Assembly: GCF_017068455.1 (NCBI RefSeq)
Contig: NZ_CP070608.1
Coordinates: forward strand, 2,523,488 to 2,587,487
DNA length: 64,000 nucleotides
Direction: 5' to 3'
From: Fulvivirga lutea
GTDB lineage: Bacteria; Bacteroidota; Bacteroidia; Cytophagales; Cyclobacteriaceae
In this document: positions 1 to 64,000 of the stretch, piece by piece
Position numbering within the stretch: the first letter of the stretch is position 1
How the letters are laid out: each line of letters starts with the position of its first letter
Notes under the pieces: generated by a model
Told to the model about the DNA's origin: nothing
Database searches by the model: none
Seen by the model: only the letters and a program-made list of their open reading frames with translations
Translations under genes and position numbers: made by a program

Positions 1-1600
1 GTGGGCTGGTTTCGAGTGCGAAAGATGGGTCATCTCCAACAGTTACATCTCCAGGATCACCAGATAAATCAATATCAGAATTTCTATAAAATAGCACTCT
101 ACCAAAGCCTGGTCCGCCAGAATTATCGTAAGCGGATACAAACAAATCCATATCTCCATCACCGTCAATATCTGCAAATTCAGGAACTAAACGATTAACA
201 AAATCTGTAATAATTGGTAAAGGATTGCTCGTTCCGGTCAATTCATCAATCGTTCCATCGCCATTATTTCTAAATAATGAAAGTTCACTTGGAGATGAAT
301 TATATTTATTTCCTATGATAATATCCAAATCCCCGTTATTATCAATATCACAGGCTGTGGGTGAAGGATCATAATCAAAATCTACCTGTCCGAAAGGGTT
401 AGTAAAGTCGGTTACTTCTGTGAAATTTCCGGCACCATCGTTTTCAAAGTAGCTAAATCCAAATTGCGATCCTATAAGTGCTTCATCAACCCCATCATCA
501 TCCAAATCCATAAAAGTGATAGCACCGTCACCTGATGGAACAATGAAGCTATTAAATGGATTTGCAGCGCCAGTTACCTCAGTGAAGGCAATGTCATCAC
601 CTATATCTGTATCACCAGGGTCTGAAGAATCGATATCTGTATTTCTAAAGAAGCGAATTTGACTTGTAGTTGAACCTGTAAACAAGTCCATGTCACCATC
701 TCCGTCTACGTCAAAAAACGTTGGTGTTATGTTTTGGTAACCAGAGGCTGTTTCGAAATAAGAAGGCAGTGAAGAGGGTAAAGTTTGACTACTGAAACCA
801 CCATCATTTTCAAAAAATAACAAGGAAGCGTAACCGCCATTAGGTCCACTATCTTGGCCCAAAAATACGTCTAAATCACCATCATCGTCAATATCTACAA
901 AATTGGATTTAACGTCCTGATCTGTACCAGAAACTCCATTTATGGGGTTTGATGCACCAGTAATATTAGTGAATGAGGGGTTATTTCCAATGATTCCATC
1001 ATTTTCAAAATCGTTGTTCAGATGGAAATAAACGCCTCCTGAGTACGCAGAGTTTTTGTCTGTAACGACTAGGTCTAAATCACCATCACTATCTATATCA
1101 ATTAATTCAGGTGCAGCATAACCATTAGGTCCATCTATAGACTCAAGAGGGTGGGTGTTATCCCTAACAAATTTAGCACGAGTGGGAGTCCCTATATTAC
1201 GGTAAAAGTAAAGGTCTCCTGAACTAATGCCATAGAGCAAATCCAGATCACCGTCATTATCAATGTCACCAAAAGTTGGTCTGAGAAAATTACCATTAAA
1301 ATCGGGTCTAAAAAAAGGATTTTTTACATCATTTTGAACAAATGGACCCAGTTCCTGAGCTTTGACACCACCTGCTGCTATAATGAGTGAAAGAGAACCT
1401 GCTGCCGCTGCAAATTTTAGCTGAAACTTTAGTTGTATCAACCGATTATAAAGGCGTTTTAGCCGACTAATAATCTGATGCTTCTTTTTTGATGAGAACT
1501 TAAAAAACCTTCCATTTTGAACGTTTTTTAAATAGCGTTCTCTGAATTTTCGGTATTTAGCCAGCGAGGCGCTATATAATTGTTGGTTTTGGCGCTTCAT
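1..1600 (-). CDS. Secreted FG-GAP/VCBS repeat surface protein, 3' end beyond window
   Basis: The frame is open from an ATG at 1600 to the left edge (533 codons, no stop). The first 65 or so residues are very basic (many Lys/Arg), then comes a hydrophobic signal segment (about residues 64-80, with AAAAGSLSLIIAAGG) ending in KAQ. After that, acidic repeats with the pattern DIDNDGDLDLL, DIDSDGDLDLV, DIDDDGDLDVF, DVDGDGDMDLF and DIDGDGDMDLF recur about every 60-70 residues. These are calcium-binding FG-GAP/VCBS beta-propeller blades, here mixed with FYRN and FFEND strands. The protein is probably exported to the cell surface; a T9SS sorting domain would be expected in the missing part. The leader before the signal segment is unusually long. 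The exact ligand or role cannot be inferred. Confidence 0.85.
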   Translation of the reverse strand, partial: MKRQNQQLYSASLAKYRKFRERYLKNVQNGRFFKFSSKKKHQIISRLKRLYNRLIQLKFQLKFAAAAGSLSLIIAAGGVKAQELGPFVQNDVKNPFFRPDFNGNFLRPTFGDIDNDGDLDLLYGISSGDLYFYRNIGTPTRAKFVRDNTHPLESIDGPNGYAAPELIDIDSDGDLDLVVTDKNSAYSGGVYFHLNNDFENDGIIGNNPSFTNITGASNPINGVSGTDQDVKSNFVDIDDDGDLDVFLGQDSGPNGGYASLLFFENDGGFSSQTLPSSLPSYFETASGYQNITPTFFDVDGDGDMDLFTGSTTSQIRFFRNTDIDSSDPGDTDIGDDIAFTEVTGAANPFNSFIVPSGDGAITFMDLDDDGVDEALIGSQFGFSYFENDGAGNFTEVTDFTNPFGQVDFDYDPSPTACDIDNNGDLDIIIGNKYNSSPSELSLFRNNGDGTIDELTGTSNPLPIITDFVNRLVPEFADIDGDGDMDLFVSAYDNSGGPGFGRVLFYRNSDIDLSGDPGDVTVGDDPSFALETSP

Positions 1601-1770
1601 TGTTTTTAGTTGGTTGGTTTGAAGTTACTAATATTTCACAGCAATTTAAAAATCATTACTATTAAATCTTCGTTAAGCTATATTCTCAAAGTATGCCTGA
1701 AGTAACCTAGATATTCTATAAACTTCGATGTATTTTAGGCATGTTAAGGAATGTTCACCAGCTACAATAA

Positions 1771-2259
1771 GTGAAAGATTTTAATAAAATAACTATTAAC
1801 TGCAATTGGAAAACCACCAAATACAATGAACAAATTATTGATTTTTGGCAAAGGTTAAATGCGCTACCAGATGGTGTGAATCCATTTCACAGAGTTGAAG
1901 AAACTGTTTTTGTGGCCACTAATAGCGATGGTGAAGTAATAGGAGTGACTACTGCAGTTCCAAAACAAATTGCCCATTTAAACCAATTATGGTTTTTTAA
2001 TTTCAGAACAATGATGCATCCTGAGTTTAGAATACCTGGACTTGTAGACTATCTTGCTTCTGAAACTATAAATTTATTAGAACAGGATTATTTACAAGGT
2101 AAATCTGAATGCGTAGGTGTAATCACACTAATTGAAGATCAAAGGGTTCAAAAAATTAAGAGAAAGGCGGTATACACGGCTACGGGGTTAACATTTGTTG
2201 GCTATACTAAAAATAAGGCTGAAATTAGATTAAAATACTTCAAGGGAGCTACTATTTAA
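1771..2259 (+). CDS. GNAT-like acetyltransferase-fold protein
   Basis: This 162-residue protein starts at GTG; an in-frame TAA lies directly upstream, so no longer start is possible. The central pattern (a strand with VFVATNSDGEVIGVTTAV, then FNFRTMMHPEFRIPGLVDYLASE) has the layout of a GNAT N-acyltransferase: a beta-hairpin followed by the acyl-CoA-binding loop and helix. The usual R/QxxGxG/A pyrophosphate loop is degenerate (RIPGLVDY). It lies tail to tail with the P450 gene and overlaps it by 8 bases. Substrate unknown; the family call rests on fold-like pattern only. Confidence 0.55.
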   Translation: MKDFNKITINCNWKTTKYNEQIIDFWQRLNALPDGVNPFHRVEETVFVATNSDGEVIGVTTAVPKQIAHLNQLWFFNFRTMMHPEFRIPGLVDYLASETINLLEQDYLQGKSECVGVITLIEDQRVQKIKRKAVYTATGLTFVGYTKNKAEIRLKYFKGATI

Positions 2260-3436
2260 TAAGTACCGGTAGTAATTCTAACCTTCGAATAGCTAATTGT
2301 TTTCGCCAGGTAAATTTGTTGTTGCTCAAATGCAGTGTTGGGAAATTCTTAATAAGCATAGATAGAGCAATACCTGCTTGCTTTCTTGCGAGCCAATCTC
2401 CTAAACAAAAGTGATTACCGGTGCCAAAGGCCAGATGGCGAGGTTTGCGGGTAAGATCTAAAACTGTTGGATTCTTAAATTGATCAGGATCTCGATTTGC
2501 TGCCGCCAGGCATAAGGTAACTGTACTTCCCTTTGAAATTGTTGTTCCATTCAACTCAACATCACTTGAGGCAATTCTACCCAATAACTGCACAGGGCCA
2601 TCAAATCTCAGAAGTTCATCAATGACATTTTCTACATCTTCGCCTTTCAATGTTTTCCATTGATTAGTTCTAATAAGGTTATAGACTGAGGTAGAGATAA
2701 AGCTTACAGTGGTTTCTTCACCAGCTACAAATAGAAAAATGCAAATGGATATCAACTGCTTTTCTGATAATGGTTTGTTTCTAGCTGAGTTTGCACTTGT
2801 TAACTTAGAAATAAGACCGCTTGCAGGAGGTTTATTAATTACTTTCTTGAAGTAATTAATAAACGCTCTTGCAGATTCCTCTATTTTCAAGAGGTCTTCA
2901 AATTTCAAGTAGAAATCTAATGCCTTAATCATTTTTTCGCCATGACCCTGTAGCTCTTTGTAGCTATCGCTTTCTATTCCCATTATTCTGGAAATCGTCA
3001 TGGCTGGTAAGTGAGAAGCAAAGTCTTCAATTAAATCAAACTCACTTTTGTCTTTTATACTATCAATTAGCTCATTACAATTAGCTAGAATGATATTTTC
3101 AACCTCTCGTTCATTCCATACTTCAGAAATAAATTTCCTTATCTCCTGATGTTCGGGTGGGTTTATTAAGAGAATAAACTTATCGATGGCATCGGTGATT
3201 GAAGTTAGGTCTGTGTCTTTGGTTTTAAAATATTCAACACCACGTTCTATCCACTCTTTACCATTACCAACTTTGAAATTCTCTTTATCTTTTAATATGG
3301 CCTCTACCGATTTGTAATTTGTTACAATAATTTCTCCTGTTTGCGCTTTGTAGATTCCACCTGCATTTCGGATCTCTTCATACATTGGGTATGGATTATT
3401 AATATTGTCAGTATCCAGCGGCCTCCAGAGGTTCAT
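2252..3436 (-). CDS. Cytochrome P450
   Basis: This 394-residue soluble class I-type P450 has all core motifs: the I-helix AGEETT at 238-243, the ExxR pair E274-R277, and the heme loop FGTGNHFCLG at 337-346 with the thiolate ligand C344. There is no membrane anchor. Its start overlaps the stop of the upstream carrier-protein gene by 4 bases (ATGA), so the two are translationally coupled. Known P450s with free-standing carrier proteins (for example BioI with acyl-ACP, or beta-hydroxylases of carrier-bound amino acids) oxidise a substrate tethered to phosphopantetheine. That role is inferred here. No ferredoxin or ferredoxin reductase gene is adjacent. Confidence 0.93.
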   Translation of the reverse strand: MNLWRPLDTDNINNPYPMYEEIRNAGGIYKAQTGEIIVTNYKSVEAILKDKENFKVGNGKEWIERGVEYFKTKDTDLTSITDAIDKFILLINPPEHQEIRKFISEVWNEREVENIILANCNELIDSIKDKSEFDLIEDFASHLPAMTISRIMGIESDSYKELQGHGEKMIKALDFYLKFEDLLKIEESARAFINYFKKVINKPPASGLISKLTSANSARNKPLSEKQLISICIFLFVAGEETTVSFISTSVYNLIRTNQWKTLKGEDVENVIDELLRFDGPVQLLGRIASSDVELNGTTISKGSTVTLCLAAANRDPDQFKNPTVLDLTRKPRHLAFGTGNHFCLGDWLARKQAGIALSMLIKNFPTLHLSNNKFTWRKQLAIRRLELLPVLIK

Positions 3437-3678
3437 TTTATTCTCAATTCTTGTTCTACTTTATCAGCAAACTTTTCAATAGTTGGGTAATCCCAAAAGT
3501 AGAGGGGAGTAAGTTCAATTTCATATTTCTTTTCAACAAGTTCCAGCAAATAGACAGCTGTAATTGAATCGATGCCGAGTTCAAAAAATGATTGAGTATC
3601 CTTAATCGCAGAACTCTTGATGCCGGTTTCATTTGCAATTACTTCTTTGATAAAGTCTTTTAAAGGAGTAGAAGTCAT
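3433..3678 (-). CDS. Free-standing acyl/peptidyl carrier protein
   Basis: The 81-residue protein has the carrier-protein signature FELGIDSITAVYLLELVE, with the phosphopantetheine-accepting serine at position 38, followed by the helix III segment TPLYFWDYPTIEKFADKV. This GIDSI type resembles polyketide or non-ribosomal carrier domains more than the fatty-acid AcpP (DSLD type). It is the first gene of a two-gene unit with the P450 and overlaps it by 4 bases. No ligase, ketosynthase or adenylation gene lies in the window to load it, so the loading enzyme must be elsewhere. The next gene is divergent. Confidence 0.9.
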   Translation of the reverse strand: MTSTPLKDFIKEVIANETGIKSSAIKDTQSFFELGIDSITAVYLLELVEKKYEIELTPLYFWDYPTIEKFADKVEQELRIK

Positions 3679-3745
3679 GAATGAGTAAATTAATTTTTAC
3701 AATCCAGTAATTAACCAAATTATTTTCATCACCGAAGTGTTTAGA

Positions 3746-3753
3746 TATCTTTG
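3746..3753 (+). promoter_or_regulatory. Bacteroidota -7 box before the cysH-like gene
   Basis: TATCTTTG matches the TAnnTTTG -7 consensus exactly. Transcription would start near 3760. This covers the possible TTG start at 3751 and leaves the ATG at 3772 as the sensible start. No clear -33 TTG is visible. Confidence 0.55.
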
Positions 3754-3771
3754 GCAACTTCAATCGAAGAT

Positions 3772-4431
3772 ATGACTTTCGAAGAAATAAAATCAAAAAT
3801 TACCGAATACCAAGCAGATGGCAAGAAGTTGTTTACCACTTCTTCATTCCAATCGCACAGTATAGTATTGCTTCATATTTTAAGCAGAATCAATAAATCG
3901 ATACCCGTTGTTTTTATTAACACTGGCTACCATTTCCCGGAAACGGTGGAGTTTAGGGATCAGGTGAAAGACGCTTTCGGGTTAACCAATGTGATAGATT
4001 TGAGGCCGGACGTTCCCAAATTTATGCAGCGTGACTCTGAAGGTAGGCTGTTGTTTACTTCGGATCCTGATCATTGCTGCTACTTAAATAAAACGCAACC
4101 CGTTGATGCTTTACTTCTTAGACATGATGTTTGGATTAATGGTGTCAGGGGCGATCAAAGTGCTGTGAGAAAAGCTATGAAGGTAGAGCAACCAGCTCCA
4201 CATGATACCATCCGTTTTCATCCGATGTTGGATTGGAACGCCAAAATGATTTATCAATATCAGAAGGAATACGATCTGCCTAAGCATCCGTTAGAATCAA
4301 ATGGCTTTTTAAGTATTGGTTGCGAACCATGTACTCGAAAGGTTGATCCTGAAATGATGGAGCGCGAAGCACGCTGGTATGGTATGAATAAAACAGAGTG
4401 TGGGTTACACACAGATTTAGTTAGCAAATGA
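3772..4431 (+). CDS. Adenylylsulfate/PAPS reductase family protein with Fe-S cysteines
   Basis: I chose the ATG at 3772 (219 residues), because the in-frame TTG at 3751 lies inside a good -7 promoter box. The protein has the nucleotide-binding segment SSFQSHSIVLLHILS, the conserved VVFINTGYHFPET, four potential cluster cysteines (C102-C103 and C184-C187) and the C-terminal catalytic motif ECGLH (C210). In the known family this set marks [4Fe-4S] APS-type reductases that make sulfite. The first cluster segment reads CCYLNK instead of the usual CCxxRK, which is atypical. It overlaps the next gene by 4 bases (ATGA). No cysD, cysN or sulfite reductase gene is nearby, so it may supply sulfite for a dedicated product rather than for cysteine. 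Confidence 0.82.
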   Translation: MTFEEIKSKITEYQADGKKLFTTSSFQSHSIVLLHILSRINKSIPVVFINTGYHFPETVEFRDQVKDAFGLTNVIDLRPDVPKFMQRDSEGRLLFTSDPDHCCYLNKTQPVDALLLRHDVWINGVRGDQSAVRKAMKVEQPAPHDTIRFHPMLDWNAKMIYQYQKEYDLPKHPLESNGFLSIGCEPCTRKVDPEMMEREARWYGMNKTECGLHTDLVSK

Positions 4432-5348
4432 AAATAGTAGTTACCGGTGGAGCCGGATATATTGGAACGGAGCTGGTGTATGCGCTGGCGCAGAATGCTG
4501 AAGTAAAAGAAGTCATTGTATACGATAACTTAAGCAGAGCTAATCACAACCTTTTTATTAATGGCAAAATGCCTAATTATGAGAAGGTAAAATTTGTGAA
4601 AGGTGAGTTGCTAGACTCCAGACAATTGAAGAAGGTTTTGGAAGGTGTGGAGATTGTATATCACTTAGCAGCAAAAGTTACTACTCCATTTGCCAATACC
4701 GACCCTCACTTTTATGAGCAGGTGAACCATTGGGGAACTGCGGAGCTAGTATATGCCTTAGAGTCCAGTGACGTTCAAAAACTTATTTATACAAGTAGTA
4801 CAAGCGTATATGGTTCATCTAAAAAGGCTGTGGATGAATCAGTTTCACCGAACCCAAAAACATTCTACGGCATTTCTAAGATGAGAGGTGAGGAGCATGT
4901 AAGCAGGTTGGGCGATAAAATGAATACCATTATCCTACGATGTGGGAATGTGTATGGCTACAGTAAAAGTATGCGCTTCGATGCGGTAATTAATAAATTC
5001 GCTTTTGAGGCCAACTTCAATAAAAAGATTACGATACATGGCGATGGTAGGCAATACCGTTCATTCGTACATATTGATCAAATAAAAGCTGCACTTTCAA
5101 GACTTGTAACTACGGAGGTAAATACGGGTGTCTATAACCTTGTAACTCGAGATTTGTTGGTATTAGATATTGTAGATGAATTGAAGCAACAAATACCTGA
5201 ACTTGAGTTCATTTTTGTTAATCAACACCTTAAATTGCGTGAATTGAAGGTGAAGGTGAATAATGAGTTTAATGATAAATTGGGAATAACAACGGACAAA
5301 TCATTCGCTCAGGAGCTGGTAGAATTCAGAAATCATTTTAGTTTTTAA
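4428..5348 (+). CDS. NAD-dependent sugar epimerase/dehydratase (extended SDR)
   Basis: This 306-residue protein has an N-terminal Rossmann motif (GGAGYIG at 7-13), the conserved HLAA segment near 79-82, the catalytic TSSTSVYG strand (122-129) and the Tyr147/Lys151 pair in YGISK. A typical NDP-sugar-binding C-terminal half follows, including YRSFVHIDQ. It is coupled by a 4-base overlap to the cysH-like gene. Substrate is unknown. Because the upstream enzyme would make sulfite, a sulfoquinovose- or other sulfo-sugar-forming role is possible, but the sequence does not prove it. Confidence 0.88.
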   Translation: MKIVVTGGAGYIGTELVYALAQNAEVKEVIVYDNLSRANHNLFINGKMPNYEKVKFVKGELLDSRQLKKVLEGVEIVYHLAAKVTTPFANTDPHFYEQVNHWGTAELVYALESSDVQKLIYTSSTSVYGSSKKAVDESVSPNPKTFYGISKMRGEEHVSRLGDKMNTIILRCGNVYGYSKSMRFDAVINKFAFEANFNKKITIHGDGRQYRSFVHIDQIKAALSRLVTTEVNTGVYNLVTRDLLVLDIVDELKQQIPELEFIFVNQHLKLRELKVKVNNEFNDKLGITTDKSFAQELVEFRNHFSF

Positions 5349-5394
5349 TACCTTAAATTTACACTGTACGATTCTAACTAAACTTAGCTGACTC

Positions 5395-7377
5395 ATGAGT
5401 ATTCCTCTTCTGCCTGATATTGTAATTATACTTGGGTTGTCGGTTATTGTTATATTAATCTTTCAAAAGTTTAAGCTGCCCACCATTTTAGGGTTCCTAA
5501 TTACAGGTATCATGGCTGGACCACATGGTTTAAGCTTGGTGAAGGCTTCTCACGAAGTGGAGGTATTATCTGAAATAGGCATTATCCTTCTGCTATTTAT
5601 TATCGGATTAGAATTTTCATTGAAGAGTTTAGCGGCCATTAAGAAAGCTGTTTTTCTTGGAGGTGCGTTTCAGGTATTGCTTACTATTGTTGTTGCTGGT
5701 CTGATTGCCACTTATTTTGGCTATGGAATTAGTCAGGCGGTATTTATAGGCTTTCTATTTTCATTAAGTAGCACAGCCATTGTTTTAAATATTTTACAGA
5801 GCAGGGGTGTGATCAACAGTCCGAATGGTAAAATAACGCTGGCCATACTTATTTTTCAGGATATTATCGTAGTGCCAATGATGTTGCTTGCCCCTATAAT
5901 GGCAGGTAAATCAGATGATGTTTGGTTAACGCTTTTGACACTTGTTCTTAAAACACTACTTGTTGTAGGGTTGGTGATTTTAGCCGCCAGATACATCTTT
6001 CCACGTTTACTTTTTGAAGTTGCCAAAACAAGAAGTAGAGAATTGTTTATTCTCACAATAGTAGTGTCCTGTTTTGCCGTGGCCTGGCTTACATCGAGCA
6101 TTGGGCTCTCTCTGCCTTTAGGTGCTTTTATCGCAGGCCTCATTATTTCCGAATCAGATTATAGCCATCAGGCAACGAGTCAGATAATGCCTTTTAGAGA
6201 GATATTTACCAGCTTCTTTTTTGTATCCATAGGAATGCTATTGGATATTTCATTTTTCTTGCAGAATGCCGGGGTAATTATTGGCTTTACAGTAGCAGTA
6301 TTCTTTATTAAAGGTACAATTGGTACAATGGCCGCATCTATATTAAAGTATCCACCAAGGGTAACTATTCTGGTAGGGCTAGCACTTTTTCAGGTAGGGG
6401 AGTTTGCCTTTATCTTATCAAAAGTAGGCATTGAAAATGGACTGATTGATGCTGTAACTAATCAGTATTTTCTTAGTATTTCAGTGCTTTCCATGGCATT
6501 AACACCTTTTGCATTCATGTTTTCTGATAGAATTGTGAAATCTTTTAGCAATACACAACTTTCAAAAGGTCTGGCAAAATTCAACTACTGGAATGAAAAG
6601 GTAGATGATCAGGAGAATATTAAATCATTAAAAGATCACCTGATAATTATTGGGTTTGGTGTTAATGGTAAAAATGTAGCCAAAGCAGCTAAGGCAACAG
6701 GTATACCTTACGTTATCATTGAAATGAATGCCGAAACTGTGCACAAAGAAAAGGCCAATGGCGAGCCTATATTATTTGGTGATGCCTCGAACCCTTTTAT
6801 TTTGGAGCAAGTTAAAGTTTGGAGTGCCAGGGTTGCTGTTGTGGCTATATCTGATGGACCTATCACAAAGAAGGTGGTGAGCTCAATCAGAGATATCTGT
6901 CGTACTGTATTTATCATTGTTAGAACCAGGTATATTAACGAGATATCCAGTAATCTGAACTTAGGTGCCGATGAAGTGATTTCAGAGGAATTTGAAACGA
7001 GTATAGAGATTTTTACACGAGTCTTATATAAATATCTTATTCCTGATGATCAAATTACCAATCTTGTTCACCTTGTTAGGGGGGATAATTACAAAATGAT
7101 TCGTCCTGAAGTTGAAATGGAAGCAGGCAGATTGAATATTCCTAACTTAAGAATTACAAGTGCAACAGTTTCTAAAGATGATAACAGCATTGTAGGGAAA
7201 TCATTAAAGGAATCGGCTATCAGACAAAATTGGGGGGTTAACATCGTTGCCATCCAGCGCAATGGCAGTTTTATTGCTGAACTCGATGGCGATACAGTGA
7301 TTAATCAGAATGACATTGTTTATATTGTAGGTACGCCCGAAGCAGTTACTGAGCTTAATAAGTTGCTAAAGGTTTAG
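5395..7377 (+). CDS. KefB/KefC-type monovalent cation:proton antiporter (CPA2)
   Basis: The 660-residue inner-membrane protein has about 12 hydrophobic segments in the first 380 residues (Na_H_Exchanger fold, with LGFLITGIMAGPHGL and GIILLLFIIGLEF). A cytoplasmic RCK/TrkA-N domain follows (about 410-530, with the NAD-binding HLIIIGFGVNGKNVAK), then a TrkA-C domain (about 575-660). It probably exchanges K+ or Na+ for H+ under nucleotide control. It lies 47 bases after the epimerase and is convergent, 14 bases apart, with a K+ channel gene, so two potassium-handling genes sit together. Confidence 0.93.
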   Translation: MSIPLLPDIVIILGLSVIVILIFQKFKLPTILGFLITGIMAGPHGLSLVKASHEVEVLSEIGIILLLFIIGLEFSLKSLAAIKKAVFLGGAFQVLLTIVVAGLIATYFGYGISQAVFIGFLFSLSSTAIVLNILQSRGVINSPNGKITLAILIFQDIIVVPMMLLAPIMAGKSDDVWLTLLTLVLKTLLVVGLVILAARYIFPRLLFEVAKTRSRELFILTIVVSCFAVAWLTSSIGLSLPLGAFIAGLIISESDYSHQATSQIMPFREIFTSFFFVSIGMLLDISFFLQNAGVIIGFTVAVFFIKGTIGTMAASILKYPPRVTILVGLALFQVGEFAFILSKVGIENGLIDAVTNQYFLSISVLSMALTPFAFMFSDRIVKSFSNTQLSKGLAKFNYWNEKVDDQENIKSLKDHLIIIGFGVNGKNVAKAAKATGIPYVIIEMNAETVHKEKANGEPILFGDASNPFILEQVKVWSARVAVVAISDGPITKKVVSSIRDICRTVFIIVRTRYINEISSNLNLGADEVISEEFETSIEIFTRVLYKYLIPDDQITNLVHLVRGDNYKMIRPEVEMEAGRLNIPNLRITSATVSKDDNSIVGKSLKESAIRQNWGVNIVAIQRNGSFIAELDGDTVINQNDIVYIVGTPEAVTELNKLLKV

Positions 7378-7391
7378 CAAGTTGCTATTCA

Positions 7392-8327
7392 TTAATTAAG
7401 TTCTAGTTTATCATACTCATCCATTTTATCGAAATCGAGCATGAAATCACCACTTTCTATGGTATCGTAAGCAGGAACAAACTTAGCACCCATTATAAGC
7501 TCATCACATTTGTATGAATAACGAGAGTGAACGGTTTGACTAAAGGTATCATCAAAGCCTTTAATTAGTGTGAGTACTTCCATATCTAACTTCCTTAAAT
7601 CTTCTATTGATTTATTATAGAGCGGACTTTTTTCATCAATTGGATGCACGATAGTCCAGTTGAGAGGGAAGAATAGTATTTTGTCTCGTTCCAATTCCAG
7701 AGGTAAGAATTGTCTGGTAGTTTGGCCTTTCTTTTTATCAACCAAGACAATCATTACGGTTGCTTCCATATTAATCAACATACTTTTGCGCATGTTGGCA
7801 ATCCTGAATTGCAAGCAATTGATGTTGTCTTTGTACGGTGCGATAAGAATATTCTTACTGTATTTTAATCGGGCAGAAGGCTTTGAGAACCGACCATATA
7901 GGATACCCGTTACTAAAGCGAAGCAAAGCCAGCCAGACACCGTTTCGAGAAGAACAATAATATGGGTATCGGTGCTGATTGGAGCCATGGCGCCATAACC
8001 AACCGTGGTAAAACTTTGGAAGCTAAAGAAGAAGGCGTTTAGGAAATCGGAACCAAAAGAACCGGGAACAATACTGCTAATACCATCAACGCCAGTAATT
8101 ACATAGAGAAGAGCAAATAGTGCATTTACAGCAATTAAGAAGGCAAATATTACCACAAAAAATTGCGGCCAACTCATCTTTATTAGTTCCTGATAGGTAT
8201 TTCGATAACTGGGTTTTAGTCCACTTTTTAATACATTAAATGAGCCATCTTTATTGATTACTCGCTTGGAATATTGTTTGTAATCAGTTCCCGTTCCCGG
8301 ATCTTGTGTATTTTTCCGTTTGGCCAT
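7392..8327 (-). CDS. KirBac-type inward-rectifier potassium channel
   Basis: The 311-residue protein has two membrane helices (about 54-78 and 122-145) flanking a pore helix and the K+ selectivity filter TTVGYG (107-112). The long cytoplasmic C-terminal domain begins KYSKNILIAPYKDNINCLQFRIANMRKSML, which matches the immunoglobulin-like domain of inward-rectifier channels. Start is the ATG at 8327, with a hydrophilic N-terminus of about 50 residues. It is convergent with the KefB-like antiporter. Family assignment is firm; gating ligand is unknown. Confidence 0.94.
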   Translation of the reverse strand: MAKRKNTQDPGTGTDYKQYSKRVINKDGSFNVLKSGLKPSYRNTYQELIKMSWPQFFVVIFAFLIAVNALFALLYVITGVDGISSIVPGSFGSDFLNAFFFSFQSFTTVGYGAMAPISTDTHIIVLLETVSGWLCFALVTGILYGRFSKPSARLKYSKNILIAPYKDNINCLQFRIANMRKSMLINMEATVMIVLVDKKKGQTTRQFLPLELERDKILFFPLNWTIVHPIDEKSPLYNKSIEDLRKLDMEVLTLIKGFDDTFSQTVHSRYSYKCDELIMGAKFVPAYDTIESGDFMLDFDKMDEYDKLELN

Positions 8328-8392
8328 TTTATAAAGCTAATAAAAGGTGGTAAAATAATGGTGACTCTGGTGTTATTATAAAGGAAGTTATT

Positions 8393-8490
8393 CCCCTCCT
8401 TAGAGGGGCAAGGGGAGGGTAAAATGTGTTTGGAAAGATAGATCCATCCTTGTAAAAATAAGCCCACCCCCAACCCCTCCCGAGAGGGGA
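8393..8490. repeat. Inverted pair of GC-rich REP-like hairpins
   Basis: Unit 1 (8393-8420) is the hairpin CCCCTC-CTTA-GAGGGG followed by AAGGGGAGGGT-like sequence. Unit 2 (8463-8490) is CCCACCCCC followed by CCCCTC-CCGA-GAGGGG, so it is the same element in the opposite orientation. The block is much richer in GC than its surroundings and lies in an intergenic gap between two minus-strand genes. This is the layout of a REP doublet (BIME). It may also act on mRNA stability. Confidence 0.7.
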
Positions 8491-8504
8491 GTTTAAAGCA
8501 TACC

Positions 8505-8535
8505 AATAAAAAAGCCTCTTAGATTCTAAGAGGCT
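8505..8535 (-). terminator. Rho-independent terminator after the bacilliredoxin gene
   Basis: Read on the minus strand, an 11-bp stem (AGCCTCTTAGA pairing with TCTAAGAGGCT, 8513-8535) is followed by a T-rich run at 8512-8505. It lies 24 bases after the stop of the bacilliredoxin gene and closes the suf/brx transcript. Confidence 0.85.
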
Positions 8536-8558
8536 CATAGTTTTAACTCAAATTCTTG

Positions 8559-8975
8559 TTAGCAGTACTCGTTGAATACTTCTAATAAGTGATTACCGAT
8601 CATTTCAGCGTTTCTTCCTTCAATGTGGTGTCTTTCTACAAAGTGTACCAATTCGCCATCTTTAAACAAAGCGATGGACGGTGAAGAAGGAGGGTAAGGT
8701 AGTGTATACTCTCTTGCTTTGGCTACCGCATCCTGATCTACACCAGCAAATACTGTAGTTAAATGATCAGGCTTTTTGTTCGTCATCTCAACAGCCCATT
8801 TTACACCAGGTCTTGCTGCACCGGCTGCACAGCCACACACTGAGTTGATAACCATTAGTGTAGTTCCTTTATGATCAGTTAGATGATTATCTACATCTTG
8901 TGCTGTTTTTAATTCTTTAAACCCTACAGATGTCAAATCTGTTCTCATGGGTGCTACTAGTTCTTCTGGATACAT
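8559..8975 (-). CDS. BrxA/BrxB family bacilliredoxin
   Basis: This 138-residue thioredoxin-fold protein carries the redox motif C47-G-C49 in VINSVCGCAAGAARPG, the hallmark of the YphP/YqiW (bacilliredoxin) family. The conserved FAGVDQDAVAKAREY and PPSSPSIALFKDGELVHF segments follow, and a further cysteine is the last residue (C138). In Firmicutes the family removes bacillithiol from oxidised proteins. It lies 46 bases after sufT on the same strand, probably as the last gene of the suf transcript. This fits a role in thiol or Fe-S stress. Confidence 0.92.
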   Translation of the reverse strand: MYPEELVAPMRTDLTSVGFKELKTAQDVDNHLTDHKGTTLMVINSVCGCAAGAARPGVKWAVEMTNKKPDHLTTVFAGVDQDAVAKAREYTLPYPPSSPSIALFKDGELVHFVERHHIEGRNAEMIGNHLLEVFNEYC

Positions 8976-8977
8976 AT

Positions 8978-9015
8978 TTATTTAGTAGTTAGTATTAAGT
9001 AGTTAGTAATTAGTT
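8978..9015. repeat. AGTTAGTA-type short tandem repeats before the bacilliredoxin gene
   Basis: The gap holds degenerate tandem copies of TAGTTAGTA (tagtagttagtattaagtag, then agttagtaattagtt). On the coding strand they read ACTAACTACTAA. A closely similar stretch sits just before sufC. Function unknown. Confidence 0.5.
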
Positions 9016-9021
9016 AAGTTC

Positions 9022-9348
9022 TTACAAAAATCCGAGCTCTAGCTTGGCTGCTTCACTCATCATATCTTGAGAGTAGGGTGGATCAAATGTAATCTCCACA
9101 TTCACATCATTTACTCCCTCAATTTTTTTAATATTTTCCTCTACTTCAGCAGGTATTGTTTCTGCTGCCGGACAGTTTGGAGAGGTAAGCGTCATTAAAA
9201 TATAAACACTATTTACAGGGTGAATATTGATTTCATATATCAAGCCTAATTCATAGATGTCTACAGGTATTTCCGGGTCATAAACATTCTTTATGGCCTC
9301 TAAAACCTTGTCTCTCAATGTTGTTTCTGATTGTTGTACTTCGCTCAT
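9022..9348 (-). CDS. sufT: SufT, MIP18/DUF59 Fe-S assembly factor
   Basis: The 108-residue protein has the DUF59 signature: DPEIPVDIYELGLIYEI near 24-40, then the TLTSPNCPAAETIP loop with the conserved cysteine, and a C-terminal FDPPYSQDMMSEAAKLELGF. This family helps deliver or mature Fe-S clusters. It overlaps the upstream sufE by 4 bases, so it is part of the suf operon. The function call rests on the family and the operon. Confidence 0.9.
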   Translation of the reverse strand: MSEVQQSETTLRDKVLEAIKNVYDPEIPVDIYELGLIYEINIHPVNSVYILMTLTSPNCPAAETIPAEVEENIKKIEGVNDVNVEITFDPPYSQDMMSEAAKLELGFL

Positions 9349-9779
9349 GCCTCTATTTTGCTTTTGAAAGCCAATGCGTATAATTTCATTTGTTTGATCA
9401 TGGCACCAAAGCCATTAGAACGTTGCGTGCCAATAAAGCGTTCCATACCAATTCGTTGTGGGAAGAAGATTTCTGCATCCACAATTTCAGAAGCTTTTTG
9501 CCCTGAAAGTATTCTCACCAACAAGCTAACAAGCCCTTTTGTAATGGCCGTGTTACTGTCGGCTTTAAAAATTACTTTATCACCATCTAACTCAGCAGTT
9601 AGCCATACTTTGGATTGACAGCCTTTTACAATATTATCTTCAGTTCTATCAGTATCGTTAAATTCAGGTAACTTTTGGCCTAATTCCATCACATAGAAAT
9701 TAGTCATTTCCATGTCTCCATCCAGAATGGCGAATTCGTCTATTATTTCTTCCTGTATCTCTTTAATCGATTGACTCAT
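9345..9779 (-). CDS. sufE: SufE cysteine desulfurase activator
   Basis: The 144-residue protein has the SufE core with the sulfur-accepting cysteine C54 in VKGCQSKVW, followed by DSNTAITKGLVSLLVRILSGQ. In the known system SufE takes persulfide sulfur from SufS and passes it to the SufBCD scaffold. Its start overlaps the sufS stop by 4 bases and its stop overlaps sufT by 4 bases, so translation is tightly coupled. Confidence 0.95.
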   Translation of the reverse strand: MSQSIKEIQEEIIDEFAILDGDMEMTNFYVMELGQKLPEFNDTDRTEDNIVKGCQSKVWLTAELDGDKVIFKADSNTAITKGLVSLLVRILSGQKASEIVDAEIFFPQRIGMERFIGTQRSNGFGAMIKQMKLYALAFKSKIEA

Positions 9780-11020
9780 GGCTTTAAAAATTTAACGACT
9801 CTTTGAAGAGCTTCTGTCATTCGATCTATTTCTTCTTTCGTATTATAAACGGAGAAGGAAGCCCTCACAGTTCCTTCAATTCCAAAGTGATCCATTAAAG
9901 GCTGAGTACAATGATGGCCTGTTCTAACTGCAATTCCGCCCGCATCCAGCATTTGGCCAATATCGAATGGGTGTATTCCTTCTATCAGGAAAGAAAGAAC
10001 ACTTACTTTGTGATCTGAATCACCAACGATACGAAGCCCGGGGATTGTTAAAAATTTTTGTCTGGCATATTGCAATAACTCTTCTTCATGAACTGCAATA
10101 CTCTCTTTGCCTGTTTCATCTATGAATTCAAGCGCTTTTTTGAAGGCTATAACATCAGCAATATTAGGCGTACCAGCTTCAAATTTGTACGGGACATCAT
10201 TGTAAGTTGTCTTCTCAAAAGATACTTCTTTTATCATTTCTCCACCGCCCTGGTAAGGAGGCATTGCCTCTAAAAGTTCTCTTTTGCCATAAAGAGCTCC
10301 CGTGCCGGTTGGTCCATAACATTTGTGTGCTGAAATAGCATAAAAGTCACAATCCAAATCCTGAACATCAATGTTTAGATGAGCAGTTGCCTGAGCGCCA
10401 TCAATTAATACTTTTGCTCCAACATTATGAGCCTCTTGTATAATCTCCTTAACTGGGTTGATTGTTCCCAAGCTATTAGACGCATGATTTACCGCAACAA
10501 TCTTAGTCTTGTTAGATAGGAGCGATTTGTAATGGTCCATATCCAGCGTGCCATTATCTAAAACGTTGATAGCTTTAATTATAGCACCTCTTTCTTCAGC
10601 AATCAGCTGCCACGGCACAATGTTGGAATGATGTTCTAACCCACTGATCACAATTTCATCACCCTCGTTCAGAAACTTTCTACCAAAAGAAGAAGCAACC
10701 AGATTGATTCCTTCAGATGTTCCTTTCGTAAAGATTATTTCTTCAACTTCTTTGGCATTCAAAAAGCCTTTTAGATAGTGTCGTGTTTCCTCAAATGCCT
10801 TAGTTGCCTTTTCGGCCAAAGTATGAATGCCTCTATGTATATTGGCATTATATCCTTTGTAATAATCAGCCAAAGCATTAATTACCACTTTAGGTTTCTG
10901 ATTAGTTGCAGCATTATCAAAGTAAATCAAAGGTTTACCATTCACTTCCTGATGAAGCACCGGAAATTCCTCTCTTATTTTACTGATATCTAAGGTCTTT
11001 ATGCTGCTTGTTGAAGGCAT
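9776..11020 (-). CDS. sufS: SufS cysteine desulfurase
   Basis: The 414-residue PLP enzyme (aminotransferase class V) makes persulfide from cysteine for Fe-S clusters. It has the PLP-binding SAHKCYGPTG segment with Lys233, the phosphate-binding GTSEG loop (100-104), and the catalytic loop RTGHHCTQP with C371, a group II (SufS) feature. It lies one base after sufD. Length and motifs are typical. Confidence 0.97.
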   Translation of the reverse strand: MPSTSSIKTLDISKIREEFPVLHQEVNGKPLIYFDNAATNQKPKVVINALADYYKGYNANIHRGIHTLAEKATKAFEETRHYLKGFLNAKEVEEIIFTKGTSEGINLVASSFGRKFLNEGDEIVISGLEHHSNIVPWQLIAEERGAIIKAINVLDNGTLDMDHYKSLLSNKTKIVAVNHASNSLGTINPVKEIIQEAHNVGAKVLIDGAQATAHLNIDVQDLDCDFYAISAHKCYGPTGTGALYGKRELLEAMPPYQGGGEMIKEVSFEKTTYNDVPYKFEAGTPNIADVIAFKKALEFIDETGKESIAVHEEELLQYARQKFLTIPGLRIVGDSDHKVSVLSFLIEGIHPFDIGQMLDAGGIAVRTGHHCTQPLMDHFGIEGTVRASFSVYNTKEEIDRMTEALQRVVKFLKP

Positions 11021-11021
11021 A

Positions 11022-12338
11022 TTAAAAGTCTTTATGTAATCTTTCTGAAATCAGATTTTCAAGGAAATTTTTAAGCGGATCAAGCTTTACTGTTTCTAAT
11101 ACCTCAATAGCAAATGCATAAAGTAGTAGAGCCCGTGAGCTATCTTTACTTAATCCACGTGAGCGCAAATAAAATAGTGCATCTTCGTCAAGCTGGCCTG
11201 TTGTACAGCCATGCGAACATTTAACATCGTCTGCCCAAATTTCCAGCTGAGGCTTTGTGTTCACCACAGCAGTATCAGATAACAATATATTTTTATTAGA
11301 TTGAAAAGCATTGGTTTTCTGTGCTTCCTTACGCACAAACACTTTTCCATTAAATACTCCCTTAGCAGTATCTTCTAAAATGCCTTTATACAGCTCATTA
11401 CTCTCACAATGCGGCTGAACGTGATCAACTGCTGTATGATTATCTACATGTGTTTTACCGTTAATAAGATAAAGCCCATACATATTTGTTTCGCAGCCTT
11501 CGCCATCAACAGTTACATTCAGATTATTTCTTATGATAGCCCCATTCAGCGTAAATGTATAGGCTGAAAATACGCTTGAACGAGATTGATGCACCTGCGT
11601 AGTGCCTACCTGATAAGCAGTTTCTTTATTATTTTGTACTCTATAATAGCCAATATGAGCGTTTTCATCTATCACAACTTCAGAAGCGATATTAGAAAAA
11701 CTAGATTCATTACCTTCAGTTAGAAAAAACTCAAGAAAATTAGCTTGTGAACTTTTTCCGGCTATCACAAGATTTCTGGAGTTAGAATATACTGTAGACT
11801 CAGAAGAATCATTAATAAAATATAATGCTATTGGCTTTTCAACAACTATGTTATCAGAAACGTGAATTAAAGCACCATCTTCGGTAAGGGCAGTATTGAG
11901 AGCCAAAAATGCATCTCTGTTACTTTTAGCTGCTTTACCAAAGTACTTGTTCAATGATTCATCGTTCTCTTCAATGGCCTGTTGAATATTCTTTACCGTA
12001 ACACCTTTAATATCTATTTTATCAGATAATTCCGATGAATAAACACCATTAATAAATACCAATTTGTGAACATCTAACCCCTCAATATCCAGTTTCTGAA
12101 TTGCTTCTTTCTGAATTTTTGAATTGAACTGATGTGGAATTGAGTTAAACTCCTTTTCCAGTATTTTTGTAATGTTGGTGAATTTGTATTCCTCATTTTT
12201 TGGGGATGGTAAACCAATAGTATTCAGCAAATCCATCGCCTCTTTTCTGTTCTTATGAAAATCAGAAGAAGTGTTTAATGAATTAAAACGATTTACTATA
12301 CCTTCCATTACTTTGCTTTTTTCTGCTAATTCTGCCAT
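11022..12338 (-). CDS. sufD: SufD, SufBCD scaffold subunit
   Basis: The 438-residue beta-helix protein shows the conserved SufD C-terminal half: DNHTAVDHVQPHCESNELYKGIL, GVFNGKVFVRKEAQKTNAFQ and the DDVKCSHGCTTGQLDEDALFYLRSRG motif with its cysteine and histidine. It forms the SufBCD complex with the neighbouring SufB and SufC. Seven bases separate it from sufC. N-terminal half is divergent, as is usual in the family. Confidence 0.95.
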   Translation of the reverse strand: MAELAEKSKVMEGIVNRFNSLNTSSDFHKNRKEAMDLLNTIGLPSPKNEEYKFTNITKILEKEFNSIPHQFNSKIQKEAIQKLDIEGLDVHKLVFINGVYSSELSDKIDIKGVTVKNIQQAIEENDESLNKYFGKAAKSNRDAFLALNTALTEDGALIHVSDNIVVEKPIALYFINDSSESTVYSNSRNLVIAGKSSQANFLEFFLTEGNESSFSNIASEVVIDENAHIGYYRVQNNKETAYQVGTTQVHQSRSSVFSAYTFTLNGAIIRNNLNVTVDGEGCETNMYGLYLINGKTHVDNHTAVDHVQPHCESNELYKGILEDTAKGVFNGKVFVRKEAQKTNAFQSNKNILLSDTAVVNTKPQLEIWADDVKCSHGCTTGQLDEDALFYLRSRGLSKDSSRALLLYAFAIEVLETVKLDPLKNFLENLISERLHKDF

Positions 12339-12345
12339 AAATAGA

Positions 12346-13104
12346 TTAAGCTGTTGCGTTAGCTTCTTCCTTTATCCAATCGTAACCTTTCTCTTCTAAT
12401 TCAAGTGCTAAATCTTTGTTGCCTGATTTAACGATTCTGCCATTGTACAATACATGTACAAAATCAGGAACGATGTAATCCAATAATCTTTGATAGTGAG
12501 TTACCACTATTGTAGCGTTATCTTTTGACTTTAATTTATTAACACCATTGGCAACTATTTTCAAGGCGTCAATATCAAGACCTGAATCAGTTTCATCAAG
12601 TATTGATAATTTTGGCTCTAACATCGCCATTTGGAAGATTTCATTTCTTTTCTTCTCACCACCGGAGAAACCTTCATTCAATGATCTGCTAAGAAGTGAC
12701 TGATCAATCTCAACTAATTGCATTTTCTCCTTCATTATTTTAAGGAAGGAAACAGCATCTAAAGGCTCCAGACCTCTATACTCTCTCACTTGATTGAGCG
12801 CTGTTTTCATGAAGTTGGTTGTGCTTACACCTGGAATTTCTATTGGGTATTGAAATGCAAGAAATACGCCTTCTCTGGCTCTTTCTTCTGCAGCTAAATC
12901 CAAAAGATCTTTGCCATCGAAATCAATTTCACCTTTATCTACTTCATAATCTTCCCTTCCTGCAAGTACTGAAGCTAAAGTACTTTTACCCGAACCATTA
13001 GGTCCCATGATGGCGTGTACTTCACCTGCTTTTACTTCCAGATTAATTCCTTTTAAAATTTCTTTACCCTCAATTGAGGCGTGTAAGTTTTTTATTTTAA
13101 GCAT
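12346..13104 (-). CDS. sufC: SufC ATPase
   Basis: The 252-residue ABC ATPase has Walker [10 protein letters not shown] (35-43), the signature [17 protein letters not shown] and Walker [13 protein letters not shown], a SufC-specific sequence. It drives conformational change of SufB-SufD during cluster assembly. The 56-base gap to sufB contains a short AGTTAGTA-like repeat. Confidence 0.97.
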
Positions 13105-13106
13105 AC

Positions 13107-13127
13107 TAGTAATTAGTAGTTAGTATT
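13107..13127. repeat. AGTTAGTA-type repeat before sufC
   Basis: The stretch tagtaattagtagttagta lies directly before the sufC start and resembles the repeats before the bacilliredoxin gene. Both are 5' of a minus-strand gene in the same operon. Confidence 0.45.
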
Positions 13128-13160
13128 TGATAATTAAAATATGTCTGAATTTGAGTTTGA

Positions 13161-14606
13161 TTAACCAACAGAACCCTCAAGAGTAAGAGCCAACAGCTTT
13201 TGAGCTTCAACGGCAAACTCCATTGGTAATTGATTAAGAACCTCCTTACAATATCCATTAACAATGAGTGCTACGGCACTTTCTTCATCGATACCTCTTT
13301 GTGTACAATAGAATATCTGGTCTTCACCAATTTTTGAGGTTGTAGCCTCGTGCTCTACCTGAGCAGTGCTATTCTCAATATCTATGTATGGGAATGTATG
13401 TGCACCGCACTGGTTACCCATAAGCAAGGAATCGCATTGTGAGAAGTTTCGAGCACCTTCAGCACGTTTCATTACATGCACCTGACCTCTGTAACTGTTT
13501 TGTGAATGCCCTGCAGATACACCTTTAGAAACAATTCTTGACTTGGTATTTTTACCAATGTGAATCATTTTAGTGCCAGTATCTGCTTGTTGGTAATTGT
13601 TAGTTACTGCTACTGAATAAAATTCACCTTGAGAATTATCACCTTTTAGTATACAAGAAGGATATTTCCAGGTTACGGCAGAACCAGTTTCAACTTGTGT
13701 CCAGGAGATTTTTGAATTATCGCCAGCGCACAAACCTCTTTTTGTAACGAAGTTGTAAATACCACCTTTACCATTCTTATCACCTGGGAACCAGTTTTGA
13801 ACGGTAGAATATTTTACTTCAGCATCTTTAGCAGCATATATTTCTACAACAGCTGCATGTAACTGATTTTCATCTCTTTGTGGAGCAGTACAACCTTCTA
13901 AATATGATACGTAAGAAGAATCTTCTGCGATAATGAGCGTTCTTTCAAACTGACCAGTATTTGCCGCATTAATTCTAAAGTACGTTGATAACTCCATTGG
14001 GCATCTTACTCCTTTTGGTATATAGCAAAATGATCCATCAGAAAATACAGCGGAATTCAGTGCTGCAAAGAAATTATCTCCCGCAGGCACTACAGATCCT
14101 AAATACTTTCTTACTAATTCAGGATGCTCTTTTACAGCTTCACTAAATGAACAGAAAATAACTCCCAATTCGGCAAGCTTATCTTTAAAGGTAGTTGCCA
14201 CAGAAACGCTATCAATAACAGCATCCACAGCTACACCTGTTAATCTTTTTTGTTCCTCTAAAGAAATCCCCAATTTCTTGAAAGTTTCTCTCAATTCAGG
14301 ATCAACTTCATCAAGGCTATTTAATTGCTTTTTCTTTTTAGGAGCCGAATAGTAAATGATATCCTGATAATCTACAGCAGGGTAGGTTACGTTAGGCCAT
14401 TTCGGCTCTTTCATTTTTTGCCATTTGCTAAAGGCATTTAGTCGCCATTCAAGTAGCCACTCGGGCTCTTCTTTTTTGGCTGATATAAAACGTATAGTAT
14501 CTTCTGTCAAACCTTTTGGGGCCTGATCAGATTCAATATCAATACTCCAACCGTGTTCGTACTCTTTGGAGGTAAATTCCTCTAAAATTTGATCGTCTTT
14601 ACTCAT
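13161..14606 (-). CDS. sufB: SufB, SufBCD scaffold subunit
   Basis: The 481-residue protein carries the highly conserved SufB sequence: [71 protein letters not shown] and the final [23 protein letters not shown]. It is the first gene of the operon sufBCDSE-sufT and scaffolds Fe-S cluster formation. No A-type carrier (sufA) gene is in the operon. A -7 box lies 35 bases upstream. Confidence 0.97.
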
Positions 14607-14640
14607 CAGTTATTATTTAGACTAATTTCAAATTACATCG

Positions 14641-14648
14641 CAAATGTA
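14641..14648 (-). promoter_or_regulatory. -7 box of the suf operon promoter
   Basis: The minus strand reads TACATTTG, an exact TAnnTTTG match. Transcription would begin near 14634, giving a leader of about 28 bases before sufB. No clear -33 element is seen. Confidence 0.6.
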
Positions 14649-14720
14649 CAACAAAAACTATGGAAGGATGTTCCCCAATTTGGATTTTTTAGATAGAAAT
14701 GTCTTATGGAAGCATATGTT

Positions 14721-15197
14721 TTACTTATGAGCCTGAGTAATAGGAATAGGCCTGTTAATGCTTTCTTCTAGTGAAATCATTGTTTCTGTCCTTGTTATTC
14801 CATCTACACGCTGAATTTTATCATGTAATAAGTCTTTTAGATGCTGAGTGTCTCTGCAATTGATTTTAGCAAACATGCTATAGTTGCCAGTAGTATAATG
14901 CACATTGGTTATCTCTGGTATGGCTTTTAGTTGATTGATAACATCATCATAAAGCGCACTTTTAGCCAGAAAAATACCGATGAAGGCAGTGATATCGTAT
15001 CCTAACTTGGTATTGTCAATTTCAAGTGTGGTGCCTGTTACAATACCTGCTTCCTCCATTTTGCGCATTCTAACATGCACAGTACCACCTGAAACAAATA
15101 CCTGCTTAGCTACTTCGGTATAAGGTTTTTTAGCATTCTTCATGAGAATATCTAAAATCTGAAGATCCACATTGTCAATTTCTAAATTTTGAGGCAT
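14721..15197 (-). CDS. Lrp/AsnC family transcriptional regulator
   Basis: The 158-residue protein has an N-terminal helix-turn-helix (about 8-60, with DLQILDILMKNAKKPYTEVAKQVFVSGGTVHVRMRKM) and a C-terminal RAM ligand-binding domain (GYDITAFIGIFLAKS and NVHYTTGNYSMFAKI). Such regulators sense amino acids. It lies 114 bases before sufB on the same strand, but sufB has its own promoter box, so it need not belong to the operon. Confidence 0.93.
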   Translation of the reverse strand: MPQNLEIDNVDLQILDILMKNAKKPYTEVAKQVFVSGGTVHVRMRKMEEAGIVTGTTLEIDNTKLGYDITAFIGIFLAKSALYDDVINQLKAIPEITNVHYTTGNYSMFAKINCRDTQHLKDLLHDKIQRVDGITRTETMISLEESINRPIPITQAHK

Positions 15198-15306
15198 ATC
15201 TGATATGTAATTTTATAATTATTGAAATAAAAATAGCTATATATTAAATAGTATGTAAATATTCTATTCAAAATGTATTAAAATTTTAATAAAAGACTCG
15301 TATGGC

Positions 15307-15314
15307 TATATTTG
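15307..15314 (+). promoter_or_regulatory. -7 box before the tRNA-like RNA
   Basis: TATATTTG matches TAnnTTTG and is identical to the box before the tRNA cluster at 54274. It places the start of transcription near 15321, about 15 bases before the RNA. The rest of the gap from 15198 is AT-rich with nothing else recognisable. Confidence 0.6.
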
Positions 15315-15334
15315 AAGTGTCAGAAGGACATACA

Positions 15335-15452
15335 CTGTAGGGTGTTGAAACAGGCAGACAAGCCCTCCGGTCTCGAGGGTGAAGAGTTCAGGATAAATCC
15401 GCCACCCGGCTGGACTAACTGCTTCGTGGAGGTTCGAATCCTTCTCCTACAG
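15335..15452 (+). ncRNA. Atypical tRNA-like RNA with enlarged core
   Basis: The ends form an 8-bp acceptor-like stem (CTGTAGGG with TCCTACAG). A T-arm precedes the 3' strand (GGAGG-TTCGAAT-CCTTC, 15428-15444). After the 5' strand comes a leucine/serine-type D arm (TG, then TTG-AAACAGGCAGA-CAA, ending at 15361). Between them lie 66 bases instead of the roughly 35 of a tRNA-Leu, and no standard anticodon loop with T33 is present. The obvious 5-bp hairpin (CCCTC-CGGTCTC-GAGGG) has G where T33 should be. An alternative nested fold pairs AGGCAG with CTGCTT, GCC with GGC, and GGGTG with CACCC. No CCA is encoded. It could be an aberrant tRNA or a tRNA-mimicking small RNA. Confidence 0.6.
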
Positions 15453-15482
15453 CTCTCATTATTGTAAGTTTAATTGTTGCTC

Positions 15483-15517
15483 AAAAAGCGGTTCTAATAG
15501 AACCGCTTTTTTTATTT
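15483..15517 (+). terminator. Rho-independent terminator after the tRNA-like RNA
   Basis: AAAAAGCGGTTCTA pairs with TAGAACCGCTTTTT around a tiny loop and runs into T residues. It lies 30 bases after the RNA and shows that the RNA is a separate short transcription unit. Confidence 0.9.
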
Positions 15518-15573
15518 GTTGAGATGGGTGATTAGTAATATCTTTAACCATTTGAATTAAAACGTTTGAACTG

Positions 15574-17247
15574 ATGAGTGATAAAGTTTGGTTAAAGAGC
15601 TATCCCAAGGGACTTCCTTCCGAAATAGATGCCTTAAAGCATAATTCTTTAGTAGAGATGTTTGAAGAGGCATTTGATAACTATAGATCCCAAGTGGCTT
15701 TTGAAAATATGGGAAAATCCCTGACCTATGATGAGGTGGATAAGTTGTCAATGCAATTTGCCGCATATCTTCAAAAAGAATGTGGGCTGAAGAAAGGGGA
15801 TACGTTAGCCATACAAATGCCAAACTGTCTTCAATATCCTGTGGTATTAATGGGTGGACTGAGAGCAGGCTTGAAAATCGTAAATACAAATCCATTGTAT
15901 ACGGCCAGAGAAATGGAGCATCAATTCAAAGATGCGGAGGCTAAAGCCATTGTTATAGTTGAGAACTTCGCATATAACTTGGAGAAAATCATTTCCAACA
16001 CCCAAATTGAGCATGTAATTACAACTGGTCTTGGTGATTTGCTTGGCGGACTTAAAGGTGGAATTGTAAATTTTGTTGTCAAGTATATCAAAGGAATGGT
16101 TCCTAAGTTTAACTTACCTAAAGCCGTTTCTATTAAGACTGCGCTGGCTAAGGGCGCTAAACTTTCGTTAGATAAACCAGCAATTTCACAGGAAGACTGT
16201 GCTTTTTTACAGTATACCGGAGGTACTACCGGTGTTTCGAAAGGGGCAATGCTTTCGCATAGAAATGTGCTTTCGCACACAGAACAGATCATTTGGTGGT
16301 TTAACCCGCTTTTAGAAGAAGGTAAAACGGAAGTAATGGTTACAGCCATTCCTCTTTATCATATTTTCGCGCTGACTGTGAACGGTATTTTTATGTTCAA
16401 AATAGGGGCTAAAAATATCTTAATTACAAACCCACGAGACATGAAAGCCTTCCTGGGTGAGTTGAAGAAACAGAAATTCACTCTGATGACCGGTGTGAAT
16501 ACACTTTTCAATGGGATGCTTAATCAGCCTGACTTTGAAAAAATTGACTTCTCTGCTTTGAAAGCTACTATTGGTGGAGGTATGGCTGTGCAGGATTTTG
16601 TTGCCGAGAAATGGCAGAAAGTTACAGGCACACCATTATGCGAAGGGTACGGGCTAAGTGAAACGTCTCCTGTATTATCATGTAATCCATTAGATGGTAC
16701 ACATAAGAGAGGCACTATTGGTTTACCTACGCCAAGTACAGATATGGCCATTTTTGACGAAAATGGTAATCAATTGCCTCAAGGGGAAATTGGTGAAATT
16801 TGCGCCAGAGGGCCACAAGTAATGAGTGGCTATTTAAATAAAGATAACTCTCAGGTATTCTTTGAAGGTGGCTGGTTTAGAACTGGTGATATGGGTATGA
16901 TGGATGAGCAGGGCTTCTTTAAGATTGTGGATCGCAAGAAAGACATGATTAACGTATCTGGCTTTAATGTTTATCCGAATGAAGTGGAAAATGTTATTGC
17001 TAATCATGAAAAAGTATTGGAAGTAGCTGCTATAGGTGTACCAGATGATAAATCAACAGAAGCGGTGAAAGTATTTATTGTGAAGAGTGATCAGTCATTA
17101 ACGAAAGAAGAGGTAGATGCCTATTGTGACGAAAATCTTACTGGCTATAAAAGACCAAAGTATATTGAATTTCGTGATGAACTGCCGAAATCTAATGTGG
17201 GTAAAATTATAAGGCGAGAGTTAAGAGACGCAGAAGAAGCCAAGTAA
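15574..17247 (+). CDS. Long-chain fatty acid-CoA ligase (FadD type)
   Basis: The 557-residue AMP-forming ligase has the phosphate loop YTGGTTGVSKGAML (214-227), the adenylation motif EGYGLSETSP, the GWFRTGDMG motif and the C-terminal DRKKDMINVSGFNVYPNEVE and hinge region, with a catalytic lysine in the final KSNVGKIIRRELR. It activates fatty acids to acyl-CoA through acyl-AMP. The next gene, a membrane glycosyltransferase, starts 20 bases later on the same strand, but no functional link is obvious. Confidence 0.94.
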   Translation: MSDKVWLKSYPKGLPSEIDALKHNSLVEMFEEAFDNYRSQVAFENMGKSLTYDEVDKLSMQFAAYLQKECGLKKGDTLAIQMPNCLQYPVVLMGGLRAGLKIVNTNPLYTAREMEHQFKDAEAKAIVIVENFAYNLEKIISNTQIEHVITTGLGDLLGGLKGGIVNFVVKYIKGMVPKFNLPKAVSIKTALAKGAKLSLDKPAISQEDCAFLQYTGGTTGVSKGAMLSHRNVLSHTEQIIWWFNPLLEEGKTEVMVTAIPLYHIFALTVNGIFMFKIGAKNILITNPRDMKAFLGELKKQKFTLMTGVNTLFNGMLNQPDFEKIDFSALKATIGGGMAVQDFVAEKWQKVTGTPLCEGYGLSETSPVLSCNPLDGTHKRGTIGLPTPSTDMAIFDENGNQLPQGEIGEICARGPQVMSGYLNKDNSQVFFEGGWFRTGDMGMMDEQGFFKIVDRKKDMINVSGFNVYPNEVENVIANHEKVLEVAAIGVPDDKSTEAVKVFIVKSDQSLTKEEVDAYCDENLTGYKRPKYIEFRDELPKSNVGKIIRRELRDAEEAK

Positions 17248-17267
17248 TAGAATAAACAACTTTATTA

Positions 17268-18842
17268 GTGACCATCAACCAAAGAGTTCAGGAGTATTAC
17301 GCTCAGTACCCTTTTAAAACTATTTTAATAGTAGCTGTAATTGCGAGGCTGCTTGCAGCTCTTTTTTCTGAGGGTTATGCCTTTCATGATGATCATTTTG
17401 ATGTAACTCGTGTTGCCCAGAGTTGGGCTAATGGCATTCCGCATTGGTTGGAAACTGGTATTCCGCCAAAACACAGCATGTTTTATGCAGGTATTAATGC
17501 AGGATTTATTTGGGTGGTAGAGCTTTTTGGAGCTTCCGATCCTTATGTAAAAACCACCTTCTTAAGAATTATTCATGCGCTTTACTCTGTACTGATTGTC
17601 GTTTTCGGTTACAGACTTGCTCTCTTACTATCCGATGAAAAGAAGGCTAAACTAGTGGGGTGGATCCTTGCTCTACTATGGTTTTTCCCATTTATGGGCG
17701 TACGATTTTTAGTAGAAATGGTGTGTATTCCGCCAATAATGATAGGATTTTATTATTTGATTAAGAATTTGAGGCAGGAAATCAGAAGTACGGTACCATG
17801 GGTTTTAGCCGGGCTATTATTTGGGCTGGCATTTGCGTTTAGGTATCACACTATATTATTTGCCGGTGGTCTTGGGCTTGTGTTGCTGTACCGTAAAGAG
17901 TGGACAGGCAGCGTTTTATTTACTTTAGGCTATTTAATAGCAGCATTCCTCACCGTTGGGATGATAGATATTATATTTTTTGATTACCCATTTCATTCCA
18001 TCGTTGAGTACTTCGCATACAACAGTTCTAATGCTAATAATTTCATTTCTGGGTCCCCATTCAAGTTTACCCTTACCACATTTGGGTTTTTAATACCGCC
18101 TATCAGTGTTTTTCTAATGATAGGGTTCATTAGATCATATAAAGTTGAACCACTCATATTTGTTGCAGTGCTGGTTTTCTTTGTGTTTCATTCTGCCTTT
18201 CCCAATCAGCAAGAGCGATTTATTCTTCCAATGTTCCCATTACTTGTTGTTATGGGTACAATCGGTTGGAAAAGCTGGGCCGACAGCTCTGATTTTTGGA
18301 GTAAGTATAAGATTATTCCATCCATATCATGGAAGTTTTTCTGGACTGTGAATATCATTGGCGGTCTATTTATGTCCTTTACATTCTCAAAAAAAGATAG
18401 GGTAGCTCCATTGCACTACTTGTCACAAAAACAGGATGTTGAAGCTGTGTTGATTGAAAATGAAAAGAGTGTTAAACAGCCACCAGTTTATTATTTGGGC
18501 GAGAATTCTTCTGATTACAATGAATGGGACAAGGGCATTCTAGGTTTAACCAAAGAAGAAAAACTGGCCGATGACCACAAAGTGGTGTTCAGTTTTGATC
18601 CAAGAAAGACTAAAGGTGAACTTCTTGATGAGTTTTCTGATGCTCAAAAAAGGCCTAATTATGTTATTTTTCAGGGTGTGAAAGAACTGGAAGCCAGAAA
18701 AGACATGGTGAAAAGCATATTTTCAGGTAAACAGCTAACTTTTGAAAAGGAGATTAAGCCATCAGCTTTAGATCGGCTATTACACTTTTTTAACCCAAGA
18801 ATTCACAGGGATCAGACAGCCAACATTTACAAGATTAACTAG
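17268..18842 (+). CDS. Membrane glycosyltransferase, Alg9/PIG-B (GT22)-like
   Basis: The 524-residue protein starts at GTG and has about 9-10 membrane segments. The first luminal-type loop carries AFHDDHFDVTR, resembling the acidic HPDE-type motif of dolichol- or polyprenol-phosphate-dependent mannosyltransferases, followed by YAGINAGFIWVVELFG. A soluble tail of about 130 residues ends the protein. It probably transfers a lipid-phosphate-linked sugar at the membrane. Sugar and acceptor are unknown. It is convergent with the next gene and overlaps it by 4 bases. Confidence 0.75.
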   Translation: MTINQRVQEYYAQYPFKTILIVAVIARLLAALFSEGYAFHDDHFDVTRVAQSWANGIPHWLETGIPPKHSMFYAGINAGFIWVVELFGASDPYVKTTFLRIIHALYSVLIVVFGYRLALLLSDEKKAKLVGWILALLWFFPFMGVRFLVEMVCIPPIMIGFYYLIKNLRQEIRSTVPWVLAGLLFGLAFAFRYHTILFAGGLGLVLLYRKEWTGSVLFTLGYLIAAFLTVGMIDIIFFDYPFHSIVEYFAYNSSNANNFISGSPFKFTLTTFGFLIPPISVFLMIGFIRSYKVEPLIFVAVLVFFVFHSAFPNQQERFILPMFPLLVVMGTIGWKSWADSSDFWSKYKIIPSISWKFFWTVNIIGGLFMSFTFSKKDRVAPLHYLSQKQDVEAVLIENEKSVKQPPVYYLGENSSDYNEWDKGILGLTKEEKLADDHKVVFSFDPRKTKGELLDEFSDAQKRPNYVIFQGVKELEARKDMVKSIFSGKQLTFEKEIKPSALDRLLHFFNPRIHRDQTANIYKIN

Positions 18843-19588
18843 TTGATTTTGTAGCCGAAGCCAAATCCAAAAATGGTCGAATCTGCATTGTCATCTATGT
18901 TAAAGCCATAGATAGCATCTATCTGTAATTTGTTGCTAACCAAATAAGTAAACCCAAAATCCAGATTCTGTGCAGCATCGCTAGTGTCAGATTCACCAAA
19001 ACCATACAGTTCAACAAATGAACCTAATTTATCTGTAATAGGGTAGCCTAAAACAGTGGTATAGGCCAGAGCTGAATTATCATTATCCAAGAAATCATAA
19101 CCTATTGAATTTGTCCAGGTTAGTTTATTGAATTGATACTCAAAAAGAAGCCTGAAGTTATAATTCAAGTCTTCCACCTGAAAGGCTTCTTCACCGGTAT
19201 CAGAGAAGGTAAAAGCAGTTGTAACTGATGCTTTTGGGATGATACCATCTTGTTCAATAAGAAAGAATTTTGGACTAAATGTGATGGGGGTTAGGCCACT
19301 GATGTTGTCCTGTCCGGGAGAATCGAGAACACCATAGTTGGTTAATAGTCTTAACTCAACCCTATCTGTCAAACCATACTTAAACGAGAAATTTGGTATC
19401 GTGCTAAATGTCACTTCAGAAGTTCCAAAATCTGTGGTTGAATTGAGATAGCCCACTTCCACTTGCATGGTTCCTTTGTTTAGAACATTTACCGCATCAG
19501 TTACATTAGGGCGGTCAGTGAAAATGGTTTCTTGCGCTTGAACAGAAATGAAAAGAACGCATAATAGCAGAGTTAATAGAATTCGCAT
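18839..19588 (-). CDS. Outer-membrane beta-barrel protein, phenol-degradation MetA-like family
   Basis: The 249-residue protein has a signal peptide (MRILLTLLLCVLFISVQAQ) and then alternating amphipathic strands. It starts ETIFTDRPNVTDAVNVLNKGTMQVEVGY and includes NFSFKYGLTDRVELRLLTNYG, which is typical of the MetA-like transporter family of unknown function. The last residue pattern GFGFGYKIN fits an outer-membrane barrel end. It lies 43 bases after the esterase, possibly in the same transcript. Confidence 0.75.
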   Translation of the reverse strand: MRILLTLLLCVLFISVQAQETIFTDRPNVTDAVNVLNKGTMQVEVGYLNSTTDFGTSEVTFSTIPNFSFKYGLTDRVELRLLTNYGVLDSPGQDNISGLTPITFSPKFFLIEQDGIIPKASVTTAFTFSDTGEEAFQVEDLNYNFRLLFEYQFNKLTWTNSIGYDFLDNDNSALAYTTVLGYPITDKLGSFVELYGFGESDTSDAAQNLDFGFTYLVSNKLQIDAIYGFNIDDNADSTIFGFGFGYKIN

Positions 19589-19631
19589 AGTTTGAACTAA
19601 CTAAAAAAAACAATTAACTCAAAGAACTTTG

Positions 19632-20822
19632 TTAATTACTGAGGAGATAGATTAATTGATCGTCAAGAGTGTTTCTCCAGCTTCCCCAGCTGTGTCCTTC
19701 ATTTACTTCGATGTACTGTAAGGAATCTAAATGAGTCAGATAAATCTCTTTCATCTTAAGAGCAGCCGCCTGAGTGTCATTAAATACACCTGTTGAAATA
19801 CTCACTTTTAGTGGCCATACTTTACTATTATTTACCGATTTATAAATTGCTGGCCGATACCGGTACGCAGGAGATTGAATAAGTAAATTGGCAAAAAGTT
19901 CCGGGGCTTTAGCGGCAATAAAGGAAGCATTTAGGCCGCCCATTGAAGTGCCCATAATAGTTCTATGGGCTCTGTCTTTAGCGGTTTTGTATGTAGAATC
20001 AATTTGTGGTACTAATTCCTGTGTAACAAAACTTAAAAACTTTTCATTGAGATTATATTCATCCATACGCCTGTTATGTTGCGGATTTGACGGATCACGC
20101 GGATCAATGAAAACGACTATGACTGGTTCAATCTTCTTTTGTTCAATCAAATTATCAAGGATTTCTACCATGGCTCCCAGTTGTGGGTGGGTATATTCAT
20201 TACCATCAGTACAATAGATAGTGGGCAAAGCGTTGATCTTGCTGTAGTTGTCAGGAAAGTAAACTTTGTAATTAACATCATAACCCAAAGACTCACTTGG
20301 AAGAGTTGTCCAGTTGGTTAGTTGGCCTTTTGACCTGGCAGTATCTTCTGTCCACTGCGAAGGCTTGCTTTCAGGCATTCTTAGTTCAGAATTTGGAGAT
20401 AAACCTCCAATACCTGCCATTTGAATTGCCTCATTGGCCGGATCTAAAATCCAATGACCATCAACTACAATTTTATAATCAAATCTGGCGTCAGCAGGAA
20501 AACTGGTTTTCAATTCCCAAAAATTAGAATTTCCTATGCGAGAACCTTTATTGTCAAATCTAGTATCACTTCCCCAGCCATTAAAATCACCATTCCAGCT
20601 TACTGAGTTTGCTTTTCCGTGATAAATAAATGCTACTGAATCTCCCCATATATAAGGCTGTTTACCTTGTGCAATAGAATCCCAAACCTGAGCAGCAACT
20701 GACTCATTGTTATTCTTGATGGCTGACTCCAGTTGGTATAGCAGGTTGTTTTCTTTTTGTTGAGCATCAACACCTTTAGAAAACAAGGTTAAGATTAAAC
20801 AGAATACTATTCTAAGCTGCAT
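19632..20822 (-). CDS. Secreted Fes-like esterase with N-terminal E-set/CBM48 domain
   Basis: The 396-residue protein has a signal peptide (to about residue 20), an early-set glycogen-binding-like domain (about 60-135, with VSWNGDFNGWGSDTRF) and an alpha/beta-hydrolase domain of the esterase D/enterochelin esterase type. The nucleophile is S293 in GTSMGG, the likely acid is D349 and the base is H377 in EGHSWGSW. Being in an operon with GH31, GH13 and a sugar permease, it may remove acyl groups from oligosaccharides, which is an inference. It overlaps the permease gene by 11 bases. Confidence 0.85.
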   Translation of the reverse strand: MQLRIVFCLILTLFSKGVDAQQKENNLLYQLESAIKNNNESVAAQVWDSIAQGKQPYIWGDSVAFIYHGKANSVSWNGDFNGWGSDTRFDNKGSRIGNSNFWELKTSFPADARFDYKIVVDGHWILDPANEAIQMAGIGGLSPNSELRMPESKPSQWTEDTARSKGQLTNWTTLPSESLGYDVNYKVYFPDNYSKINALPTIYCTDGNEYTHPQLGAMVEILDNLIEQKKIEPVIVVFIDPRDPSNPQHNRRMDEYNLNEKFLSFVTQELVPQIDSTYKTAKDRAHRTIMGTSMGGLNASFIAAKAPELFANLLIQSPAYRYRPAIYKSVNNSKVWPLKVSISTGVFNDTQAAALKMKEIYLTHLDSLQYIEVNEGHSWGSWRNTLDDQLIYLLSN

Positions 20823-22335
20823 TTTGTTCTATATGAACCTCATCTTTATCATCCACTAGCAAGCTTAAAAATCCTGCGAATATCATTGAAGAACCACCAA
20901 TAATTAGTGCAAAGATGGACTGGTTTTCAAAGAATGTAGTTAATAAGAAGCCAAGAATACTGGCAGCTACAATTTGTGGAATAACGATAAAGAAGTTGAA
21001 TATGCCCATGTAATAACCCATTTTCTCAGATGGAATAGATGATGATAGCATGGCATAAGGCACTGACAAGATACTTGCCCAGGCAATACCTACACCCAAC
21101 ATGGAAATTATTAATAGGGTAGGATCCTGAATAAAATAGAACGATAATAATCCTGATCCACCTACAACCAATGAAATCATATGTGTAACTCTTCTACTGG
21201 TGTACCTAGCTAATATTGGAAGAAGCAGAGCGGCCAGGGCAGATGTTCCATTATAAATTCCAAATAATATTCCCACATAGTCAGCACCGTCATTATACAA
21301 GGTAGATACAGTATCCGTGGCTTTATAAATATGACTTGTTACTGCAGAAGTTGTATATATCCACATAGCAAATAGAGCAAACCAGGAAAAGAATTGCACA
21401 AATGCCAATTGTATCATTGTTTTTGGCATGTTTTGAAAGTCTCTTACAATCTGTACAAAGCCATTTCTATATTTATCCTTATACATGAAAAGCGCAGAAA
21501 CAGTATAGGCAAGACCAAAAATTCCAAGAATACCACACAAAACGAATAACTTCTTATCTAACTGCGCAAAATAAAACCAGTAGCCTATGGCTGCAGTTAG
21601 AATCAGAATTCCGATACCAATTGAAAGGTACGTACTGGGTGGGTATTTAATGATAATTGGTTGATTGAACAGGTCATCTTCCTCTTCCTCGGGTGGATAT
21701 TCCTTTGTTGAAAAAACTGTCCACATAACCGCTAAAAAGAAGGCAGCAGCACCCACATAGAATGACCACTTAACGGAAGGAGGAATTTCGCCATGAGGAG
21801 CTGTGTTACTCAAACCTATGAGGTTGGTAAAAATCCATGGTAAGAAAGATGCTACAACGGCACCAATTCCAATAAAGAAGCTTTGCATGGCAAAACCTTT
21901 GGTACGCTGATCAGGTGGCAACATATCGCCCACAAAAGCTCTAAAAGGTTCCATTGAAATATTGATGGAAGCATCCATTAACCAGAGTGTGCCTGCCGCC
22001 ATCCAGAGGACAGATGAGTTGGGCATGATGATTAAAGCAATAGAGGCAAGAACGGCACCAACAGCAAAGAATGGCCTTCTTCGTCCCCATTTTGGGTGCC
22101 ATGTTCTATCACTGTAATAACCAATAAGCGGCTGGACTAATAAGCCTGTAACCGGAGCTGCTAACCAAAGAATGGCTAAATTGCCTTCATCAGCGCCTAG
22201 CGTTTCGAAAATACGGCTTACATTGGCATTTTGTAAGGCAAATCCGAATTGGATACCTAGAAACCCAAAGCTCATATTCCATATCTGCCAAAAGTTTAGT
22301 CTGGGCTTTTCTGAATTTATTGATATTTCACTCAT
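20812..22335 (-). CDS. MFS sugar transporter, SLC45/GPH-like (maltose permease type)
   Basis: The 507-residue protein has about 12 membrane segments and begins LNFWQIWNMSFGFLGIQFGFALQNANVSRIFETLG. The loop RTWHPKWGRRRPFF is the family's conserved GRRRP motif. A long acidic cytoplasmic loop (EEEEDD) lies near the middle. Family members of Bacteroidota in such loci import maltose or related oligosaccharides with protons. It lies between the GH13 lipoprotein and the esterase, with 26 bases to GH13. Confidence 0.9.
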   Translation of the reverse strand: MSEISINSEKPRLNFWQIWNMSFGFLGIQFGFALQNANVSRIFETLGADEGNLAILWLAAPVTGLLVQPLIGYYSDRTWHPKWGRRRPFFAVGAVLASIALIIMPNSSVLWMAAGTLWLMDASINISMEPFRAFVGDMLPPDQRTKGFAMQSFFIGIGAVVASFLPWIFTNLIGLSNTAPHGEIPPSVKWSFYVGAAAFFLAVMWTVFSTKEYPPEEEEDDLFNQPIIIKYPPSTYLSIGIGILILTAAIGYWFYFAQLDKKLFVLCGILGIFGLAYTVSALFMYKDKYRNGFVQIVRDFQNMPKTMIQLAFVQFFSWFALFAMWIYTTSAVTSHIYKATDTVSTLYNDGADYVGILFGIYNGTSALAALLLPILARYTSRRVTHMISLVVGGSGLLSFYFIQDPTLLIISMLGVGIAWASILSVPYAMLSSSIPSEKMGYYMGIFNFFIVIPQIVAASILGFLLTTFFENQSIFALIIGGSSMIFAGFLSLLVDDKDEVHIEQNAA

Positions 22336-22361
22336 CGTATTTTAAATAGCTTTCGCACTTA

Positions 22362-23726
22362 TTATTTCAACACTAGTACCAGGTATTCATAGGCATTGAG
22401 TTCTGTGCTTTTGTCTTCATTTAAGATCACACTTTTACCCGTCATCCAATCGTTAAGCTCACTATTATTGGCTATTGATTGTAGATGAATGGATTGTTTC
22501 TCACCTGATAAATTTACTATCACTGCAACTTTGTTACCTTGATATTCACGAATAAAACTCGAGACATTATTATTGCCGTCATCAATAAATTCAGGGTTGC
22601 CTCCCCATTGTCCATTATGCAATGCAGCATTGGTATGTTTTAGCTCGAGCAGTTTCGTGTAGAATTTTTCGTAAGGAATGCTGTCAAATGAAATAGTGTC
22701 TTTATCAAAGAATCTCAGACGTTTACTCAAGCCGGCTTCTTGCCCACTATAAATCAAAGGCATACCACGCACTGTGAAGGCCCACACTGCCCATGCTAAG
22801 TGTCCTTCTCCAAAACGCTCGAATACTGTTCCATTCCATGAATTTTCATCATGATTAGTTGTAAACATCATTCTAAAATCGTTATTGCCATATCTTTCAA
22901 TATCGCCTTTTATTAATGATTCTAATGAATCTACATCTATATGACCTTTGGCTGTTTCATTCATCCAGTGGTGCGGCCCCCAGGCGTAAGTCATGTGGAA
23001 TCCCGCCTCATGCAGCCAGGGCTCATCCCACTCGGCAAGCATAAAAATATCCTTAGTTTGTTCGAGAGAATCGATAGCTGCTGTCCAAAAATCTTGTGGT
23101 ACCTCACCAGCAACATCGCATCTAAAACCATCAATATCCATTTCAGTCAGCCACCAATCCATTTCGGTAATCATTTCTTGCCTCATTTCCTGATTATCGT
23201 AATTCAAGTCAGCCACATCCGTCCAGTCGGTGCCTGCAGGCCAGGTAACATTACCCAGCGAATCGGTATTATGATAACCTTCTTTTTCAACCCAGGCATG
23301 ATCGAAGCCTGTGTGATTAGCTACCCAATCTAATATTACATACATGCCCATTTTGTGGGCTTCATCTACCATATCCTTAAAATCAGCCTCTGTACCAAAG
23401 TTTGGGTTAACGGCAGTGTAATCCTGAATGGAATAGTAACTACCAAGAGGACCTTTTCGATTTTTCTCGCTAATAGGCTGGACAGGCATAATCCAAAGAA
23501 TATCAACCCCCATTTCTTTAAGCCTCGGTAAGTGAGATTGAAATGCTTTGATTGTACCTTCTTTAGTATACTGTCGTACATTCACCTCATAGATGTTCAT
23601 CCCCTTGGCCTTTTCTGGAAATTTTAGGGTACTTTCTTCGGTAGTAACTTCTTCAGTTGACTTTTTTGGCTCACACCCGAAGACTATAGCAGTTAGTAAC
23701 GCTGCTACAAGGATTTTGTGTTTCAT
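22362..23726 (-). CDS. GH13 alpha-amylase family lipoprotein
   Basis: The 454-residue protein begins with a lipoprotein signal (MKHKILVAALLTAIVFGC, acylated Cys18). The GH13 barrel has the conserved regions DWVANH (133-138), GFRCDVAGEVP with nucleophile D204, MLAEWDEP with acid/base E232 and FTTNHDENSW with D293. A C-terminal beta domain ends at LVLVLK. It would cleave alpha-1,4 glucans or maltodextrins at the membrane, upstream of the permease. Confidence 0.94.
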   Translation of the reverse strand: MKHKILVAALLTAIVFGCEPKKSTEEVTTEESTLKFPEKAKGMNIYEVNVRQYTKEGTIKAFQSHLPRLKEMGVDILWIMPVQPISEKNRKGPLGSYYSIQDYTAVNPNFGTEADFKDMVDEAHKMGMYVILDWVANHTGFDHAWVEKEGYHNTDSLGNVTWPAGTDWTDVADLNYDNQEMRQEMITEMDWWLTEMDIDGFRCDVAGEVPQDFWTAAIDSLEQTKDIFMLAEWDEPWLHEAGFHMTYAWGPHHWMNETAKGHIDVDSLESLIKGDIERYGNNDFRMMFTTNHDENSWNGTVFERFGEGHLAWAVWAFTVRGMPLIYSGQEAGLSKRLRFFDKDTISFDSIPYEKFYTKLLELKHTNAALHNGQWGGNPEFIDDGNNNVSSFIREYQGNKVAVIVNLSGEKQSIHLQSIANNSELNDWMTGKSVILNEDKSTELNAYEYLVLVLK

Positions 23727-23763
23727 TGTTAATGTTTTGAAAGTAAAAAAATAGCTGATATCT

Positions 23764-26193
23764 CTACCAGCTAATAACTATTTCCGAACCTAAATTTTTT
23801 GTTTTAATTGTAGCGATTTGTTCAATTTTTAACCCATCGCAAACTTCACTATCAATAGGGTCAAAGTTTGAAATAGGGTTTGTAAATCGGTAGGAGTGAT
23901 GTTCAGCATTTACTCCTGACTTATTAATGGTGCATTCGTTGATGCCTTTAAAACCATGGAAGCAGATGTGTAGATTTTTAATTTTTGAATCGTAAGCACC
24001 ATCTACTTCACTAATAATCACTTGATTTTTATCTGCTACGTATTTTATAACTCTTTTGTAGTAGCTTCCTGCTTCATGCGCAAAGCTTTCACCATCATCT
24101 TCGTAATAAACGAAAGAGTTGTTCTCTGAACCCTTGTAAATATGAAGTTCTAATACATTGCCTAAATTCTGAGTATTTGTTTTGGCTTGAGGCGTAACAG
24201 GAATAATAGCCGAAGCCCTGACATATACAGGTAAATTCTCAATGCCACATTCCGCTATAATTTCGCTATTTCCCTGGTGTTTTTTGTCAGTTAGAAAATC
24301 GTACCATTCGCCTTCAGGTAAATAAACTTTTGTCAAATGTTTATTACTTTCTACAGGGGCAACCAATATACTTTGACCAAACAAATACTGATTTTGATAT
24401 TCGTGGTCATAAACTTTGTTATCAAAAGTGTAGTCAATAGCCAAACTTCTAGATACTGGTAAACCGGTTTGTGTAGCCTCATAAAATGAAGAGTACAGAT
24501 AAGGCATTAACTTGTATCTGAGTGTGATGTAATTCTTAGAAATTTCTTCCACTTGTTCTCCGTAAGACCACGGCTCTGAATCCCTGCTGTTGATCATGGA
24601 ATGACCTCTAAAGAAAGGGGAGAAGGCACCAATTTGAACCCATCTCGCAAATAATGCTTCATTTGCATTACCCACAAACCCACCTACATCGTACCCGGCA
24701 AAGGCAATTCCAGCAAGTCCCATGCTATTCACCAATCGTACACCAACCAACATATGTTCATCGTTGGCTACGTTATCGCCTGTCCAAACGGCAGCATATC
24801 TTTGTATACCTGAAAAGCCTGCCCTTGTCAGGTTAAAAGGTCTTAATCCATTAAGGTTGTTTTTCGTGCCTTCATAAGTAGCTCTACTCATTTGAAAGCC
24901 ATAGATATTTCTCCCTTTTCGAGCAGTGGCTTTATCACCTTGAAAATCAAACTCAATAAGTTCGGGTAACATCTGACCCCAGGTGGCTATTTCATTCATG
25001 TCGTTCCAGAAACCATCCACTCCAATTTCTGTGTAAGACTTCAGTTGCTCACCCCACCAGTGCCTTGTTTTATCTTTTGTAAAATCCGGGAAATGGCACA
25101 ATCCAGGCCAAACGGAACCTGAATAGTTAGAACCATCAGGATATTTTATGAAAACATCGTTTTCGATACCACTTTGATATGCCTCATAACCCTCTTCAAT
25201 TTTAATTCCGGGATCGCACATTACCACCACATGGAAGCCTAAAGACTTTAAATGGCCAACCAGCGCCTTTGGATTTGGGAATTTTTCACCATCCCAGGTA
25301 AATATTTTGTACTTCTCCATGTAATGGATGTCCAAAACAATAACATCAGCTGGAATTTCTTTGTCGCGAAACGTCTCGGCCAATCTGGATACTTGCTTAT
25401 CAGGATAATAGCTGTACCGGCACTGCTGATAACCTATACTCCAGATAGGAGGAAGTGGCATAAACCCGGTTAATTCTGAATAAGATTTTAATATTCCTTG
25501 TACGTTATCATTATAAATGAAGTAGTAGCACATGTCACCAGAATCAACTGAAAAGCTGCTGAAACGGTCATTAGATGCCCCGAAATTGAAATGAGACTTG
25601 TGCGAGTTATCCAGATATACCCCATACGAAAGACCGTTATGAAGGCCTATGTAAAATGGAGTGGAGCAATACAATGGATCACTTTCAGGGCCGTAGCCAA
25701 AATGATCTGTATTCCAGTGCTGATAACCTGACCCTCTTCTATCTAAAGGACCGGTTTTTTCTCCTAATCCTATGAAGCGTTCACCATTTTGTAATTTTTT
25801 ATAGGTAGTTATTTGCTCACCTATTGAAGCTGTCCCAAAAGCTTGATCATCCTCATTAATTACTTTTCCATCAGAAGTTTTAAATGTTAACCTGAAAGGA
25901 GATTTGTTAATAGTTAGAACGATTTTAGATGTGTGTAATTCAATGCAACCGTTTTCATCACTAATTGTGAGTTCACGGTTCAATGGACTTTGAATAACAC
26001 TGTACGGATTATGATCCCAATGACCATCAAAGCTTATATGCGTTTTAATTACGCTATCACTATATACAGATATGTTGACAAAGGCATTGTCAAGCACACA
26101 TTCTAACAAGCCTTCAGAGGTCTTATATTCTTTTAAATTCCCGAGAGAATTATTGGTTTTATTTCGAGTGGAAATAGGTGTATCTATCATCAC
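23764..26193 (-). CDS. GH31 alpha-glucosidase
   Basis: The 809-residue enzyme has an N-terminal galactose-mutarotase-like domain, the (beta/alpha)8 domain with the nucleophile D398 in DGFWNDMNE, the acid/base D473 in WTGDNVA, and the RGHSM segment, followed by beta domains. No clear signal peptide is visible, so it may be cytoplasmic and release glucose from imported maltodextrins. It is the first gene of the minus-strand operon; two operator-like sites lie upstream. Hydrolysis would feed the kinases at 39336-41164. Confidence 0.95.
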   Translation of the reverse strand: MMIDTPISTRNKTNNSLGNLKEYKTSEGLLECVLDNAFVNISVYSDSVIKTHISFDGHWDHNPYSVIQSPLNRELTISDENGCIELHTSKIVLTINKSPFRLTFKTSDGKVINEDDQAFGTASIGEQITTYKKLQNGERFIGLGEKTGPLDRRGSGYQHWNTDHFGYGPESDPLYCSTPFYIGLHNGLSYGVYLDNSHKSHFNFGASNDRFSSFSVDSGDMCYYFIYNDNVQGILKSYSELTGFMPLPPIWSIGYQQCRYSYYPDKQVSRLAETFRDKEIPADVIVLDIHYMEKYKIFTWDGEKFPNPKALVGHLKSLGFHVVVMCDPGIKIEEGYEAYQSGIENDVFIKYPDGSNYSGSVWPGLCHFPDFTKDKTRHWWGEQLKSYTEIGVDGFWNDMNEIATWGQMLPELIEFDFQGDKATARKGRNIYGFQMSRATYEGTKNNLNGLRPFNLTRAGFSGIQRYAAVWTGDNVANDEHMLVGVRLVNSMGLAGIAFAGYDVGGFVGNANEALFARWVQIGAFSPFFRGHSMINSRDSEPWSYGEQVEEISKNYITLRYKLMPYLYSSFYEATQTGLPVSRSLAIDYTFDNKVYDHEYQNQYLFGQSILVAPVESNKHLTKVYLPEGEWYDFLTDKKHQGNSEIIAECGIENLPVYVRASAIIPVTPQAKTNTQNLGNVLELHIYKGSENNSFVYYEDDGESFAHEAGSYYKRVIKYVADKNQVIISEVDGAYDSKIKNLHICFHGFKGINECTINKSGVNAEHHSYRFTNPISNFDPIDSEVCDGLKIEQIATIKTKNLGSEIVISW

Positions 26194-26233
26194 AATTTAA
26201 TCTGAATTTCGCCAATTCTGCACGAATTTTTCA

Positions 26234-26246
26234 TGCAAACGATTAT
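26234..26246. promoter_or_regulatory. Operator-like site, weak half
   Basis: TGCAAACGATTAT matches the left half and centre of the CGCAAACGATTGCG motif. It lies 41 bases upstream of the GH31 start. Confidence 0.5.
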
Positions 26247-26298
26247 CAAATTAGTGATAATATTGTTTAAAAATGTAGCTTAAATGAATAAAAAATGC

Positions 26299-26312
26299 CG
26301 CAAACGATTGCG
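26299..26312. promoter_or_regulatory. LacI-type operator upstream of the GH31 operon
   Basis: CGCAAACGATTGCG is a near-palindrome centred on CG, as expected for LacI-family operators. It lies 106 bases before the GH31 start and in the gap after lacI. The identical 14 bases recur before susC at 27604. Confidence 0.75.
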
Positions 26313-26370
26313 TTTTCGATTGAAATTGAAAGTCAGTTATTGGACTGACTATAGACTTTTGTAAAATTTT

Positions 26371-27402
26371 CTATTTTGGTACTGAAGAACCTCTTATCAC
26401 AAGATTAGTTTTCAACTCCACTGTTTCAGGTTCAATTACTTCATCGTTTTTGGCTTCAATTTGTTTGATCAAAAGTCGGGCAGCCTCTTGACCCATTTCA
26501 AACCCTGGTTGGTTCACAGTGGTCATTGGTGGTTCTGTCAAAGAAGTGAATCGCCAGTTACTAAATCCAACAATACCAAAGTCTTTAGGTATCTTCAATC
26601 CTTTTTCCTTTGCCGCCATCATAGCACCTAAAGCAGCAATATCATTGATAGCAAACAAACTATCAGGGGGATTGGGCCCTGAAAGAAGTTGTTCTGTTAA
26701 TTTCTTGGCTGATTGCTCATCTTCAGAAGCTTTATCTCTCATTACCAGTTTTTCGTCATAGGGGATATTATGTTTTGCTAAAGCTGCTTTATAACCTTCC
26801 AAGCGTACTTCACTTATAGTTAAGCTTTTAGGACCTGAAAGGTGTGCGATGCGTTTGTACCCTTGGTTAATAAGATGTTCTGTTGCTTCAAAACTTCCTC
26901 CAAAATCATCCACCACTACTTTACTGCAATTAATGGCATCGGTTACGCGATCGAAGAACACCATAGGTACTCCTCTATCGAATAAGCTTTTTAAGTGGTC
27001 GAACTGTGTAGTTTCTCTTGATAAAGAAATAAGCATGCCATCAACCCGATTATTAAAGAGTGCCTTTGAATCCATCACTTCACGGTCGTACGACTCATTC
27101 GATTGTGAGACGATAACGCTATATCCGGCATCATAGGCAATGTCTTCAATGCCACTGATTACGGTTGAAAAGAAGAAGTGAATAATCTCAGGAATAATAA
27201 CACCAATAGTATTGGTTTTCTGCTGTCTTAAGCTAAGCGCTATTGAATTGGGAGTGTAGTTGAGTTTTTCCGCCAGTTCGGTTACTGCTTTCTTTGTCTC
27301 GATACTTATGTCAGGATGATCTTTAAGTGCTCTTGATACTGTGGAGGGTGAAATACCTAGTTCTCTTGCAATATCTTTAATCGTAACCTGAACGCTTCTC
27401 AT
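26371..27402 (-). CDS. LacI family transcriptional regulator of the starch/maltose locus
   Basis: The 343-residue protein has an N-terminal helix-turn-helix with hinge (VTIKDIARELGISPSTVSRALKDHPDIS to SIALSLRQ, about 5-62), followed by a periplasmic-binding-protein-like sensor domain (TNTIGVIIPEI to the end). It lies between the minus-strand sugar operon and divergent susC, where matching operator-like palindromes occur, so it probably controls both directions and its own gene. Effector is presumably maltose or a derivative; that is inference. Confidence 0.94.
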   Translation of the reverse strand: MRSVQVTIKDIARELGISPSTVSRALKDHPDISIETKKAVTELAEKLNYTPNSIALSLRQQKTNTIGVIIPEIIHFFFSTVISGIEDIAYDAGYSVIVSQSNESYDREVMDSKALFNNRVDGMLISLSRETTQFDHLKSLFDRGVPMVFFDRVTDAINCSKVVVDDFGGSFEATEHLINQGYKRIAHLSGPKSLTISEVRLEGYKAALAKHNIPYDEKLVMRDKASEDEQSAKKLTEQLLSGPNPPDSLFAINDIAALGAMMAAKEKGLKIPKDFGIVGFSNWRFTSLTEPPMTTVNQPGFEMGQEAARLLIKQIEAKNDEVIEPETVELKTNLVIRGSSVPK

Positions 27403-27603
27403 TTCTAATCTTTAAAACTGTTTATTGACTTGCCAATATAAGCAAACAGGAGGTGTATTGTTTAATAGGATTAGCAAAATTTTGGATCGATGCAATTTGT
27501 TTCAAATTCTTCTAAATATTAAAAAAGTGCAATTATTCATTTGTTAACAAAATATTACCTGATTTTTGAATCACTCTTAATCTTTTGTTTAATACAATTT
27601 TAT

Positions 27604-27617
27604 CGCAAACGATTGCG
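27604..27617. promoter_or_regulatory. LacI-type operator before susC (distal)
   Basis: CGCAAACGATTGCG, identical to the site at 26299, about 230 bases before the susC start. Confidence 0.75.
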
Positions 27618-27750
27618 GTCTCGATTTCGATAAACAATCTGAATAAAAAGCCCCTAAAACTTGTTTAAATCCGCTTTTTTGTGAATATTAGATAGTATGC
27701 AAACAGTAAAAAACAGACAAAAACTCTTCATATTTACCTCTGATGATCAA

Positions 27751-27764
27751 TGCAATCGTTTGTG
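27751..27764. promoter_or_regulatory. LacI-type operator before susC (proximal)
   Basis: TGCAATCGTTTGTG is the reverse orientation of the same motif with mismatches at its ends, about 80 bases before the susC start. Confidence 0.65.
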
Positions 27765-27844
27765 TAGATATTACGGGTTGAGCTTTTGTTTTTTATCTGC
27801 AGCGTACCTAAATCTTAAAATATTAATATATTAACCTACATCTT

Positions 27845-30800
27845 ATGAAGTATAGTTTACTTTTTATTGTGCTTTTCTGTCTCTCAACAGTCACAGTTAG
27901 GGCACAAGAAATCAAAGTTTCCGGTCAGGTGACGGAAACGGGAAGTGGAGGATTACCAGGCGTTAACGTTTTGGTAAAAGGATCCACTCAGGGAACAGTA
28001 ACAGATATCGATGGAAATTACACAATCAGTGTTAGCCCAGATGCTACACTGGTTTTTTCATTTATAGGGTATGTTACTGAGGAAATTCAAGTAGGCAATC
28101 AGACAAACATTAACGTGGAGCTGGTGCCTGATGTTCAGCAGTTGAGTGAAGTAATTGTCGTTGGGTATGGTACTCAAAGAAAAGTAGACGTAACAGGCTC
28201 TATTTCTTCGCTTGGTGCGAGTGAAATAGAAAGTAAACCGTTACCAAGTTTTGAGTCTGCACTAACAGGTAAAGCTGCTGGTGTTCAGGTTATTCAAGGT
28301 AGTGGTATTGCCGGTTCTGCTATATCTGTCCGTGTAAGAGGTTCAACTTCCATTTCGGGTAGCCCTGAGCCACTTTATGTATTGGACGGTGTTCCAATTA
28401 CTTCTGGAGATTTAAGTAGAAGTGGTGGTAAGCAGATAGCTTCCAACACAAATGCGTTGGCCAGTTTAAACCCAAATGATATTGAGTCAATCCAAGTGTT
28501 AAAGGATGCAGCAGCAGCTGCGATATATGGATCGCGAGCTTCTAATGGTGTTGTTTTAATAACAACCAAAAGAGGTACGTCAGGTAAAGGAAAAGTTGAT
28601 ATAGGTTACTATGCTGGTTTCAACGAGGAGACTGTTCGTCAGGACCTGTTGAATTCTGCAGAATATGTCCAACTGTATCAGGAGGCTTGGGAAAATGATG
28701 GAAATGTAGGACCTGCACCGTTACCAGGTGGAATATCTCGAGAAGAAGCTCTTGCTACTGACACTGATTGGCAAGATGAAGTTCTAAGAAAAGGATTCAT
28801 CCAAAACTTTAATGCCAGTTATAGCAAAGGAACCGATAAATATGGATTGTATGCTAATGGTACTTACAAAGAAGATAACAGTTTCTTAGAAGGAAACACC
28901 TTTAAACTACTGAGTGGAAGGGTAAATTTTGATTATAATATAACTAAGGATTTGAAAGTATCTATTGGATTAAATCAGGTTTACAGTACGAATGATCGTG
29001 TACCTGTTGGTTTTGCCGGTGGTTTGGGCCGCGCACAAGGATCAGCCTTACCTATTTATCCAATAAGAGAGGCAGATGGTACATTGTGGGATGAAGTTCC
29101 TTTTACGAACCCATTACTAGATCTTAGAAACGATTACAGAACTACTGAGCACAGAACTTTTGCTAATGCATCAGTTTCTTATGATTTAGGACAGTTTGTT
29201 CCAGGGTTAAGTTTTAAAACTGATTTTGGTATAGACTATTTAGATCAAAATGAAGACCAATTTAGACCGGGCCAAGGTGCGGCATTAGGCAACGGTGATA
29301 GTAGAGATGTATTTGTGAAAAACTATACAACCAATAATACTCTTACTTACAACAGAATTTTAAATACCGATCACAATTTTACATTCCTATTAGGTCAGAG
29401 TTACAATTACTCAAGAACTGACACGAAAGGTTTTAATGTAAATAACCTCGAAGGCAAGATAGACGGTAGGACTAAAGATGAATTTGACCCTGCATCAGTT
29501 ACTGATTTTGGAAGAGATCTTCAGGAATTTAGCTTCTTGTCATATTTCGCAAGAGTTAACTACAAATTCAGAGATAAATATTTATTCGCGGCAACCATGA
29601 GAGCTGATGCTTCATCAAGGTTTGGAGAGAACAACTTATGGGGATATTTCCCATCAGTTTCAGCTGGTTGGATTATCTCAGAAGAAGATTTTCTTGCTAA
29701 TAATGAAATCTTAAGTTTCTTAAAGTTGAGAACTGCTTATGGTGTTACGGGTAACGCAGAAATTGGGAATTATGAAGAATATGGTTTGTTCATCACTAAT
29801 GCCAACTACAACAATAATCAGAACTTAATAAGAGGAATTGCGCCACAAAGACTTGATAACCCTGACTTGCAGTGGGAAGAGACAACCACGTTTGATGTAG
29901 GGTTAGAATATGGTTTATTTGGAGATAGAATTTATGGTACACTTGGTTACTACATTAAAAATGCTGATAACCTTGTCTTTAATGCCAATGTTCCTTCTTC
30001 TTCAGGATTCACCAATGTTCTACAAAATGCATTGGAAGTTGAGGTGAAAGGATTTGAGTTAAGTTTAACGTCAAGAAACTTAGTTGGAGACTTTAAATGG
30101 ACAACTGATCTTAATTTCACGACAATAGATAACACTGTAAAAGACCTTTCTGGGCTACCACCGCAGGCTTTTGATTCAGGTGATGGTGGTGAAATTAGAC
30201 TATTTGAAGGGGAGGATTTTGCGACATTTTATTTGCAAAGGTATGTCGGTCCAGACCCTAACAATGGTAGAGCAATATATTTAGATATAAACGGTAATCA
30301 GACTTATACGCCAGATCAGGTAAATGATGCTGTTAGAGCAGGTTCTCCTTTCCCTGATTTCTTTGGTGGGTTTACAAACACTTTCTCATATAAAAACTTC
30401 GATCTAAGCGTGCTATTTAACTTCTCTGTTGGATTCCAAATCTATAATGGCGAGGGACCACAGCAATTAGCGCAAATAGCTGGCTTTAATCAAAGAAGAG
30501 AAATACTTGATAGATGGACACCTGATAACAGAGATGCTAAATATCCGGCATTATCACTCAATACACCGTTTATCAACTCTGATTTGTATTTGCAAGATGG
30601 AGACTTCTTAAGATTGAAGAATCTACAACTTGGGTACAACTTGCCTAGCGATTTCTTGCAGAAATATAAACTTTCAAGAGCAAGGGTATTTGTTCAGGCT
30701 ACCAACTTGCTATTGTTCACTGAATATGACCAAGGAGATCCTGAAGTTGTTAGAGATAACCAAAATCCATTGGATAGAAGTTTAAGAGCGAGTGCTACAT

Positions 30801-30856
30801 ATTTTACTCCTCCACAAGCTAGAACAATAACTGCAGGTATAAATGTGTCATTCTAA
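27845..30856 (+). CDS. SusC-type TonB-dependent outer-membrane transporter
   Basis: The 1,003-residue protein has a signal peptide (to about residue 21, VRAQ), an N-terminal carboxypeptidase-like domain (about 23-97, VSGQVTETGSGGLPGVNVLVKG to SFIGY), the VVGYGTQRKVDVTGSIS TonB-box/plug start, a plug domain and a 22-strand barrel ending in TITAGINVSF. With the following SusD it would form the lid-and-barrel complex that imports maltodextrins. It is first in an operon of susC, susD, the lipoproteins and probably the amylase. Confidence 0.96.
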   Translation: MKYSLLFIVLFCLSTVTVRAQEIKVSGQVTETGSGGLPGVNVLVKGSTQGTVTDIDGNYTISVSPDATLVFSFIGYVTEEIQVGNQTNINVELVPDVQQLSEVIVVGYGTQRKVDVTGSISSLGASEIESKPLPSFESALTGKAAGVQVIQGSGIAGSAISVRVRGSTSISGSPEPLYVLDGVPITSGDLSRSGGKQIASNTNALASLNPNDIESIQVLKDAAAAAIYGSRASNGVVLITTKRGTSGKGKVDIGYYAGFNEETVRQDLLNSAEYVQLYQEAWENDGNVGPAPLPGGISREEALATDTDWQDEVLRKGFIQNFNASYSKGTDKYGLYANGTYKEDNSFLEGNTFKLLSGRVNFDYNITKDLKVSIGLNQVYSTNDRVPVGFAGGLGRAQGSALPIYPIREADGTLWDEVPFTNPLLDLRNDYRTTEHRTFANASVSYDLGQFVPGLSFKTDFGIDYLDQNEDQFRPGQGAALGNGDSRDVFVKNYTTNNTLTYNRILNTDHNFTFLLGQSYNYSRTDTKGFNVNNLEGKIDGRTKDEFDPASVTDFGRDLQEFSFLSYFARVNYKFRDKYLFAATMRADASSRFGENNLWGYFPSVSAGWIISEEDFLANNEILSFLKLRTAYGVTGNAEIGNYEEYGLFITNANYNNNQNLIRGIAPQRLDNPDLQWEETTTFDVGLEYGLFGDRIYGTLGYYIKNADNLVFNANVPSSSGFTNVLQNALEVEVKGFELSLTSRNLVGDFKWTTDLNFTTIDNTVKDLSGLPPQAFDSGDGGEIRLFEGEDFATFYLQRYVGPDPNNGRAIYLDINGNQTYTPDQVNDAVRAGSPFPDFFGGFTNTFSYKNFDLSVLFNFSVGFQIYNGEGPQQLAQIAGFNQRREILDRWTPDNRDAKYPALSLNTPFINSDLYLQDGDFLRLKNLQLGYNLPSDFLQKYKLSRARVFVQATNLLLFTEYDQGDPEVVRDNQNPLDRSLRASATYFTPPQARTITAGINVSF

Positions 30857-30863
30857 ATTGATT

Positions 30864-32246
30864 ATGAAAATGAAGAAAATATTTAACATACTAATACTTG
30901 CATTTTTTATTACAAGTATTACTTCATGTGAGCTGGATTTTCAACCAGAAGGCGAAAATACCATACTTACTGATGAAGCTTTTAATAGTATAGAAGATGT
31001 AGAACTTGCCCTCATAGGTACATACTCGGTGTTTAGATCGGGCGGTGCTTTAGGTGGCGTAAGTAACTGGATAGGAAGTTTGATGGCAGAAGAAATTGAA
31101 ACAACGCCAGCAAACTCAACAGGTTTTGATATTTCTCAAATATTAACGCTGAATTTTAATTTTCAGAATACAACAGTTCGAGGAATGTGGAATGAGCTTT
31201 ATTTAACTATTAATAGAGCTAATAATGTGATTTTGGAGGCCGATAATTTTGCATCTGGTGCTGAAAGAGATCAATTTGTTGGAGAAGCTTTATTTATCAG
31301 AGCGTTCTGTCATTTTGAATTGATTAAATATTTTGCCTTTCCTTATGAATTTGGACAGGTAAATGAACAATTAGGTGTTCCTTTAAGAATCACTGCCAGT
31401 AGATCAATTTCATCGCAGCCAAGAGCGACAGTTCAAGCTGTATATGATCAAATCATTGAAGATTTAATTAATGCGCAGGGATTAATGACTGCTGATCTAG
31501 ATGGCCGCGCGACTGCCATGGCAGCGAGGGCATTACTTGCTAAAGTATATTTTCAACAAGGTGATTATGACAATGCATTAATTGAAGCGAATGCTGTTGT
31601 TACTCAAGGAGGCTATACATTAAATGCAAGTGTAAATGACTTATGGCAAATTGATCATAGTGATGAGTCTATATTTGAATTTAATAGTATTGTTGCTGAT
31701 GATGCCGGAGCTGCTATCGTGGGTACTTATTCTCAGGATAATCAAGATCCAAACTTCTATGCGAGTTTTGAATTTGGTGAATTAGCTACATCAAATCCTA
31801 ATGATACACGTTCTAGCTGGTATAATTTAAGATCAGCAAGTTCTGGTGGAGAGGAAAGATATTATGTGGCTAAATATGATAGAAATGGCCAACCTGTTAT
31901 CAATTTACCTGTTATTAAATTAGCCGATATTCTTTTAATCAGAGCAGAGTCTTATGCACAAGATAACCAGTTGAACCTTGCAGCAGCTGATTTACAAACT
32001 GTGAGAAGGAGAGCTTTTAACGATCCTGCCTTAACGGTGACATTTAGCGGCCAAGCTGATTTAATAGAACAAATAAGAGAGGAGAGAAGGTTGGAAATGG
32101 CTTTTGAGTATAGTGATAGATTCCATGAGTTAAAAAGAACTAAGCAAAATATTCAGGGCATACCTTACAATTCGTGTGAGTTGTTATTCAAAATACCTAA
32201 CTCGGAAGTAAATGGTAATCCTTCCATTCAACAAAACGATTGCTAA
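30864..32246 (+). CDS. SusD/RagB-type starch-binding lipoprotein
   Basis: I chose the ATG at 30864 (460 residues). The in-frame ATG at 30843 would overlap susC and add a poor N-terminus, whereas 30864 gives a proper lipoprotein signal (KKIFNILILAFFITSITSC). The RagB/SusD fold is supported by the N-terminal IEDVELALIGTYSVFR, the TPR-like FVGEALFIRAFCHFELIKYFAFPYE and the C-terminal LADILLIRAESYAQ and EERRLEMAFEYSDRFHELKRT. It binds oligosaccharides at the cell surface on SusC. Confidence 0.95.
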   Translation: MKMKKIFNILILAFFITSITSCELDFQPEGENTILTDEAFNSIEDVELALIGTYSVFRSGGALGGVSNWIGSLMAEEIETTPANSTGFDISQILTLNFNFQNTTVRGMWNELYLTINRANNVILEADNFASGAERDQFVGEALFIRAFCHFELIKYFAFPYEFGQVNEQLGVPLRITASRSISSQPRATVQAVYDQIIEDLINAQGLMTADLDGRATAMAARALLAKVYFQQGDYDNALIEANAVVTQGGYTLNASVNDLWQIDHSDESIFEFNSIVADDAGAAIVGTYSQDNQDPNFYASFEFGELATSNPNDTRSSWYNLRSASSGGEERYYVAKYDRNGQPVINLPVIKLADILLIRAESYAQDNQLNLAAADLQTVRRRAFNDPALTVTFSGQADLIEQIREERRLEMAFEYSDRFHELKRTKQNIQGIPYNSCELLFKIPNSEVNGNPSIQQNDC

Positions 32247-32265
32247 TTAAATGAATCAAGCGATT

Positions 32266-32778
32266 ATGAAAAATATTATAAAAAATAAATGGACTTATAT
32301 GCTGGCAATTACTTTGCTTGTTGTAACAGCATGTAGCGATGATATAGAGGATCTTAAGTTGGAGCCTGCTGAAAGTAAAACCGCATTACTTTCTGGTACG
32401 TGGGCTTTAACAAGTGTTATACAAACAGATGAAGATGCCGTTAGAAAGGGCTTTCCAGAGTTTGTTTTAAGAGAGGATATAACCTCATTATTTGATTTTA
32501 CTGATTTGGTTCTAACACTAAATGCAGATGGAACTTATTCGGTAACTGCTGGTAACTCACCAAATATAGTGGGTTCAACTTCAGGTACTTATTCACTTGA
32601 TAATCAAGAATTCCCCTCTCAAATATTATTTGAAGGTGGCAGAACTATTGATATTGGAACTTATGAAGGCTTATCAGAAGGTGTTCTGACGTTAAAGTTT
32701 GTCAGGTATCAAAGAAATAGTGAAGGTGAAATAACAAACGCCTTCCTTAGTTATGAATATAAATTTGAAAGACAGTAA
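32266..32778 (+). CDS. DUF5004-like lipoprotein of the starch locus
   Basis: I chose the ATG at 32266 (170 residues), five residues inside an alternative at 32251. It has a lipoprotein signal (YMLAITLLVVTAC) and a lipocalin-like beta-rich domain: LLSGTWALTSV, LVLTLNADGTYSVTAG, GTYSLDN and LTLKFVRY. This pattern matches the DUF5004/lipocalin-like group found beside SusCD. Function unknown; probably a surface accessory. Confidence 0.75.
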   Translation: MKNIIKNKWTYMLAITLLVVTACSDDIEDLKLEPAESKTALLSGTWALTSVIQTDEDAVRKGFPEFVLREDITSLFDFTDLVLTLNADGTYSVTAGNSPNIVGSTSGTYSLDNQEFPSQILFEGGRTIDIGTYEGLSEGVLTLKFVRYQRNSEGEITNAFLSYEYKFERQ

Positions 32779-32779
32779 C

Positions 32780-33601
32780 ATGAAAAATATAGCAATATTC
32801 ATATTATTTATAGTGGTGGCATTTAATGCCAGTGCACAGCTTGTTAGGACAAACCCTGCTGTTTTTACGGCTGAGGATGAAGTAACTTTTACAATAGATG
32901 CATCTCTTAGTTCGAATGAGAGCTTAGTTGGTTTCAATGGCGATGTATGGGCTTGGGTATTTATTTCGAGTGGTTGTACAGCAAATTGCGATGCTCCATC
33001 AAACATAAACCCTGCTGGAGGTCCGGAAACAGATCCTGCGAAAATGACAAGAGACCCTGACAACCCGGATGTTTATTCAATTACATTTGTGCCGACTGAA
33101 TTTTTCGGAAAATCTCCTGGTGAAATACAACAAATTGGATTTGTACTAAAGAGTGTTGACTGGGGTGACGGTATTCAAACACAGGATTTTACTGTTGATG
33201 TAACACCTATTGAATTCGTGCCTAATGAAAATAGATCATTCCCCTCAAAGTTTACTCAGGAAGACATTGTTACAATTTATTTTGATCAGAGTTTGTCTGA
33301 CGATAATGCTGTAAATGATCTTAATGAAGTATTTGTATTTCCTGTTGCGGACATTAGAAGAGCCAATGGTACATTAGAATCAGATTTCGAAATTGTATCA
33401 GAAGATGAGGTAATCAACACACCTAGTCTTCAAATGACTAAAAGAGGGTATAAATTATTTTCGCTAACCATCATACCTGAAAACCTTTTTCAATTAGGCA
33501 CAGGAGATGAAATTATTTCAATTAAATACAATTATGTAAGTTCTGATGGTTTGAGAAAATCTGCCACCAGACACGAACTGTTTTTGTTATCACTGGATTA
33601 A
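32780..33601 (+). CDS. Secreted two-domain Sus accessory protein
   Basis: The start at 32780 (273 residues) lies one base after the previous stop and gives a signal peptide (MKNIAIFILFIVVAFNASAQ). An ATG at 32753 would overlap the previous gene. The first domain (about 20-145) has WAWVFISSGCTANCDAPSNINP and FVPTEFF, and is clearly paralogous to the N-terminal domain of the amylase at 35133. The second (about 150-270) is a divergent copy of similar beta-rich type (FTQEDIVTIYFDQSL). No catalytic motif is seen. Probably a carbohydrate-binding or adaptor protein; that is inference. Confidence 0.7.
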   Translation: MKNIAIFILFIVVAFNASAQLVRTNPAVFTAEDEVTFTIDASLSSNESLVGFNGDVWAWVFISSGCTANCDAPSNINPAGGPETDPAKMTRDPDNPDVYSITFVPTEFFGKSPGEIQQIGFVLKSVDWGDGIQTQDFTVDVTPIEFVPNENRSFPSKFTQEDIVTIYFDQSLSDDNAVNDLNEVFVFPVADIRRANGTLESDFEIVSEDEVINTPSLQMTKRGYKLFSLTIIPENLFQLGTGDEIISIKYNYVSSDGLRKSATRHELFLLSLD

Positions 33602-33612
33602 ATTATTGAATT

Positions 33613-35070
33613 ATGAAAATTAATATATGTTTATTCTTAATAGCAGGTTTTTTCTTTATTGCTTCTTGTAGTGAAGAGGAAATAGATGCTCCAGTAACGG
33701 GAAAAGAATCACTAGACAACTTTTCGCTTATCCCTGTAGAAGGAACAATTGACGTAAGTTTAGTTGAGCCTGATAAAGAAGTTATTGTATCATGGACTGA
33801 AGCTGTCTCTGGCTTAAACTCAGATGTAACTTATACATGGGTAGCTTTTGATGAATCAGGTTCCATAACTAATCCAGCACTGAGCATACCTTCAGATAAT
33901 GAAGGTCTTTCTACTCAGTTAACTTTTACAAATTCGCAATTAGATGATGCTTTATCAAGTTTAGGTGTAGCAAAAGGTCAGTCTGTAACTTTCAACTGGA
34001 ATGTTATTGCCAATAATGGTGATTATACTTTAACAGCTGAAACTAGTACAGTTACTTTAGAAAGAGGTGAAGATGGAATGTCAAATTTCTTCTTAATATC
34101 TCCTTCTGATGGGGCTGGTGTAAGTTTAATATCTGCTACTCCTGATGAAATAGTTGAAATCATATGGCAAGAATCATTTGTTTCGACAGGCGGAGATATT
34201 ACTTACGAATGGCAGGCAGATGCTGATGGGGGCGATTTTGACACACCATTATTAACTTTACCATCGAATAACAGTGGAGTGGAAAATTATCTGACTTTAA
34301 CATTTCAACAGTTAGAGGATGCGTTGGCTGATGTTGGAATTGATCCAGGAGCAACAGCTATGTTAGACTGGCGCGTTGTTGCTACAAGTGGTAATTTTTC
34401 ATCAATATCAAATGTATATAGTGTATCAATCACAAGATATTTAGTTGAAATCCCTCAATTATTCTTAGTAGGTGATGCAACCGCAGCTGGATGGGATAAT
34501 AATAATAACAACCCAGCCTTGTTCAGAGATCCGGTTAATACGGGTAAGTTTTATTATAAAGGATACTTTAATGCCGGAGCTTTCAAAATATTGGAAGTAA
34601 AAGGTCAATGGCAACCACAGTGGGGAAGTGTAGGAGACGGCATTTTGGGGGTTAATGATGGTACAGGTAGCGACCCTGGAACAATAAATGTGAGTTCTGC
34701 TGGTTATTATGAGTTTGTGTTTAATGGGGCTACAAGAACTTATACCTTTGAACCTGTTGATATTACAGGTTCTGCTTCATATACTACAGTTGCAATTATT
34801 GGTAGCGCTACTCCAAATGGTTGGAATGATCCTGATACCGATATGGTTCAGTCTACCGTTGATTCTCACATCTGGTTTATTACGTCTGAATCTTTAGTTA
34901 ATGGAGAAATGAAATTTAGAGCAAATGATGGCTGGGATGTAAATTGGGGCTCAGACACTGCTCCCTATGGTCAAGGTTCTTTTGGAGGACCAAATATTCC
35001 AGTTACTGAAGCAACTTATACAATTTGGTTCAATGATTTGGATGGTCGATATGCTTTGATTGAAGAATAA
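33613..35070 (+). CDS. SusE/SusF-like starch-binding surface lipoprotein
   Basis: The 485-residue protein has a lipoprotein signal (NICLFLIAGFFFIASC). Two tandem SusE-type domains follow (each beginning NFSLIPVEG/NFFLISPSD and containing a TYTWVAFDESG- or TYEWQADADG-like strand). Two starch-binding modules then follow: QLFLVGDATAAGWDNNN with aromatic-rich strands, and VAIIGSATPNGWNDPD with the Trp-rich GWDVNWGSD. It displays glucan at the cell surface for SusCD. It is followed by a strong terminator hairpin. Confidence 0.88.
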   Translation: MKINICLFLIAGFFFIASCSEEEIDAPVTGKESLDNFSLIPVEGTIDVSLVEPDKEVIVSWTEAVSGLNSDVTYTWVAFDESGSITNPALSIPSDNEGLSTQLTFTNSQLDDALSSLGVAKGQSVTFNWNVIANNGDYTLTAETSTVTLERGEDGMSNFFLISPSDGAGVSLISATPDEIVEIIWQESFVSTGGDITYEWQADADGGDFDTPLLTLPSNNSGVENYLTLTFQQLEDALADVGIDPGATAMLDWRVVATSGNFSSISNVYSVSITRYLVEIPQLFLVGDATAAGWDNNNNNPALFRDPVNTGKFYYKGYFNAGAFKILEVKGQWQPQWGSVGDGILGVNDGTGSDPGTINVSSAGYYEFVFNGATRTYTFEPVDITGSASYTTVAIIGSATPNGWNDPDTDMVQSTVDSHIWFITSESLVNGEMKFRANDGWDVNWGSDTAPYGQGSFGGPNIPVTEATYTIWFNDLDGRYALIEE

Positions 35071-35088
35071 ATCAATATTATTTATCAG

Positions 35089-35120
35089 AAATAGCGTGGC
35101 TCGCCACGCTATTTCTTTTT
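35089..35120 (+). terminator. Strong hairpin with T-run between the SusE-like gene and the amylase gene
   Basis: AAATAGCGTGGC pairs with GCCACGCTATTT (35089-35114) and is followed by CTTTTT. It would end most transcripts before the amylase, or make it a lower-level distal part of the operon. Confidence 0.9.
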
Positions 35121-35132
35121 AAAAGCATTCTT

Positions 35133-38100
35133 ATGAAATATATCTTTTCTTTTTTACTGCTTTTTGTTGGCTCTCAGTTCATTTATGCGCAATCATTTTC
35201 AACCGATCCCACATTTCCTACAGCAGATGCACCGCTAACTATTACTATTGATTTAACAGGTGATTCAGACATGGAAGATGAGACAGATGTCTGGATTTGG
35301 GCTTTTCTACCTGAAAACTGCACTTCTAATTGCGATGCACCAACAAACATAAATCCTGTTCCCAATGATGGCTCTTTGGATGATGCTAAGTTCACACCTA
35401 CAGGTAACCCAAATGAGTTTGAAATTACGTTTGTGCCTACTGATTTCTTCAATAAACCCGCAGAAGAAATTACTAAAATCGGCTTTTTGGCAAAAGCATC
35501 TGATTGGCCATTAGGTCAAACACAAGATTTTGAAATAGATATATCAACTGGAGAATTAGCTGTTTCTATCAATTCACCATCAGAACCATTTCTATTTATC
35601 GATTTAAATGAATCAGTTAGCATCACTGCCAATTCATCAGTTTCAAGTAGCCTAACTTTATTTCAAAATGGAAGCCCTGTAGCTTCCAATAATGGAACAA
35701 GTATTAGCTTTAATACCACCATAACTCAATTGGGTACTACTACCTTTAGGGTAAGTGCTACTGCTGGTGGATCTACAGTTTCAGATGAAATTTTGGTTAT
35801 TGTACGTTCAGAAAATCTTGCCTCACGGCCAACAGGAATAATTCCCGGTATTAATTATTCTGCAGATGCTACGGAAGCTACTTTTTGTTTATATGCACCA
35901 TTAAAGCGCTCTGTTTACCTGCTCGGTGATTTCAATGATTGGATCCCCTCTACCAACTATCAGATGGCCAAGGATGGTGATTATTTTTGGCTTAATGTGA
36001 CTGGATTAAATGCTGGAACTGAATATGCTTTTCAATATCTGGTGGATGAAGACATTTTCGTGGGAGATCCATATTCAGATAAAATATTGGATCCCAATAA
36101 TGACAGTTTCATTCCCAATTCAACCTATCCGGATTTATTAAGTTATCCAGATTCCGATATTCCAGAGGGTTGGGTGAGTGTGATGCAAACCGGGCAGCAG
36201 GAATATAATTGGTCAACTAACGACTTTACTGCACCTGCAAAAGAAGACCTTGTAATTTATGAATTACTTGTACGTGACTTTGAGGATGACCAGAATTATG
36301 ATGCAGTAATTAATAGGTTAGATTATTTGGAGAGTTTAGGAATTAATGCCATTCAACTAATGCCAATTATGGAATTTGATGGTAACAATAGTTGGGGATA
36401 CAATCCGGCATACTTCTTTGCGCCTGATAAATATTACGGCACAAAGAATGATCTCAAGGCATTTATCGATGTGTGCCATTCAAGAGGCATTGCGGTTATT
36501 CTGGACATGGTATTAAACCACACACATGAAAGAAATCCTATAGCGGCTATGTACTGGGATCAGACCAATTTCAGGCCCGCAGCTAATAGTCCCTATTTAA
36601 ACCCTGTGGCAAGACATCCTTTTAATGTATTTTTTGACTTTAATCATGAGTCGACAGCAACACAAAATTTTGTAGATACAGTAAATTATTATTGGCTAGA
36701 AGAATATCGTTTTGATGGGTTCCGTTTTGATTTATCGAAAGGGTTCACTCAAAGAAACACTTGCACAACTGGCAATTGTGACACAGGCTCTGAAGTTTCT
36801 GCCTGGAGTAATTATGATCAATCAAGAATCGATTTACTTACTCGAATGGCCGATGATATTTGGTCTCATCACCCTGATGCCTACGTTATACTTGAACATT
36901 TATCAGTTAATAGCGAAGAAAAGGTATTAGCTGATTATGGCATGATGCTTTGGGGTAATATGAATTATAATTTTAACCAAAACACAATGGGCTATTCCGA
37001 TGGTTCAAATGTCGATTGGGCGTATTTTGGTAATCGAAATTGGAATGATCCTCATCTCATACCCTACATGGAGAGTCATGATGAGGAGCGATTGGTGTAT
37101 CGGAATTTGCAGAATGGTAATTCTACCGGTGGCCATAATACCAAGAATCTTGATATAGCGCTGGAAAGAATAAAGTCAGCGTCTGCCATTTATTATGCTA
37201 TTCCCGGGCCTAAAATGTTATGGCAATTCGGAGAGTTAGGATATGATATTTCCATCAACCAAAATGGGAGAGTGGGTGAAAAACCAATTCCCTGGGCATC
37301 TTCATCCGATGGTTTAGATTATGATCAGGAGACAAACCGTTTAAAACTGTATGAAGTTACTTCCGAATTAATCAAGCTAAAGACTGACTTTAATGCATTT
37401 AAAAGTGGATCATTCACACTTGACGAGTCTCAAAGTTTAGTAAAGAAGATCATTTTAGATAATGGTACAGCGAATCCTGTCAATGTTGTTGATGCCAACT
37501 TCGTGATTGTGGCTAATTTTAACTTATCGGCACAAGCTGTTAGTACCACTTTTCCATACAATGGCACTTGGTATCGTTATTTTGCGAATGGCGACCCTAT
37601 TGAAATTTCTTCAAATAACGCATCACTCATGTTGCAGGCAGGTGAGTTCAGAATTTATACTGATATTCAATTACCATCAACTTCATTAGAACTTACTCAA
37701 CATGTTCAGCCAATTGTGCCTACAAATGTTTCTGCGTCAGAGGTTGCTGGGGAAGGAGTGTTGTTAAATTGGACGGATAACAGCTCTATTGAATCATCTT
37801 ACAAGATTTTTAGAAGTAGCGGAAGTGAGTTTGAAGAGATAGGATCTTCAGGGATGAACACATCAGAATATTTAGATGAAACAGCAGAGGCTAATGTTGG
37901 GTACACGTACAAAGTAGTTGCTTCTAATGCGAATTACTCATCTGAATCATCAGAAGTGCAAATTACCACTACCAATATTATTACTTCTGTTGAAAATCAT
38001 GATTCGGGTTCCATAAACGTCTACCCAAACCCTGTAACGGATCAGGTAATTATTTCGCACAAATTGAATGGCGGTTATTATAACTTAATGGATTTATCCG

Positions 38101-38237
38101 GGCGAATTATTCAAACAAATTCATTTCAATCTAATTCTGATATTGAACTTGATATGACTAACTTGAAGAAGGGATTATACCTTCTGAAAATGAATAGTGA
38201 CAGAGGAATAGAGTGTGTAAAATTGTTAAAAAAATAA
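35133..38237 (+). CDS. Large secreted GH13 amylase with T9SS sorting domain
   Basis: The 1,034-residue protein has a signal peptide (to about 20), an N-terminal domain shared with the protein at 32780 (about 21-140, WIWAFLPENCTSNCDAP), an Ig-like domain (about 142-226), a CBM48-like domain (about 245-310, VYLLGDFNDW), and a GH13 barrel with DGFRFDLSKGF (nucleophile D533), ILEHL (acid/base E588) and MESHDEER (D650). A fibronectin-III-like domain (about 875-945) and a T9SS type-A sorting domain (SINVYPNPVTDQV to the final VKLLKK) end it. It is exported and probably surface-attached, cutting starch or pullulan-type glucans outside the cell. Confidence 0.95.
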   Translation: MKYIFSFLLLFVGSQFIYAQSFSTDPTFPTADAPLTITIDLTGDSDMEDETDVWIWAFLPENCTSNCDAPTNINPVPNDGSLDDAKFTPTGNPNEFEITFVPTDFFNKPAEEITKIGFLAKASDWPLGQTQDFEIDISTGELAVSINSPSEPFLFIDLNESVSITANSSVSSSLTLFQNGSPVASNNGTSISFNTTITQLGTTTFRVSATAGGSTVSDEILVIVRSENLASRPTGIIPGINYSADATEATFCLYAPLKRSVYLLGDFNDWIPSTNYQMAKDGDYFWLNVTGLNAGTEYAFQYLVDEDIFVGDPYSDKILDPNNDSFIPNSTYPDLLSYPDSDIPEGWVSVMQTGQQEYNWSTNDFTAPAKEDLVIYELLVRDFEDDQNYDAVINRLDYLESLGINAIQLMPIMEFDGNNSWGYNPAYFFAPDKYYGTKNDLKAFIDVCHSRGIAVILDMVLNHTHERNPIAAMYWDQTNFRPAANSPYLNPVARHPFNVFFDFNHESTATQNFVDTVNYYWLEEYRFDGFRFDLSKGFTQRNTCTTGNCDTGSEVSAWSNYDQSRIDLLTRMADDIWSHHPDAYVILEHLSVNSEEKVLADYGMMLWGNMNYNFNQNTMGYSDGSNVDWAYFGNRNWNDPHLIPYMESHDEERLVYRNLQNGNSTGGHNTKNLDIALERIKSASAIYYAIPGPKMLWQFGELGYDISINQNGRVGEKPIPWASSSDGLDYDQETNRLKLYEVTSELIKLKTDFNAFKSGSFTLDESQSLVKKIILDNGTANPVNVVDANFVIVANFNLSAQAVSTTFPYNGTWYRYFANGDPIEISSNNASLMLQAGEFRIYTDIQLPSTSLELTQHVQPIVPTNVSASEVAGEGVLLNWTDNSSIESSYKIFRSSGSEFEEIGSSGMNTSEYLDETAEANVGYTYKVVASNANYSSESSEVQITTTNIITSVENHDSGSINVYPNPVTDQVIISHKLNGGYYNLMDLSGRIIQTNSFQSNSDIELDMTNLKKGLYLLKMNSDRGIECVKLLKK

Positions 38238-38257
38238 TCTCAACTATTTCCAGTATT

Positions 38258-38269
38258 CAATCGTTTGCA
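38258..38269. promoter_or_regulatory. LacI-type operator before pfkA
   Basis: CAATCGTTTGCA matches the core of the operator found at 26299, 27604 and 27751. It lies 84 bases before the phosphofructokinase start and suggests the kinase genes are co-regulated with the starch locus. Confidence 0.6.
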
Positions 38270-38352
38270 AAAGCAGCGGTTTAAAATTCATATTAAATCA
38301 CTGTTAAAGAGAGGTTAATCTTCCTTATTTTAGGAAATTAATAACGACAAAA

Positions 38353-39336
38353 ATGCCATCAGAAATTAATAATATAGCTGTATTTACTTCGGGAGGCGAT
38401 GCCCCTGGAATGAATGCTGCCATCCGTGCCGTTGTACGAGCAAGCATATTTTATAAGAAAAACATATTTGGTATATATCGTGGCTACGAAGGCATGATTG
38501 ACAATGATATTGTAGAGCTGGATGCGCGTTCGGTAGGTAATATCATACAAAGAGGCGGTACCATACTTAAGTCTGCAAGGAGTGAAGAGTTTAGAACAGC
38601 CGAAGGAAGAAAACAAGCCTATGAAAATATAAAATCCAGAGGCATTGATGCATTAGTAGCCATTGGTGGTGATGGTACTTTCACAGGGCTTCATGCATTT
38701 TATAAAGAATTCGGCTTGCCTGTAATATGCGTTCCGGGCACCATTGATAATGATTTACCAGGAACCGATTATACGATAGGCTACGATACCGCCACGAATA
38801 CCGTGGTGGATGCTGTGGATAAAATACGTGATACAGCCCTTTCGCATAATAGATTATTCTTCATAGAAGTGATGGGTCGGGATTCTGGCGCCATAGCCAT
38901 TAACTCCGGTATTGCAGGAGGAGCGGCAGCCATTATTATTCCTGAAGAAGAAATGACCATCGATGAATTGGTTGCCAAACTAGATAAAGGTGGTGAAAGC
39001 AAGAAGAGCTCAAGTTTAGTAATTGTGGCCGAAGGCGGTAAAAGTGGTAGCGCTATGGATATCGCTGCCGAAGTCACCAAACGGTTTCCTTACTACGACA
39101 CTAAAGTGACGATTCTAGGTCATTTGCAACGAGGTGGTGCACCTACCTATTTCGATCGTGTTTTGGCGAGTAAAATGGGTGTGTATGCCGTAGAAGGTCT
39201 GCTCGATGGTAAAACTGATGTAATGGTCGGCATTAAAGATAATCTCACTGTTTTTAACGACTTTGAAACGATTATGAGCAACGGGCATGAGATAGATACT
39301 GATGCATTAAGAATATCTAAAATACTCTCTATATAA
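38353..39336 (+). CDS. pfkA: ATP-dependent 6-phosphofructokinase
   Basis: The 327-residue PfkA has the ATP-binding GGDAPGMNAAIRAVVR, GIYRGYEGM, the AIGGDGTFTG segment, and TIDNDLPGTDYTIGYDTA with the catalytic aspartate, then GRDSGAIA. It phosphorylates fructose-6-phosphate, the committed step of glycolysis. Its stop overlaps the start of the next gene by one base (TAATG). The operator-like site upstream ties it to the maltose locus. Confidence 0.96.
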   Translation: MPSEINNIAVFTSGGDAPGMNAAIRAVVRASIFYKKNIFGIYRGYEGMIDNDIVELDARSVGNIIQRGGTILKSARSEEFRTAEGRKQAYENIKSRGIDALVAIGGDGTFTGLHAFYKEFGLPVICVPGTIDNDLPGTDYTIGYDTATNTVVDAVDKIRDTALSHNRLFFIEVMGRDSGAIAINSGIAGGAAAIIIPEEEMTIDELVAKLDKGGESKKSSSLVIVAEGGKSGSAMDIAAEVTKRFPYYDTKVTILGHLQRGGAPTYFDRVLASKMGVYAVEGLLDGKTDVMVGIKDNLTVFNDFETIMSNGHEIDTDALRISKILSI

Positions 39337-40187
39337 TGATTTTAATAGGCGTAAGCGGTTCATCAAAATGCGACTGGCAACTGGTCGAAGATGAAACTAC
39401 AATTAGTCAATTCAGTACGGGTGGGCTAAATCCTATCTTTCATAGTGAGGATGAAATATATGAGATAGTCTCCAACTTGAAAGAGACAAAAGATAAAGCC
39501 ATTGAAGTTATTTATATCTACAGTGCTGGCTGCGGAAGTAAGTCTTTTCAGAATAGCGTGCTCAGAGCTTGTTCCAAGGCTTTTCCAAAGAGTCATCATT
39601 ATGTAAATCATGATATTGTGGCATCTGCACTTGCCACTTACGAAGGAGTACCATCCATAGCATGTATTTTAGGCACAGGTTCAAATGCATGTTATTTCGA
39701 TGGTGACATTGTTAGACAGGAAACACCCGCATTAGACTATGTACTAGGTGATGAAGGCGGAGGCTCTAATTATGGTAAGCAATTATTAAAAGCTTATTTA
39801 TATAAACAACTTCCAAAAGATATTGATAAGGCATTTACAGATGAATATGGCCTTACAAAAGAGGTAATACTCGAAAATGTTTACATGAAGCCCTATCCAA
39901 ACGTTTACCTTGCCTCATTCATGAAGTTTATTCAAAATAATAAAGATCATGAGTACTTCCAGGCAATGATTAAACAAGGCATGACTGATTTTATGGACTA
40001 CTTTATTCTTCCTTTAGATAAGTATAAATCAGTTAAAACTCATTTTACCGGCTCCATTGCTCAGATATTTGAAGCTGAACTTCGTGCTGTAGCAAAAGAT
40101 AAAGGAGTAGAAGTTGGTAAAATAATTAAAGAGCCTATTAACGATCTGGTGCGTTATCACATTAATAAAAGGTATAAAAAGTCATGA
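39336..40187 (+). CDS. BadF/BadG-type ATPase, N-acetylglucosamine-kinase-like
   Basis: The 283-residue ASKHA-fold protein has the phosphate-1 motif MILIGVSGSSKCDWQLVE, the ACILGTGSNACYFDG adenosine motif and the conserved DYVLGDEGGGSNYGKQLLKAYL. These match Bacteroidota kinases related to mammalian GlcNAc kinase. It is coupled to pfkA (one-base overlap) and to the ROK kinase (four-base overlap). Sugar specificity (GlcNAc, glucosamine or glucose) is not clear. Confidence 0.88.
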   Translation: MILIGVSGSSKCDWQLVEDETTISQFSTGGLNPIFHSEDEIYEIVSNLKETKDKAIEVIYIYSAGCGSKSFQNSVLRACSKAFPKSHHYVNHDIVASALATYEGVPSIACILGTGSNACYFDGDIVRQETPALDYVLGDEGGGSNYGKQLLKAYLYKQLPKDIDKAFTDEYGLTKEVILENVYMKPYPNVYLASFMKFIQNNKDHEYFQAMIKQGMTDFMDYFILPLDKYKSVKTHFTGSIAQIFEAELRAVAKDKGVEVGKIIKEPINDLVRYHINKRYKKS

Positions 40188-41164
40188 GTGATATTATTGT
40201 TGGAATTGATATTGGTGGTACCTCTACTAAATTCGGATTAGTAGATCAGTCGGGAGAAGTATTGTTCCAATCTAAAATTACAACCCAAACACATAGTGAT
40301 TTTAGAGACTTTATTAAAGAATTAGACGATGCCATTAAGAAAGGGATGAGTGAAGTGGGTAGTTCCACTAAACTTATTGGTATTGGTATTGGGGCACCTA
40401 ATGCCAATTACCTGCGCGGTACAATTGAGCATGCAGCTAATTTGAGGTGGAAAGGTATTATTCCTATCGTTGATATCATGAAAAATGATTTCAATGTACC
40501 TGTAATGATTACAAATGATGCTAACGCAGCGGCTATGGGTGAAATGATCTATGGTCATGCTCAGGTGATGAAAGATTTTATTGTCATTACTTTAGGTACA
40601 GGCCTTGGGTCTGGAATTGTATGCAATGGTAAATTAGTTCATGGGCATGATGGATTTGCAGCTGAACTGGGCCATGTTATTATCAACCCAAGAGGAAGGC
40701 AATGTGGTTGTGGCAGAAGAGGCTGTTTAGAAACGTATGTTTCTGCAACTGGCATAAAAAGAACTGTTTATAAAATGCTTGCAGACCATTTAGAAGAAAG
40801 CGAATTGAGAGGTATTAGCTTTCATGACCTTACCACTAAGATGATTGCTGAATCTGCTCAAAGAGGTGATTTAGTGGCAAAGGATGCATTTGAATATACC
40901 GGTCAGGTATTAGGTGCGAAATTGGCTGATACCGTTGCGCATACCGATCCGGAGGCAATATTTCTTTTTGGAGGTTTAAGTTTAGCCAAAGATTTAATTT
41001 TTGAACCAACTAGGAGGCATCTTGAAGAAACATTAATGCCTATTTATAGAGGAAAAGTGCAGGTGCTCCCTTCTGGGTTGCAAAACCAGAGCGCACCTAT
41101 TCTCGGTGCTAGTAGCCTGGTAATCGACTTTTTGAATAACAACGAAAGAGAAGTGGTTGGATAA
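40184..41164 (+). CDS. ROK family glucokinase
   Basis: The 326-residue kinase has the phosphate-1 motif VGIDIGGTSTKFGLVD, the LGTGLGSGIV motif, the substrate-binding loop GHDGFAAELGHV and the zinc cluster CGCGRRGCLETY. ROK glucokinases phosphorylate glucose released by alpha-glucosidases. Starting 4 bases inside the preceding gene, it completes a coupled pfkA-kinase-kinase trio. Name glcK or similar would fit, but I leave the symbol empty. Confidence 0.93.
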   Translation: MSDIIVGIDIGGTSTKFGLVDQSGEVLFQSKITTQTHSDFRDFIKELDDAIKKGMSEVGSSTKLIGIGIGAPNANYLRGTIEHAANLRWKGIIPIVDIMKNDFNVPVMITNDANAAAMGEMIYGHAQVMKDFIVITLGTGLGSGIVCNGKLVHGHDGFAAELGHVIINPRGRQCGCGRRGCLETYVSATGIKRTVYKMLADHLEESELRGISFHDLTTKMIAESAQRGDLVAKDAFEYTGQVLGAKLADTVAHTDPEAIFLFGGLSLAKDLIFEPTRRHLEETLMPIYRGKVQVLPSGLQNQSAPILGASSLVIDFLNNNEREVVG

Positions 41165-41213
41165 AACACCTGGCAAGGTCTTGACAATCATAAGATTATT
41201 GATGTAATTTATT

Positions 41214-41221
41214 TACTTTTG
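41214..41221 (+). promoter_or_regulatory. -7 box before the TerB-like genes
   Basis: TACTTTTG is an exact TAnnTTTG match, about 33 bases before the TTG start at 41254. Confidence 0.5.
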
Positions 41222-41253
41222 GTACTTTACACAGTACTATAAATCAAATCACG

Positions 41254-41607
41254 TTGAGGAATATAAAGCTAGAACACTTTCAAAACCTCGTTTCCGTGGC
41301 TTTTGCTGACGGGCATGTTGAAGACTCCGAAAGAGAATTTCTTGAGGATAGAGCAGAAGAACTGGGCTTGCCGGCAGAAGAAATATCAAAGATAATGGAA
41401 AGAGCCAGCGAGCTTAAATTTATTGTTCCAGATGACTTGGATGATAGAGAAGAGCAACTGGCAGATGTAGTTTTCATGTCGATGATTGACGGAGAAATTG
41501 AGCAGAAAGAATACGATTTGTGTTTAAATATTGCGGAGAGGTTGGAACTGAAAAAAAGTGATTTAGATGAAGTGATTGCACTTACAAAACGACTTTGGAA
41601 AACATAA
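41254..41607 (+). CDS. TerB-like helical protein 1
   Basis: The 117-residue acidic, all-helical protein starts at TTG; no in-frame ATG lies nearby. Two TerB-type repeats are seen: LVSVAFADGHVEDSEREFLEDRAEELGL and VVFMSMIDGEIEQKEYDLCLNIAERLEL. The acidic DG-x-E segments resemble the metal-binding TerB fold of tellurite-resistance-associated and DjlA-like proteins. Actual function unknown. It precedes a paralogous gene by 10 bases. Confidence 0.75.
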   Translation: MRNIKLEHFQNLVSVAFADGHVEDSEREFLEDRAEELGLPAEEISKIMERASELKFIVPDDLDDREEQLADVVFMSMIDGEIEQKEYDLCLNIAERLELKKSDLDEVIALTKRLWKT

Positions 41608-41617
41608 ATAAAGAACT

Positions 41618-42046
41618 ATGATCGGCTTTTTTGAACATCAATTTCTTTCTTTTAAAAAGAACCACCTAAGAAATCTCATTGCTTTGGCGAAGGCTGATGG
41701 TCACCTACACCCAGATGAGGAGAAAATGATTTATAAGGTAGGAGAGAAGTATGGGTTAAAAGATAGACAGATTGCTTCATTACTCAGAAGCGATAAAAAG
41801 CTTGAACTGCACGTTCCTGATACTCATGATGAAAAAATGGATCAGTTATATGATATCGTTATGATGGTTTATGCGGATGGTGTTGTCGAGGAATCTGAAA
41901 TCGAATTTTGCGAGGATATAGTTGATAAGTTTGGGTATAAGAAAGAAATCGTTAATTGGCTCATTGAATTCTTTGACGAGGGCAAAGAACCTAATAAGGC
42001 AGAGTGGGCCGAATTGAAAGAAACAGCCGGTAAAAAGTTTGCCTAA
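41618..42046 (+). CDS. TerB-like helical protein 2
   Basis: The 142-residue protein has the same duplicated pattern as its neighbour: LIALAKADGHLHPDEEKMIYKVGEKYGL and IVMMVYADGVVEESEIEFCEDIVDKFGY. It is therefore a paralogue, probably transcribed with the first gene and closed by the terminator at 42047. Function unknown. Confidence 0.8.
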   Translation: MIGFFEHQFLSFKKNHLRNLIALAKADGHLHPDEEKMIYKVGEKYGLKDRQIASLLRSDKKLELHVPDTHDEKMDQLYDIVMMVYADGVVEESEIEFCEDIVDKFGYKKEIVNWLIEFFDEGKEPNKAEWAELKETAGKKFA

Positions 42047-42077
42047 AAAAAGCCTTCTGAATTTCAGAAGGCTTTTT
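42047..42077. terminator. Bidirectional terminator
   Basis: AAAAAGCCTTCTGA pairs with TCAGAAGGCTTTTT (3-base loop). T-runs are present on both strands, so it can serve the TerB-like genes and the convergent symporter gene. Confidence 0.92.
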
Positions 42078-42099
42078 CATTTCAGCATTTTGTCATTTC

Positions 42100-43500
42100 T
42101 TAAAATAGCTCGTCAATTAAGCTTACACCAAAGAACTTCTGGCTTACTGTCAGAATAAATATTATACCTAAAATAATTGGGCATAAGTAGCTAATAGTTA
42201 CGTCTAAGAATTTTCTTATTAATGAGGTTTTGAATCCATCAAATCCTGAACTTATTTCTTCGTGTAGGTTTTCTTTCTTCCAAACATACGCAGCGAACAC
42301 AGAAATTAAGAAACCGCCTAAGGGTAAGAATGTGTCACTCGAGATGTTCTCCACCAAATCCATGAAGGTTTTAGTTTCGCCACTCGGGTATGTAACAAAT
42401 GAAGTAAAAAACTCCACTGCACCATTGCCTAATAAGGATGGAAGCCCTACAAGAAATACTGTTAATGCAACGGCCCATACCGCTCTGCTTCTTTTTACCT
42501 GATGCTCGTCAACAACGTAAGTTACCGGTACTTCAAGCAGACTTACCGTTGAAGTAAGTGCAGCAAAAGATAGTAATAGGAAGAACGTTGATCCAACGAT
42601 AACTCCTAAAATTGGCCCTAGACTTTGAAAAACACCTGGCAGTACTGCAAATATTAATCCCGGGCCTTGAGCCGCTCCTTCCATAGTGCCTTCAGTAAGG
42701 TATGCAACGAACGGGAACATCATTAATCCTGCAAGAAATGCAATGCCAACATCTGCAAGCGTAATAAATGCCGCTGATGTGATGATATTATCTTTCTTTC
42801 CAACATAGCTACCATACGTTATCAATGCGCCCATACCTAATGAAAGTGAGAAGAATGCCTGACCTAAGGCATTGAAAACTACCTCAAGGTTTATTTCTGA
42901 GAAATCAGGAACTAAATAAAACTGAACGCCTTTAAAAGCATTAGGCAGTGTAAATGAATATAGCACTAGGCCAATGATGATAAAGAATAACGTAGGCATT
43001 AATATTTTCGAAGCTCGCTCAATACCAGCCGAAATACCTTTAGAAACGATATACGCAGTGGTTGCCATGAACACTACTGCATAACCTCCAATTTTAAACA
43101 CATTCGTAATGTATTCACCAAAATTGCCGCCTACTTCAAAGTTACCCATTACCATTTCAATGAAGTATCCGAATGCCCAACCAGCTACAACATTGTAGAA
43201 AGAAAGAATGAGTACTCCGCTTAGAATTCCCATTTTACCTATGATGGACCATCTTTTATAGCCTAAGGCTTTGAATGCACCTACAGGGTTTAGTTGTGTT
43301 TTTCTTCCAATAGCAATTTCTGTAACCATTACAGGGAAGCATAGGATAAAGCAAAATGCTAAATACATTAAAAGAAAAGCTGCACCACCACCGGCACCCA
43401 CCTCAAATGGAAATTTCCATATATTTCCTAAACCAACGGCAGATCCTGCTGCTGCCATAATAAATCCGAGCTTACTTGAAAAGCCTCCTCTGTTAGCCAT
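42100..43500 (-). CDS. Neurotransmitter:sodium symporter family transporter (LeuT-like)
   Basis: The 466-residue protein has about 12 membrane segments and the LeuT-fold hallmark at the N-terminus (GFIMAAAGSAVGLGNIWKFPFEVG), where sodium and substrate bind, followed by GGGAAFLLMYLAFCF. Bacterial members carry amino acids with Na+. Substrate not predictable from motifs alone. Confidence 0.93.
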   Translation of the reverse strand: MANRGGFSSKLGFIMAAAGSAVGLGNIWKFPFEVGAGGGAAFLLMYLAFCFILCFPVMVTEIAIGRKTQLNPVGAFKALGYKRWSIIGKMGILSGVLILSFYNVVAGWAFGYFIEMVMGNFEVGGNFGEYITNVFKIGGYAVVFMATTAYIVSKGISAGIERASKILMPTLFFIIIGLVLYSFTLPNAFKGVQFYLVPDFSEINLEVVFNALGQAFFSLSLGMGALITYGSYVGKKDNIITSAAFITLADVGIAFLAGLMMFPFVAYLTEGTMEGAAQGPGLIFAVLPGVFQSLGPILGVIVGSTFFLLLSFAALTSTVSLLEVPVTYVVDEHQVKRSRAVWAVALTVFLVGLPSLLGNGAVEFFTSFVTYPSGETKTFMDLVENISSDTFLPLGGFLISVFAAYVWKKENLHEEISSGFDGFKTSLIRKFLDVTISYLCPIILGIIFILTVSQKFFGVSLIDELF

Positions 43501-43576
43501 AATTTAATAAAAATTTAACGGGCTGTAAATATGTGTAAATTTTTCAGCTTAAGAAAAGATTTCTACACGAGGAGTA

Positions 43577-44869
43577 TTAATGTGGCTTCCTGGACTTAGG
43601 AGCCTTCATATTTGCTTCATTAAATTTTGCAAATAATTTATTAATGGTAAGTCCCTGTACAACAATTGAGAATAGTACCACGCAATAAGTCATAGTAATA
43701 ATTACGTCAACTATTCGTGTGTCGAAGTTAGTATTTTCATAGAGTGATAAGGCAAGTGCGACCGAAATACCCCCGCGTAATCCACTCCAGGTTAGTATTC
43801 TGATTGTGTATTTTGGAAAATGTCTAGTAATTCTCATTAAAGAGATCGGCACCGATACACCTATAAGTCTTGCCAGTAGTACCACACCAATAGCACAACC
43901 TGCTGCGTAAAAATAATCTACCTCGTAATTGATCACGATAATTTGTAAACCTATCAGAATGAAAAGTATGGCGTTCATGGCCTCATCCATAAGGTGCCAA
44001 AACTTGTATACATATTCACCAGCAGCATCTTCCTGGTTTTCGTTTCTTCCTTTTCTACCAACAAAGAGTCCCATTACTACCATAGCCAGCGGCCCTGATA
44101 CATGTAGTGTCTCTGCAATGCTGGCACCACCCAAAACCATAGAGAGCGTTACCAGAACTTCTATTTCAGTATGTTCATTATCAATAACTTTCAATAAATG
44201 TAGTCCGGCATAACCCAATAAAGCACCTAACAATAATCCACCAAATACTTCTACAGCAAAGAGTTCTACAACTGTTAGTATTTCAACATTCTCAACACCT
44301 TTAGTAGCTATTGCTAATATGGTTAAGAAAACAACTACGCCTACACCGTCATTAAATAGAGATTCACCAGCTATTTGGGATTCCAAGTTCTTAGATACCT
44401 TAGTTTTCTTAATCATTGCTAACACGGCAATCGGGTCAGTAGGAGAGATAAGAGCGCCAAAAAGTAGACAGTATATATAGTCTAGATTGATTCCAATGAG
44501 AGGTATAATATAGTAGATGGCTGTACCTGCCACAACCGTTGACAATAAAACACCAACAGTTGCTAATATTAAAATTGGCCATTTTTCTTCTCCAAGTTTT
44601 CTCAAATCAAGTTCAAGAGCACCAGCAAAAAGGAGGAAACTCAGCATTACCTGAAAGAGTACTTCTGAAAAGTCATACTCTGTCATCAGGTTAGAAGCTA
44701 AATCGTTTAAAGTTCTAAATACATATTCACCTGTAATGATAAAAAGGGATAAGCCTAAAGCTAAAAGCATCAACCCGATTGTTGATGGCAACTTCAAATA
44801 TTTCACATTGATAAGAGTGAAAAAAGCCGCCATTATAATGAGTAATGTAATGAAATCTAGTACTTCCAT
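43577..44869 (-). CDS. CPA1 (NhaP-type) sodium:proton antiporter
   Basis: The 430-residue protein has about 12 membrane segments. It contains the conserved GALISPTDPIAVLAM motif with the ND/TDP-type ion-binding helix, GESLFNDGVGVVVF (the ND motif), and SGLRGGISVALALS near the C-terminus, all typical of CPA1 exchangers. It lies 76 bases after (upstream in reading) the symporter gene on the same strand. Confidence 0.93.
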   Translation of the reverse strand: MEVLDFITLLIIMAAFFTLINVKYLKLPSTIGLMLLALGLSLFIITGEYVFRTLNDLASNLMTEYDFSEVLFQVMLSFLLFAGALELDLRKLGEEKWPILILATVGVLLSTVVAGTAIYYIIPLIGINLDYIYCLLFGALISPTDPIAVLAMIKKTKVSKNLESQIAGESLFNDGVGVVVFLTILAIATKGVENVEILTVVELFAVEVFGGLLLGALLGYAGLHLLKVIDNEHTEIEVLVTLSMVLGGASIAETLHVSGPLAMVVMGLFVGRKGRNENQEDAAGEYVYKFWHLMDEAMNAILFILIGLQIIVINYEVDYFYAAGCAIGVVLLARLIGVSVPISLMRITRHFPKYTIRILTWSGLRGGISVALALSLYENTNFDTRIVDVIITMTYCVVLFSIVVQGLTINKLFAKFNEANMKAPKSRKPH

Positions 44870-45009
44870 TTTATCGTATATTATTTAAATGTGAACTATA
44901 AACAAGCTCATAAGTTAGAAAACTTAGCCTATAATTAAAAGAATATCAGTTAATTAAATATTTATAGAATGATTCTGAATTTATGATTAGAGGACAGTCT
45001 AAAAAATGA

Positions 45010-45017
45010 TACATTTG
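45010..45017 (+). promoter_or_regulatory. -7 box before the 45059 gene
   Basis: TACATTTG is an exact TAnnTTTG match. Transcription would begin near 45024, about 35 bases before the start codon. The rest of the 44870-45058 gap is AT-rich with no further feature seen. Confidence 0.6.
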
Positions 45018-45058
45018 ATTAGTCAACTTTTGCATTCATAAGGTGTTATAAAATTGAG

Positions 45059-46498
45059 ATGAACGAGCTCAGAAAACTTACAATCAAAGAAAAAGCACTT
45101 CAAATTAACCTGCGAAGAGATATTTATGGGTCATTTGCTGAAATAGGTGCTGGGCAGGAAGTAGCAGCTAATTTTTTCAAAGCTGGTGGAGCATCTGGTA
45201 CCATTGCCAAAACCATGTCTGCTTATGATATGAGCTTTAGCGATGCTATCTATGGCCATAGTCCGAGGTATGTGTGTCAGCCAAGGCTCTTGCGCATGCT
45301 GGATCATGAATATGGGTTGCTTTTAGAGCGATTGCCGCATGAAGCAGATAAAACTACCTTCTTTGCTTTTGCCAATACTATGGAAGCATTGAACTATGAG
45401 CGCACTAATAAGCCTCATGGTTGGATGGGTTTACGATTTCAGACAAAACCTAATGGGCCGTATAATGAATGTATCGTTCACATTAAAATGCTGGATAACG
45501 ATGCGCTGCTTCAGCAGCAGGCTGTGGGTATTGTTGGAGTTAATTTAATATTTGGATGCTTCTTCATCCAAGACCCTGAAGAATTGTTGGTTTCTCTTGT
45601 TGATGGTTTGGTACATGGAAGAATTGGTATCGATATGTTTCAATTAAGTGGCCCTGACTTTAAGCATGTTGATAACCGACTCATGAGCTTAAAGCTGGTG
45701 AAGAATGGCCTAACCAGAGCTGCCATGTTTGGGCCGGATGGTCATGTATTACAGCCTTCCGAAGCACTTTATAAAAAGAATGTTTTAGTACTAAGAGGAA
45801 GATTCAGACCTGTAACTCATGTGAATGTTGATATGCTTCTAACGGCCAGACGGCATTTCAAGAAGGAAGAAGATGTTGACAAATCGAAAATATTGGTATT
45901 AACGGAAATTACACTAAACGATTTACGAACAGAAGGGGAGATAGACGATGAAGATTTCTTAGCTAGAGTGGATATTATTTGTGCACTAGGCCAACACGTG
46001 ATGATTTCTAACTACCAGGAGTATTATAAGCTGGTAGAGTATTTATCGCAGATGACTCGTGGAAAGAAGATAGGTATTATACTTGGTGTACATAATTTGC
46101 AGCGTGTTTTCGATGAGAAATACTACCACGATTTAAGAGGTGGTGTGCTTGAGGCATTTGGGGCACTATTTGGCAATAATGTCACACTATTCGTTTACCC
46201 GGCACTTAAAGCAGGAGGAGAAAGTGTTTATACATTGGACAATTTTGAACTCCCAGAAAAACAAAGAAGCTTATTTGATTTCTTAATCAAGAATAACAAA
46301 TTGGTGAACATTCAGGGAGCTAATATGGATAACCTGCATATAATTTCTGATGAAGTGCTGGAAAGCATTAAAAGGGGTGAAGATGGTTGGGAAGATAAAA
46401 TACCACGTCAGGTAGTGGCAGCAATTAAAGACAATTGCCTATTTGGTTACCCTTGTCCACCTGATAAGATGACTAAAAAAGAAAAATCAGAAAAATGA
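45059..46498 (+). CDS. Conserved protein of unknown function
   Basis: The 479-residue protein is soluble: no signal peptide, no membrane helix. Well-ordered, conserved-looking segments include SFAEIGAGQEVAANFFKAGGASGTIAKTMSAYDMSFSDAIYG at the N-terminus, GVNLIFGCFFIQDPEELLVSLVDGLVHGRIGIDMFQLSGPDF in the middle, and KIGIILGVHNLQRVFDEKYYHDLRGGVLEAFGALFG later. From memory, homologues are widespread in Bacteroidota and often carry misleading names (receptor or nucleotidyl-transferase); nothing in the sequence supports those. It is convergent with yhhQ, overlapping by 12 bases. Confidence 0.7.
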   Translation: MNELRKLTIKEKALQINLRRDIYGSFAEIGAGQEVAANFFKAGGASGTIAKTMSAYDMSFSDAIYGHSPRYVCQPRLLRMLDHEYGLLLERLPHEADKTTFFAFANTMEALNYERTNKPHGWMGLRFQTKPNGPYNECIVHIKMLDNDALLQQQAVGIVGVNLIFGCFFIQDPEELLVSLVDGLVHGRIGIDMFQLSGPDFKHVDNRLMSLKLVKNGLTRAAMFGPDGHVLQPSEALYKKNVLVLRGRFRPVTHVNVDMLLTARRHFKKEEDVDKSKILVLTEITLNDLRTEGEIDDEDFLARVDIICALGQHVMISNYQEYYKLVEYLSQMTRGKKIGIILGVHNLQRVFDEKYYHDLRGGVLEAFGALFGNNVTLFVYPALKAGGESVYTLDNFELPEKQRSLFDFLIKNNKLVNIQGANMDNLHIISDEVLESIKRGEDGWEDKIPRQVVAAIKDNCLFGYPCPPDKMTKKEKSEK

Positions 46499-47290
46499 TG
46501 AGCTGGATTCAGCAGCATCTTCCATAAGCTGTTCTGATTTGTCTTTTCCTAAGTAGTTGTCAATTAAATAGTGGGCTATATAGAGCAATGGTGTTAGTGC
46601 GAGTGCTATTACAAACTTATAGATGTAATTAATTACACCGACAGAACCTACCTGAGCAACACTCCATTGAGCAGATTCCGGAGCCAAAAGATAGAACGCA
46701 ATAAAAAGCACAACGAAGCTATCAACTAATTGAGATACGAGAGTTGAGCCAGTTGCTCTTAACCATAAATATTTACTGCCAGTAACTTTTCTAAGCTTGT
46801 GAAAGACAAAAACATCCAGCAATTGGCCAACCAAGAATGCTACTAATGAACCAACAATAATTGCAGCCCCTTGTAAAAAGACTTTGTTAAAGGCAAAGTT
46901 CATATCAAAATCAGCGCCTGTGTTGGTTTTACCATTAATATCTAACCAAAATTGTGCTGGTTCTAGCCAGGTAACAATGTTTATTACAATAAAAGCGAAT
47001 GATATAAAAATGACCGTCAGGTAGCTGATTTTCTTAACGCCTTCTTTACCAAAATATTCGTTAATGATGTCTGTGGTAACAAAAACAACAGGCCATAGAA
47101 CCACCCCCGCAGTAAGGTTGAAGTCCAGCACCCAATCGCCAAAGAGTTGAAGCTGTGCAGGGTTAAATCCAAATGTTTTTTCAAGTGAAAATATTTTTGT
47201 GCCTACCAACTCAGCAATTAGGGCATTGGTGAGGAATATGCCTGAAAGAACAATAAATAGGTTGGTTTTCTTATCAAGTGTATGCTTCAT
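46487..47290 (-). CDS. Queuosine precursor transporter (YhhQ/VUT family)
   Basis: The 267-residue protein has about 6 membrane segments. It contains the family-typical ATDIINEYFGKEGVKKISYLTV-like segment (VFVTTDIINEYFG), the LVAFLVGQLLDVFVFHKLR segment and WLRATGSTLVSQLVDSFVVLFIAFY. Members import queuosine precursors (preQ0/preQ1). It lies 2 bases after rnz, as last gene in the purC-STAS-rnz-yhhQ transcript, so a link to tRNA metabolism through rnz is plausible. Confidence 0.9.
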   Translation of the reverse strand: MKHTLDKKTNLFIVLSGIFLTNALIAELVGTKIFSLEKTFGFNPAQLQLFGDWVLDFNLTAGVVLWPVVFVTTDIINEYFGKEGVKKISYLTVIFISFAFIVINIVTWLEPAQFWLDINGKTNTGADFDMNFAFNKVFLQGAAIIVGSLVAFLVGQLLDVFVFHKLRKVTGSKYLWLRATGSTLVSQLVDSFVVLFIAFYLLAPESAQWSVAQVGSVGVINYIYKFVIALALTPLLYIAHYLIDNYLGKDKSEQLMEDAAESSSSFF

Positions 47291-47292
47291 AC

Positions 47293-48210
47293 TTAGTCTT
47301 CAACTTCTATTAATTGGCCCTCTTCTGACAAAATGGTGTTCGCAAATATTTCTCTAGCCTCTTCTACAAATGGTGTAACATCTTTATACCTGGCTGAATA
47401 ATGGCCAATTAATAGCTGCCCTACATTGGCAGCTTTGGCGATTTTACCTGCCTCGTGAGTAGTGCTGTGAAAAGTAAGATGCGCCCACTTGGCTTTGTCC
47501 GCTAAAAATGTAGCTTCATGATAAAGCAAATCAGCATCTTTAATGATTGGTATTATGTCTTCATCATATTTGGTATCAGAACAATAGGCATAAGACCTGG
47601 ATTTTCTTGGAGGAAGTGTATACTCCTCCACTTTATAGCTCTTTTTGGTTCGTTCGTCAATAAAGTCCTTACCTTGCTTTAATGAAGCAATAGCCTGCAG
47701 CGAAATGTCATCCGTGAGCTTTTCTTTATTTATTCTGTAAGGCTTAGGCTTTTCTTTGAATAAGAAGCCACAACATGGTATTCTGTGTTTTAACGGGAAG
47801 CTATATACTTCAACTTGGTCATCTTCGAAGATGTTTTCTTTAATTTTTGGGTCTAACTCATGGAAGACAATTTTATAGTTGAGCTTACTGTCAGAATACC
47901 TCAATTGTGTAAGGATAATCTCATCCAAGCCTCTTTGACCATATAAATGAATATCATGGGATCTTTTTAGTAGATGCATAGTAAAAAGTAGACCCATCAA
48001 CCCTAAATAATGGTCTCCATGCAAATGGCTAATAAAAATATGATTTATTTTCCCTGTATGTGCTTTATATTGGGTGAGTCGTTCCTGAGTGCCTTCCCCA
48101 CAATCAATAAGAAAATAATTCTTACCAGTGTGTAGTAACTGAGAGGTGTGGTGCCTGCCATAGGCAGGCGTTGCAGAATTACAACCTAATATTTTTAATT
48201 CAAATGGCAA
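47293..48210 (-). CDS. rnz: Ribonuclease Z
   Basis: The 305-residue metallo-beta-lactamase-fold enzyme has the metal motif HLHGDH (62-67), the IDCGEGTQERL segment, the YCSDTKYDED strand and LLYHEATFLADKAKWAHLTFHST with further metal ligands, and the final LLIGHYSARY. It cuts tRNA precursors at the 3' end where CCA is not encoded, which fits the CCA-less tRNAs seen at 54331 and 54519. It lies 10 bases after the STAS gene. Confidence 0.95.
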   Translation of the reverse strand: MPFELKILGCNSATPAYGRHHTSQLLHTGKNYFLIDCGEGTQERLTQYKAHTGKINHIFISHLHGDHYLGLMGLLFTMHLLKRSHDIHLYGQRGLDEIILTQLRYSDSKLNYKIVFHELDPKIKENIFEDDQVEVYSFPLKHRIPCCGFLFKEKPKPYRINKEKLTDDISLQAIASLKQGKDFIDERTKKSYKVEEYTLPPRKSRSYAYCSDTKYDEDIIPIIKDADLLYHEATFLADKAKWAHLTFHSTTHEAGKIAKAANVGQLLIGHYSARYKDVTPFVEEAREIFANTILSEEGQLIEVED

Positions 48211-48220
48211 TTAGTTTGCG

Positions 48221-48604
48221 TCAAACTTCATCATCATCACCACCCAACTCGTTTTCAATTTCATTCATGAAAACAGCATCAATACCTTCTTCAACAGTAG
48301 GTAGAATATTTAACACACTATCCAGTTGAGAAATTTTAATAAGCTTTGTGGTATGATCTGATAGACTCGCTAAAACAAAAATACCACCATTTTCCTGAAC
48401 TACTCTATTGCCAACAAGTAGTGCACTTAATCCGGAAGAATCTGTGTACTTCACTTCAGATAAATCAAGAATAATATTTTTAACTCCTTCAGCGTGAATG
48501 GTAATTAATTGTGACTTTAAGCCGGGTGCGATGCTTGAATCAAGTTTCTCTTCGTGCAGTTTTACTAGGCTATATTTTTCTTGTTTGTCTATCGTATATT
48601 TCAT
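48221..48604 (-). CDS. STAS domain anti-anti-sigma factor-like protein
   Basis: The 127-residue protein is a single STAS domain of the SpoIIAA/RsbV kind, with LILDLSEVKYTDSSGLSALLVGNRVV including the phosphorylatable Ser pair (S56-S57). A short acidic tail (LGGDDDEV) follows. It may take part in partner switching, but no kinase or phosphatase gene is nearby. It lies between purC and rnz. Confidence 0.85.
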   Translation of the reverse strand: MKYTIDKQEKYSLVKLHEEKLDSSIAPGLKSQLITIHAEGVKNIILDLSEVKYTDSSGLSALLVGNRVVQENGGIFVLASLSDHTTKLIKISQLDSVLNILPTVEEGIDAVFMNEIENELGGDDDEV

Positions 48605-48626
48605 TGTCTGATCGTTGTCTATACAG

Positions 48627-49559
48627 CTAAATTGCGCTGATTATATTGTTTTTAATTCTTTCTTCAACGTTGTAGTAATCTTGCTTAATGAATTTTTCGC
48701 CAGTTACTTTCTCGTAAAGTTCAAGATACCTATCTGAGATTGAATTTACAACAGATTCTGTCATTTCAGGAACCTGTTGTCCATCTTTTCCTTGAAATCC
48801 ATTTGATATTAACCATTGACGAACAAATTCCTTGGAAAGTTGCTTTTGAGGCTCATTTCTTTTTTGCCTGTCCTCATAGCCATCCATATAGAAATATCTC
48901 GAAGAGTCTGGTGTATGAATTTCATCAATTAAGTAGATGGTGTTTCCTTTTCTACCGAATTCATATTTTGTATCAACCAAAATCAAACCTTTATCTTTGG
49001 CCAATTGCGTGCCTCGCTCAAATAATGCGAAGGTATATTTCTCTAGTTGTTCGTATTCTTCTTTTGAAACTAATCCTTTACTTATTATCTCTTCTTTAGA
49101 GATATCTTCATCATGGCCTTCATGAGCTTTGGTAGTAGGAGTGATGATTGGTTCTGGTAGTTTATCATTTTCCTTCAAGCCCTCAGGAAGTGAAACACCA
49201 CACAACGTTCTTTTACCGACATGGTACTCTCGCCAGGCATGTCCAGCCAAATAACCTCTTATCACCATTTCAACAGGGTAGGTTTCACATTGTATGCCGA
49301 TAGCCACGTTAGGGTCTGGAGTGCTTTCTAACCAGTTAGGACAAATATCTTTCGTAGCGTTGAGGTTAGTAGCGGCAATTTGATTTAAAACCTGGCCTTT
49401 ATAAGGTATTGCTTCAGGCAGAATTACGTCAAATGCCGAAATTCTATCTGTTGCTACCATGGCTAGCTTGTCACCAAAAAAGTAGATGTCTCTTACTTTT
49501 CCGCTATAAAAATTTGTCTGATTTGGAAATTGGAAGTTAGTATTCTTGAGTGCTTTCAT
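48627..49559 (-). CDS. purC: SAICAR synthetase
   Basis: The 310-residue PurC is the larger, eukaryote-like form. Conserved stretches are [57 protein letters not shown] and [28 protein letters not shown], the ATP- and CAIR-binding segments. It joins aspartate to CAIR in purine synthesis. First gene of the purC-STAS-rnz-yhhQ unit, with a -7 box just upstream. Confidence 0.96.
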
Positions 49560-49569
49560 AAGATGCTAG

Positions 49570-49577
49570 CAAATTTA
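49570..49577 (-). promoter_or_regulatory. -7 box of the purC operon
   Basis: On the minus strand TAAATTTG matches TAnnTTTG, giving a very short leader (transcription near 49563) before the ATG at 49559. Confidence 0.5.
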
Positions 49578-49613
49578 ACCTACATTTTAATAATTGAAAT
49601 GTTAGTTGAATTT

Positions 49614-50951
49614 TTAATTACTTTCTTCCTCTTCGGGTTCTATAGTTCTAAGAAGTTTTCCAGCTTGATAGACTTCGGTTTTAACCCAATTTCCGTCATC
49701 ATCATAATATTTCCATTCATTTACCACTCTATTGCCTGCGAACTCACCTGATGTAATAATGCTGCCGTTTTTAGCGTACTTTTTGAAAATACCATGTTTA
49801 ATATCATTTCTAAATGGTGTAATGCTTTCTAGCTCACCAGTTTCATAGTATGTTTTATAGTCTCCGTACTTAACGTCATACTTAAAGGAGCTTTCTGATT
49901 TTAGTTTGCCCGATGAATAATATTCTTTTATAATACCATTGACTTTGCCAGTAGTATAAGGAACTTCTTTTTTGATTTGACCCAAACTATCATAGTGCAC
50001 CCATGTTTTTTCAGGTTGATCGTTCAGGTATATCTCTTTCTTCAAAAGCACCTCTGATGGGCTATAATACTTGGTAATTTGGTAGCCATCCTTATTTAAC
50101 TCAATTAGCTTTTCTAACTTACCTGATGGATAATAATAGGAGTTTGTTCCAGTTAATTTTCCATTTGCGTAGGTAATGTTGTGCTTTGGTTTGCCATCGG
50201 AATAGAACGCTTTATTTGGGCCATGTAAAACTCCTTCCAAATAATTACCTTCAAGAAGTAGCTGCCCTAGTGAATCGTAATTTTTAAATACCCCAGACTT
50301 TGAACCTTCAATTAGAGAACTTTCAGTTTCTATCTGTCCGTTTGGAAAATAGGTGATATAATACCCATTGAGTATGCCATTTAAATAGTTACCGTCAGTT
50401 TGTAACTGACCGCTGGCGTAGTAAGTTTTTGTTATTCCGGTTTGTTGTCCGCTTTTATAGGTAATTTCTCTTCGAAGCTTTCCATTTTCATAGTATTCCT
50501 CTAACAGCCCATCGGGTTTGTCATTAACAAAGTACCCTCGACTTCTTATAGAACCATCTGGAAAGTAAATGTAGAGGCTGTCAGTTAACTTGTTAGAGGT
50601 AAAATTTGCTGTTTGAATCAATTGCCCTGACTCATTGTAAACTTCAACTGCACCCTCTTTTATACCATCTTTAAAGTGTATGATACGATTCAGTTTACCA
50701 TTCTCATAGTACTCCTTAAACTCTCCATTTTTATAACCATTTAAGAAATTTCCTTCAGTAGCTAGCTTGCCATTTGAATGGTATTTTTTATACTCACCTT
50801 CCAGAAAATCAGGTTGATTCTGTTTAGTATAGTACACCTCTTTTATTATACTTTCTTCAGGATCGTAATAGGTCACAACTTTTTGTTGTGCCATTAGATC
50901 TATCATGGTAATGAATATAAGAAGGAGAGTAGTAAGATGAAGTTTAACCAT
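49614..50951 (-). CDS. MORN-repeat (YwqK-type) secreted protein
   Basis: The 445-residue protein has a signal peptide (to about residue 22, MIDLMAQ). About 17 repeats of roughly 22-24 residues follow, with the pattern YYxNGKLxxExxYxxGxxxGxxKxYY (for example EEYYENGKLRREITYKSGQQTG). This is the YwqK/MORN-2 family, also used in some toxin-antitoxin-like pairs. No enzymatic motif is seen. It may be a periplasmic or surface protein. Function unknown. Confidence 0.88.
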   Translation of the reverse strand: MVKLHLTTLLLIFITMIDLMAQQKVVTYYDPEESIIKEVYYTKQNQPDFLEGEYKKYHSNGKLATEGNFLNGYKNGEFKEYYENGKLNRIIHFKDGIKEGAVEVYNESGQLIQTANFTSNKLTDSLYIYFPDGSIRSRGYFVNDKPDGLLEEYYENGKLRREITYKSGQQTGITKTYYASGQLQTDGNYLNGILNGYYITYFPNGQIETESSLIEGSKSGVFKNYDSLGQLLLEGNYLEGVLHGPNKAFYSDGKPKHNITYANGKLTGTNSYYYPSGKLEKLIELNKDGYQITKYYSPSEVLLKKEIYLNDQPEKTWVHYDSLGQIKKEVPYTTGKVNGIIKEYYSSGKLKSESSFKYDVKYGDYKTYYETGELESITPFRNDIKHGIFKKYAKNGSIITSGEFAGNRVVNEWKYYDDDGNWVKTEVYQAGKLLRTIEPEEEESN

Positions 50952-50962
50952 AGTCCAAAATT

Positions 50963-50992
50963 AAAATAGCCCTACGATAACGCAGGGCTATT
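50963..50992 (-). terminator. Terminator after the thiolase gene
   Basis: Read on the minus strand, AAATAGCCCT and AGGGCTATTT form a stem around a 10-base loop, followed by TTAATTTT. It lies 25 bases after the thiolase stop, between thiolase and the MORN gene. Confidence 0.8.
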
Positions 50993-51016
50993 TATAATAT
51001 TATTTTAAGTGGATAA

Positions 51017-52195
51017 TTACAGATTCTCTATCACAATGGCCGAAGCACCTCCGCCACCGTTGCAAATGCCTGCAACACCTATTTTTGCATTGTTTTGTTT
51101 TAATACACTTGTTAAAGTAGTCATAATTCTAGCACCAGATGCACCAAGTGGGTGACCTAAAGATACTGAACCACCGTTTACGTTTACTTTACTAGCATCC
51201 AGTTCGAGCTGTTTGTTGTTAGCCAGAGCAACAACAGAAAATGCTTCATTAATTTCGTAGAAATCAACATCATTTTTGCTGATACCTGCATTTTTAATAG
51301 CTTTTGGTATCGCTAAAGCAGGAGCTGTTGTAAACCAAATTGGCTCTTGTGCCGCATCAGCAAACCCTCTTATTTTAGCAATAGGAGTAAGGTTTAACTC
51401 TTTCAATTTTTCTTCGCTCACTAGAATAATTGAAGAAGCACCATCATTAATGGTTGACGCGTTAGCTGCTGTTACTGTTCCTTCCTTCGAGAAAACAGGT
51501 CTTAAGCCAGGGATTTTCTCAAAGTTTACATTCTTATATTCTTCATCCTCAGAGAACATTATAGGATCACCTTTTCTTTGAGGAATTTCTACAGGAACAA
51601 TTTCATCTTTGAACCGCCCTGCTTCCCAGCTAGCCGCACTTCTTTTGTATGAATTGATAGCATATTCATCCTGCTCTTCTCTGGAAATGTTCATTTCTTT
51701 AGCAGTATTATCAGCGCAGTTACCCATTGGGAAACCGTTATAAACCTCCCAAAGGCCATCGTGCATCAAGCCATCAACCAACTGTCCATTTCCATACTTA
51801 TAACCAAACCTTGCATTTGGCAGGTAGTAAGGCACACTCGACATGTTTTCAAAACCTCCGGTTACTACTACATCATTAATACCTAGCATGATTGACTGTG
51901 CACCGAGCATTACCGTTTTCATACCTGAAGAACATACTTTGTTTACAGTTGTGCATGGTACATTATAGCCAATACCAGCACCTATTGCCGCTTGACGTGC
52001 AGGAGCCTGTCCAAGACCTGAACTGACCACATTACCCAAGTACACCTCATTAACCTCTTTAGCATCTATGCCCGCTTTTTCTAAAGCGCCTTTTACAGCT
52101 ATTGAGCCTAATTTTGTAGCTGGAATATTAGCTAAACTACCTCCAAAGCTTCCTATTGGAGTTCGCACTGCTGAAACGATATATACTTCTTTCAT
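51017..52195 (-). CDS. Acetyl-CoA C-acetyltransferase (thiolase)
   Basis: The 392-residue thiolase has the nucleophilic C88 in NKVCSSGMK, the conserved NVNGGSVSLGHPLGASGAR with the catalytic histidine, and the C-terminal CNGGGGAS with the second cysteine. It interconverts acetoacetyl-CoA and two acetyl-CoA, or degrades longer 3-ketoacyl-CoA. Its promoter region holds a palindrome at 52221. Confidence 0.95.
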   Translation of the reverse strand: MKEVYIVSAVRTPIGSFGGSLANIPATKLGSIAVKGALEKAGIDAKEVNEVYLGNVVSSGLGQAPARQAAIGAGIGYNVPCTTVNKVCSSGMKTVMLGAQSIMLGINDVVVTGGFENMSSVPYYLPNARFGYKYGNGQLVDGLMHDGLWEVYNGFPMGNCADNTAKEMNISREEQDEYAINSYKRSAASWEAGRFKDEIVPVEIPQRKGDPIMFSEDEEYKNVNFEKIPGLRPVFSKEGTVTAANASTINDGASSIILVSEEKLKELNLTPIAKIRGFADAAQEPIWFTTAPALAIPKAIKNAGISKNDVDFYEINEAFSVVALANNKQLELDASKVNVNGGSVSLGHPLGASGARIMTTLTSVLKQNNAKIGVAGICNGGGGASAIVIENL

Positions 52196-52220
52196 GGAAT
52201 TTAAGTTAAATTAGAAATTG

Positions 52221-52236
52221 CCTAACTAGCGTTAGG
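52221..52236. promoter_or_regulatory. Palindrome at the thiolase transcription start
   Basis: CCTAAC-TAGC-GTTAGG is an inverted repeat with a 4-base centre. It lies just downstream of a minus-strand -7 box (52248-52241), where a repressor would block initiation. Confidence 0.5.
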
Positions 52237-52240
52237 TTCG

Positions 52241-52248
52241 CAAATCTA
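52241..52248 (-). promoter_or_regulatory. -7 box of the thiolase promoter
   Basis: Minus strand TAGATTTG matches TAnnTTTG, placing the start near 52234 with a leader of about 39 bases. Confidence 0.55.
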
Positions 52249-52288
52249 TGAAATAACATATGAGATAAAAAGGTGGTTCACTACAATT

Positions 52289-53164
52289 CTACCAGTCAGG
52301 TTTATCCGGGTCTTTTTTCTTCTTTGCCTTCCTCTTATTCTGCTGATAATATTGAATCTCGTTGTTTTTCATAGCTTCCAAAATCATCTTAGCTTTTTCT
52401 TCCGAAATATTCATTTCTTTTAGTTTTTCAGAGAATGAAGGGTCTTGGTTAGCTGGTTTTTCCTCTTCGGGTTTTCCTTCCTGTTCTTCAGGTTTCTGCT
52501 CTTTTTTCTGCTCATCTTCTTCACCTTGCTCTTTCTTCTTTTCTTGTTCCCCTTTTTCTTTCTCGTCTTTTTGTTCTCCTTCTTTATTTTTTTGATCCTC
52601 TTGTTGCTGATCTTCGTTTTGCTTGTCTTTGTTTTGTTCCTGATCCTTATTTTGCTCCTGGTCCTTATTTTTCTGCTGATCTTTGTTTTGATCTTTGTTT
52701 TGTTGGTCTTTATTCTGATCCTGCTGCTTCTTTTGCTCTTCCAATATTTTTTTCAGGAGTTCATAGTTGTATCTTGATTCCTCATTAGTAGGGTCTGCTT
52801 TCAAAGATTCTTTGAAGTGGCTAAGTGCTTCTTCAAACTTCTTATTCTTATTATTAATAATTCCAAGCTGTTGGTGGGCAACCGTCTTTATCGATCGATC
52901 TTTACTGCTTAAAACATTAGAGTAATTATTGATGGCCGCAGTGGTGTCATTCAATTTGTAATAGGTGTTTGCCAAATTGAGTGTTATGTTTTCATCTTTT
53001 ACACCAAGTGAGTCTGTGAGCATTATATAATGGCCAAGAGCTTTCTCATAGTCTCCCGAATTATAGGCCTTTTTTGCCCGGTTTTTAAGCTCGTTAACTG
53101 TGGCGATGTCATTAAAACCACCAAAAAGTGCAATAGATAATATGGTTGCTAGAATTGACTTCAT
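52289..53164 (-). CDS. Bat-type TPR protein with long charged low-complexity tail
   Basis: The 291-residue protein has a signal peptide (to about 18), three or so TPR repeats (about 22-145, AKKAYNSGDYEKALGHYIMLT and ALSHFKESLKADPTNEESRYNYELL), then about 110 residues made almost only of Lys, Glu, Gln, Asp and Asn in KDQ/NKDQ repeats, followed by PSFSEKLKEMNISEEKAKMILEAMKNNE. This layout is that of BatC/BatE-like aerotolerance-operon proteins. It overlaps the BatB-like gene by 4 bases. Confidence 0.8.
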   Translation of the reverse strand: MKSILATILSIALFGGFNDIATVNELKNRAKKAYNSGDYEKALGHYIMLTDSLGVKDENITLNLANTYYKLNDTTAAINNYSNVLSSKDRSIKTVAHQQLGIINNKNKKFEEALSHFKESLKADPTNEESRYNYELLKKILEEQKKQQDQNKDQQNKDQNKDQQKNKDQEQNKDQEQNKDKQNEDQQQEDQKNKEGEQKDEKEKGEQEKKKEQGEEDEQKKEQKPEEQEGKPEEEKPANQDPSFSEKLKEMNISEEKAKMILEAMKNNEIQYYQQNKRKAKKKKDPDKPDW

Positions 53165-54129
53165 ATTCTAATCACTTTCACGTTAGTGATGATATCGATA
53201 AAAAGTAACAGTAGTGCTGCCATCAAAAAGTAATAATATCTGTTGGCAGATACATCAACTTGTTTAGTATCTCTAAGTTCACCTTCAATGGTGTTTATTT
53301 TATTGATTAATCGATTTATGTCGTTATTAGTTTCATTGATCTCAAAATACTGTCCATCTGTATTATTAGCCAGATTTTTTAAAGACCTGGAATCTAGTTT
53401 GGTGACTACATCGTTTCCATTTCTGTCTTTCTTGTAGCCATTTCTGGTGAGAATTTTACTTCCTCTTTCTGTTCCAATGCCTAAGGTAAACAACTTAATG
53501 TCCTGATCTGCTATATCGTTGGCAATATCCTCCGTGCTTTCTCCAAAGTCTTCACCATCGCTTATAAGCAATATAATTTTAGATTTTTGAGAAGTAAGAG
53601 GCGATTCGTCCTCATTGAGCTTTTCTAAAGCCATTCTAAGTGGTGGGCCAAAATCAGTACCTGCATTTGGAACCAAATTGGTATGTAATGTTTCTACAAA
53701 AAGGTTAAGCGCATTTTGATCATAGGTAAGGGGAGATTGCATAAAGGCTTCCGAAGAGAATATGATAATTCCCAACCGATCAGAACTAAACGATTCTATG
53801 ATATTCTTAAGTTCAAATTTTAGTTTCTCTAATCGTGTTGGTTGTATGTCTGACGCATTCATCGATTGAGATAAATCAACTAATAGAAATATATCTTTAC
53901 CAACAGATTTAACTTCTCTTTTCGATTCGCCAAAGGAAGGGCCTAATAATGCTACAATGAGTAAAGCAAAGACTATAAACCTTAGTATTGCTTTGATAAA
54001 TACTTTTTCGAAGCCCACACCTAGTTTAAATGAAGTGTTCATTACTCTGAGGATATAGGCGATATATAGAATGCAGAATATGGCAATAATTGCTAATTCA
54101 GTTGTTGAAATTGTATATAACCAATTCAT
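53161..54129 (-). CDS. BatB-like von Willebrand factor A membrane protein
   Basis: I chose the ATG at 54129 (322 residues); a longer in-frame start at 54183 lies upstream of a -7 box at 54154-54161 and would not be transcribed. The protein has an N-terminal membrane segment (AIIAIFCILYIAYIL), a second (FIVFALLIVALLGPSF), a VWA domain with the MIDAS motif DLSQSMNAS, the LLISDGEDFGEST strand and a C-terminal membrane helix (YYFLMAALLLLFIDIIT). It resembles BatB of the Bat aerotolerance/MoxR-associated systems. The usual neighbours BatA, BatD and MoxR are absent here. Confidence 0.85.
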   Translation of the reverse strand: MNWLYTISTTELAIIAIFCILYIAYILRVMNTSFKLGVGFEKVFIKAILRFIVFALLIVALLGPSFGESKREVKSVGKDIFLLVDLSQSMNASDIQPTRLEKLKFELKNIIESFSSDRLGIIIFSSEAFMQSPLTYDQNALNLFVETLHTNLVPNAGTDFGPPLRMALEKLNEDESPLTSQKSKIILLISDGEDFGESTEDIANDIADQDIKLFTLGIGTERGSKILTRNGYKKDRNGNDVVTKLDSRSLKNLANNTDGQYFEINETNNDINRLINKINTIEGELRDTKQVDVSANRYYYFLMAALLLLFIDIITNVKVIRI

Positions 54130-54153
54130 ACGTTCTATTTTTTTGGAACTGCG

Positions 54154-54161
54154 CAAATATA
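54154..54161 (-). promoter_or_regulatory. -7 box of the batB-like operon
   Basis: Minus strand TATATTTG, an exact consensus match, about 25 bases before the ATG at 54129. It decides the start of the VWA gene. Confidence 0.65.
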
Positions 54162-54273
54162 TAAAAGGCCTTTTTTTAGCCAAATACCGCTAGTCATAAA
54201 TAACGTTAAATGCTATCAAAAATTCCCTGACATTTAATTTTAATTGTACTTGCAATACTTAACTATGTTCGTT

Positions 54274-54281
54274 TATATTTG
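54274..54281 (+). promoter_or_regulatory. -7 box of the tRNA cluster promoter
   Basis: TATATTTG, with a TTG (-33 type) at 54250-54252 and 21 bases between. This is the best complete promoter visible. It lies about 50 bases before the first tRNA. Confidence 0.75.
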
Positions 54282-54330
54282 CACTCTCAATTTTGAGACG
54301 GTCAGAAAAAAGATTCTGATTATCCGTTTC

Positions 54331-54420
<90 letters not shown>

Positions 54421-54432
54421 AGAAGACTTTTC

Positions 54433-54509
54433 GGTTCCGTAGCTCAACTGGATAGAGCAACTGCCTTCTAAGCAGTAGGTTCGGGGTTCGAGTCCCTGCG
54501 GGATCACCA
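54433..54509 (+). tRNA. tRNA-Arg (TCT)
   Basis: Acceptor GGTTCCG with CGGGATC (two G-T pairs), D-arm AGCTCAACTGGATAGAGC, anticodon loop CTTCTAA with TCT, T-loop TTCGAGT. A 3' ACCA is encoded here, unlike its neighbours. Confidence 0.94.
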
Positions 54510-54518
54510 CATAAAGTT

Positions 54519-54593
54519 CGGGGCGTAGCGCAGTCCGGTTAGCGTACCTGGTTTGGGACCAGGGGGTCGCAGGTTCGAATCCTGCCGCCCCGA
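54519..54593 (+). tRNA. tRNA-Pro (TGG)
   Basis: Acceptor CGGGGCG with CGCCCCG, anticodon loop TTTGGGA with TGG, T-loop TTCGAAT, discriminator A, no CCA encoded. Confidence 0.95.
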
Positions 54594-54599
54594 CATAAC

Positions 54600-54633
54600 A
54601 AGAAGCCTGAGTAGAAATACTCGGGCTTTGTTG
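54600..54633 (+). terminator. Terminator of the tRNA cluster
   Basis: AAGCCTGAGTA pairs with TACTCGGGCTT (one G-T pair) around GAAA, extended by AACA-/TTGTTG-like flanks and followed by T-rich sequence. It closes the tRNA transcript before the transposase element. Confidence 0.8.
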
Positions 54634-54642
54634 TTTACAGAG

Positions 54643-54670
54643 GTTAGGATGATTCATGAATCATCCTAAC
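54643..54670. repeat. Left palindrome of the RAYT element
   Basis: This 28-base sequence is a perfect palindrome centred on TCA|TGA. Its core GGATGATTCATGAATCATCC (54647-54666) is repeated exactly at the right end (55251-55270). Confidence 0.9.
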
Positions 54671-54678
54671 GATAAAGT

Positions 54679-55263
54679 GTGTTTATGAAACAGAGAAAAT
54701 CTATAAGGCTTCCTTTCTACGATTACTCCTGGCCTGGACAGTATTTTATCACAATAGTCACAAAATTTAGAGAGGAACATTTTGGATTACCTCATCGATC
54801 AACTACTCAGGAAGAAGCTTTGAGAGATATTGTTGAAAATACGTGGCAAGAGATTTTTGATGCCAATTGCCAAAGTTTATCACATGTACTTATGCCCAAC
54901 CATTTTCATGGGGTAATTGAAATCACCAACCAAGAAAATGATCAGCCTATTGATCATTTAGATATTAAGCAGCGCAGAAGAATGAAGCTATCTAAGCTTA
55001 TAGGAAAGTTTAAAATGACTTCTTCTAAAACAATAAATGATTATTTTGAACAACAAGAAGGAACACGGCCATTTAAATGGCAGCCGAATTATTTTGAGAG
55101 AGTGGTGAGAAATGACCGTGAGCTAGATAATATCATTCGATACATTGAAGACAATCCCTTGAAGTGGGAAGCGGATTTATTGCATAACAAGTATCCTATA
55201 AAAGAAAATGATGCTATGAAACACTTCATGAACAGTTTCAGCATCAGTAAGGATGATTCATGA
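54679..55263 (+). CDS. REP-associated tyrosine transposase (Y1_Tnp/RAYT)
   Basis: The 194-residue protein (GTG start at 54679; an ATG at 54685 is equally possible) has the RAYT opening RKSIRLPFYDYSWPGQYFIT, the HUH pair H75-F-H77 in VLMPNHFHGVIEI, and the helix RVVRNDRELDNIIRYIEDNP with the likely catalytic Tyr155. Such enzymes cut single-stranded DNA at REP hairpins. Its stop codon TGA forms the centre of the right-end palindrome. It is intact, so probably active or recently so. Confidence 0.92.
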   Translation: MFMKQRKSIRLPFYDYSWPGQYFITIVTKFREEHFGLPHRSTTQEEALRDIVENTWQEIFDANCQSLSHVLMPNHFHGVIEITNQENDQPIDHLDIKQRRRMKLSKLIGKFKMTSSKTINDYFEQQEGTRPFKWQPNYFERVVRNDRELDNIIRYIEDNPLKWEADLLHNKYPIKENDAMKHFMNSFSISKDDS

Positions 55264-55278
55264 ATCATCCTTACTGAT
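55243..55278. repeat. Right palindrome of the RAYT element
   Basis: This 36-base sequence is a perfect palindrome centred at 55260/55261 and sharing the 20-base core with the left palindrome. The last codons and stop of the transposase are inside it. A further gatcatcc follows at 55277. Confidence 0.9.
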
Positions 55279-55292
55279 CATCCTACTAAAAC

Positions 55293-58200
55293 TTATCTAT
55301 CATTATGACTAATGATAACTCTTTCTCTGAAAATTTGTGTATCGTTTATGATTTGGATATGATACATACCTGATGCATAATCACGCGTATCTAGACTTAT
55401 CTCTGTTGCACTTATTTCTCTATCTAATATCAATTTTCCAAAATTGTCATATACTCTAAGCGTTTTGCCTACCAAGTCACTACTTACCAGTAAATTCAAT
55501 TGAGTATTTGCAGGGTTAGGGTAGAGGGTAAAATTAGTTGAACTAATGCCATCTTTAAGTCCTGTAATAGCTCCCGGATCAGGAACGTCTAACCAAATCT
55601 CTGACTGGTAAACTTCTTTGGTATTTTCGTTTTGCACGATTACCACAACGGCCAAGTCAGTAGGATCAATTACATTGATTGGTGACCAGCTAAATGTTTG
55701 CGTTGCCATAGGTGTACCACTAGTGGCTCCTTCTGTATTTAATACTCTACCGGCTGCATTTGGTAGCAACTTTCTGAGGACGAATTCAAAATCATTTTCT
55801 CCACTTGGCACGCTGCTTACACCTAATTCATTTAATGTAACTTCTTTCTCAAGTACCATAGCCATCAAAATCAGGTCTTCGTTAAGTACACCATTAGTTT
55901 GCGGAATAGGAGTGGCTTCAATAAGTAACTCTCCGTTAGCGGCTGTCACATTTAAGCCAATCTCAAACTCAGCCAATATGAGTGAACGTAAATTGAAACT
56001 ATCTTCACCCCATTGTGAGAATGGTCTACCTTCCGGATCAGTAATGGTACCATCAATGATCGCTTTAGGTGTTTGTGTTACATCATAAAACAACGCCCTT
56101 GCACTTGGATCTACCTTGTTTGCTTCATTAATTGGATCATCACCAGGGAAGTCGGTATGATAATTTACTTTTACAAGGATTGTTCCCACTTCATCTTCAA
56201 TATCAAAGCCTTTTAAGAAATTACTTTGATTAAGTGTAATGGTTGTTTCCGAGGAGTTTGTAAAATTCTCTAGAAGTACTGTACGTGTTCTCTCGCCAAT
56301 TACAAAGTTGTCAAATGCGAAACCAGGTCTTGATGGATCCGAGTCTTGTGATAGAAAGGCGAATCTAAAGTTTACATTATTTCTATTAGCTGCTGTAATA
56401 AAATCTAACACATGACGTGGCTCTTGTAATCCAACACTATCCGACCAAGCAATTCCAGTATTTACCGTAGGTAATGATAGTTCCGTTCTGTTATACCAAT
56501 CTTCACCAGAATTTAACTCTCCTTCTCCTAATATTTCCCAGTTCTTTTGTGGGTCTGCTATATTTAAATTGTCAGTTGAATATTGAAGTAAAACACCACC
56601 ATTTACCAGGTCCCAGAAAGCATCAAAAGAAACCAAAGGCCTGTCAATGGAGGAGAAATCATATGTAGGGCTGTAGACGTATGATGTTTCATTTTCTAAA
56701 TACGGCTGGTTAGGATTGGTTACCCACAGGTTATTACCGTCTTGCTGAATATCAGCATTGTTTGAAGATAATGTCCATGAATTACCTACAGAAGTAAGAG
56801 TAACCCAACCTTCGGCATCTGTTTCAAAACCATTACTTGGTGCAGTAATAGGATCAAACTTATCAAGAACAGCCAATGGCTTAGCCAATGTTTCAGAACA
56901 ACCTAAGGTTGAAGTAACGGTTAGTCTGACAGTATCTAAAAGAGTGGCATTATAAGTATGTCTTGCTTCTGTATTAGTCGGGTTGGTTACGATCGATGAA
57001 TTTCCATCACCAAAATCCCATAAGTACTCATTAATATTATCCGTAGGTGATGCACTAGGGTCTGGTGTGGTACTGGTGAATACAAATTCATCTGAAATAT
57101 TAACTCCAGTAAAGTTAAATGATGTTTGAGGGATTGCACCTACTGCAACAGAAACTACAGCTTCATTAAAGCACCCTTTGTCGGTAGTAACTGTAAGGGA
57201 TACATCATTATTACCATCCGAATCAAAAATGTGTGTAGGGTTTTCTTCATTACTGACAGCAGATAGATCATCAAAGTCCCATTCGTATAATGCGCCTGTT
57301 AGATCACTGAATGAGCTACTTACGCTTGAAACAAAATTGGTTTCTTGATCTTCACAACTGTTATTAAAAGTGAAATCTACAGTTGGCTTGTCGTAGATGA
57401 AAAGTAGTATTTCCGCTATGCCATTACAAGTTGAAATGTTGTTTTGATAGGAATATCTAAGCGTATACAAACCTGGGCCTAGATTTGCATTATTTGCCAC
57501 AGCTTGTGAATTAATGGTTATGCTTCCATCTGAATTAAGAATAATCTCACTGGTTCCATCTTGCAATGTATTATTATTAAATAATTCATATTCACCATTC
57601 GCCTGATTGCTTTCTTCTGGCTGGCCAACAAAAATAATATTTCCAAAGTCTTCGCATACTTCAATTGTGCCGTCTACATCATCAGGAAATGTACTACTAG
57701 TTAATGATATAGTTGGAATAGGATAAACTCTAACAGTTTGTGACAATGAAATTACATCGTTATTATCTTGATTATTTGTATATTCTCCTTCAAAAAGCAA
57801 CTCAACAAATTCTTCGTTATTATCGTCAGGGATCGCCATTTCGGGGATAAATGAATAGGTTGAACCATCTGTAACAAAACTATTCAAATCAGCTTGCCTT
57901 TCAACTGGTATTCCATCAAGACTAACCGAAAGGTCGGTAAGTCGATAACCAAGCAAACTGCCTTCCCCGTCAATTGTTATGGGAACCACTGGCTGGTTAG
58001 AACAATAGTTAAAGTCTAAGCCTGTAAACTGATTGTTTACGATATTGATTTCTGTGCTTCCAACTGATTGACACCCAAATTGACTCGTTTGTGTTAGCGT
58101 TATTGTTTTGAAGCCTAGTCCTGCTAAGTCAACATAAAGTATATCATCTACAACACCTGGGCCACTAAATTCATAAGTAGCTCCAACAAATTCATCTACC

Positions 58201-61200
58201 GGAATATCTTGAGTAAGTTGAATTTCTTGATCTGGTATACTGGTATTAATAACTGTACTAGGTGGATTGAGGCTAAATGTAGCAACTGAAGGTGGTGTTA
58301 AATTTAAATTAATTGCTGGTAAATCGAACAAACCTGTGATGTTTGAATTAACAGAAATAACACCGCTTGAAGCTGTCACATCAGCCTTAATTTCTAGATT
58401 GGTAATTCTTACTTCATCCCTATCATTTTGGTTATCAGCAATAAAAGATAGCCTTAAGGTAGAATTGTTTATATAATTTAAATTGATATCTGATAAATCT
58501 CCAGATCCTTCGAAAGGTAAGGCCGTTGCCTGTCCGGCAGCAGTATTAAATTGATAGCCATTTGGCAAAATTATATCAATAATGTTGTTGGTTGTTTCAA
58601 ATATATCATCAGCCGATTCGATAATTGATATTGGAGCATTTATCAATTGAAATTCTCCAACACATAATTCAACGTCAATTTCATCGAGAATTACAGGGTC
58701 GGAACCACTATCAGAATTTGTAGGTACAGTTATTCGCTGTATACTTTGTAAATCTATATTAGTTGGAAACGTATTGGGGTTACCTCCAACGTCCTCTGCA
58801 CCAACATAAATATCGTAAGTTGTGCCAGAGGATAGCCCTCTGAGTGGAACAAAGTAAAAACTATCCTCAGAAGGCGCTGAAACAGTGGCATCAGGATTAG
58901 TAAACAAATCTGCAACATCACCATCAGTTGAACCTGCTGGAAGCACTCTAACAAAGATAGTTGCTGGTTCATTTAATTTTACTTTTAAATCGAACCCTAA
59001 ATCATAAGTATTTTGTAAGAGTTCACTATTATCTACATCAAATTTAAATTGTGGAGGAATATCATCTATTGTAGTAAAGTTCCAAAAACCTTTGTTAGTG
59101 ATATCATTCTCTGGGTCTGTTGCACCTGTGTTGGCAGTTTTATTTGTATTTCCTGCCTGATCAATAAATCCGTTTTGTTGTAAAGTAATATAGTAACGGA
59201 AACCTCCTGTTAATACTACGGGTGCGATTAACAAGTCTGTTTGATAAAACTGTACATTGTATGTTTTATCAGGTTCAATCCCGCCAGCTGGTTCAAAAGT
59301 AAAATGTTCTGAAACCAGATTATTGGTTGCAAAATCAAACAAGCGGAAAGTCGGATTGTTTGAGAATACGTCCTCATCAAATGTTATAGTGAAATAATTC
59401 GCATTTCCTTCAGGAGCCGTAATACTCTTATTTACTGGGAAAGTAGCAGAAATCTCAGGGTCTCGACTATCTACAAAACTAAATGTATTGCCTAACGCTG
59501 TAGCTCCTAACATGTTACCGTTATCAGAATTTAAGTAAGATGTATTTGGTGTCACAGAGGCAGAAATAGAACCACTGCTAGGACCTGCTGCTACTGATAC
59601 ATCAGCTACTATTAGGTATCTATTATCAGTATTTAAGTCAAGGATTTCGTCAAACCCATTGATTAAGATTGTTGAATTGGTTGATAATCCTAAATCTACC
59701 GATGAGCCAGGAACAAGTGTAAAACCAACATTTATTTGTGTACTTGCTCCAACTATTTTGTAGATTCTAAAATTCTCGTAAATATCAAGGTGCTCTTGTG
59801 AGAAATCAATTTCTACATTTGTAAAATGAACTTCAAATGCAGGATCATTTGATTGAGCATCTAGATTAAAACCAACTAACACCCTATTGGTAATCCCGGA
59901 AGGAAGTACGGTTTCGTCTTGTGGAGGATAAGCTGAAATATCAATTTGAGAGAATGCTGTAGTGACCACTTCTACTGAAGATGACACATTGAATCCTTGA
60001 CCATTTGTAACAGTATTTAAGGGATTTTCAACTAAAGTTAATGTACCATCACCTACGGTGTTATACTGCAGTCCGGTAAGTGTAACTAAGCCATTAGTAA
60101 AGTTTCCTGAATTAAAATTAATCAGTGCACCACCAGTATTAATGCTAAATGCCCCGTTGTAATTGGTATCAATAATACCATTGATATCAACTGCTTCTAA
60201 ACTAGGTGTTGATAGTAAAGCTACTCCAACACCTTCTACTGTATTTGGGGTAGGGCTATTGACAAAGTTATACTCTGTAGCCACAACATCAATGACATTT
60301 GTTCCGGCTGGAGTACCAGCACCGGTTCCGTTAACTAAACCTCCTTGATCAAATTCGAAAAGAGAACCACCTAATTCCACCACATCTGTAATTGTAATTT
60401 GTTGTAGCTCTCCATCGGTAACATTTGCTTCATTAAACGTTACATAAACAATGAATTCTTTTGCTGTATTATCAGTTGCCTCTAAACCTAAGCCAGTAAA
60501 GTTAATTACGGCTGGACCACCTGCCATTTCATCAATCTCCGTTATGCCATCGTATATGGCTATGCTTCTGATATTATCTTCATTAGTAAGAAAAAATGTT
60601 ATTTCGTCAAGAGTAGTAGAAGCTCCATCGTCATCTGTCAAATCAATACCACCATCATTAATGCTAAATCTGGCTAACTCATATGCGTTACCAGCCCCAG
60701 TAATATCTGCATCAGTGAAATTAACATACTGGAAAGTAGCTGGAGGAGTGGCCGCAAGTATAATATTTGATTCATCCGAAGAGCTAACATTAAATGAATT
60801 TGATAGACCAGCGACCAAGGGAGTACCGTCAAATGTTGCAGTTTCAACTTCTAATGTTATTCCATCTGCAGCTTGAGTAAATTCAAAAATTGGCGATAAT
60901 ATACCTAGATTAAAATTGCCAGTTATAGAGGCTGGATTTGTTGTTAGACCCGCTGAGTTTGAAAAATCGGTTACTGTTTCATTGAAGTCTAAATCCAAAT
61001 TATTATTGTTATCCAAAGCTCGAATTGTCGTGTTAAACGGAGTATTTAAACTAGCAGCTGTTATGATATCAAAAACTAGTTGTGTCCTGGTAACTTCAAT
61101 TCTATTGTCATCACCAGATATTGAAGACGTAGCTGCACTTTCAGAAGTGCGTGCTCCATTTATGGACTCAAAACTAGAACCTTGATCATTAGCAACTACC

Positions 61201-64000
61201 GAACTAACAGTAAAAGAAAACTGGGTATTATCAACTACACTTGTATTGTAAGATGCTCTTAAATGTAGTTTGACACTACCATCATCTGGCACAACAAGAG
61301 CAGGTGCAAAATTGAATGTAACCAAACCCGCGGCTGGTACCGCAGAGCCTATTTGGTTATTTCCATTGTCAAATATGGCAATTTGATTCAGTGGCTGAAA
61401 ATTGTTAACAGCAAATGATATGGAAGTAACATTGGTGGGGAGTGCATCTGTGTCTGTTGGTGAGCCTCCACTGGTTCCATCATTTATATCAATTTCAAAT
61501 AACTTAGGAAATGAATTATTTAATGCTCCTGTATATAATTCATACATAATATTTTCTTCGTAACTGAATGAAGATGCAATAACGTCAGATTCTTCGTTAC
61601 CAGGAATGATATTGAAGGCTGTGCTGGCAGGCGTACTGGTTAATAAAGCCCCAACATCAACTGCACTGAGTGTTAAACTGTTTCCTAATGCGTTGTGCAC
61701 AATGGCTGGTGATGTACCTAATCCGGAAGTCAATGAAACAGCAATGGGGCTTGATACTAATGAACCTGTACTAGTAAGATGGGCTGTTCCGGCATAGTCT
61801 AAATCTCGAATTCCCATAAAACCATTTGCTTCAACAGAAACACTCGGAGACATTGTTTCATTAATAAATGTTGTCGAAGGTTGGTCTACAAATTGTAAAT
61901 TATCCGCAGTGATATCGAAGTAGTTATGCAAGTTGTTTGTATCTACTGATTGAGCAGCGGCTATAGTACTACTTGCAGCAGTTGTACTAACATTTGCACT
62001 GCTTAGGTTGAATACAAAGTTTCTATTATCAATAATGTCAGCTACGTTAGGCCCAGCATTTGGGGCTAACAAAATAAATAATTGATAAATTTTAAAATTA
62101 CTATCTGGTATAGTATTCAATCCTGCTGGAATAGAAGCAAAGGTAAGCGTGTTTGAACCAATAGCAGGTGGCGTAATAATCTGCGCTGATCCTCCGTCAA
62201 ACAAAACAGCCTCTTGAATAATTTCGTCCCAATTCGTTTCAATTCGATTAGTACCCGTGCCCAATGTAAACACAGCACTGCTCAATACTGTTGGTACTAC
62301 ATCATTAATTGTTGTTCCAGTATCATCGTCAGTAATACGGAACTCAGCTATTTTAATATATGGCTCGAAGCCTGGTTCTGGAGTAAGGTTTACAGTTGAA
62401 ACATATGGGCCTGCCGTTATGGTTGTATTATTGGAATAACTCACTGTTATAGGATTTGAGGTTGGACTAACTAAAGTGAGAGGGCCTGTTGCAGTTGGTG
62501 TTAACGTACCGTCACCTGCTCCAGTGAAATTAAAGTTGGATGGAAAAGTTAACGAGCCTAGTGTGAACAGGCTTCCAACAGGTGTATTGGCCATTCCAAT
62601 TCCCCCAGAATTTGATAGTGAGGCTAATGAGTTTACAAAGTTTAAATCCCTGTTATTGTTTTCATCAGTAGCCCAAAGTTCTAAGGCACTTGCAAAACTT
62701 GCACCTACACCAATATTTGCAGATGGAGGTACATTCCAAATCAATTGTGTTGCATCTATGTCTATAGCATTTCTACCGTCAAATGAATTAACATTGTCAA
62801 ATGCAGGGTCAAAGCCGCTTGAACCAACTACAGGAGTAATACTTGCAGCATCTAATTCAAAAACGATATCTTGATTGTCAATACCGTCAGGCAAATTGGA
62901 GCTAAGCCATATACGAAGTGTATACGTTTTTTCTTCATCATCATCGACTTCACCAAGATTATCATTGCCATGGGTAATGCCACTGAAGATTATTCGATCA
63001 CTTTGAATAGTAACCTGTCCGCCATCATCCTCACTATTTAAATCATTCCCTTCATCGCCCTCTAATCTTGCACCGGCAATTACTGTTGTCCAATCTGCTA
63101 TAGCGTTTCCTGCCCCTTGAGTAAATATTATTTGTGTAAATTCAGTTTTAGCATTATCCGCTATATTATCGTCAGTTATACCTCCGTCATCATGAATGTT
63201 AAATCTAAAGGAAGGTGATGCTGCTATGGCTTCTCCTTGAGTGTCTGTAAGAGATGATAGGCTTACGGCTGAAGTAACATTTACAAGACGTGAGAACGAG
63301 GCTACAGGCGTAGACTGTGTTAAAGTTGCTGGTGTATTTGAACGGTAATTTACATTAGTGCCGCTGTTTGTGTAAGGATAAATTTCAAAGTCATAGGAGG
63401 TACCTGAATTTAAACCTGTAACAATGTAGGAATTTTGTCCATGTGGAACGTTAATTGCCAATTGCCCTGTTGTACCTGTCGTTAAATCAAGATCATTGAC
63501 AATGAAGTTGCCGTCCGCAGGGTTGGGAAAAGAACCACTTTCCTTTACCAATAACAAGTGTTGATAGGCAATCTGTGCAGTTGCTGAGTTGGTCCAACTT
63601 AACGTTATCGTATTACTAGTTTGTCCGGTTGAAATAAAAGATACTTGATTAATATCTTCTGCAGGCTCTGGGTTAATTATTGTGTAAGTTTCATCAACTC
63701 CAATTACTGTAGCTATAGTATTATCATTACCTGTAGCATCTAATATGGTGCCTGTTGAATTTAAATCCAGATTTAATGTACCTGATGCAAAAGAATCATT
63801 TAGGTCGAAACCACTAACAGTGGCAGTGTAATTCTGACCAGAACCACTAACACCACTAATTGAAGGAGCACCAATGAGCCCCGAGGAGTTGAATGAAAAA
63901 TCAGTGATATCTACTCCCGTAACTGTTTCGTTAAAAACAACATCAAAATCTACAGAACCTGAATTTATACCTGCGTTATGTGGGTTTGAATCTGCTCGCA
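55293..64000 (-). CDS. Giant T9SS-secreted surface protein, 5' end beyond window
   Basis: The frame is open from the right edge to a stop at 55293 (about 2,900 residues visible), so the internal TTG at 63557 is not the start. Near the edge an SbsA/fibronectin-III-like region is seen, then four diverged repeats of about 285 residues (beginning near 63200, 62345, 61490 and 60665), each with an F-x-I-x-D-D/N-G strand and a later NLDLDF or RDLDYA segment. Further Ig-like domains follow, then two PKD domains (YEWDFDDLS near 57275 and YLWDFGDGNS near 57020), a jelly-roll/MAM-like domain (about 56850-56290), an Omp28-like thioredoxin-fold domain without the CxxC, and a T9SS type-A sorting domain (LYPNPANTQLNLLV to the end). 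Probably a cell-surface adhesin. Confidence 0.92.
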   Translation of the reverse strand, partial: RADSNPHNAGINSGSVDFDVVFNETVTGVDITDFSFNSSGLIGAPSISGVSGSGQNYTATVSGFDLNDSFASGTLNLDLNSTGTILDATGNDNTIATVIGVDETYTIINPEPAEDINQVSFISTGQTSNTITLSWTNSATAQIAYQHLLLVKESGSFPNPADGNFIVNDLDLTTGTTGQLAINVPHGQNSYIVTGLNSGTSYDFEIYPYTNSGTNVNYRSNTPATLTQSTPVASFSRLVNVTSAVSLSSLTDTQGEAIAASPSFRFNIHDDGGITDDNIADNAKTEFTQIIFTQGAGNAIADWTTVIAGARLEGDEGNDLNSEDDGGQVTIQSDRIIFSGITHGNDNLGEVDDDEEKTYTLRIWLSSNLPDGIDNQDIVFELDAASITPVVGSSGFDPAFDNVNSFDGRNAIDIDATQLIWNVPPSANIGVGASFASALELWATDENNNRDLNFVNSLASLSNSGGIGMANTPVGSLFTLGSLTFPSNFNFTGAGDGTLTPTATGPLTLVSPTSNPITVSYSNNTTITAGPYVSTVNLTPEPGFEPYIKIAEFRITDDDTGTTINDVVPTVLSSAVFTLGTGTNRIETNWDEIIQEAVLFDGGSAQIITPPAIGSNTLTFASIPAGLNTIPDSNFKIYQLFILLAPNAGPNVADIIDNRNFVFNLSSANVSTTAASSTIAAAQSVDTNNLHNYFDITADNLQFVDQPSTTFINETMSPSVSVEANGFMGIRDLDYAGTAHLTSTGSLVSSPIAVSLTSGLGTSPAIVHNALGNSLTLSAVDVGALLTSTPASTAFNIIPGNEESDVIASSFSYEENIMYELYTGALNNSFPKLFEIDINDGTSGGSPTDTDALPTNVTSISFAVNNFQPLNQIAIFDNGNNQIGSAVPAAGLVTFNFAPALVVPDDGSVKLHLRASYNTSVVDNTQFSFTVSSVVANDQGSSFESINGARTSESAATSSISGDDNRIEVTRTQLVFDIITAASLNTPFNTTIRALDNNNNLDLDFNETVTDFSNSAGLTTNPASITGNFNLGILSPIFEFTQAADGITLEVETATFDGTPLVAGLSNSFNVSSSDESNIILAATPPATFQYVNFTDADITGAGNAYELARFSINDGGIDLTDDDGASTTLDEITFFLTNEDNIRSIAIYDGITEIDEMAGGPAVINFTGLGLEATDNTAKEFIVYVTFNEANVTDGELQQITITDVVELGGSLFEFDQGGLVNGTGAGTPAGTNVIDVVATEYNFVNSPTPNTVEGVGVALLSTPSLEAVDINGIIDTNYNGAFSINTGGALINFNSGNFTNGLVTLTGLQYNTVGDGTLTLVENPLNTVTNGQGFNVSSSVEVVTTAFSQIDISAYPPQDETVLPSGITNRVLVGFNLDAQSNDPAFEVHFTNVEIDFSQEHLDIYENFRIYKIVGASTQINVGFTLVPGSSVDLGLSTNSTILINGFDEILDLNTDNRYLIVADVSVAAGPSSGSISASVTPNTSYLNSDNGNMLGATALGNTFSFVDSRDPEISATFPVNKSITAPEGNANYFTITFDEDVFSNNPTFRLFDFATNNLVSEHFTFEPAGGIEPDKTYNVQFYQTDLLIAPVVLTGGFRYYITLQQNGFIDQAGNTNKTANTGATDPENDITNKGFWNFTTIDDIPPQFKFDVDNSELLQNTYDLGFDLKVKLNEPATIFVRVLPAGSTDGDVADLFTNPDATVSAPSEDSFYFVPLRGLSSGTTYDIYVGAEDVGGNPNTFPTNIDLQSIQRITVPTNSDSGSDPVILDEIDVELCVGEFQLINAPISIIESADDIFETTNNIIDIILPNGYQFNTAAGQATALPFEGSGDLSDINLNYINNSTLRLSFIADNQNDRDEVRITNLEIKADVTASSGVISVNSNITGLFDLPAINLNLTPPSVATFSLNPPSTVINTSIPDQEIQLTQDIPVDEFVGATYEFSGPGVVDDILYVDLAGLGFKTITLTQTSQFGCQSVGSTEINIVNNQFTGLDFNYCSNQPVVPITIDGEGSLLGYRLTDLSVSLDGIPVERQADLNSFVTDGSTYSFIPEMAIPDDNNEEFVELLFEGEYTNNQDNNDVISLSQTVRVYPIPTISLTSSTFPDDVDGTIEVCEDFGNIIFVGQPEESNQANGEYELFNNNTLQDGTSEIILNSDGSITINSQAVANNANLGPGLYTLRYSYQNNISTCNGIAEILLFIYDKPTVDFTFNNSCEDQETNFVSSVSSSFSDLTGALYEWDFDDLSAVSNEENPTHIFDSDGNNDVSLTVTTDKGCFNEAVVSVAVGAIPQTSFNFTGVNISDEFVFTSTTPDPSASPTDNINEYLWDFGDGNSSIVTNPTNTEARHTYNATLLDTVRLTVTSTLGCSETLAKPLAVLDKFDPITAPSNGFETDAEGWVTLTSVGNSWTLSSNNADIQQDGNNLWVTNPNQPYLENETSYVYSPTYDFSSIDRPLVSFDAFWDLVNGGVLLQYSTDNLNIADPQKNWEILGEGELNSGEDWYNRTELSLPTVNTGIAWSDSVGLQEPRHVLDFITAANRNNVNFRFAFLSQDSDPSRPGFAFDNFVIGERTRTVLLENFTNSSETTITLNQSNFLKGFDIEDEVGTILVKVNYHTDFPGDDPINEANKVDPSARALFYDVTQTPKAIIDGTITDPEGRPFSQWGEDSFNLRSLILAEFEIGLNVTAANGELLIEATPIPQTNGVLNEDLILMAMVLEKEVTLNELGVSSVPSGENDFEFVLRKLLPNAAGRVLNTEGATSGTPMATQTFSWSPINVIDPTDLAVVVIVQNENTKEVYQSEIWLDVPDPGAITGLKDGISSTNFTLYPNPANTQLNLLVSSDLVGKTLRVYDNFGKLILDREISATEISLDTRDYASGMYHIQIINDTQIFRERVIISHNDR

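What the first reader, a model, noticed from the sequence alone, without database searches (positions are those of the whole stretch)
15335..15452. A tRNA-like RNA that is not a normal tRNA
The element has three true tRNA parts: acceptor stem, T-arm with TTCGAAT and a leucine-type D arm. The region that should hold the anticodon and variable arm is about 66 bases, roughly 30 too many, and has no canonical anticodon loop. It has its own TATATTTG box and a perfect Rho-independent terminator, so it is a stand-alone gene and not decay. A nested alternative fold (AGGCAG with CTGCTT, GCC with GGC, GGGTG with CACCC) would give a long arm in place of the anticodon arm. This resembles tRNA-mimicking RNAs such as YrlA (bacterial Y RNA), or a strange Leu/Ser/Sec-type tRNA. 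Both are guesses.
Basis: partly seen in the sequence, partly recalled or inferred. Interest (0 to 1): 0.65.

Follow-up and report, generated by a model that had tools for sequence, protein, structure and literature searches.

The report
Undescribed tRNA-like RNA of Bacteroidota
The window holds a stand-alone gene for a tRNA-shaped RNA with an oversized side arm and an anticodon loop unlike that of a working tRNA; close relatives occur in many Bacteroidota bacteria and in viral sequences, and its job is still unknown.

Summary
The element is real: window 15336-15452 (+), plus C74 at 15453, with a promoter box and a strong terminator. ARAGORN and Rfam 15 miss it. It belongs to an RNA family for which I found no description: 77 of 98 relatives, 31 of 296 genomes sampled across the phylum, and at least 93 viral contigs. 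Covariation supports a full tRNA cloverleaf (95.5% of pair cells paired; 231 double changes against 63 in shuffles). The window's loop, CGGUCUC, lacks U33 and a purine at 37. U35-C36-Y37-C38 (34 usually G) and G73-C74 are kept, close to the aspartate identity set, on a tRNA-Leu-like body. In 48 of 84 viral loci it lies with tRNAs, often 5 nt away, so it is probably matured like a tRNA. In 53 of 73 relatives it lies divergently beside one Lrp/AsnC regulator. YrlA is excluded. Best guess: a tRNA-derived RNA, perhaps charged by AspRS, acting outside normal decoding. Function is inferred, not shown.

The parts
15307..15314 (+). TATATTTG, Bacteroidota-type -7 promoter box (TAnnTTTG)
   Evidence: Read. 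Similar boxes are seen by eye upstream of many homologues and of the window's tRNA-Ser. The consensus is recalled, not from a call.
15336..15453 (+). the tRNA-like RNA: acceptor to G73 (15452) and C74 (15453)
   Evidence: Model R1 scores 123.9 bits, window 15336-15453, E 1e-34. The window copy was one of the 48 sequences the model was built from. Covariation.
15336..15342 (+). acceptor stem, 5' strand TGTAGGG (pairs with 15445-15451)
   Evidence: 95 of 95 cells paired at each of 7 pairs in the second sample.
15345..15361 (+). D arm: 3-bp stem TTG/CAA, loop AAACAGGCAGA
   Evidence: two of three pairs vary with their partner; the outer pair is unpaired in 6 of 48 and 10 of 98.
15363..15379 (+). 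anticodon arm CCCTC-CGGTCTC-GAGGG; loop 15368-15374, anticodon position GTC at 15370-15372
   Evidence: Nearly constant in the pattern-chosen set; the stem varies with its partner in samples not chosen by it.
15381..15425 (+). giant variable arm: base stem GAAG/CTTC, second stem CAG/CTG, internal loop GATAAA...CTAA, apical hairpin
   Evidence: total length differs widely between homologues.
15428..15444 (+). T arm GGAGG-TTCGAAT-CCTTC
15445..15451 (+). acceptor stem, 3' strand TCCTACA
15483..15513 (+). intrinsic terminator
14721..15197 (-). Lrp/AsnC-family transcription regulator, divergent neighbour
   Evidence: Pfam PF01037 and PF13412; same arrangement in 68 of 116 homologous loci with an upstream ORF and in 53 of 73 genomes.
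15574..17247 (+). AMP-binding (acyl-CoA ligase type) gene downstream, a neighbour rather than a part
   Evidence: Pfam PF00501; an ORF beginning with a similar sequence is seen by eye beyond the locus in two relatives.

Best explanation
Shown by sequence: the element is a gene of an RNA family, undescribed as far as I could find, with a tRNA-Leu-like body, a hugely enlarged variable arm and an anticodon loop that, in the window's lineage, does not fit decoding. Strongly suggested: it is cut out and given a CCA end like a tRNA. Inferred: the fixed parts (G73, G2-C71, usually G34, U35, C36, C38) let aspartyl-tRNA synthetase bind or charge it. The RNA then serves outside ordinary decoding, as an Asp-RNA donor, an AspRS ligand or a regulatory tRNA mimic, with the variable arm as an effector (in viral copies also a self-pairing) module. 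In hosts its transcription is probably linked to the divergent Lrp/AsnC regulator.
For: Cloverleaf by covariation, seen again on 99 distinct model matches in loci chosen by similarity to the window's DNA or as model hits, not by the anticodon arm. That sample was aligned by the model and partly overlaps its training set. Of 84 viral loci, 48 have a tRNA or tmRNA in the locus, 24 have a tRNA 5-16 nt upstream and 15 a tRNA or tmRNA 5-26 nt downstream, all same strand; 10 have both (near-identical contigs not removed). C74 follows G73 in 96 of 96; of this genome's 33 tRNA genes printed, 31 end in a C without a full CCA and 2 encode CCA. Loop in 99 sequences: U35 99, C36 99, C38 99, G34 91, no purine at 37. 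In 129 viral copies in register: G34 128, U35C36 129, C38 127. Bacterial aspartate identity: G73, G34, U35, C36, C38, with G2-C71 (PMC9976931, passages). The short variant in G071 is called tRNA-Asp by ARAGORN. All 33 printed host tRNAs have U33 and a purine at 37.
Against: G1-C72 and G10, also in the bacterial aspartate set, are not met: the family has U1-A72 in 95 of 95 and G10 in only 10 of 98. G34 is A in 6 and C in 2 of 99. Two relatives (G022, G055) have a copy with acceptor, T arm and a middle hairpin but no D or anticodon arm, and G055's copy lacks G73, so AspRS reading of the loop cannot be universal unless these are decaying copies. G024, with its Lrp gene intact, has no element. The large arm might clash with AspRS. 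G73 plus a large arm equally recalls SerRS. U33 in 57 of 99 and in 115 of 129 viral copies leaves decoding open in other lineages. There are no expression or charging data here. The Lrp link could be frozen synteny; in 20 of 73 genomes the two are apart.
Confidence: 0.4

Rival explanations
1. A decoy or bait for anticodon nucleases: the RNA offers a tRNA-Asp-like loop so that a ribotoxin spends itself on it. Both hosts and phages would gain.
For: Viral copies lie among tRNAs in 48 of 84 loci. The loop is more constant than the stem around it. A competitive-inhibitor role was proposed for the tRNA-like part of YrlA (PMC7790460, passage).
Against: Present in 77 of 98 genomes, wide for a defence accessory. 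I did not search for a linked toxin gene. G33 in 34 of 99 changes the loop a nuclease would read.
Confidence: 0.15
2. A trans-acting small regulatory RNA in a tRNA coat, controlled by the divergent Lrp/AsnC protein in the style of GcvA-GcvB (recalled), acting through its loop or variable arm.
For: Divergent Lrp/AsnC gene in 53 of 73 genomes with both and in 68 of 116 loci. Own promoter box and terminator.
Against: Viral copies lie among tRNAs or near terminase genes. Such a role does not explain keeping G2-C71, G73-C74 and the tRNA core.
Confidence: 0.17
3. An unusual serine-accepting tRNA (allo-tRNA-like): large arm and G73 make it a SerRS substrate with a non-serine anticodon.
For: Large variable arm, G73, G2-C71 and R4-Y69 (93 of 95) belong to the bacterial serine set. 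Allo-tRNAs with GUC anticodons exist (PMC7609411, passage). In 17 of 24 viral loci with an abutting upstream tRNA, that tRNA is tRNA-Ser.
Against: A72 instead of C72, and C11-G24 in only 8 of 98; 7/5 rather than 8/4 or 9/3 acceptor-T geometry. Model cross-hits in the genome favour tRNA-Leu (54.4, 52.0, 45.2 bits) and tRNA-Tyr (42.2) over tRNA-Ser (36.3, 30.4, 27.2); the fourth tRNA-Leu (CAA) is not listed. The G071 variant has no large arm.
Confidence: 0.12
4. A working decoding tRNA for Asp codons with an oversized arm.
For: U33 in 57 of 99 and in 115 of 129 viral copies; GUC mostly kept; the G071 variant is a 77-nt tRNA-Asp to ARAGORN.
Against: The window's own copy has G33 and U37; no purine at 37 in 99 of 99, one in 129 viral copies. 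The genome has a normal tRNA-Asp, and so do seven of the viral loci scanned (L162, L172, L183, L186, L191, L201, L206).
Confidence: 0.1
5. A bacterial Y RNA of the YrlA type.
For: Shares tRNA mimicry (a tRNA-like domain of YrlA is mentioned in PMC7790460, passage; further likeness recalled).
Against: No Rfam Y RNA hit; no TROVE gene in the own genome or in 85 of 98 genomes, while 77 of 98 have the RNA.
Confidence: 0.01
6. A decayed tRNA or a chance resemblance.
For: Reduced copies exist; minimum free energy no better than shuffles.
Against: Covariation in acceptor, D, variable and T helices and in the anticodon stem; wide conservation.
Confidence: 0.01

Closest known systems
tRNA-Leu (class II tRNA)
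   Same: 7-bp acceptor, U8-G9, 3-bp D stem, GG in the D loop, U44, two bases between variable arm and T stem, T loop, C74. Model R1 cross-hits Leu(GAG) best, 54.4 bits.
   Different: G73 instead of A73 (the four host tRNA-Leu have A73); variable arm several times longer; loop N33-N34-U35-C36-Y37-C38.
tRNA-Asp
   Same: Loop like CUGUC.C, G73, G2-C71; host tRNA-Asp loop is CTGTCAC.
   Different: U1-A72, G10 mostly absent, pyrimidine 37, long variable arm, Leu-type D arm.
allo-tRNA and tRNA-Sec
   Same: Enlarged variable arm, G73, odd anticodons (allo-tRNA).
   Different: Those have 8/4 or 9/3 (allo-tRNA) or 13-bp (tRNA-Sec) acceptor-T arms (PMC7609411, passages); this has 7/5.
YrlA bacterial Y RNA
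   Same: tRNA mimicry.
   Different: No Rsr gene in the own genome, no Rfam match, true acceptor ends.
tmRNA
   Same: tRNA-like ends; found in the same phage stretches (L172, L201).
   Different: No tmRNA match at the element, full anticodon arm, U3-A70 not G3-U70 (the latter recalled).
GOLLD/ROOL phage RNAs
   Same: Often near phage tRNA islands; homo-oligomers with kissing loops (PMC12286853, abstract and passages). Viral copies of this family often carry self-complementary stretches.
   Different: Far larger, not tRNA-shaped, separate Rfam families (GOLLD).

Membership tests
canonical elongator tRNA | cloverleaf with acceptor, D, anticodon, T helices | tested here: met
canonical elongator tRNA | U33 and purine 37 in a 7-nt anticodon loop | tested here: not met
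   Window loop CGGTCTC; purine 37 in 0 of 99; all 33 printed host tRNAs have both. U33 is present in 57 of 99.
canonical elongator tRNA | scores as tRNA with ARAGORN or RF00005 | tested here: not met
   for the window copy; exception: the 77-nt variant in G071, found by ARAGORN.
canonical elongator tRNA | aminoacylated and used on the ribosome | not testable with these tools
   Needs an acid gel and polysome profiling.
YrlA Y RNA | Rsr/Ro60 protein in the genome | tested here: not met
   Absent in own genome and in 85 of 98 genomes; 13 of 98 have it.
YrlA Y RNA | match to an Rfam Y RNA family | tested here: not met
   No Y RNA match.
allo-tRNA / tRNA-Sec | 8/4 or 9/3 (allo-tRNA) or 13-bp (tRNA-Sec) acceptor-T arm | tested here: not met
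   7/5; base -1 is T 109, C 104, A 36, G 1 of 250, so no eighth pair with G73 is kept.
tmRNA | ARAGORN/Rfam tmRNA match and G3-U70 (recalled) | tested here: not met
   U3-A70 in 94 of 95.
AspRS substrates (bacterial identity set) | G73, U35, C36, C38, G2-C71 | tested here: met
   96/96, 99/99, 99/99, 99/99, 95/95; set. Whether AspRS charges it is not tested.
AspRS substrates (bacterial identity set) | G34 | tested here: inconclusive
   91 of 99 G, 6 A, 2 C.
AspRS substrates (bacterial identity set) | G1-C72 and G10 | tested here: not met
   U1-A72 95/95; G10 in 10 of 98.
GOLLD/ROOL | match to the Rfam GOLLD or ROOL model | tested here: not met
   GOLLD found at other places of three of ten viral loci, not at the element; no such hit at the window element.

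The most novel reading that the evidence does not exclude
A third kind of tRNA-shaped housekeeping RNA beside tRNA and tmRNA: a non-decoding, aspartylated (or AspRS-bound) RNA kept through several orders of Bacteroidota, multiplied in tandem arrays, carried by phages in tRNA/tmRNA/GOLLD islands, and in phages fitted with self-pairing loops for dimer formation.
Probability: 0.25. Interest if true: 0.92.

Novelty: new variant of a known kind. Interest (0 to 1): 0.76.

Why it matters
A structured RNA found in 77 of 98 relatives and at least 93 viral contigs is missed by the tRNA finder and the RNA library used here. It has a complete tRNA core and a loop that should not decode in the window's lineage, so it puts a clear question: what is a tRNA for when it does not read codons? 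The fixed residues name a testable partner (AspRS, with SerRS as the control), the divergent Lrp/AsnC gene a testable regulator, and the viral copies a second genetic system.

Tried and rejected
Free-energy folding of the single copy: uninformative, z = 0.22. YrlA: rejected. tmRNA and Sec/allo-tRNA: rejected by geometry and search. BLAST of one short copy against annotated phages and plasmids: no match; one query only, so not proof of absence. DNA similarity hits at E up to 1 (96 of 98) were not used as presence, since weak hits may be ordinary tRNAs; model hits were used. A second AspRS paralogue was looked for only as a family count: 3 PF00152 genes in the own genome, not told apart.

Papers: nine keyword searches, seen as listings; none of the listed titles and abstract starts describes this RNA. 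Passages only were read of PMC7609411, PMC9976931, PMC12286853 and PMC7790460. The library is partial and holds no bioRxiv. Two papers looked up, by a DOI believed to be the allo-tRNA paper and by PMC id for the Y RNA tRNA-mimic paper, were not held.

Limits. The 250 elements, and A4 drawn from them, were chosen by an anticodon-arm pattern (scans) or, for 20 loci, by DNA similarity, then filtered by that same pattern and a required AGC end; 266 were found, 16 lacked the end and were dropped. Loop and end statistics are therefore quoted only. fixes acceptor and D arm by its pattern and contains near-identical contigs; 8 of its 137 copies are out of register and were left out of the loop counts. 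In one search I entered, the best Lrp place for 83 of 84 genomes and elements for 74 of 77 (not every extra copy); G093, whose element adjoins Lrp by its coordinates, is among those left out. Phylum and relatives scans with R1 used stricter filters. That the viral contigs are phages of Bacteroidota was not tested; terminase and portal neighbours support phage origin for some. Bacteria outside Bacteroidota were not searched with the model. Palindrome counts cover 43 distinct viral and 23 distinct host stretches where the GACCAC anchor was found; the rest were dropped, and shuffles there kept base composition only. The own genome's tRNA list is incomplete (no tRNA-Ile is in it).

Full report
What is there. 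The element runs from 15336 to 15452 (+) in the window, with a C at 15453. Read as a tRNA: acceptor TGTAGGG/TCCTACA, U8-G9, D stem TTG/CAA with loop AAACAGGCAGA, G26, anticodon arm CCCTC-CGGTCTC-GAGGG, U44, a long variable arm (15381-15425), two bases, T arm GGAGG-TTCGAAT-CCTTC, G73, C74. A TATATTTG box lies at 15307-15314 and a terminator at 15483-15513 (fold z -5.79). ARAGORN and Rfam at gathering score find three tRNAs elsewhere in the window and nothing here. A lax Rfam scan gives only sub-threshold hits, many of them over the terminator.

The anticodon arm is not missing. The surplus bases are a variable arm: base stem GAAG/CTTC, a second stem, an internal loop GATAAA/CTAA and an apical hairpin of variable length.

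Is the fold real? A DNA search of relatives, a pattern scan of named genomes and a scan of viral contigs gave many copies. On 48 diverse copies RNAalifold finds 25 pairs, 14 with double changes; it does not predict the D stem. My 32-pair structure has 95.5% of cells paired, 231 double-change cells (shuffles 63.3, slid versions at most 55) and a covariation score of 0.465 against 0.177. These copies were chosen by the anticodon-arm sequence, so that stem hardly varies among them (no pair with a double change). In a second sample, taken by similarity to the window DNA or as model hits, 99 distinct matches pair at 95 of 95 in each acceptor position, and the anticodon stem varies with its partner (CCCTC/GGGGG, CCGTC/GACGG, CCCGC/GCGGG and others; one stem pair fails in 4 of 98). 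That sample was aligned by the model. In viral copies found by their acceptor and D arm, 129 of 137 have a five-pair anticodon stem in register, with many different sequences. The second stem of the variable arm is weaker at its outer pair (57 of 94), and the third stem is irregular. Free energy does not show the fold: z = 0.22 for the window copy.

What is fixed. In the 99: U35 99, C36 99, C38 99, G34 91 (A 6, C 2), position 37 T 91 or C 8, position 33 T 57, G 34, A 6, C 2; G73-C74 96 of 96; U1-A72 and G2-C71 95 of 95. In the 129 viral copies in register: G34 128, U35C36 129, pyrimidine 37 128, C38 127, U33 115. The own genome's 33 printed tRNAs all have U33 and a purine at 37; 31 end in a C without a full CCA and 2 encode CCA. 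The element therefore shares the tRNA-gene ending of its genome but not the decoding loop.

Kinship. Model R1 finds one copy in the own genome at 123.9 bits. The next hits are tRNA-Leu(GAG) 54.4, Leu(TAA) 52.0, Leu(TAG) 45.2 and tRNA-Tyr 42.2 bits, then tRNA-Ser at 36.3, 30.4 and 27.2; Leu(CAA) is not listed. The genome has a normal tRNA-Asp with loop CTGTCAC. Contig G007:C33 of the same genus has the length of NZ_JAESIY010000004.1, Fulvivirga sediminis, so the window is probably from that genus.

Distribution. Among 98 genomes (own included) 77 have a match at E up to 1e-16: 52 of 60 in the own family and 25 of 38 elsewhere in the order. In an even sample of the phylum, 31 of 296 genomes have a match at E up to 1e-20: all 8 of the own family there, 8 of 10 of f24, 5 of 7 of f23, 5 of 5 of f27, both of f11, both of f66 and one of two of f13. 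The other f13 genome has a 77-nt variant at 4.6e-17. The weaker matches listed, of about 83-88 nt, look like ordinary class II tRNAs (those of the own genome are tRNA-Leu and others). Named carriers include Dyadobacter, Spirosoma, Cyclobacterium, Algoriphagus, Flammeovirga, and Chitinophaga and Saprospiraceae assemblies. Tandem arrays occur: for instance six copies in G092 and three in a row in G012 and G079.

Hosts. In 68 of 116 loci with an upstream ORF the neighbour is a divergent Lrp/AsnC gene like the window's (13 of the 68 loci were chosen by similarity to the window). In 53 of the 73 genomes with both entered, the two are divergent neighbours at 124-230 bp; in 20 they are apart. This is an old arrangement. 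It may be functional or frozen.

Viral copies. Of ten viral loci scanned with Rfam, three have GOLLD and two of these tmRNA beside canonical tRNAs (more tmRNA by ARAGORN). Of 84 viral loci, 48 have a tRNA or tmRNA in the locus, 24 have a tRNA 5-16 nt upstream (17 of them tRNA-Ser) and 15 have a tRNA or tmRNA 5-26 nt downstream, all on the same strand; ten have both, four of these with 5 nt on each side. No host locus of 128 abuts a tRNA. Such spacing implies excision by the tRNA enzymes (inference). In 46 of 165 viral loci a nearby gene falls in a cluster whose tested member is a terminase large subunit, and in 15 a cluster whose tested member is a portal protein. Some viral copies have an extra stretch, by eye a hairpin, in the D loop. 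Self-complementary stretches of at least 8 nt follow the GACCAC motif in 24 of 43 distinct viral copies (shuffles 5.5%) and in 2 of 23 host copies (shuffles 4.3%). This suggests dimer formation, as by the kissing loops of GOLLD and ROOL (PMC12286853, abstract and passages); it is not shown, and small hairpins are not excluded.

Variants that cut both ways. G071 has a 77-nt copy without the large arm, which ARAGORN calls tRNA-Asp(ATC). G055 and G022 have copies beside Lrp with acceptor, T arm and a middle hairpin but no D or anticodon arm (folds z -1.67 and -3.28); the G055 copy also lacks G73. G024 has none. The parts can be lost separately. I cannot tell decay from specialisation.

Mechanism. 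Bacterial aspartate identity rests on G73, G34, U35, C36 and C38, with G1-C72, G2-C71 and G10 (PMC9976931, passages). The family keeps the first five, with a few exceptions at 34, and G2-C71. It lacks G1-C72 and mostly G10. The serine set shares G73, G2-C71, R4-Y69 and a large arm, but has C72 and C11-G24, which the family mostly lacks. LeuRS is unlikely with G73, since the four host tRNA-Leu have A73. I therefore put AspRS first, at modest confidence. G33 and U37 in the window's copy make ordinary decoding unlikely there. What the charged or uncharged RNA then does is open.

Known families. YrlA is excluded. Allo-tRNA and tRNA-Sec differ in stem lengths (PMC7609411, passages). No Rfam family matched the window copy at gathering score or one viral copy at E up to 1, and none of the nine paper searches listed such an RNA.

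Verdict. A real, widespread RNA family, apparently undescribed; tRNA-derived and probably tRNA-processed; non-decoding at least in the window's lineage; function unproven.

Noticed in passing
L008:1138-1280 and L008:1318-1450 (-): Two neighbouring copies in which the D-arm and anticodon-stem region is replaced by an 18-nt perfect palindrome, TCCCGATAGCTATCGGGA.
   Followed up: no
L172, L183, L201: Viral contigs with 20-26 ARAGORN tRNA/tmRNA genes in one stretch plus GOLLD RNA and the element; tmRNA in L172 and L201.
   Followed up: partly
L308:188-264 (-): 77-nt version without the long arm, called tRNA-Asp(ATC) by ARAGORN; could be annotated as an ordinary tRNA.
   Followed up: partly
L465:176-262 (+) and L476:558-671 (-): Copies beside the Lrp gene lacking D and anticodon arms but keeping acceptor, T arm and a hairpin.
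   Followed up: partly
window 54331-54594 and the own genome: Of 33 tRNA genes printed, 31 end in a C without a full CCA and only 2 encode CCA.
   Followed up: partly
long variable arms, e.g. L031:3446-3607 (GGGTGGACCAC), L147:211-353 (GGGTTGACCAC): A recurrent GGGTTGACCAC-like motif inside the long forms of the variable arm, in both hosts and viral contigs, of unknown role.
   Followed up: no
L190:12808-12883: ARAGORN reports a tRNA with a four-base anticodon (agtc) in a viral contig that also holds the element's motif.
   Followed up: no
window 9776-14606 (-): Genes that look like a suf iron-sulphur assembly cluster (by eye) next to the Lrp gene; a neighbour of about 481-484 aa recurs as second upstream gene in 17 homologous loci.
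   Followed up: no
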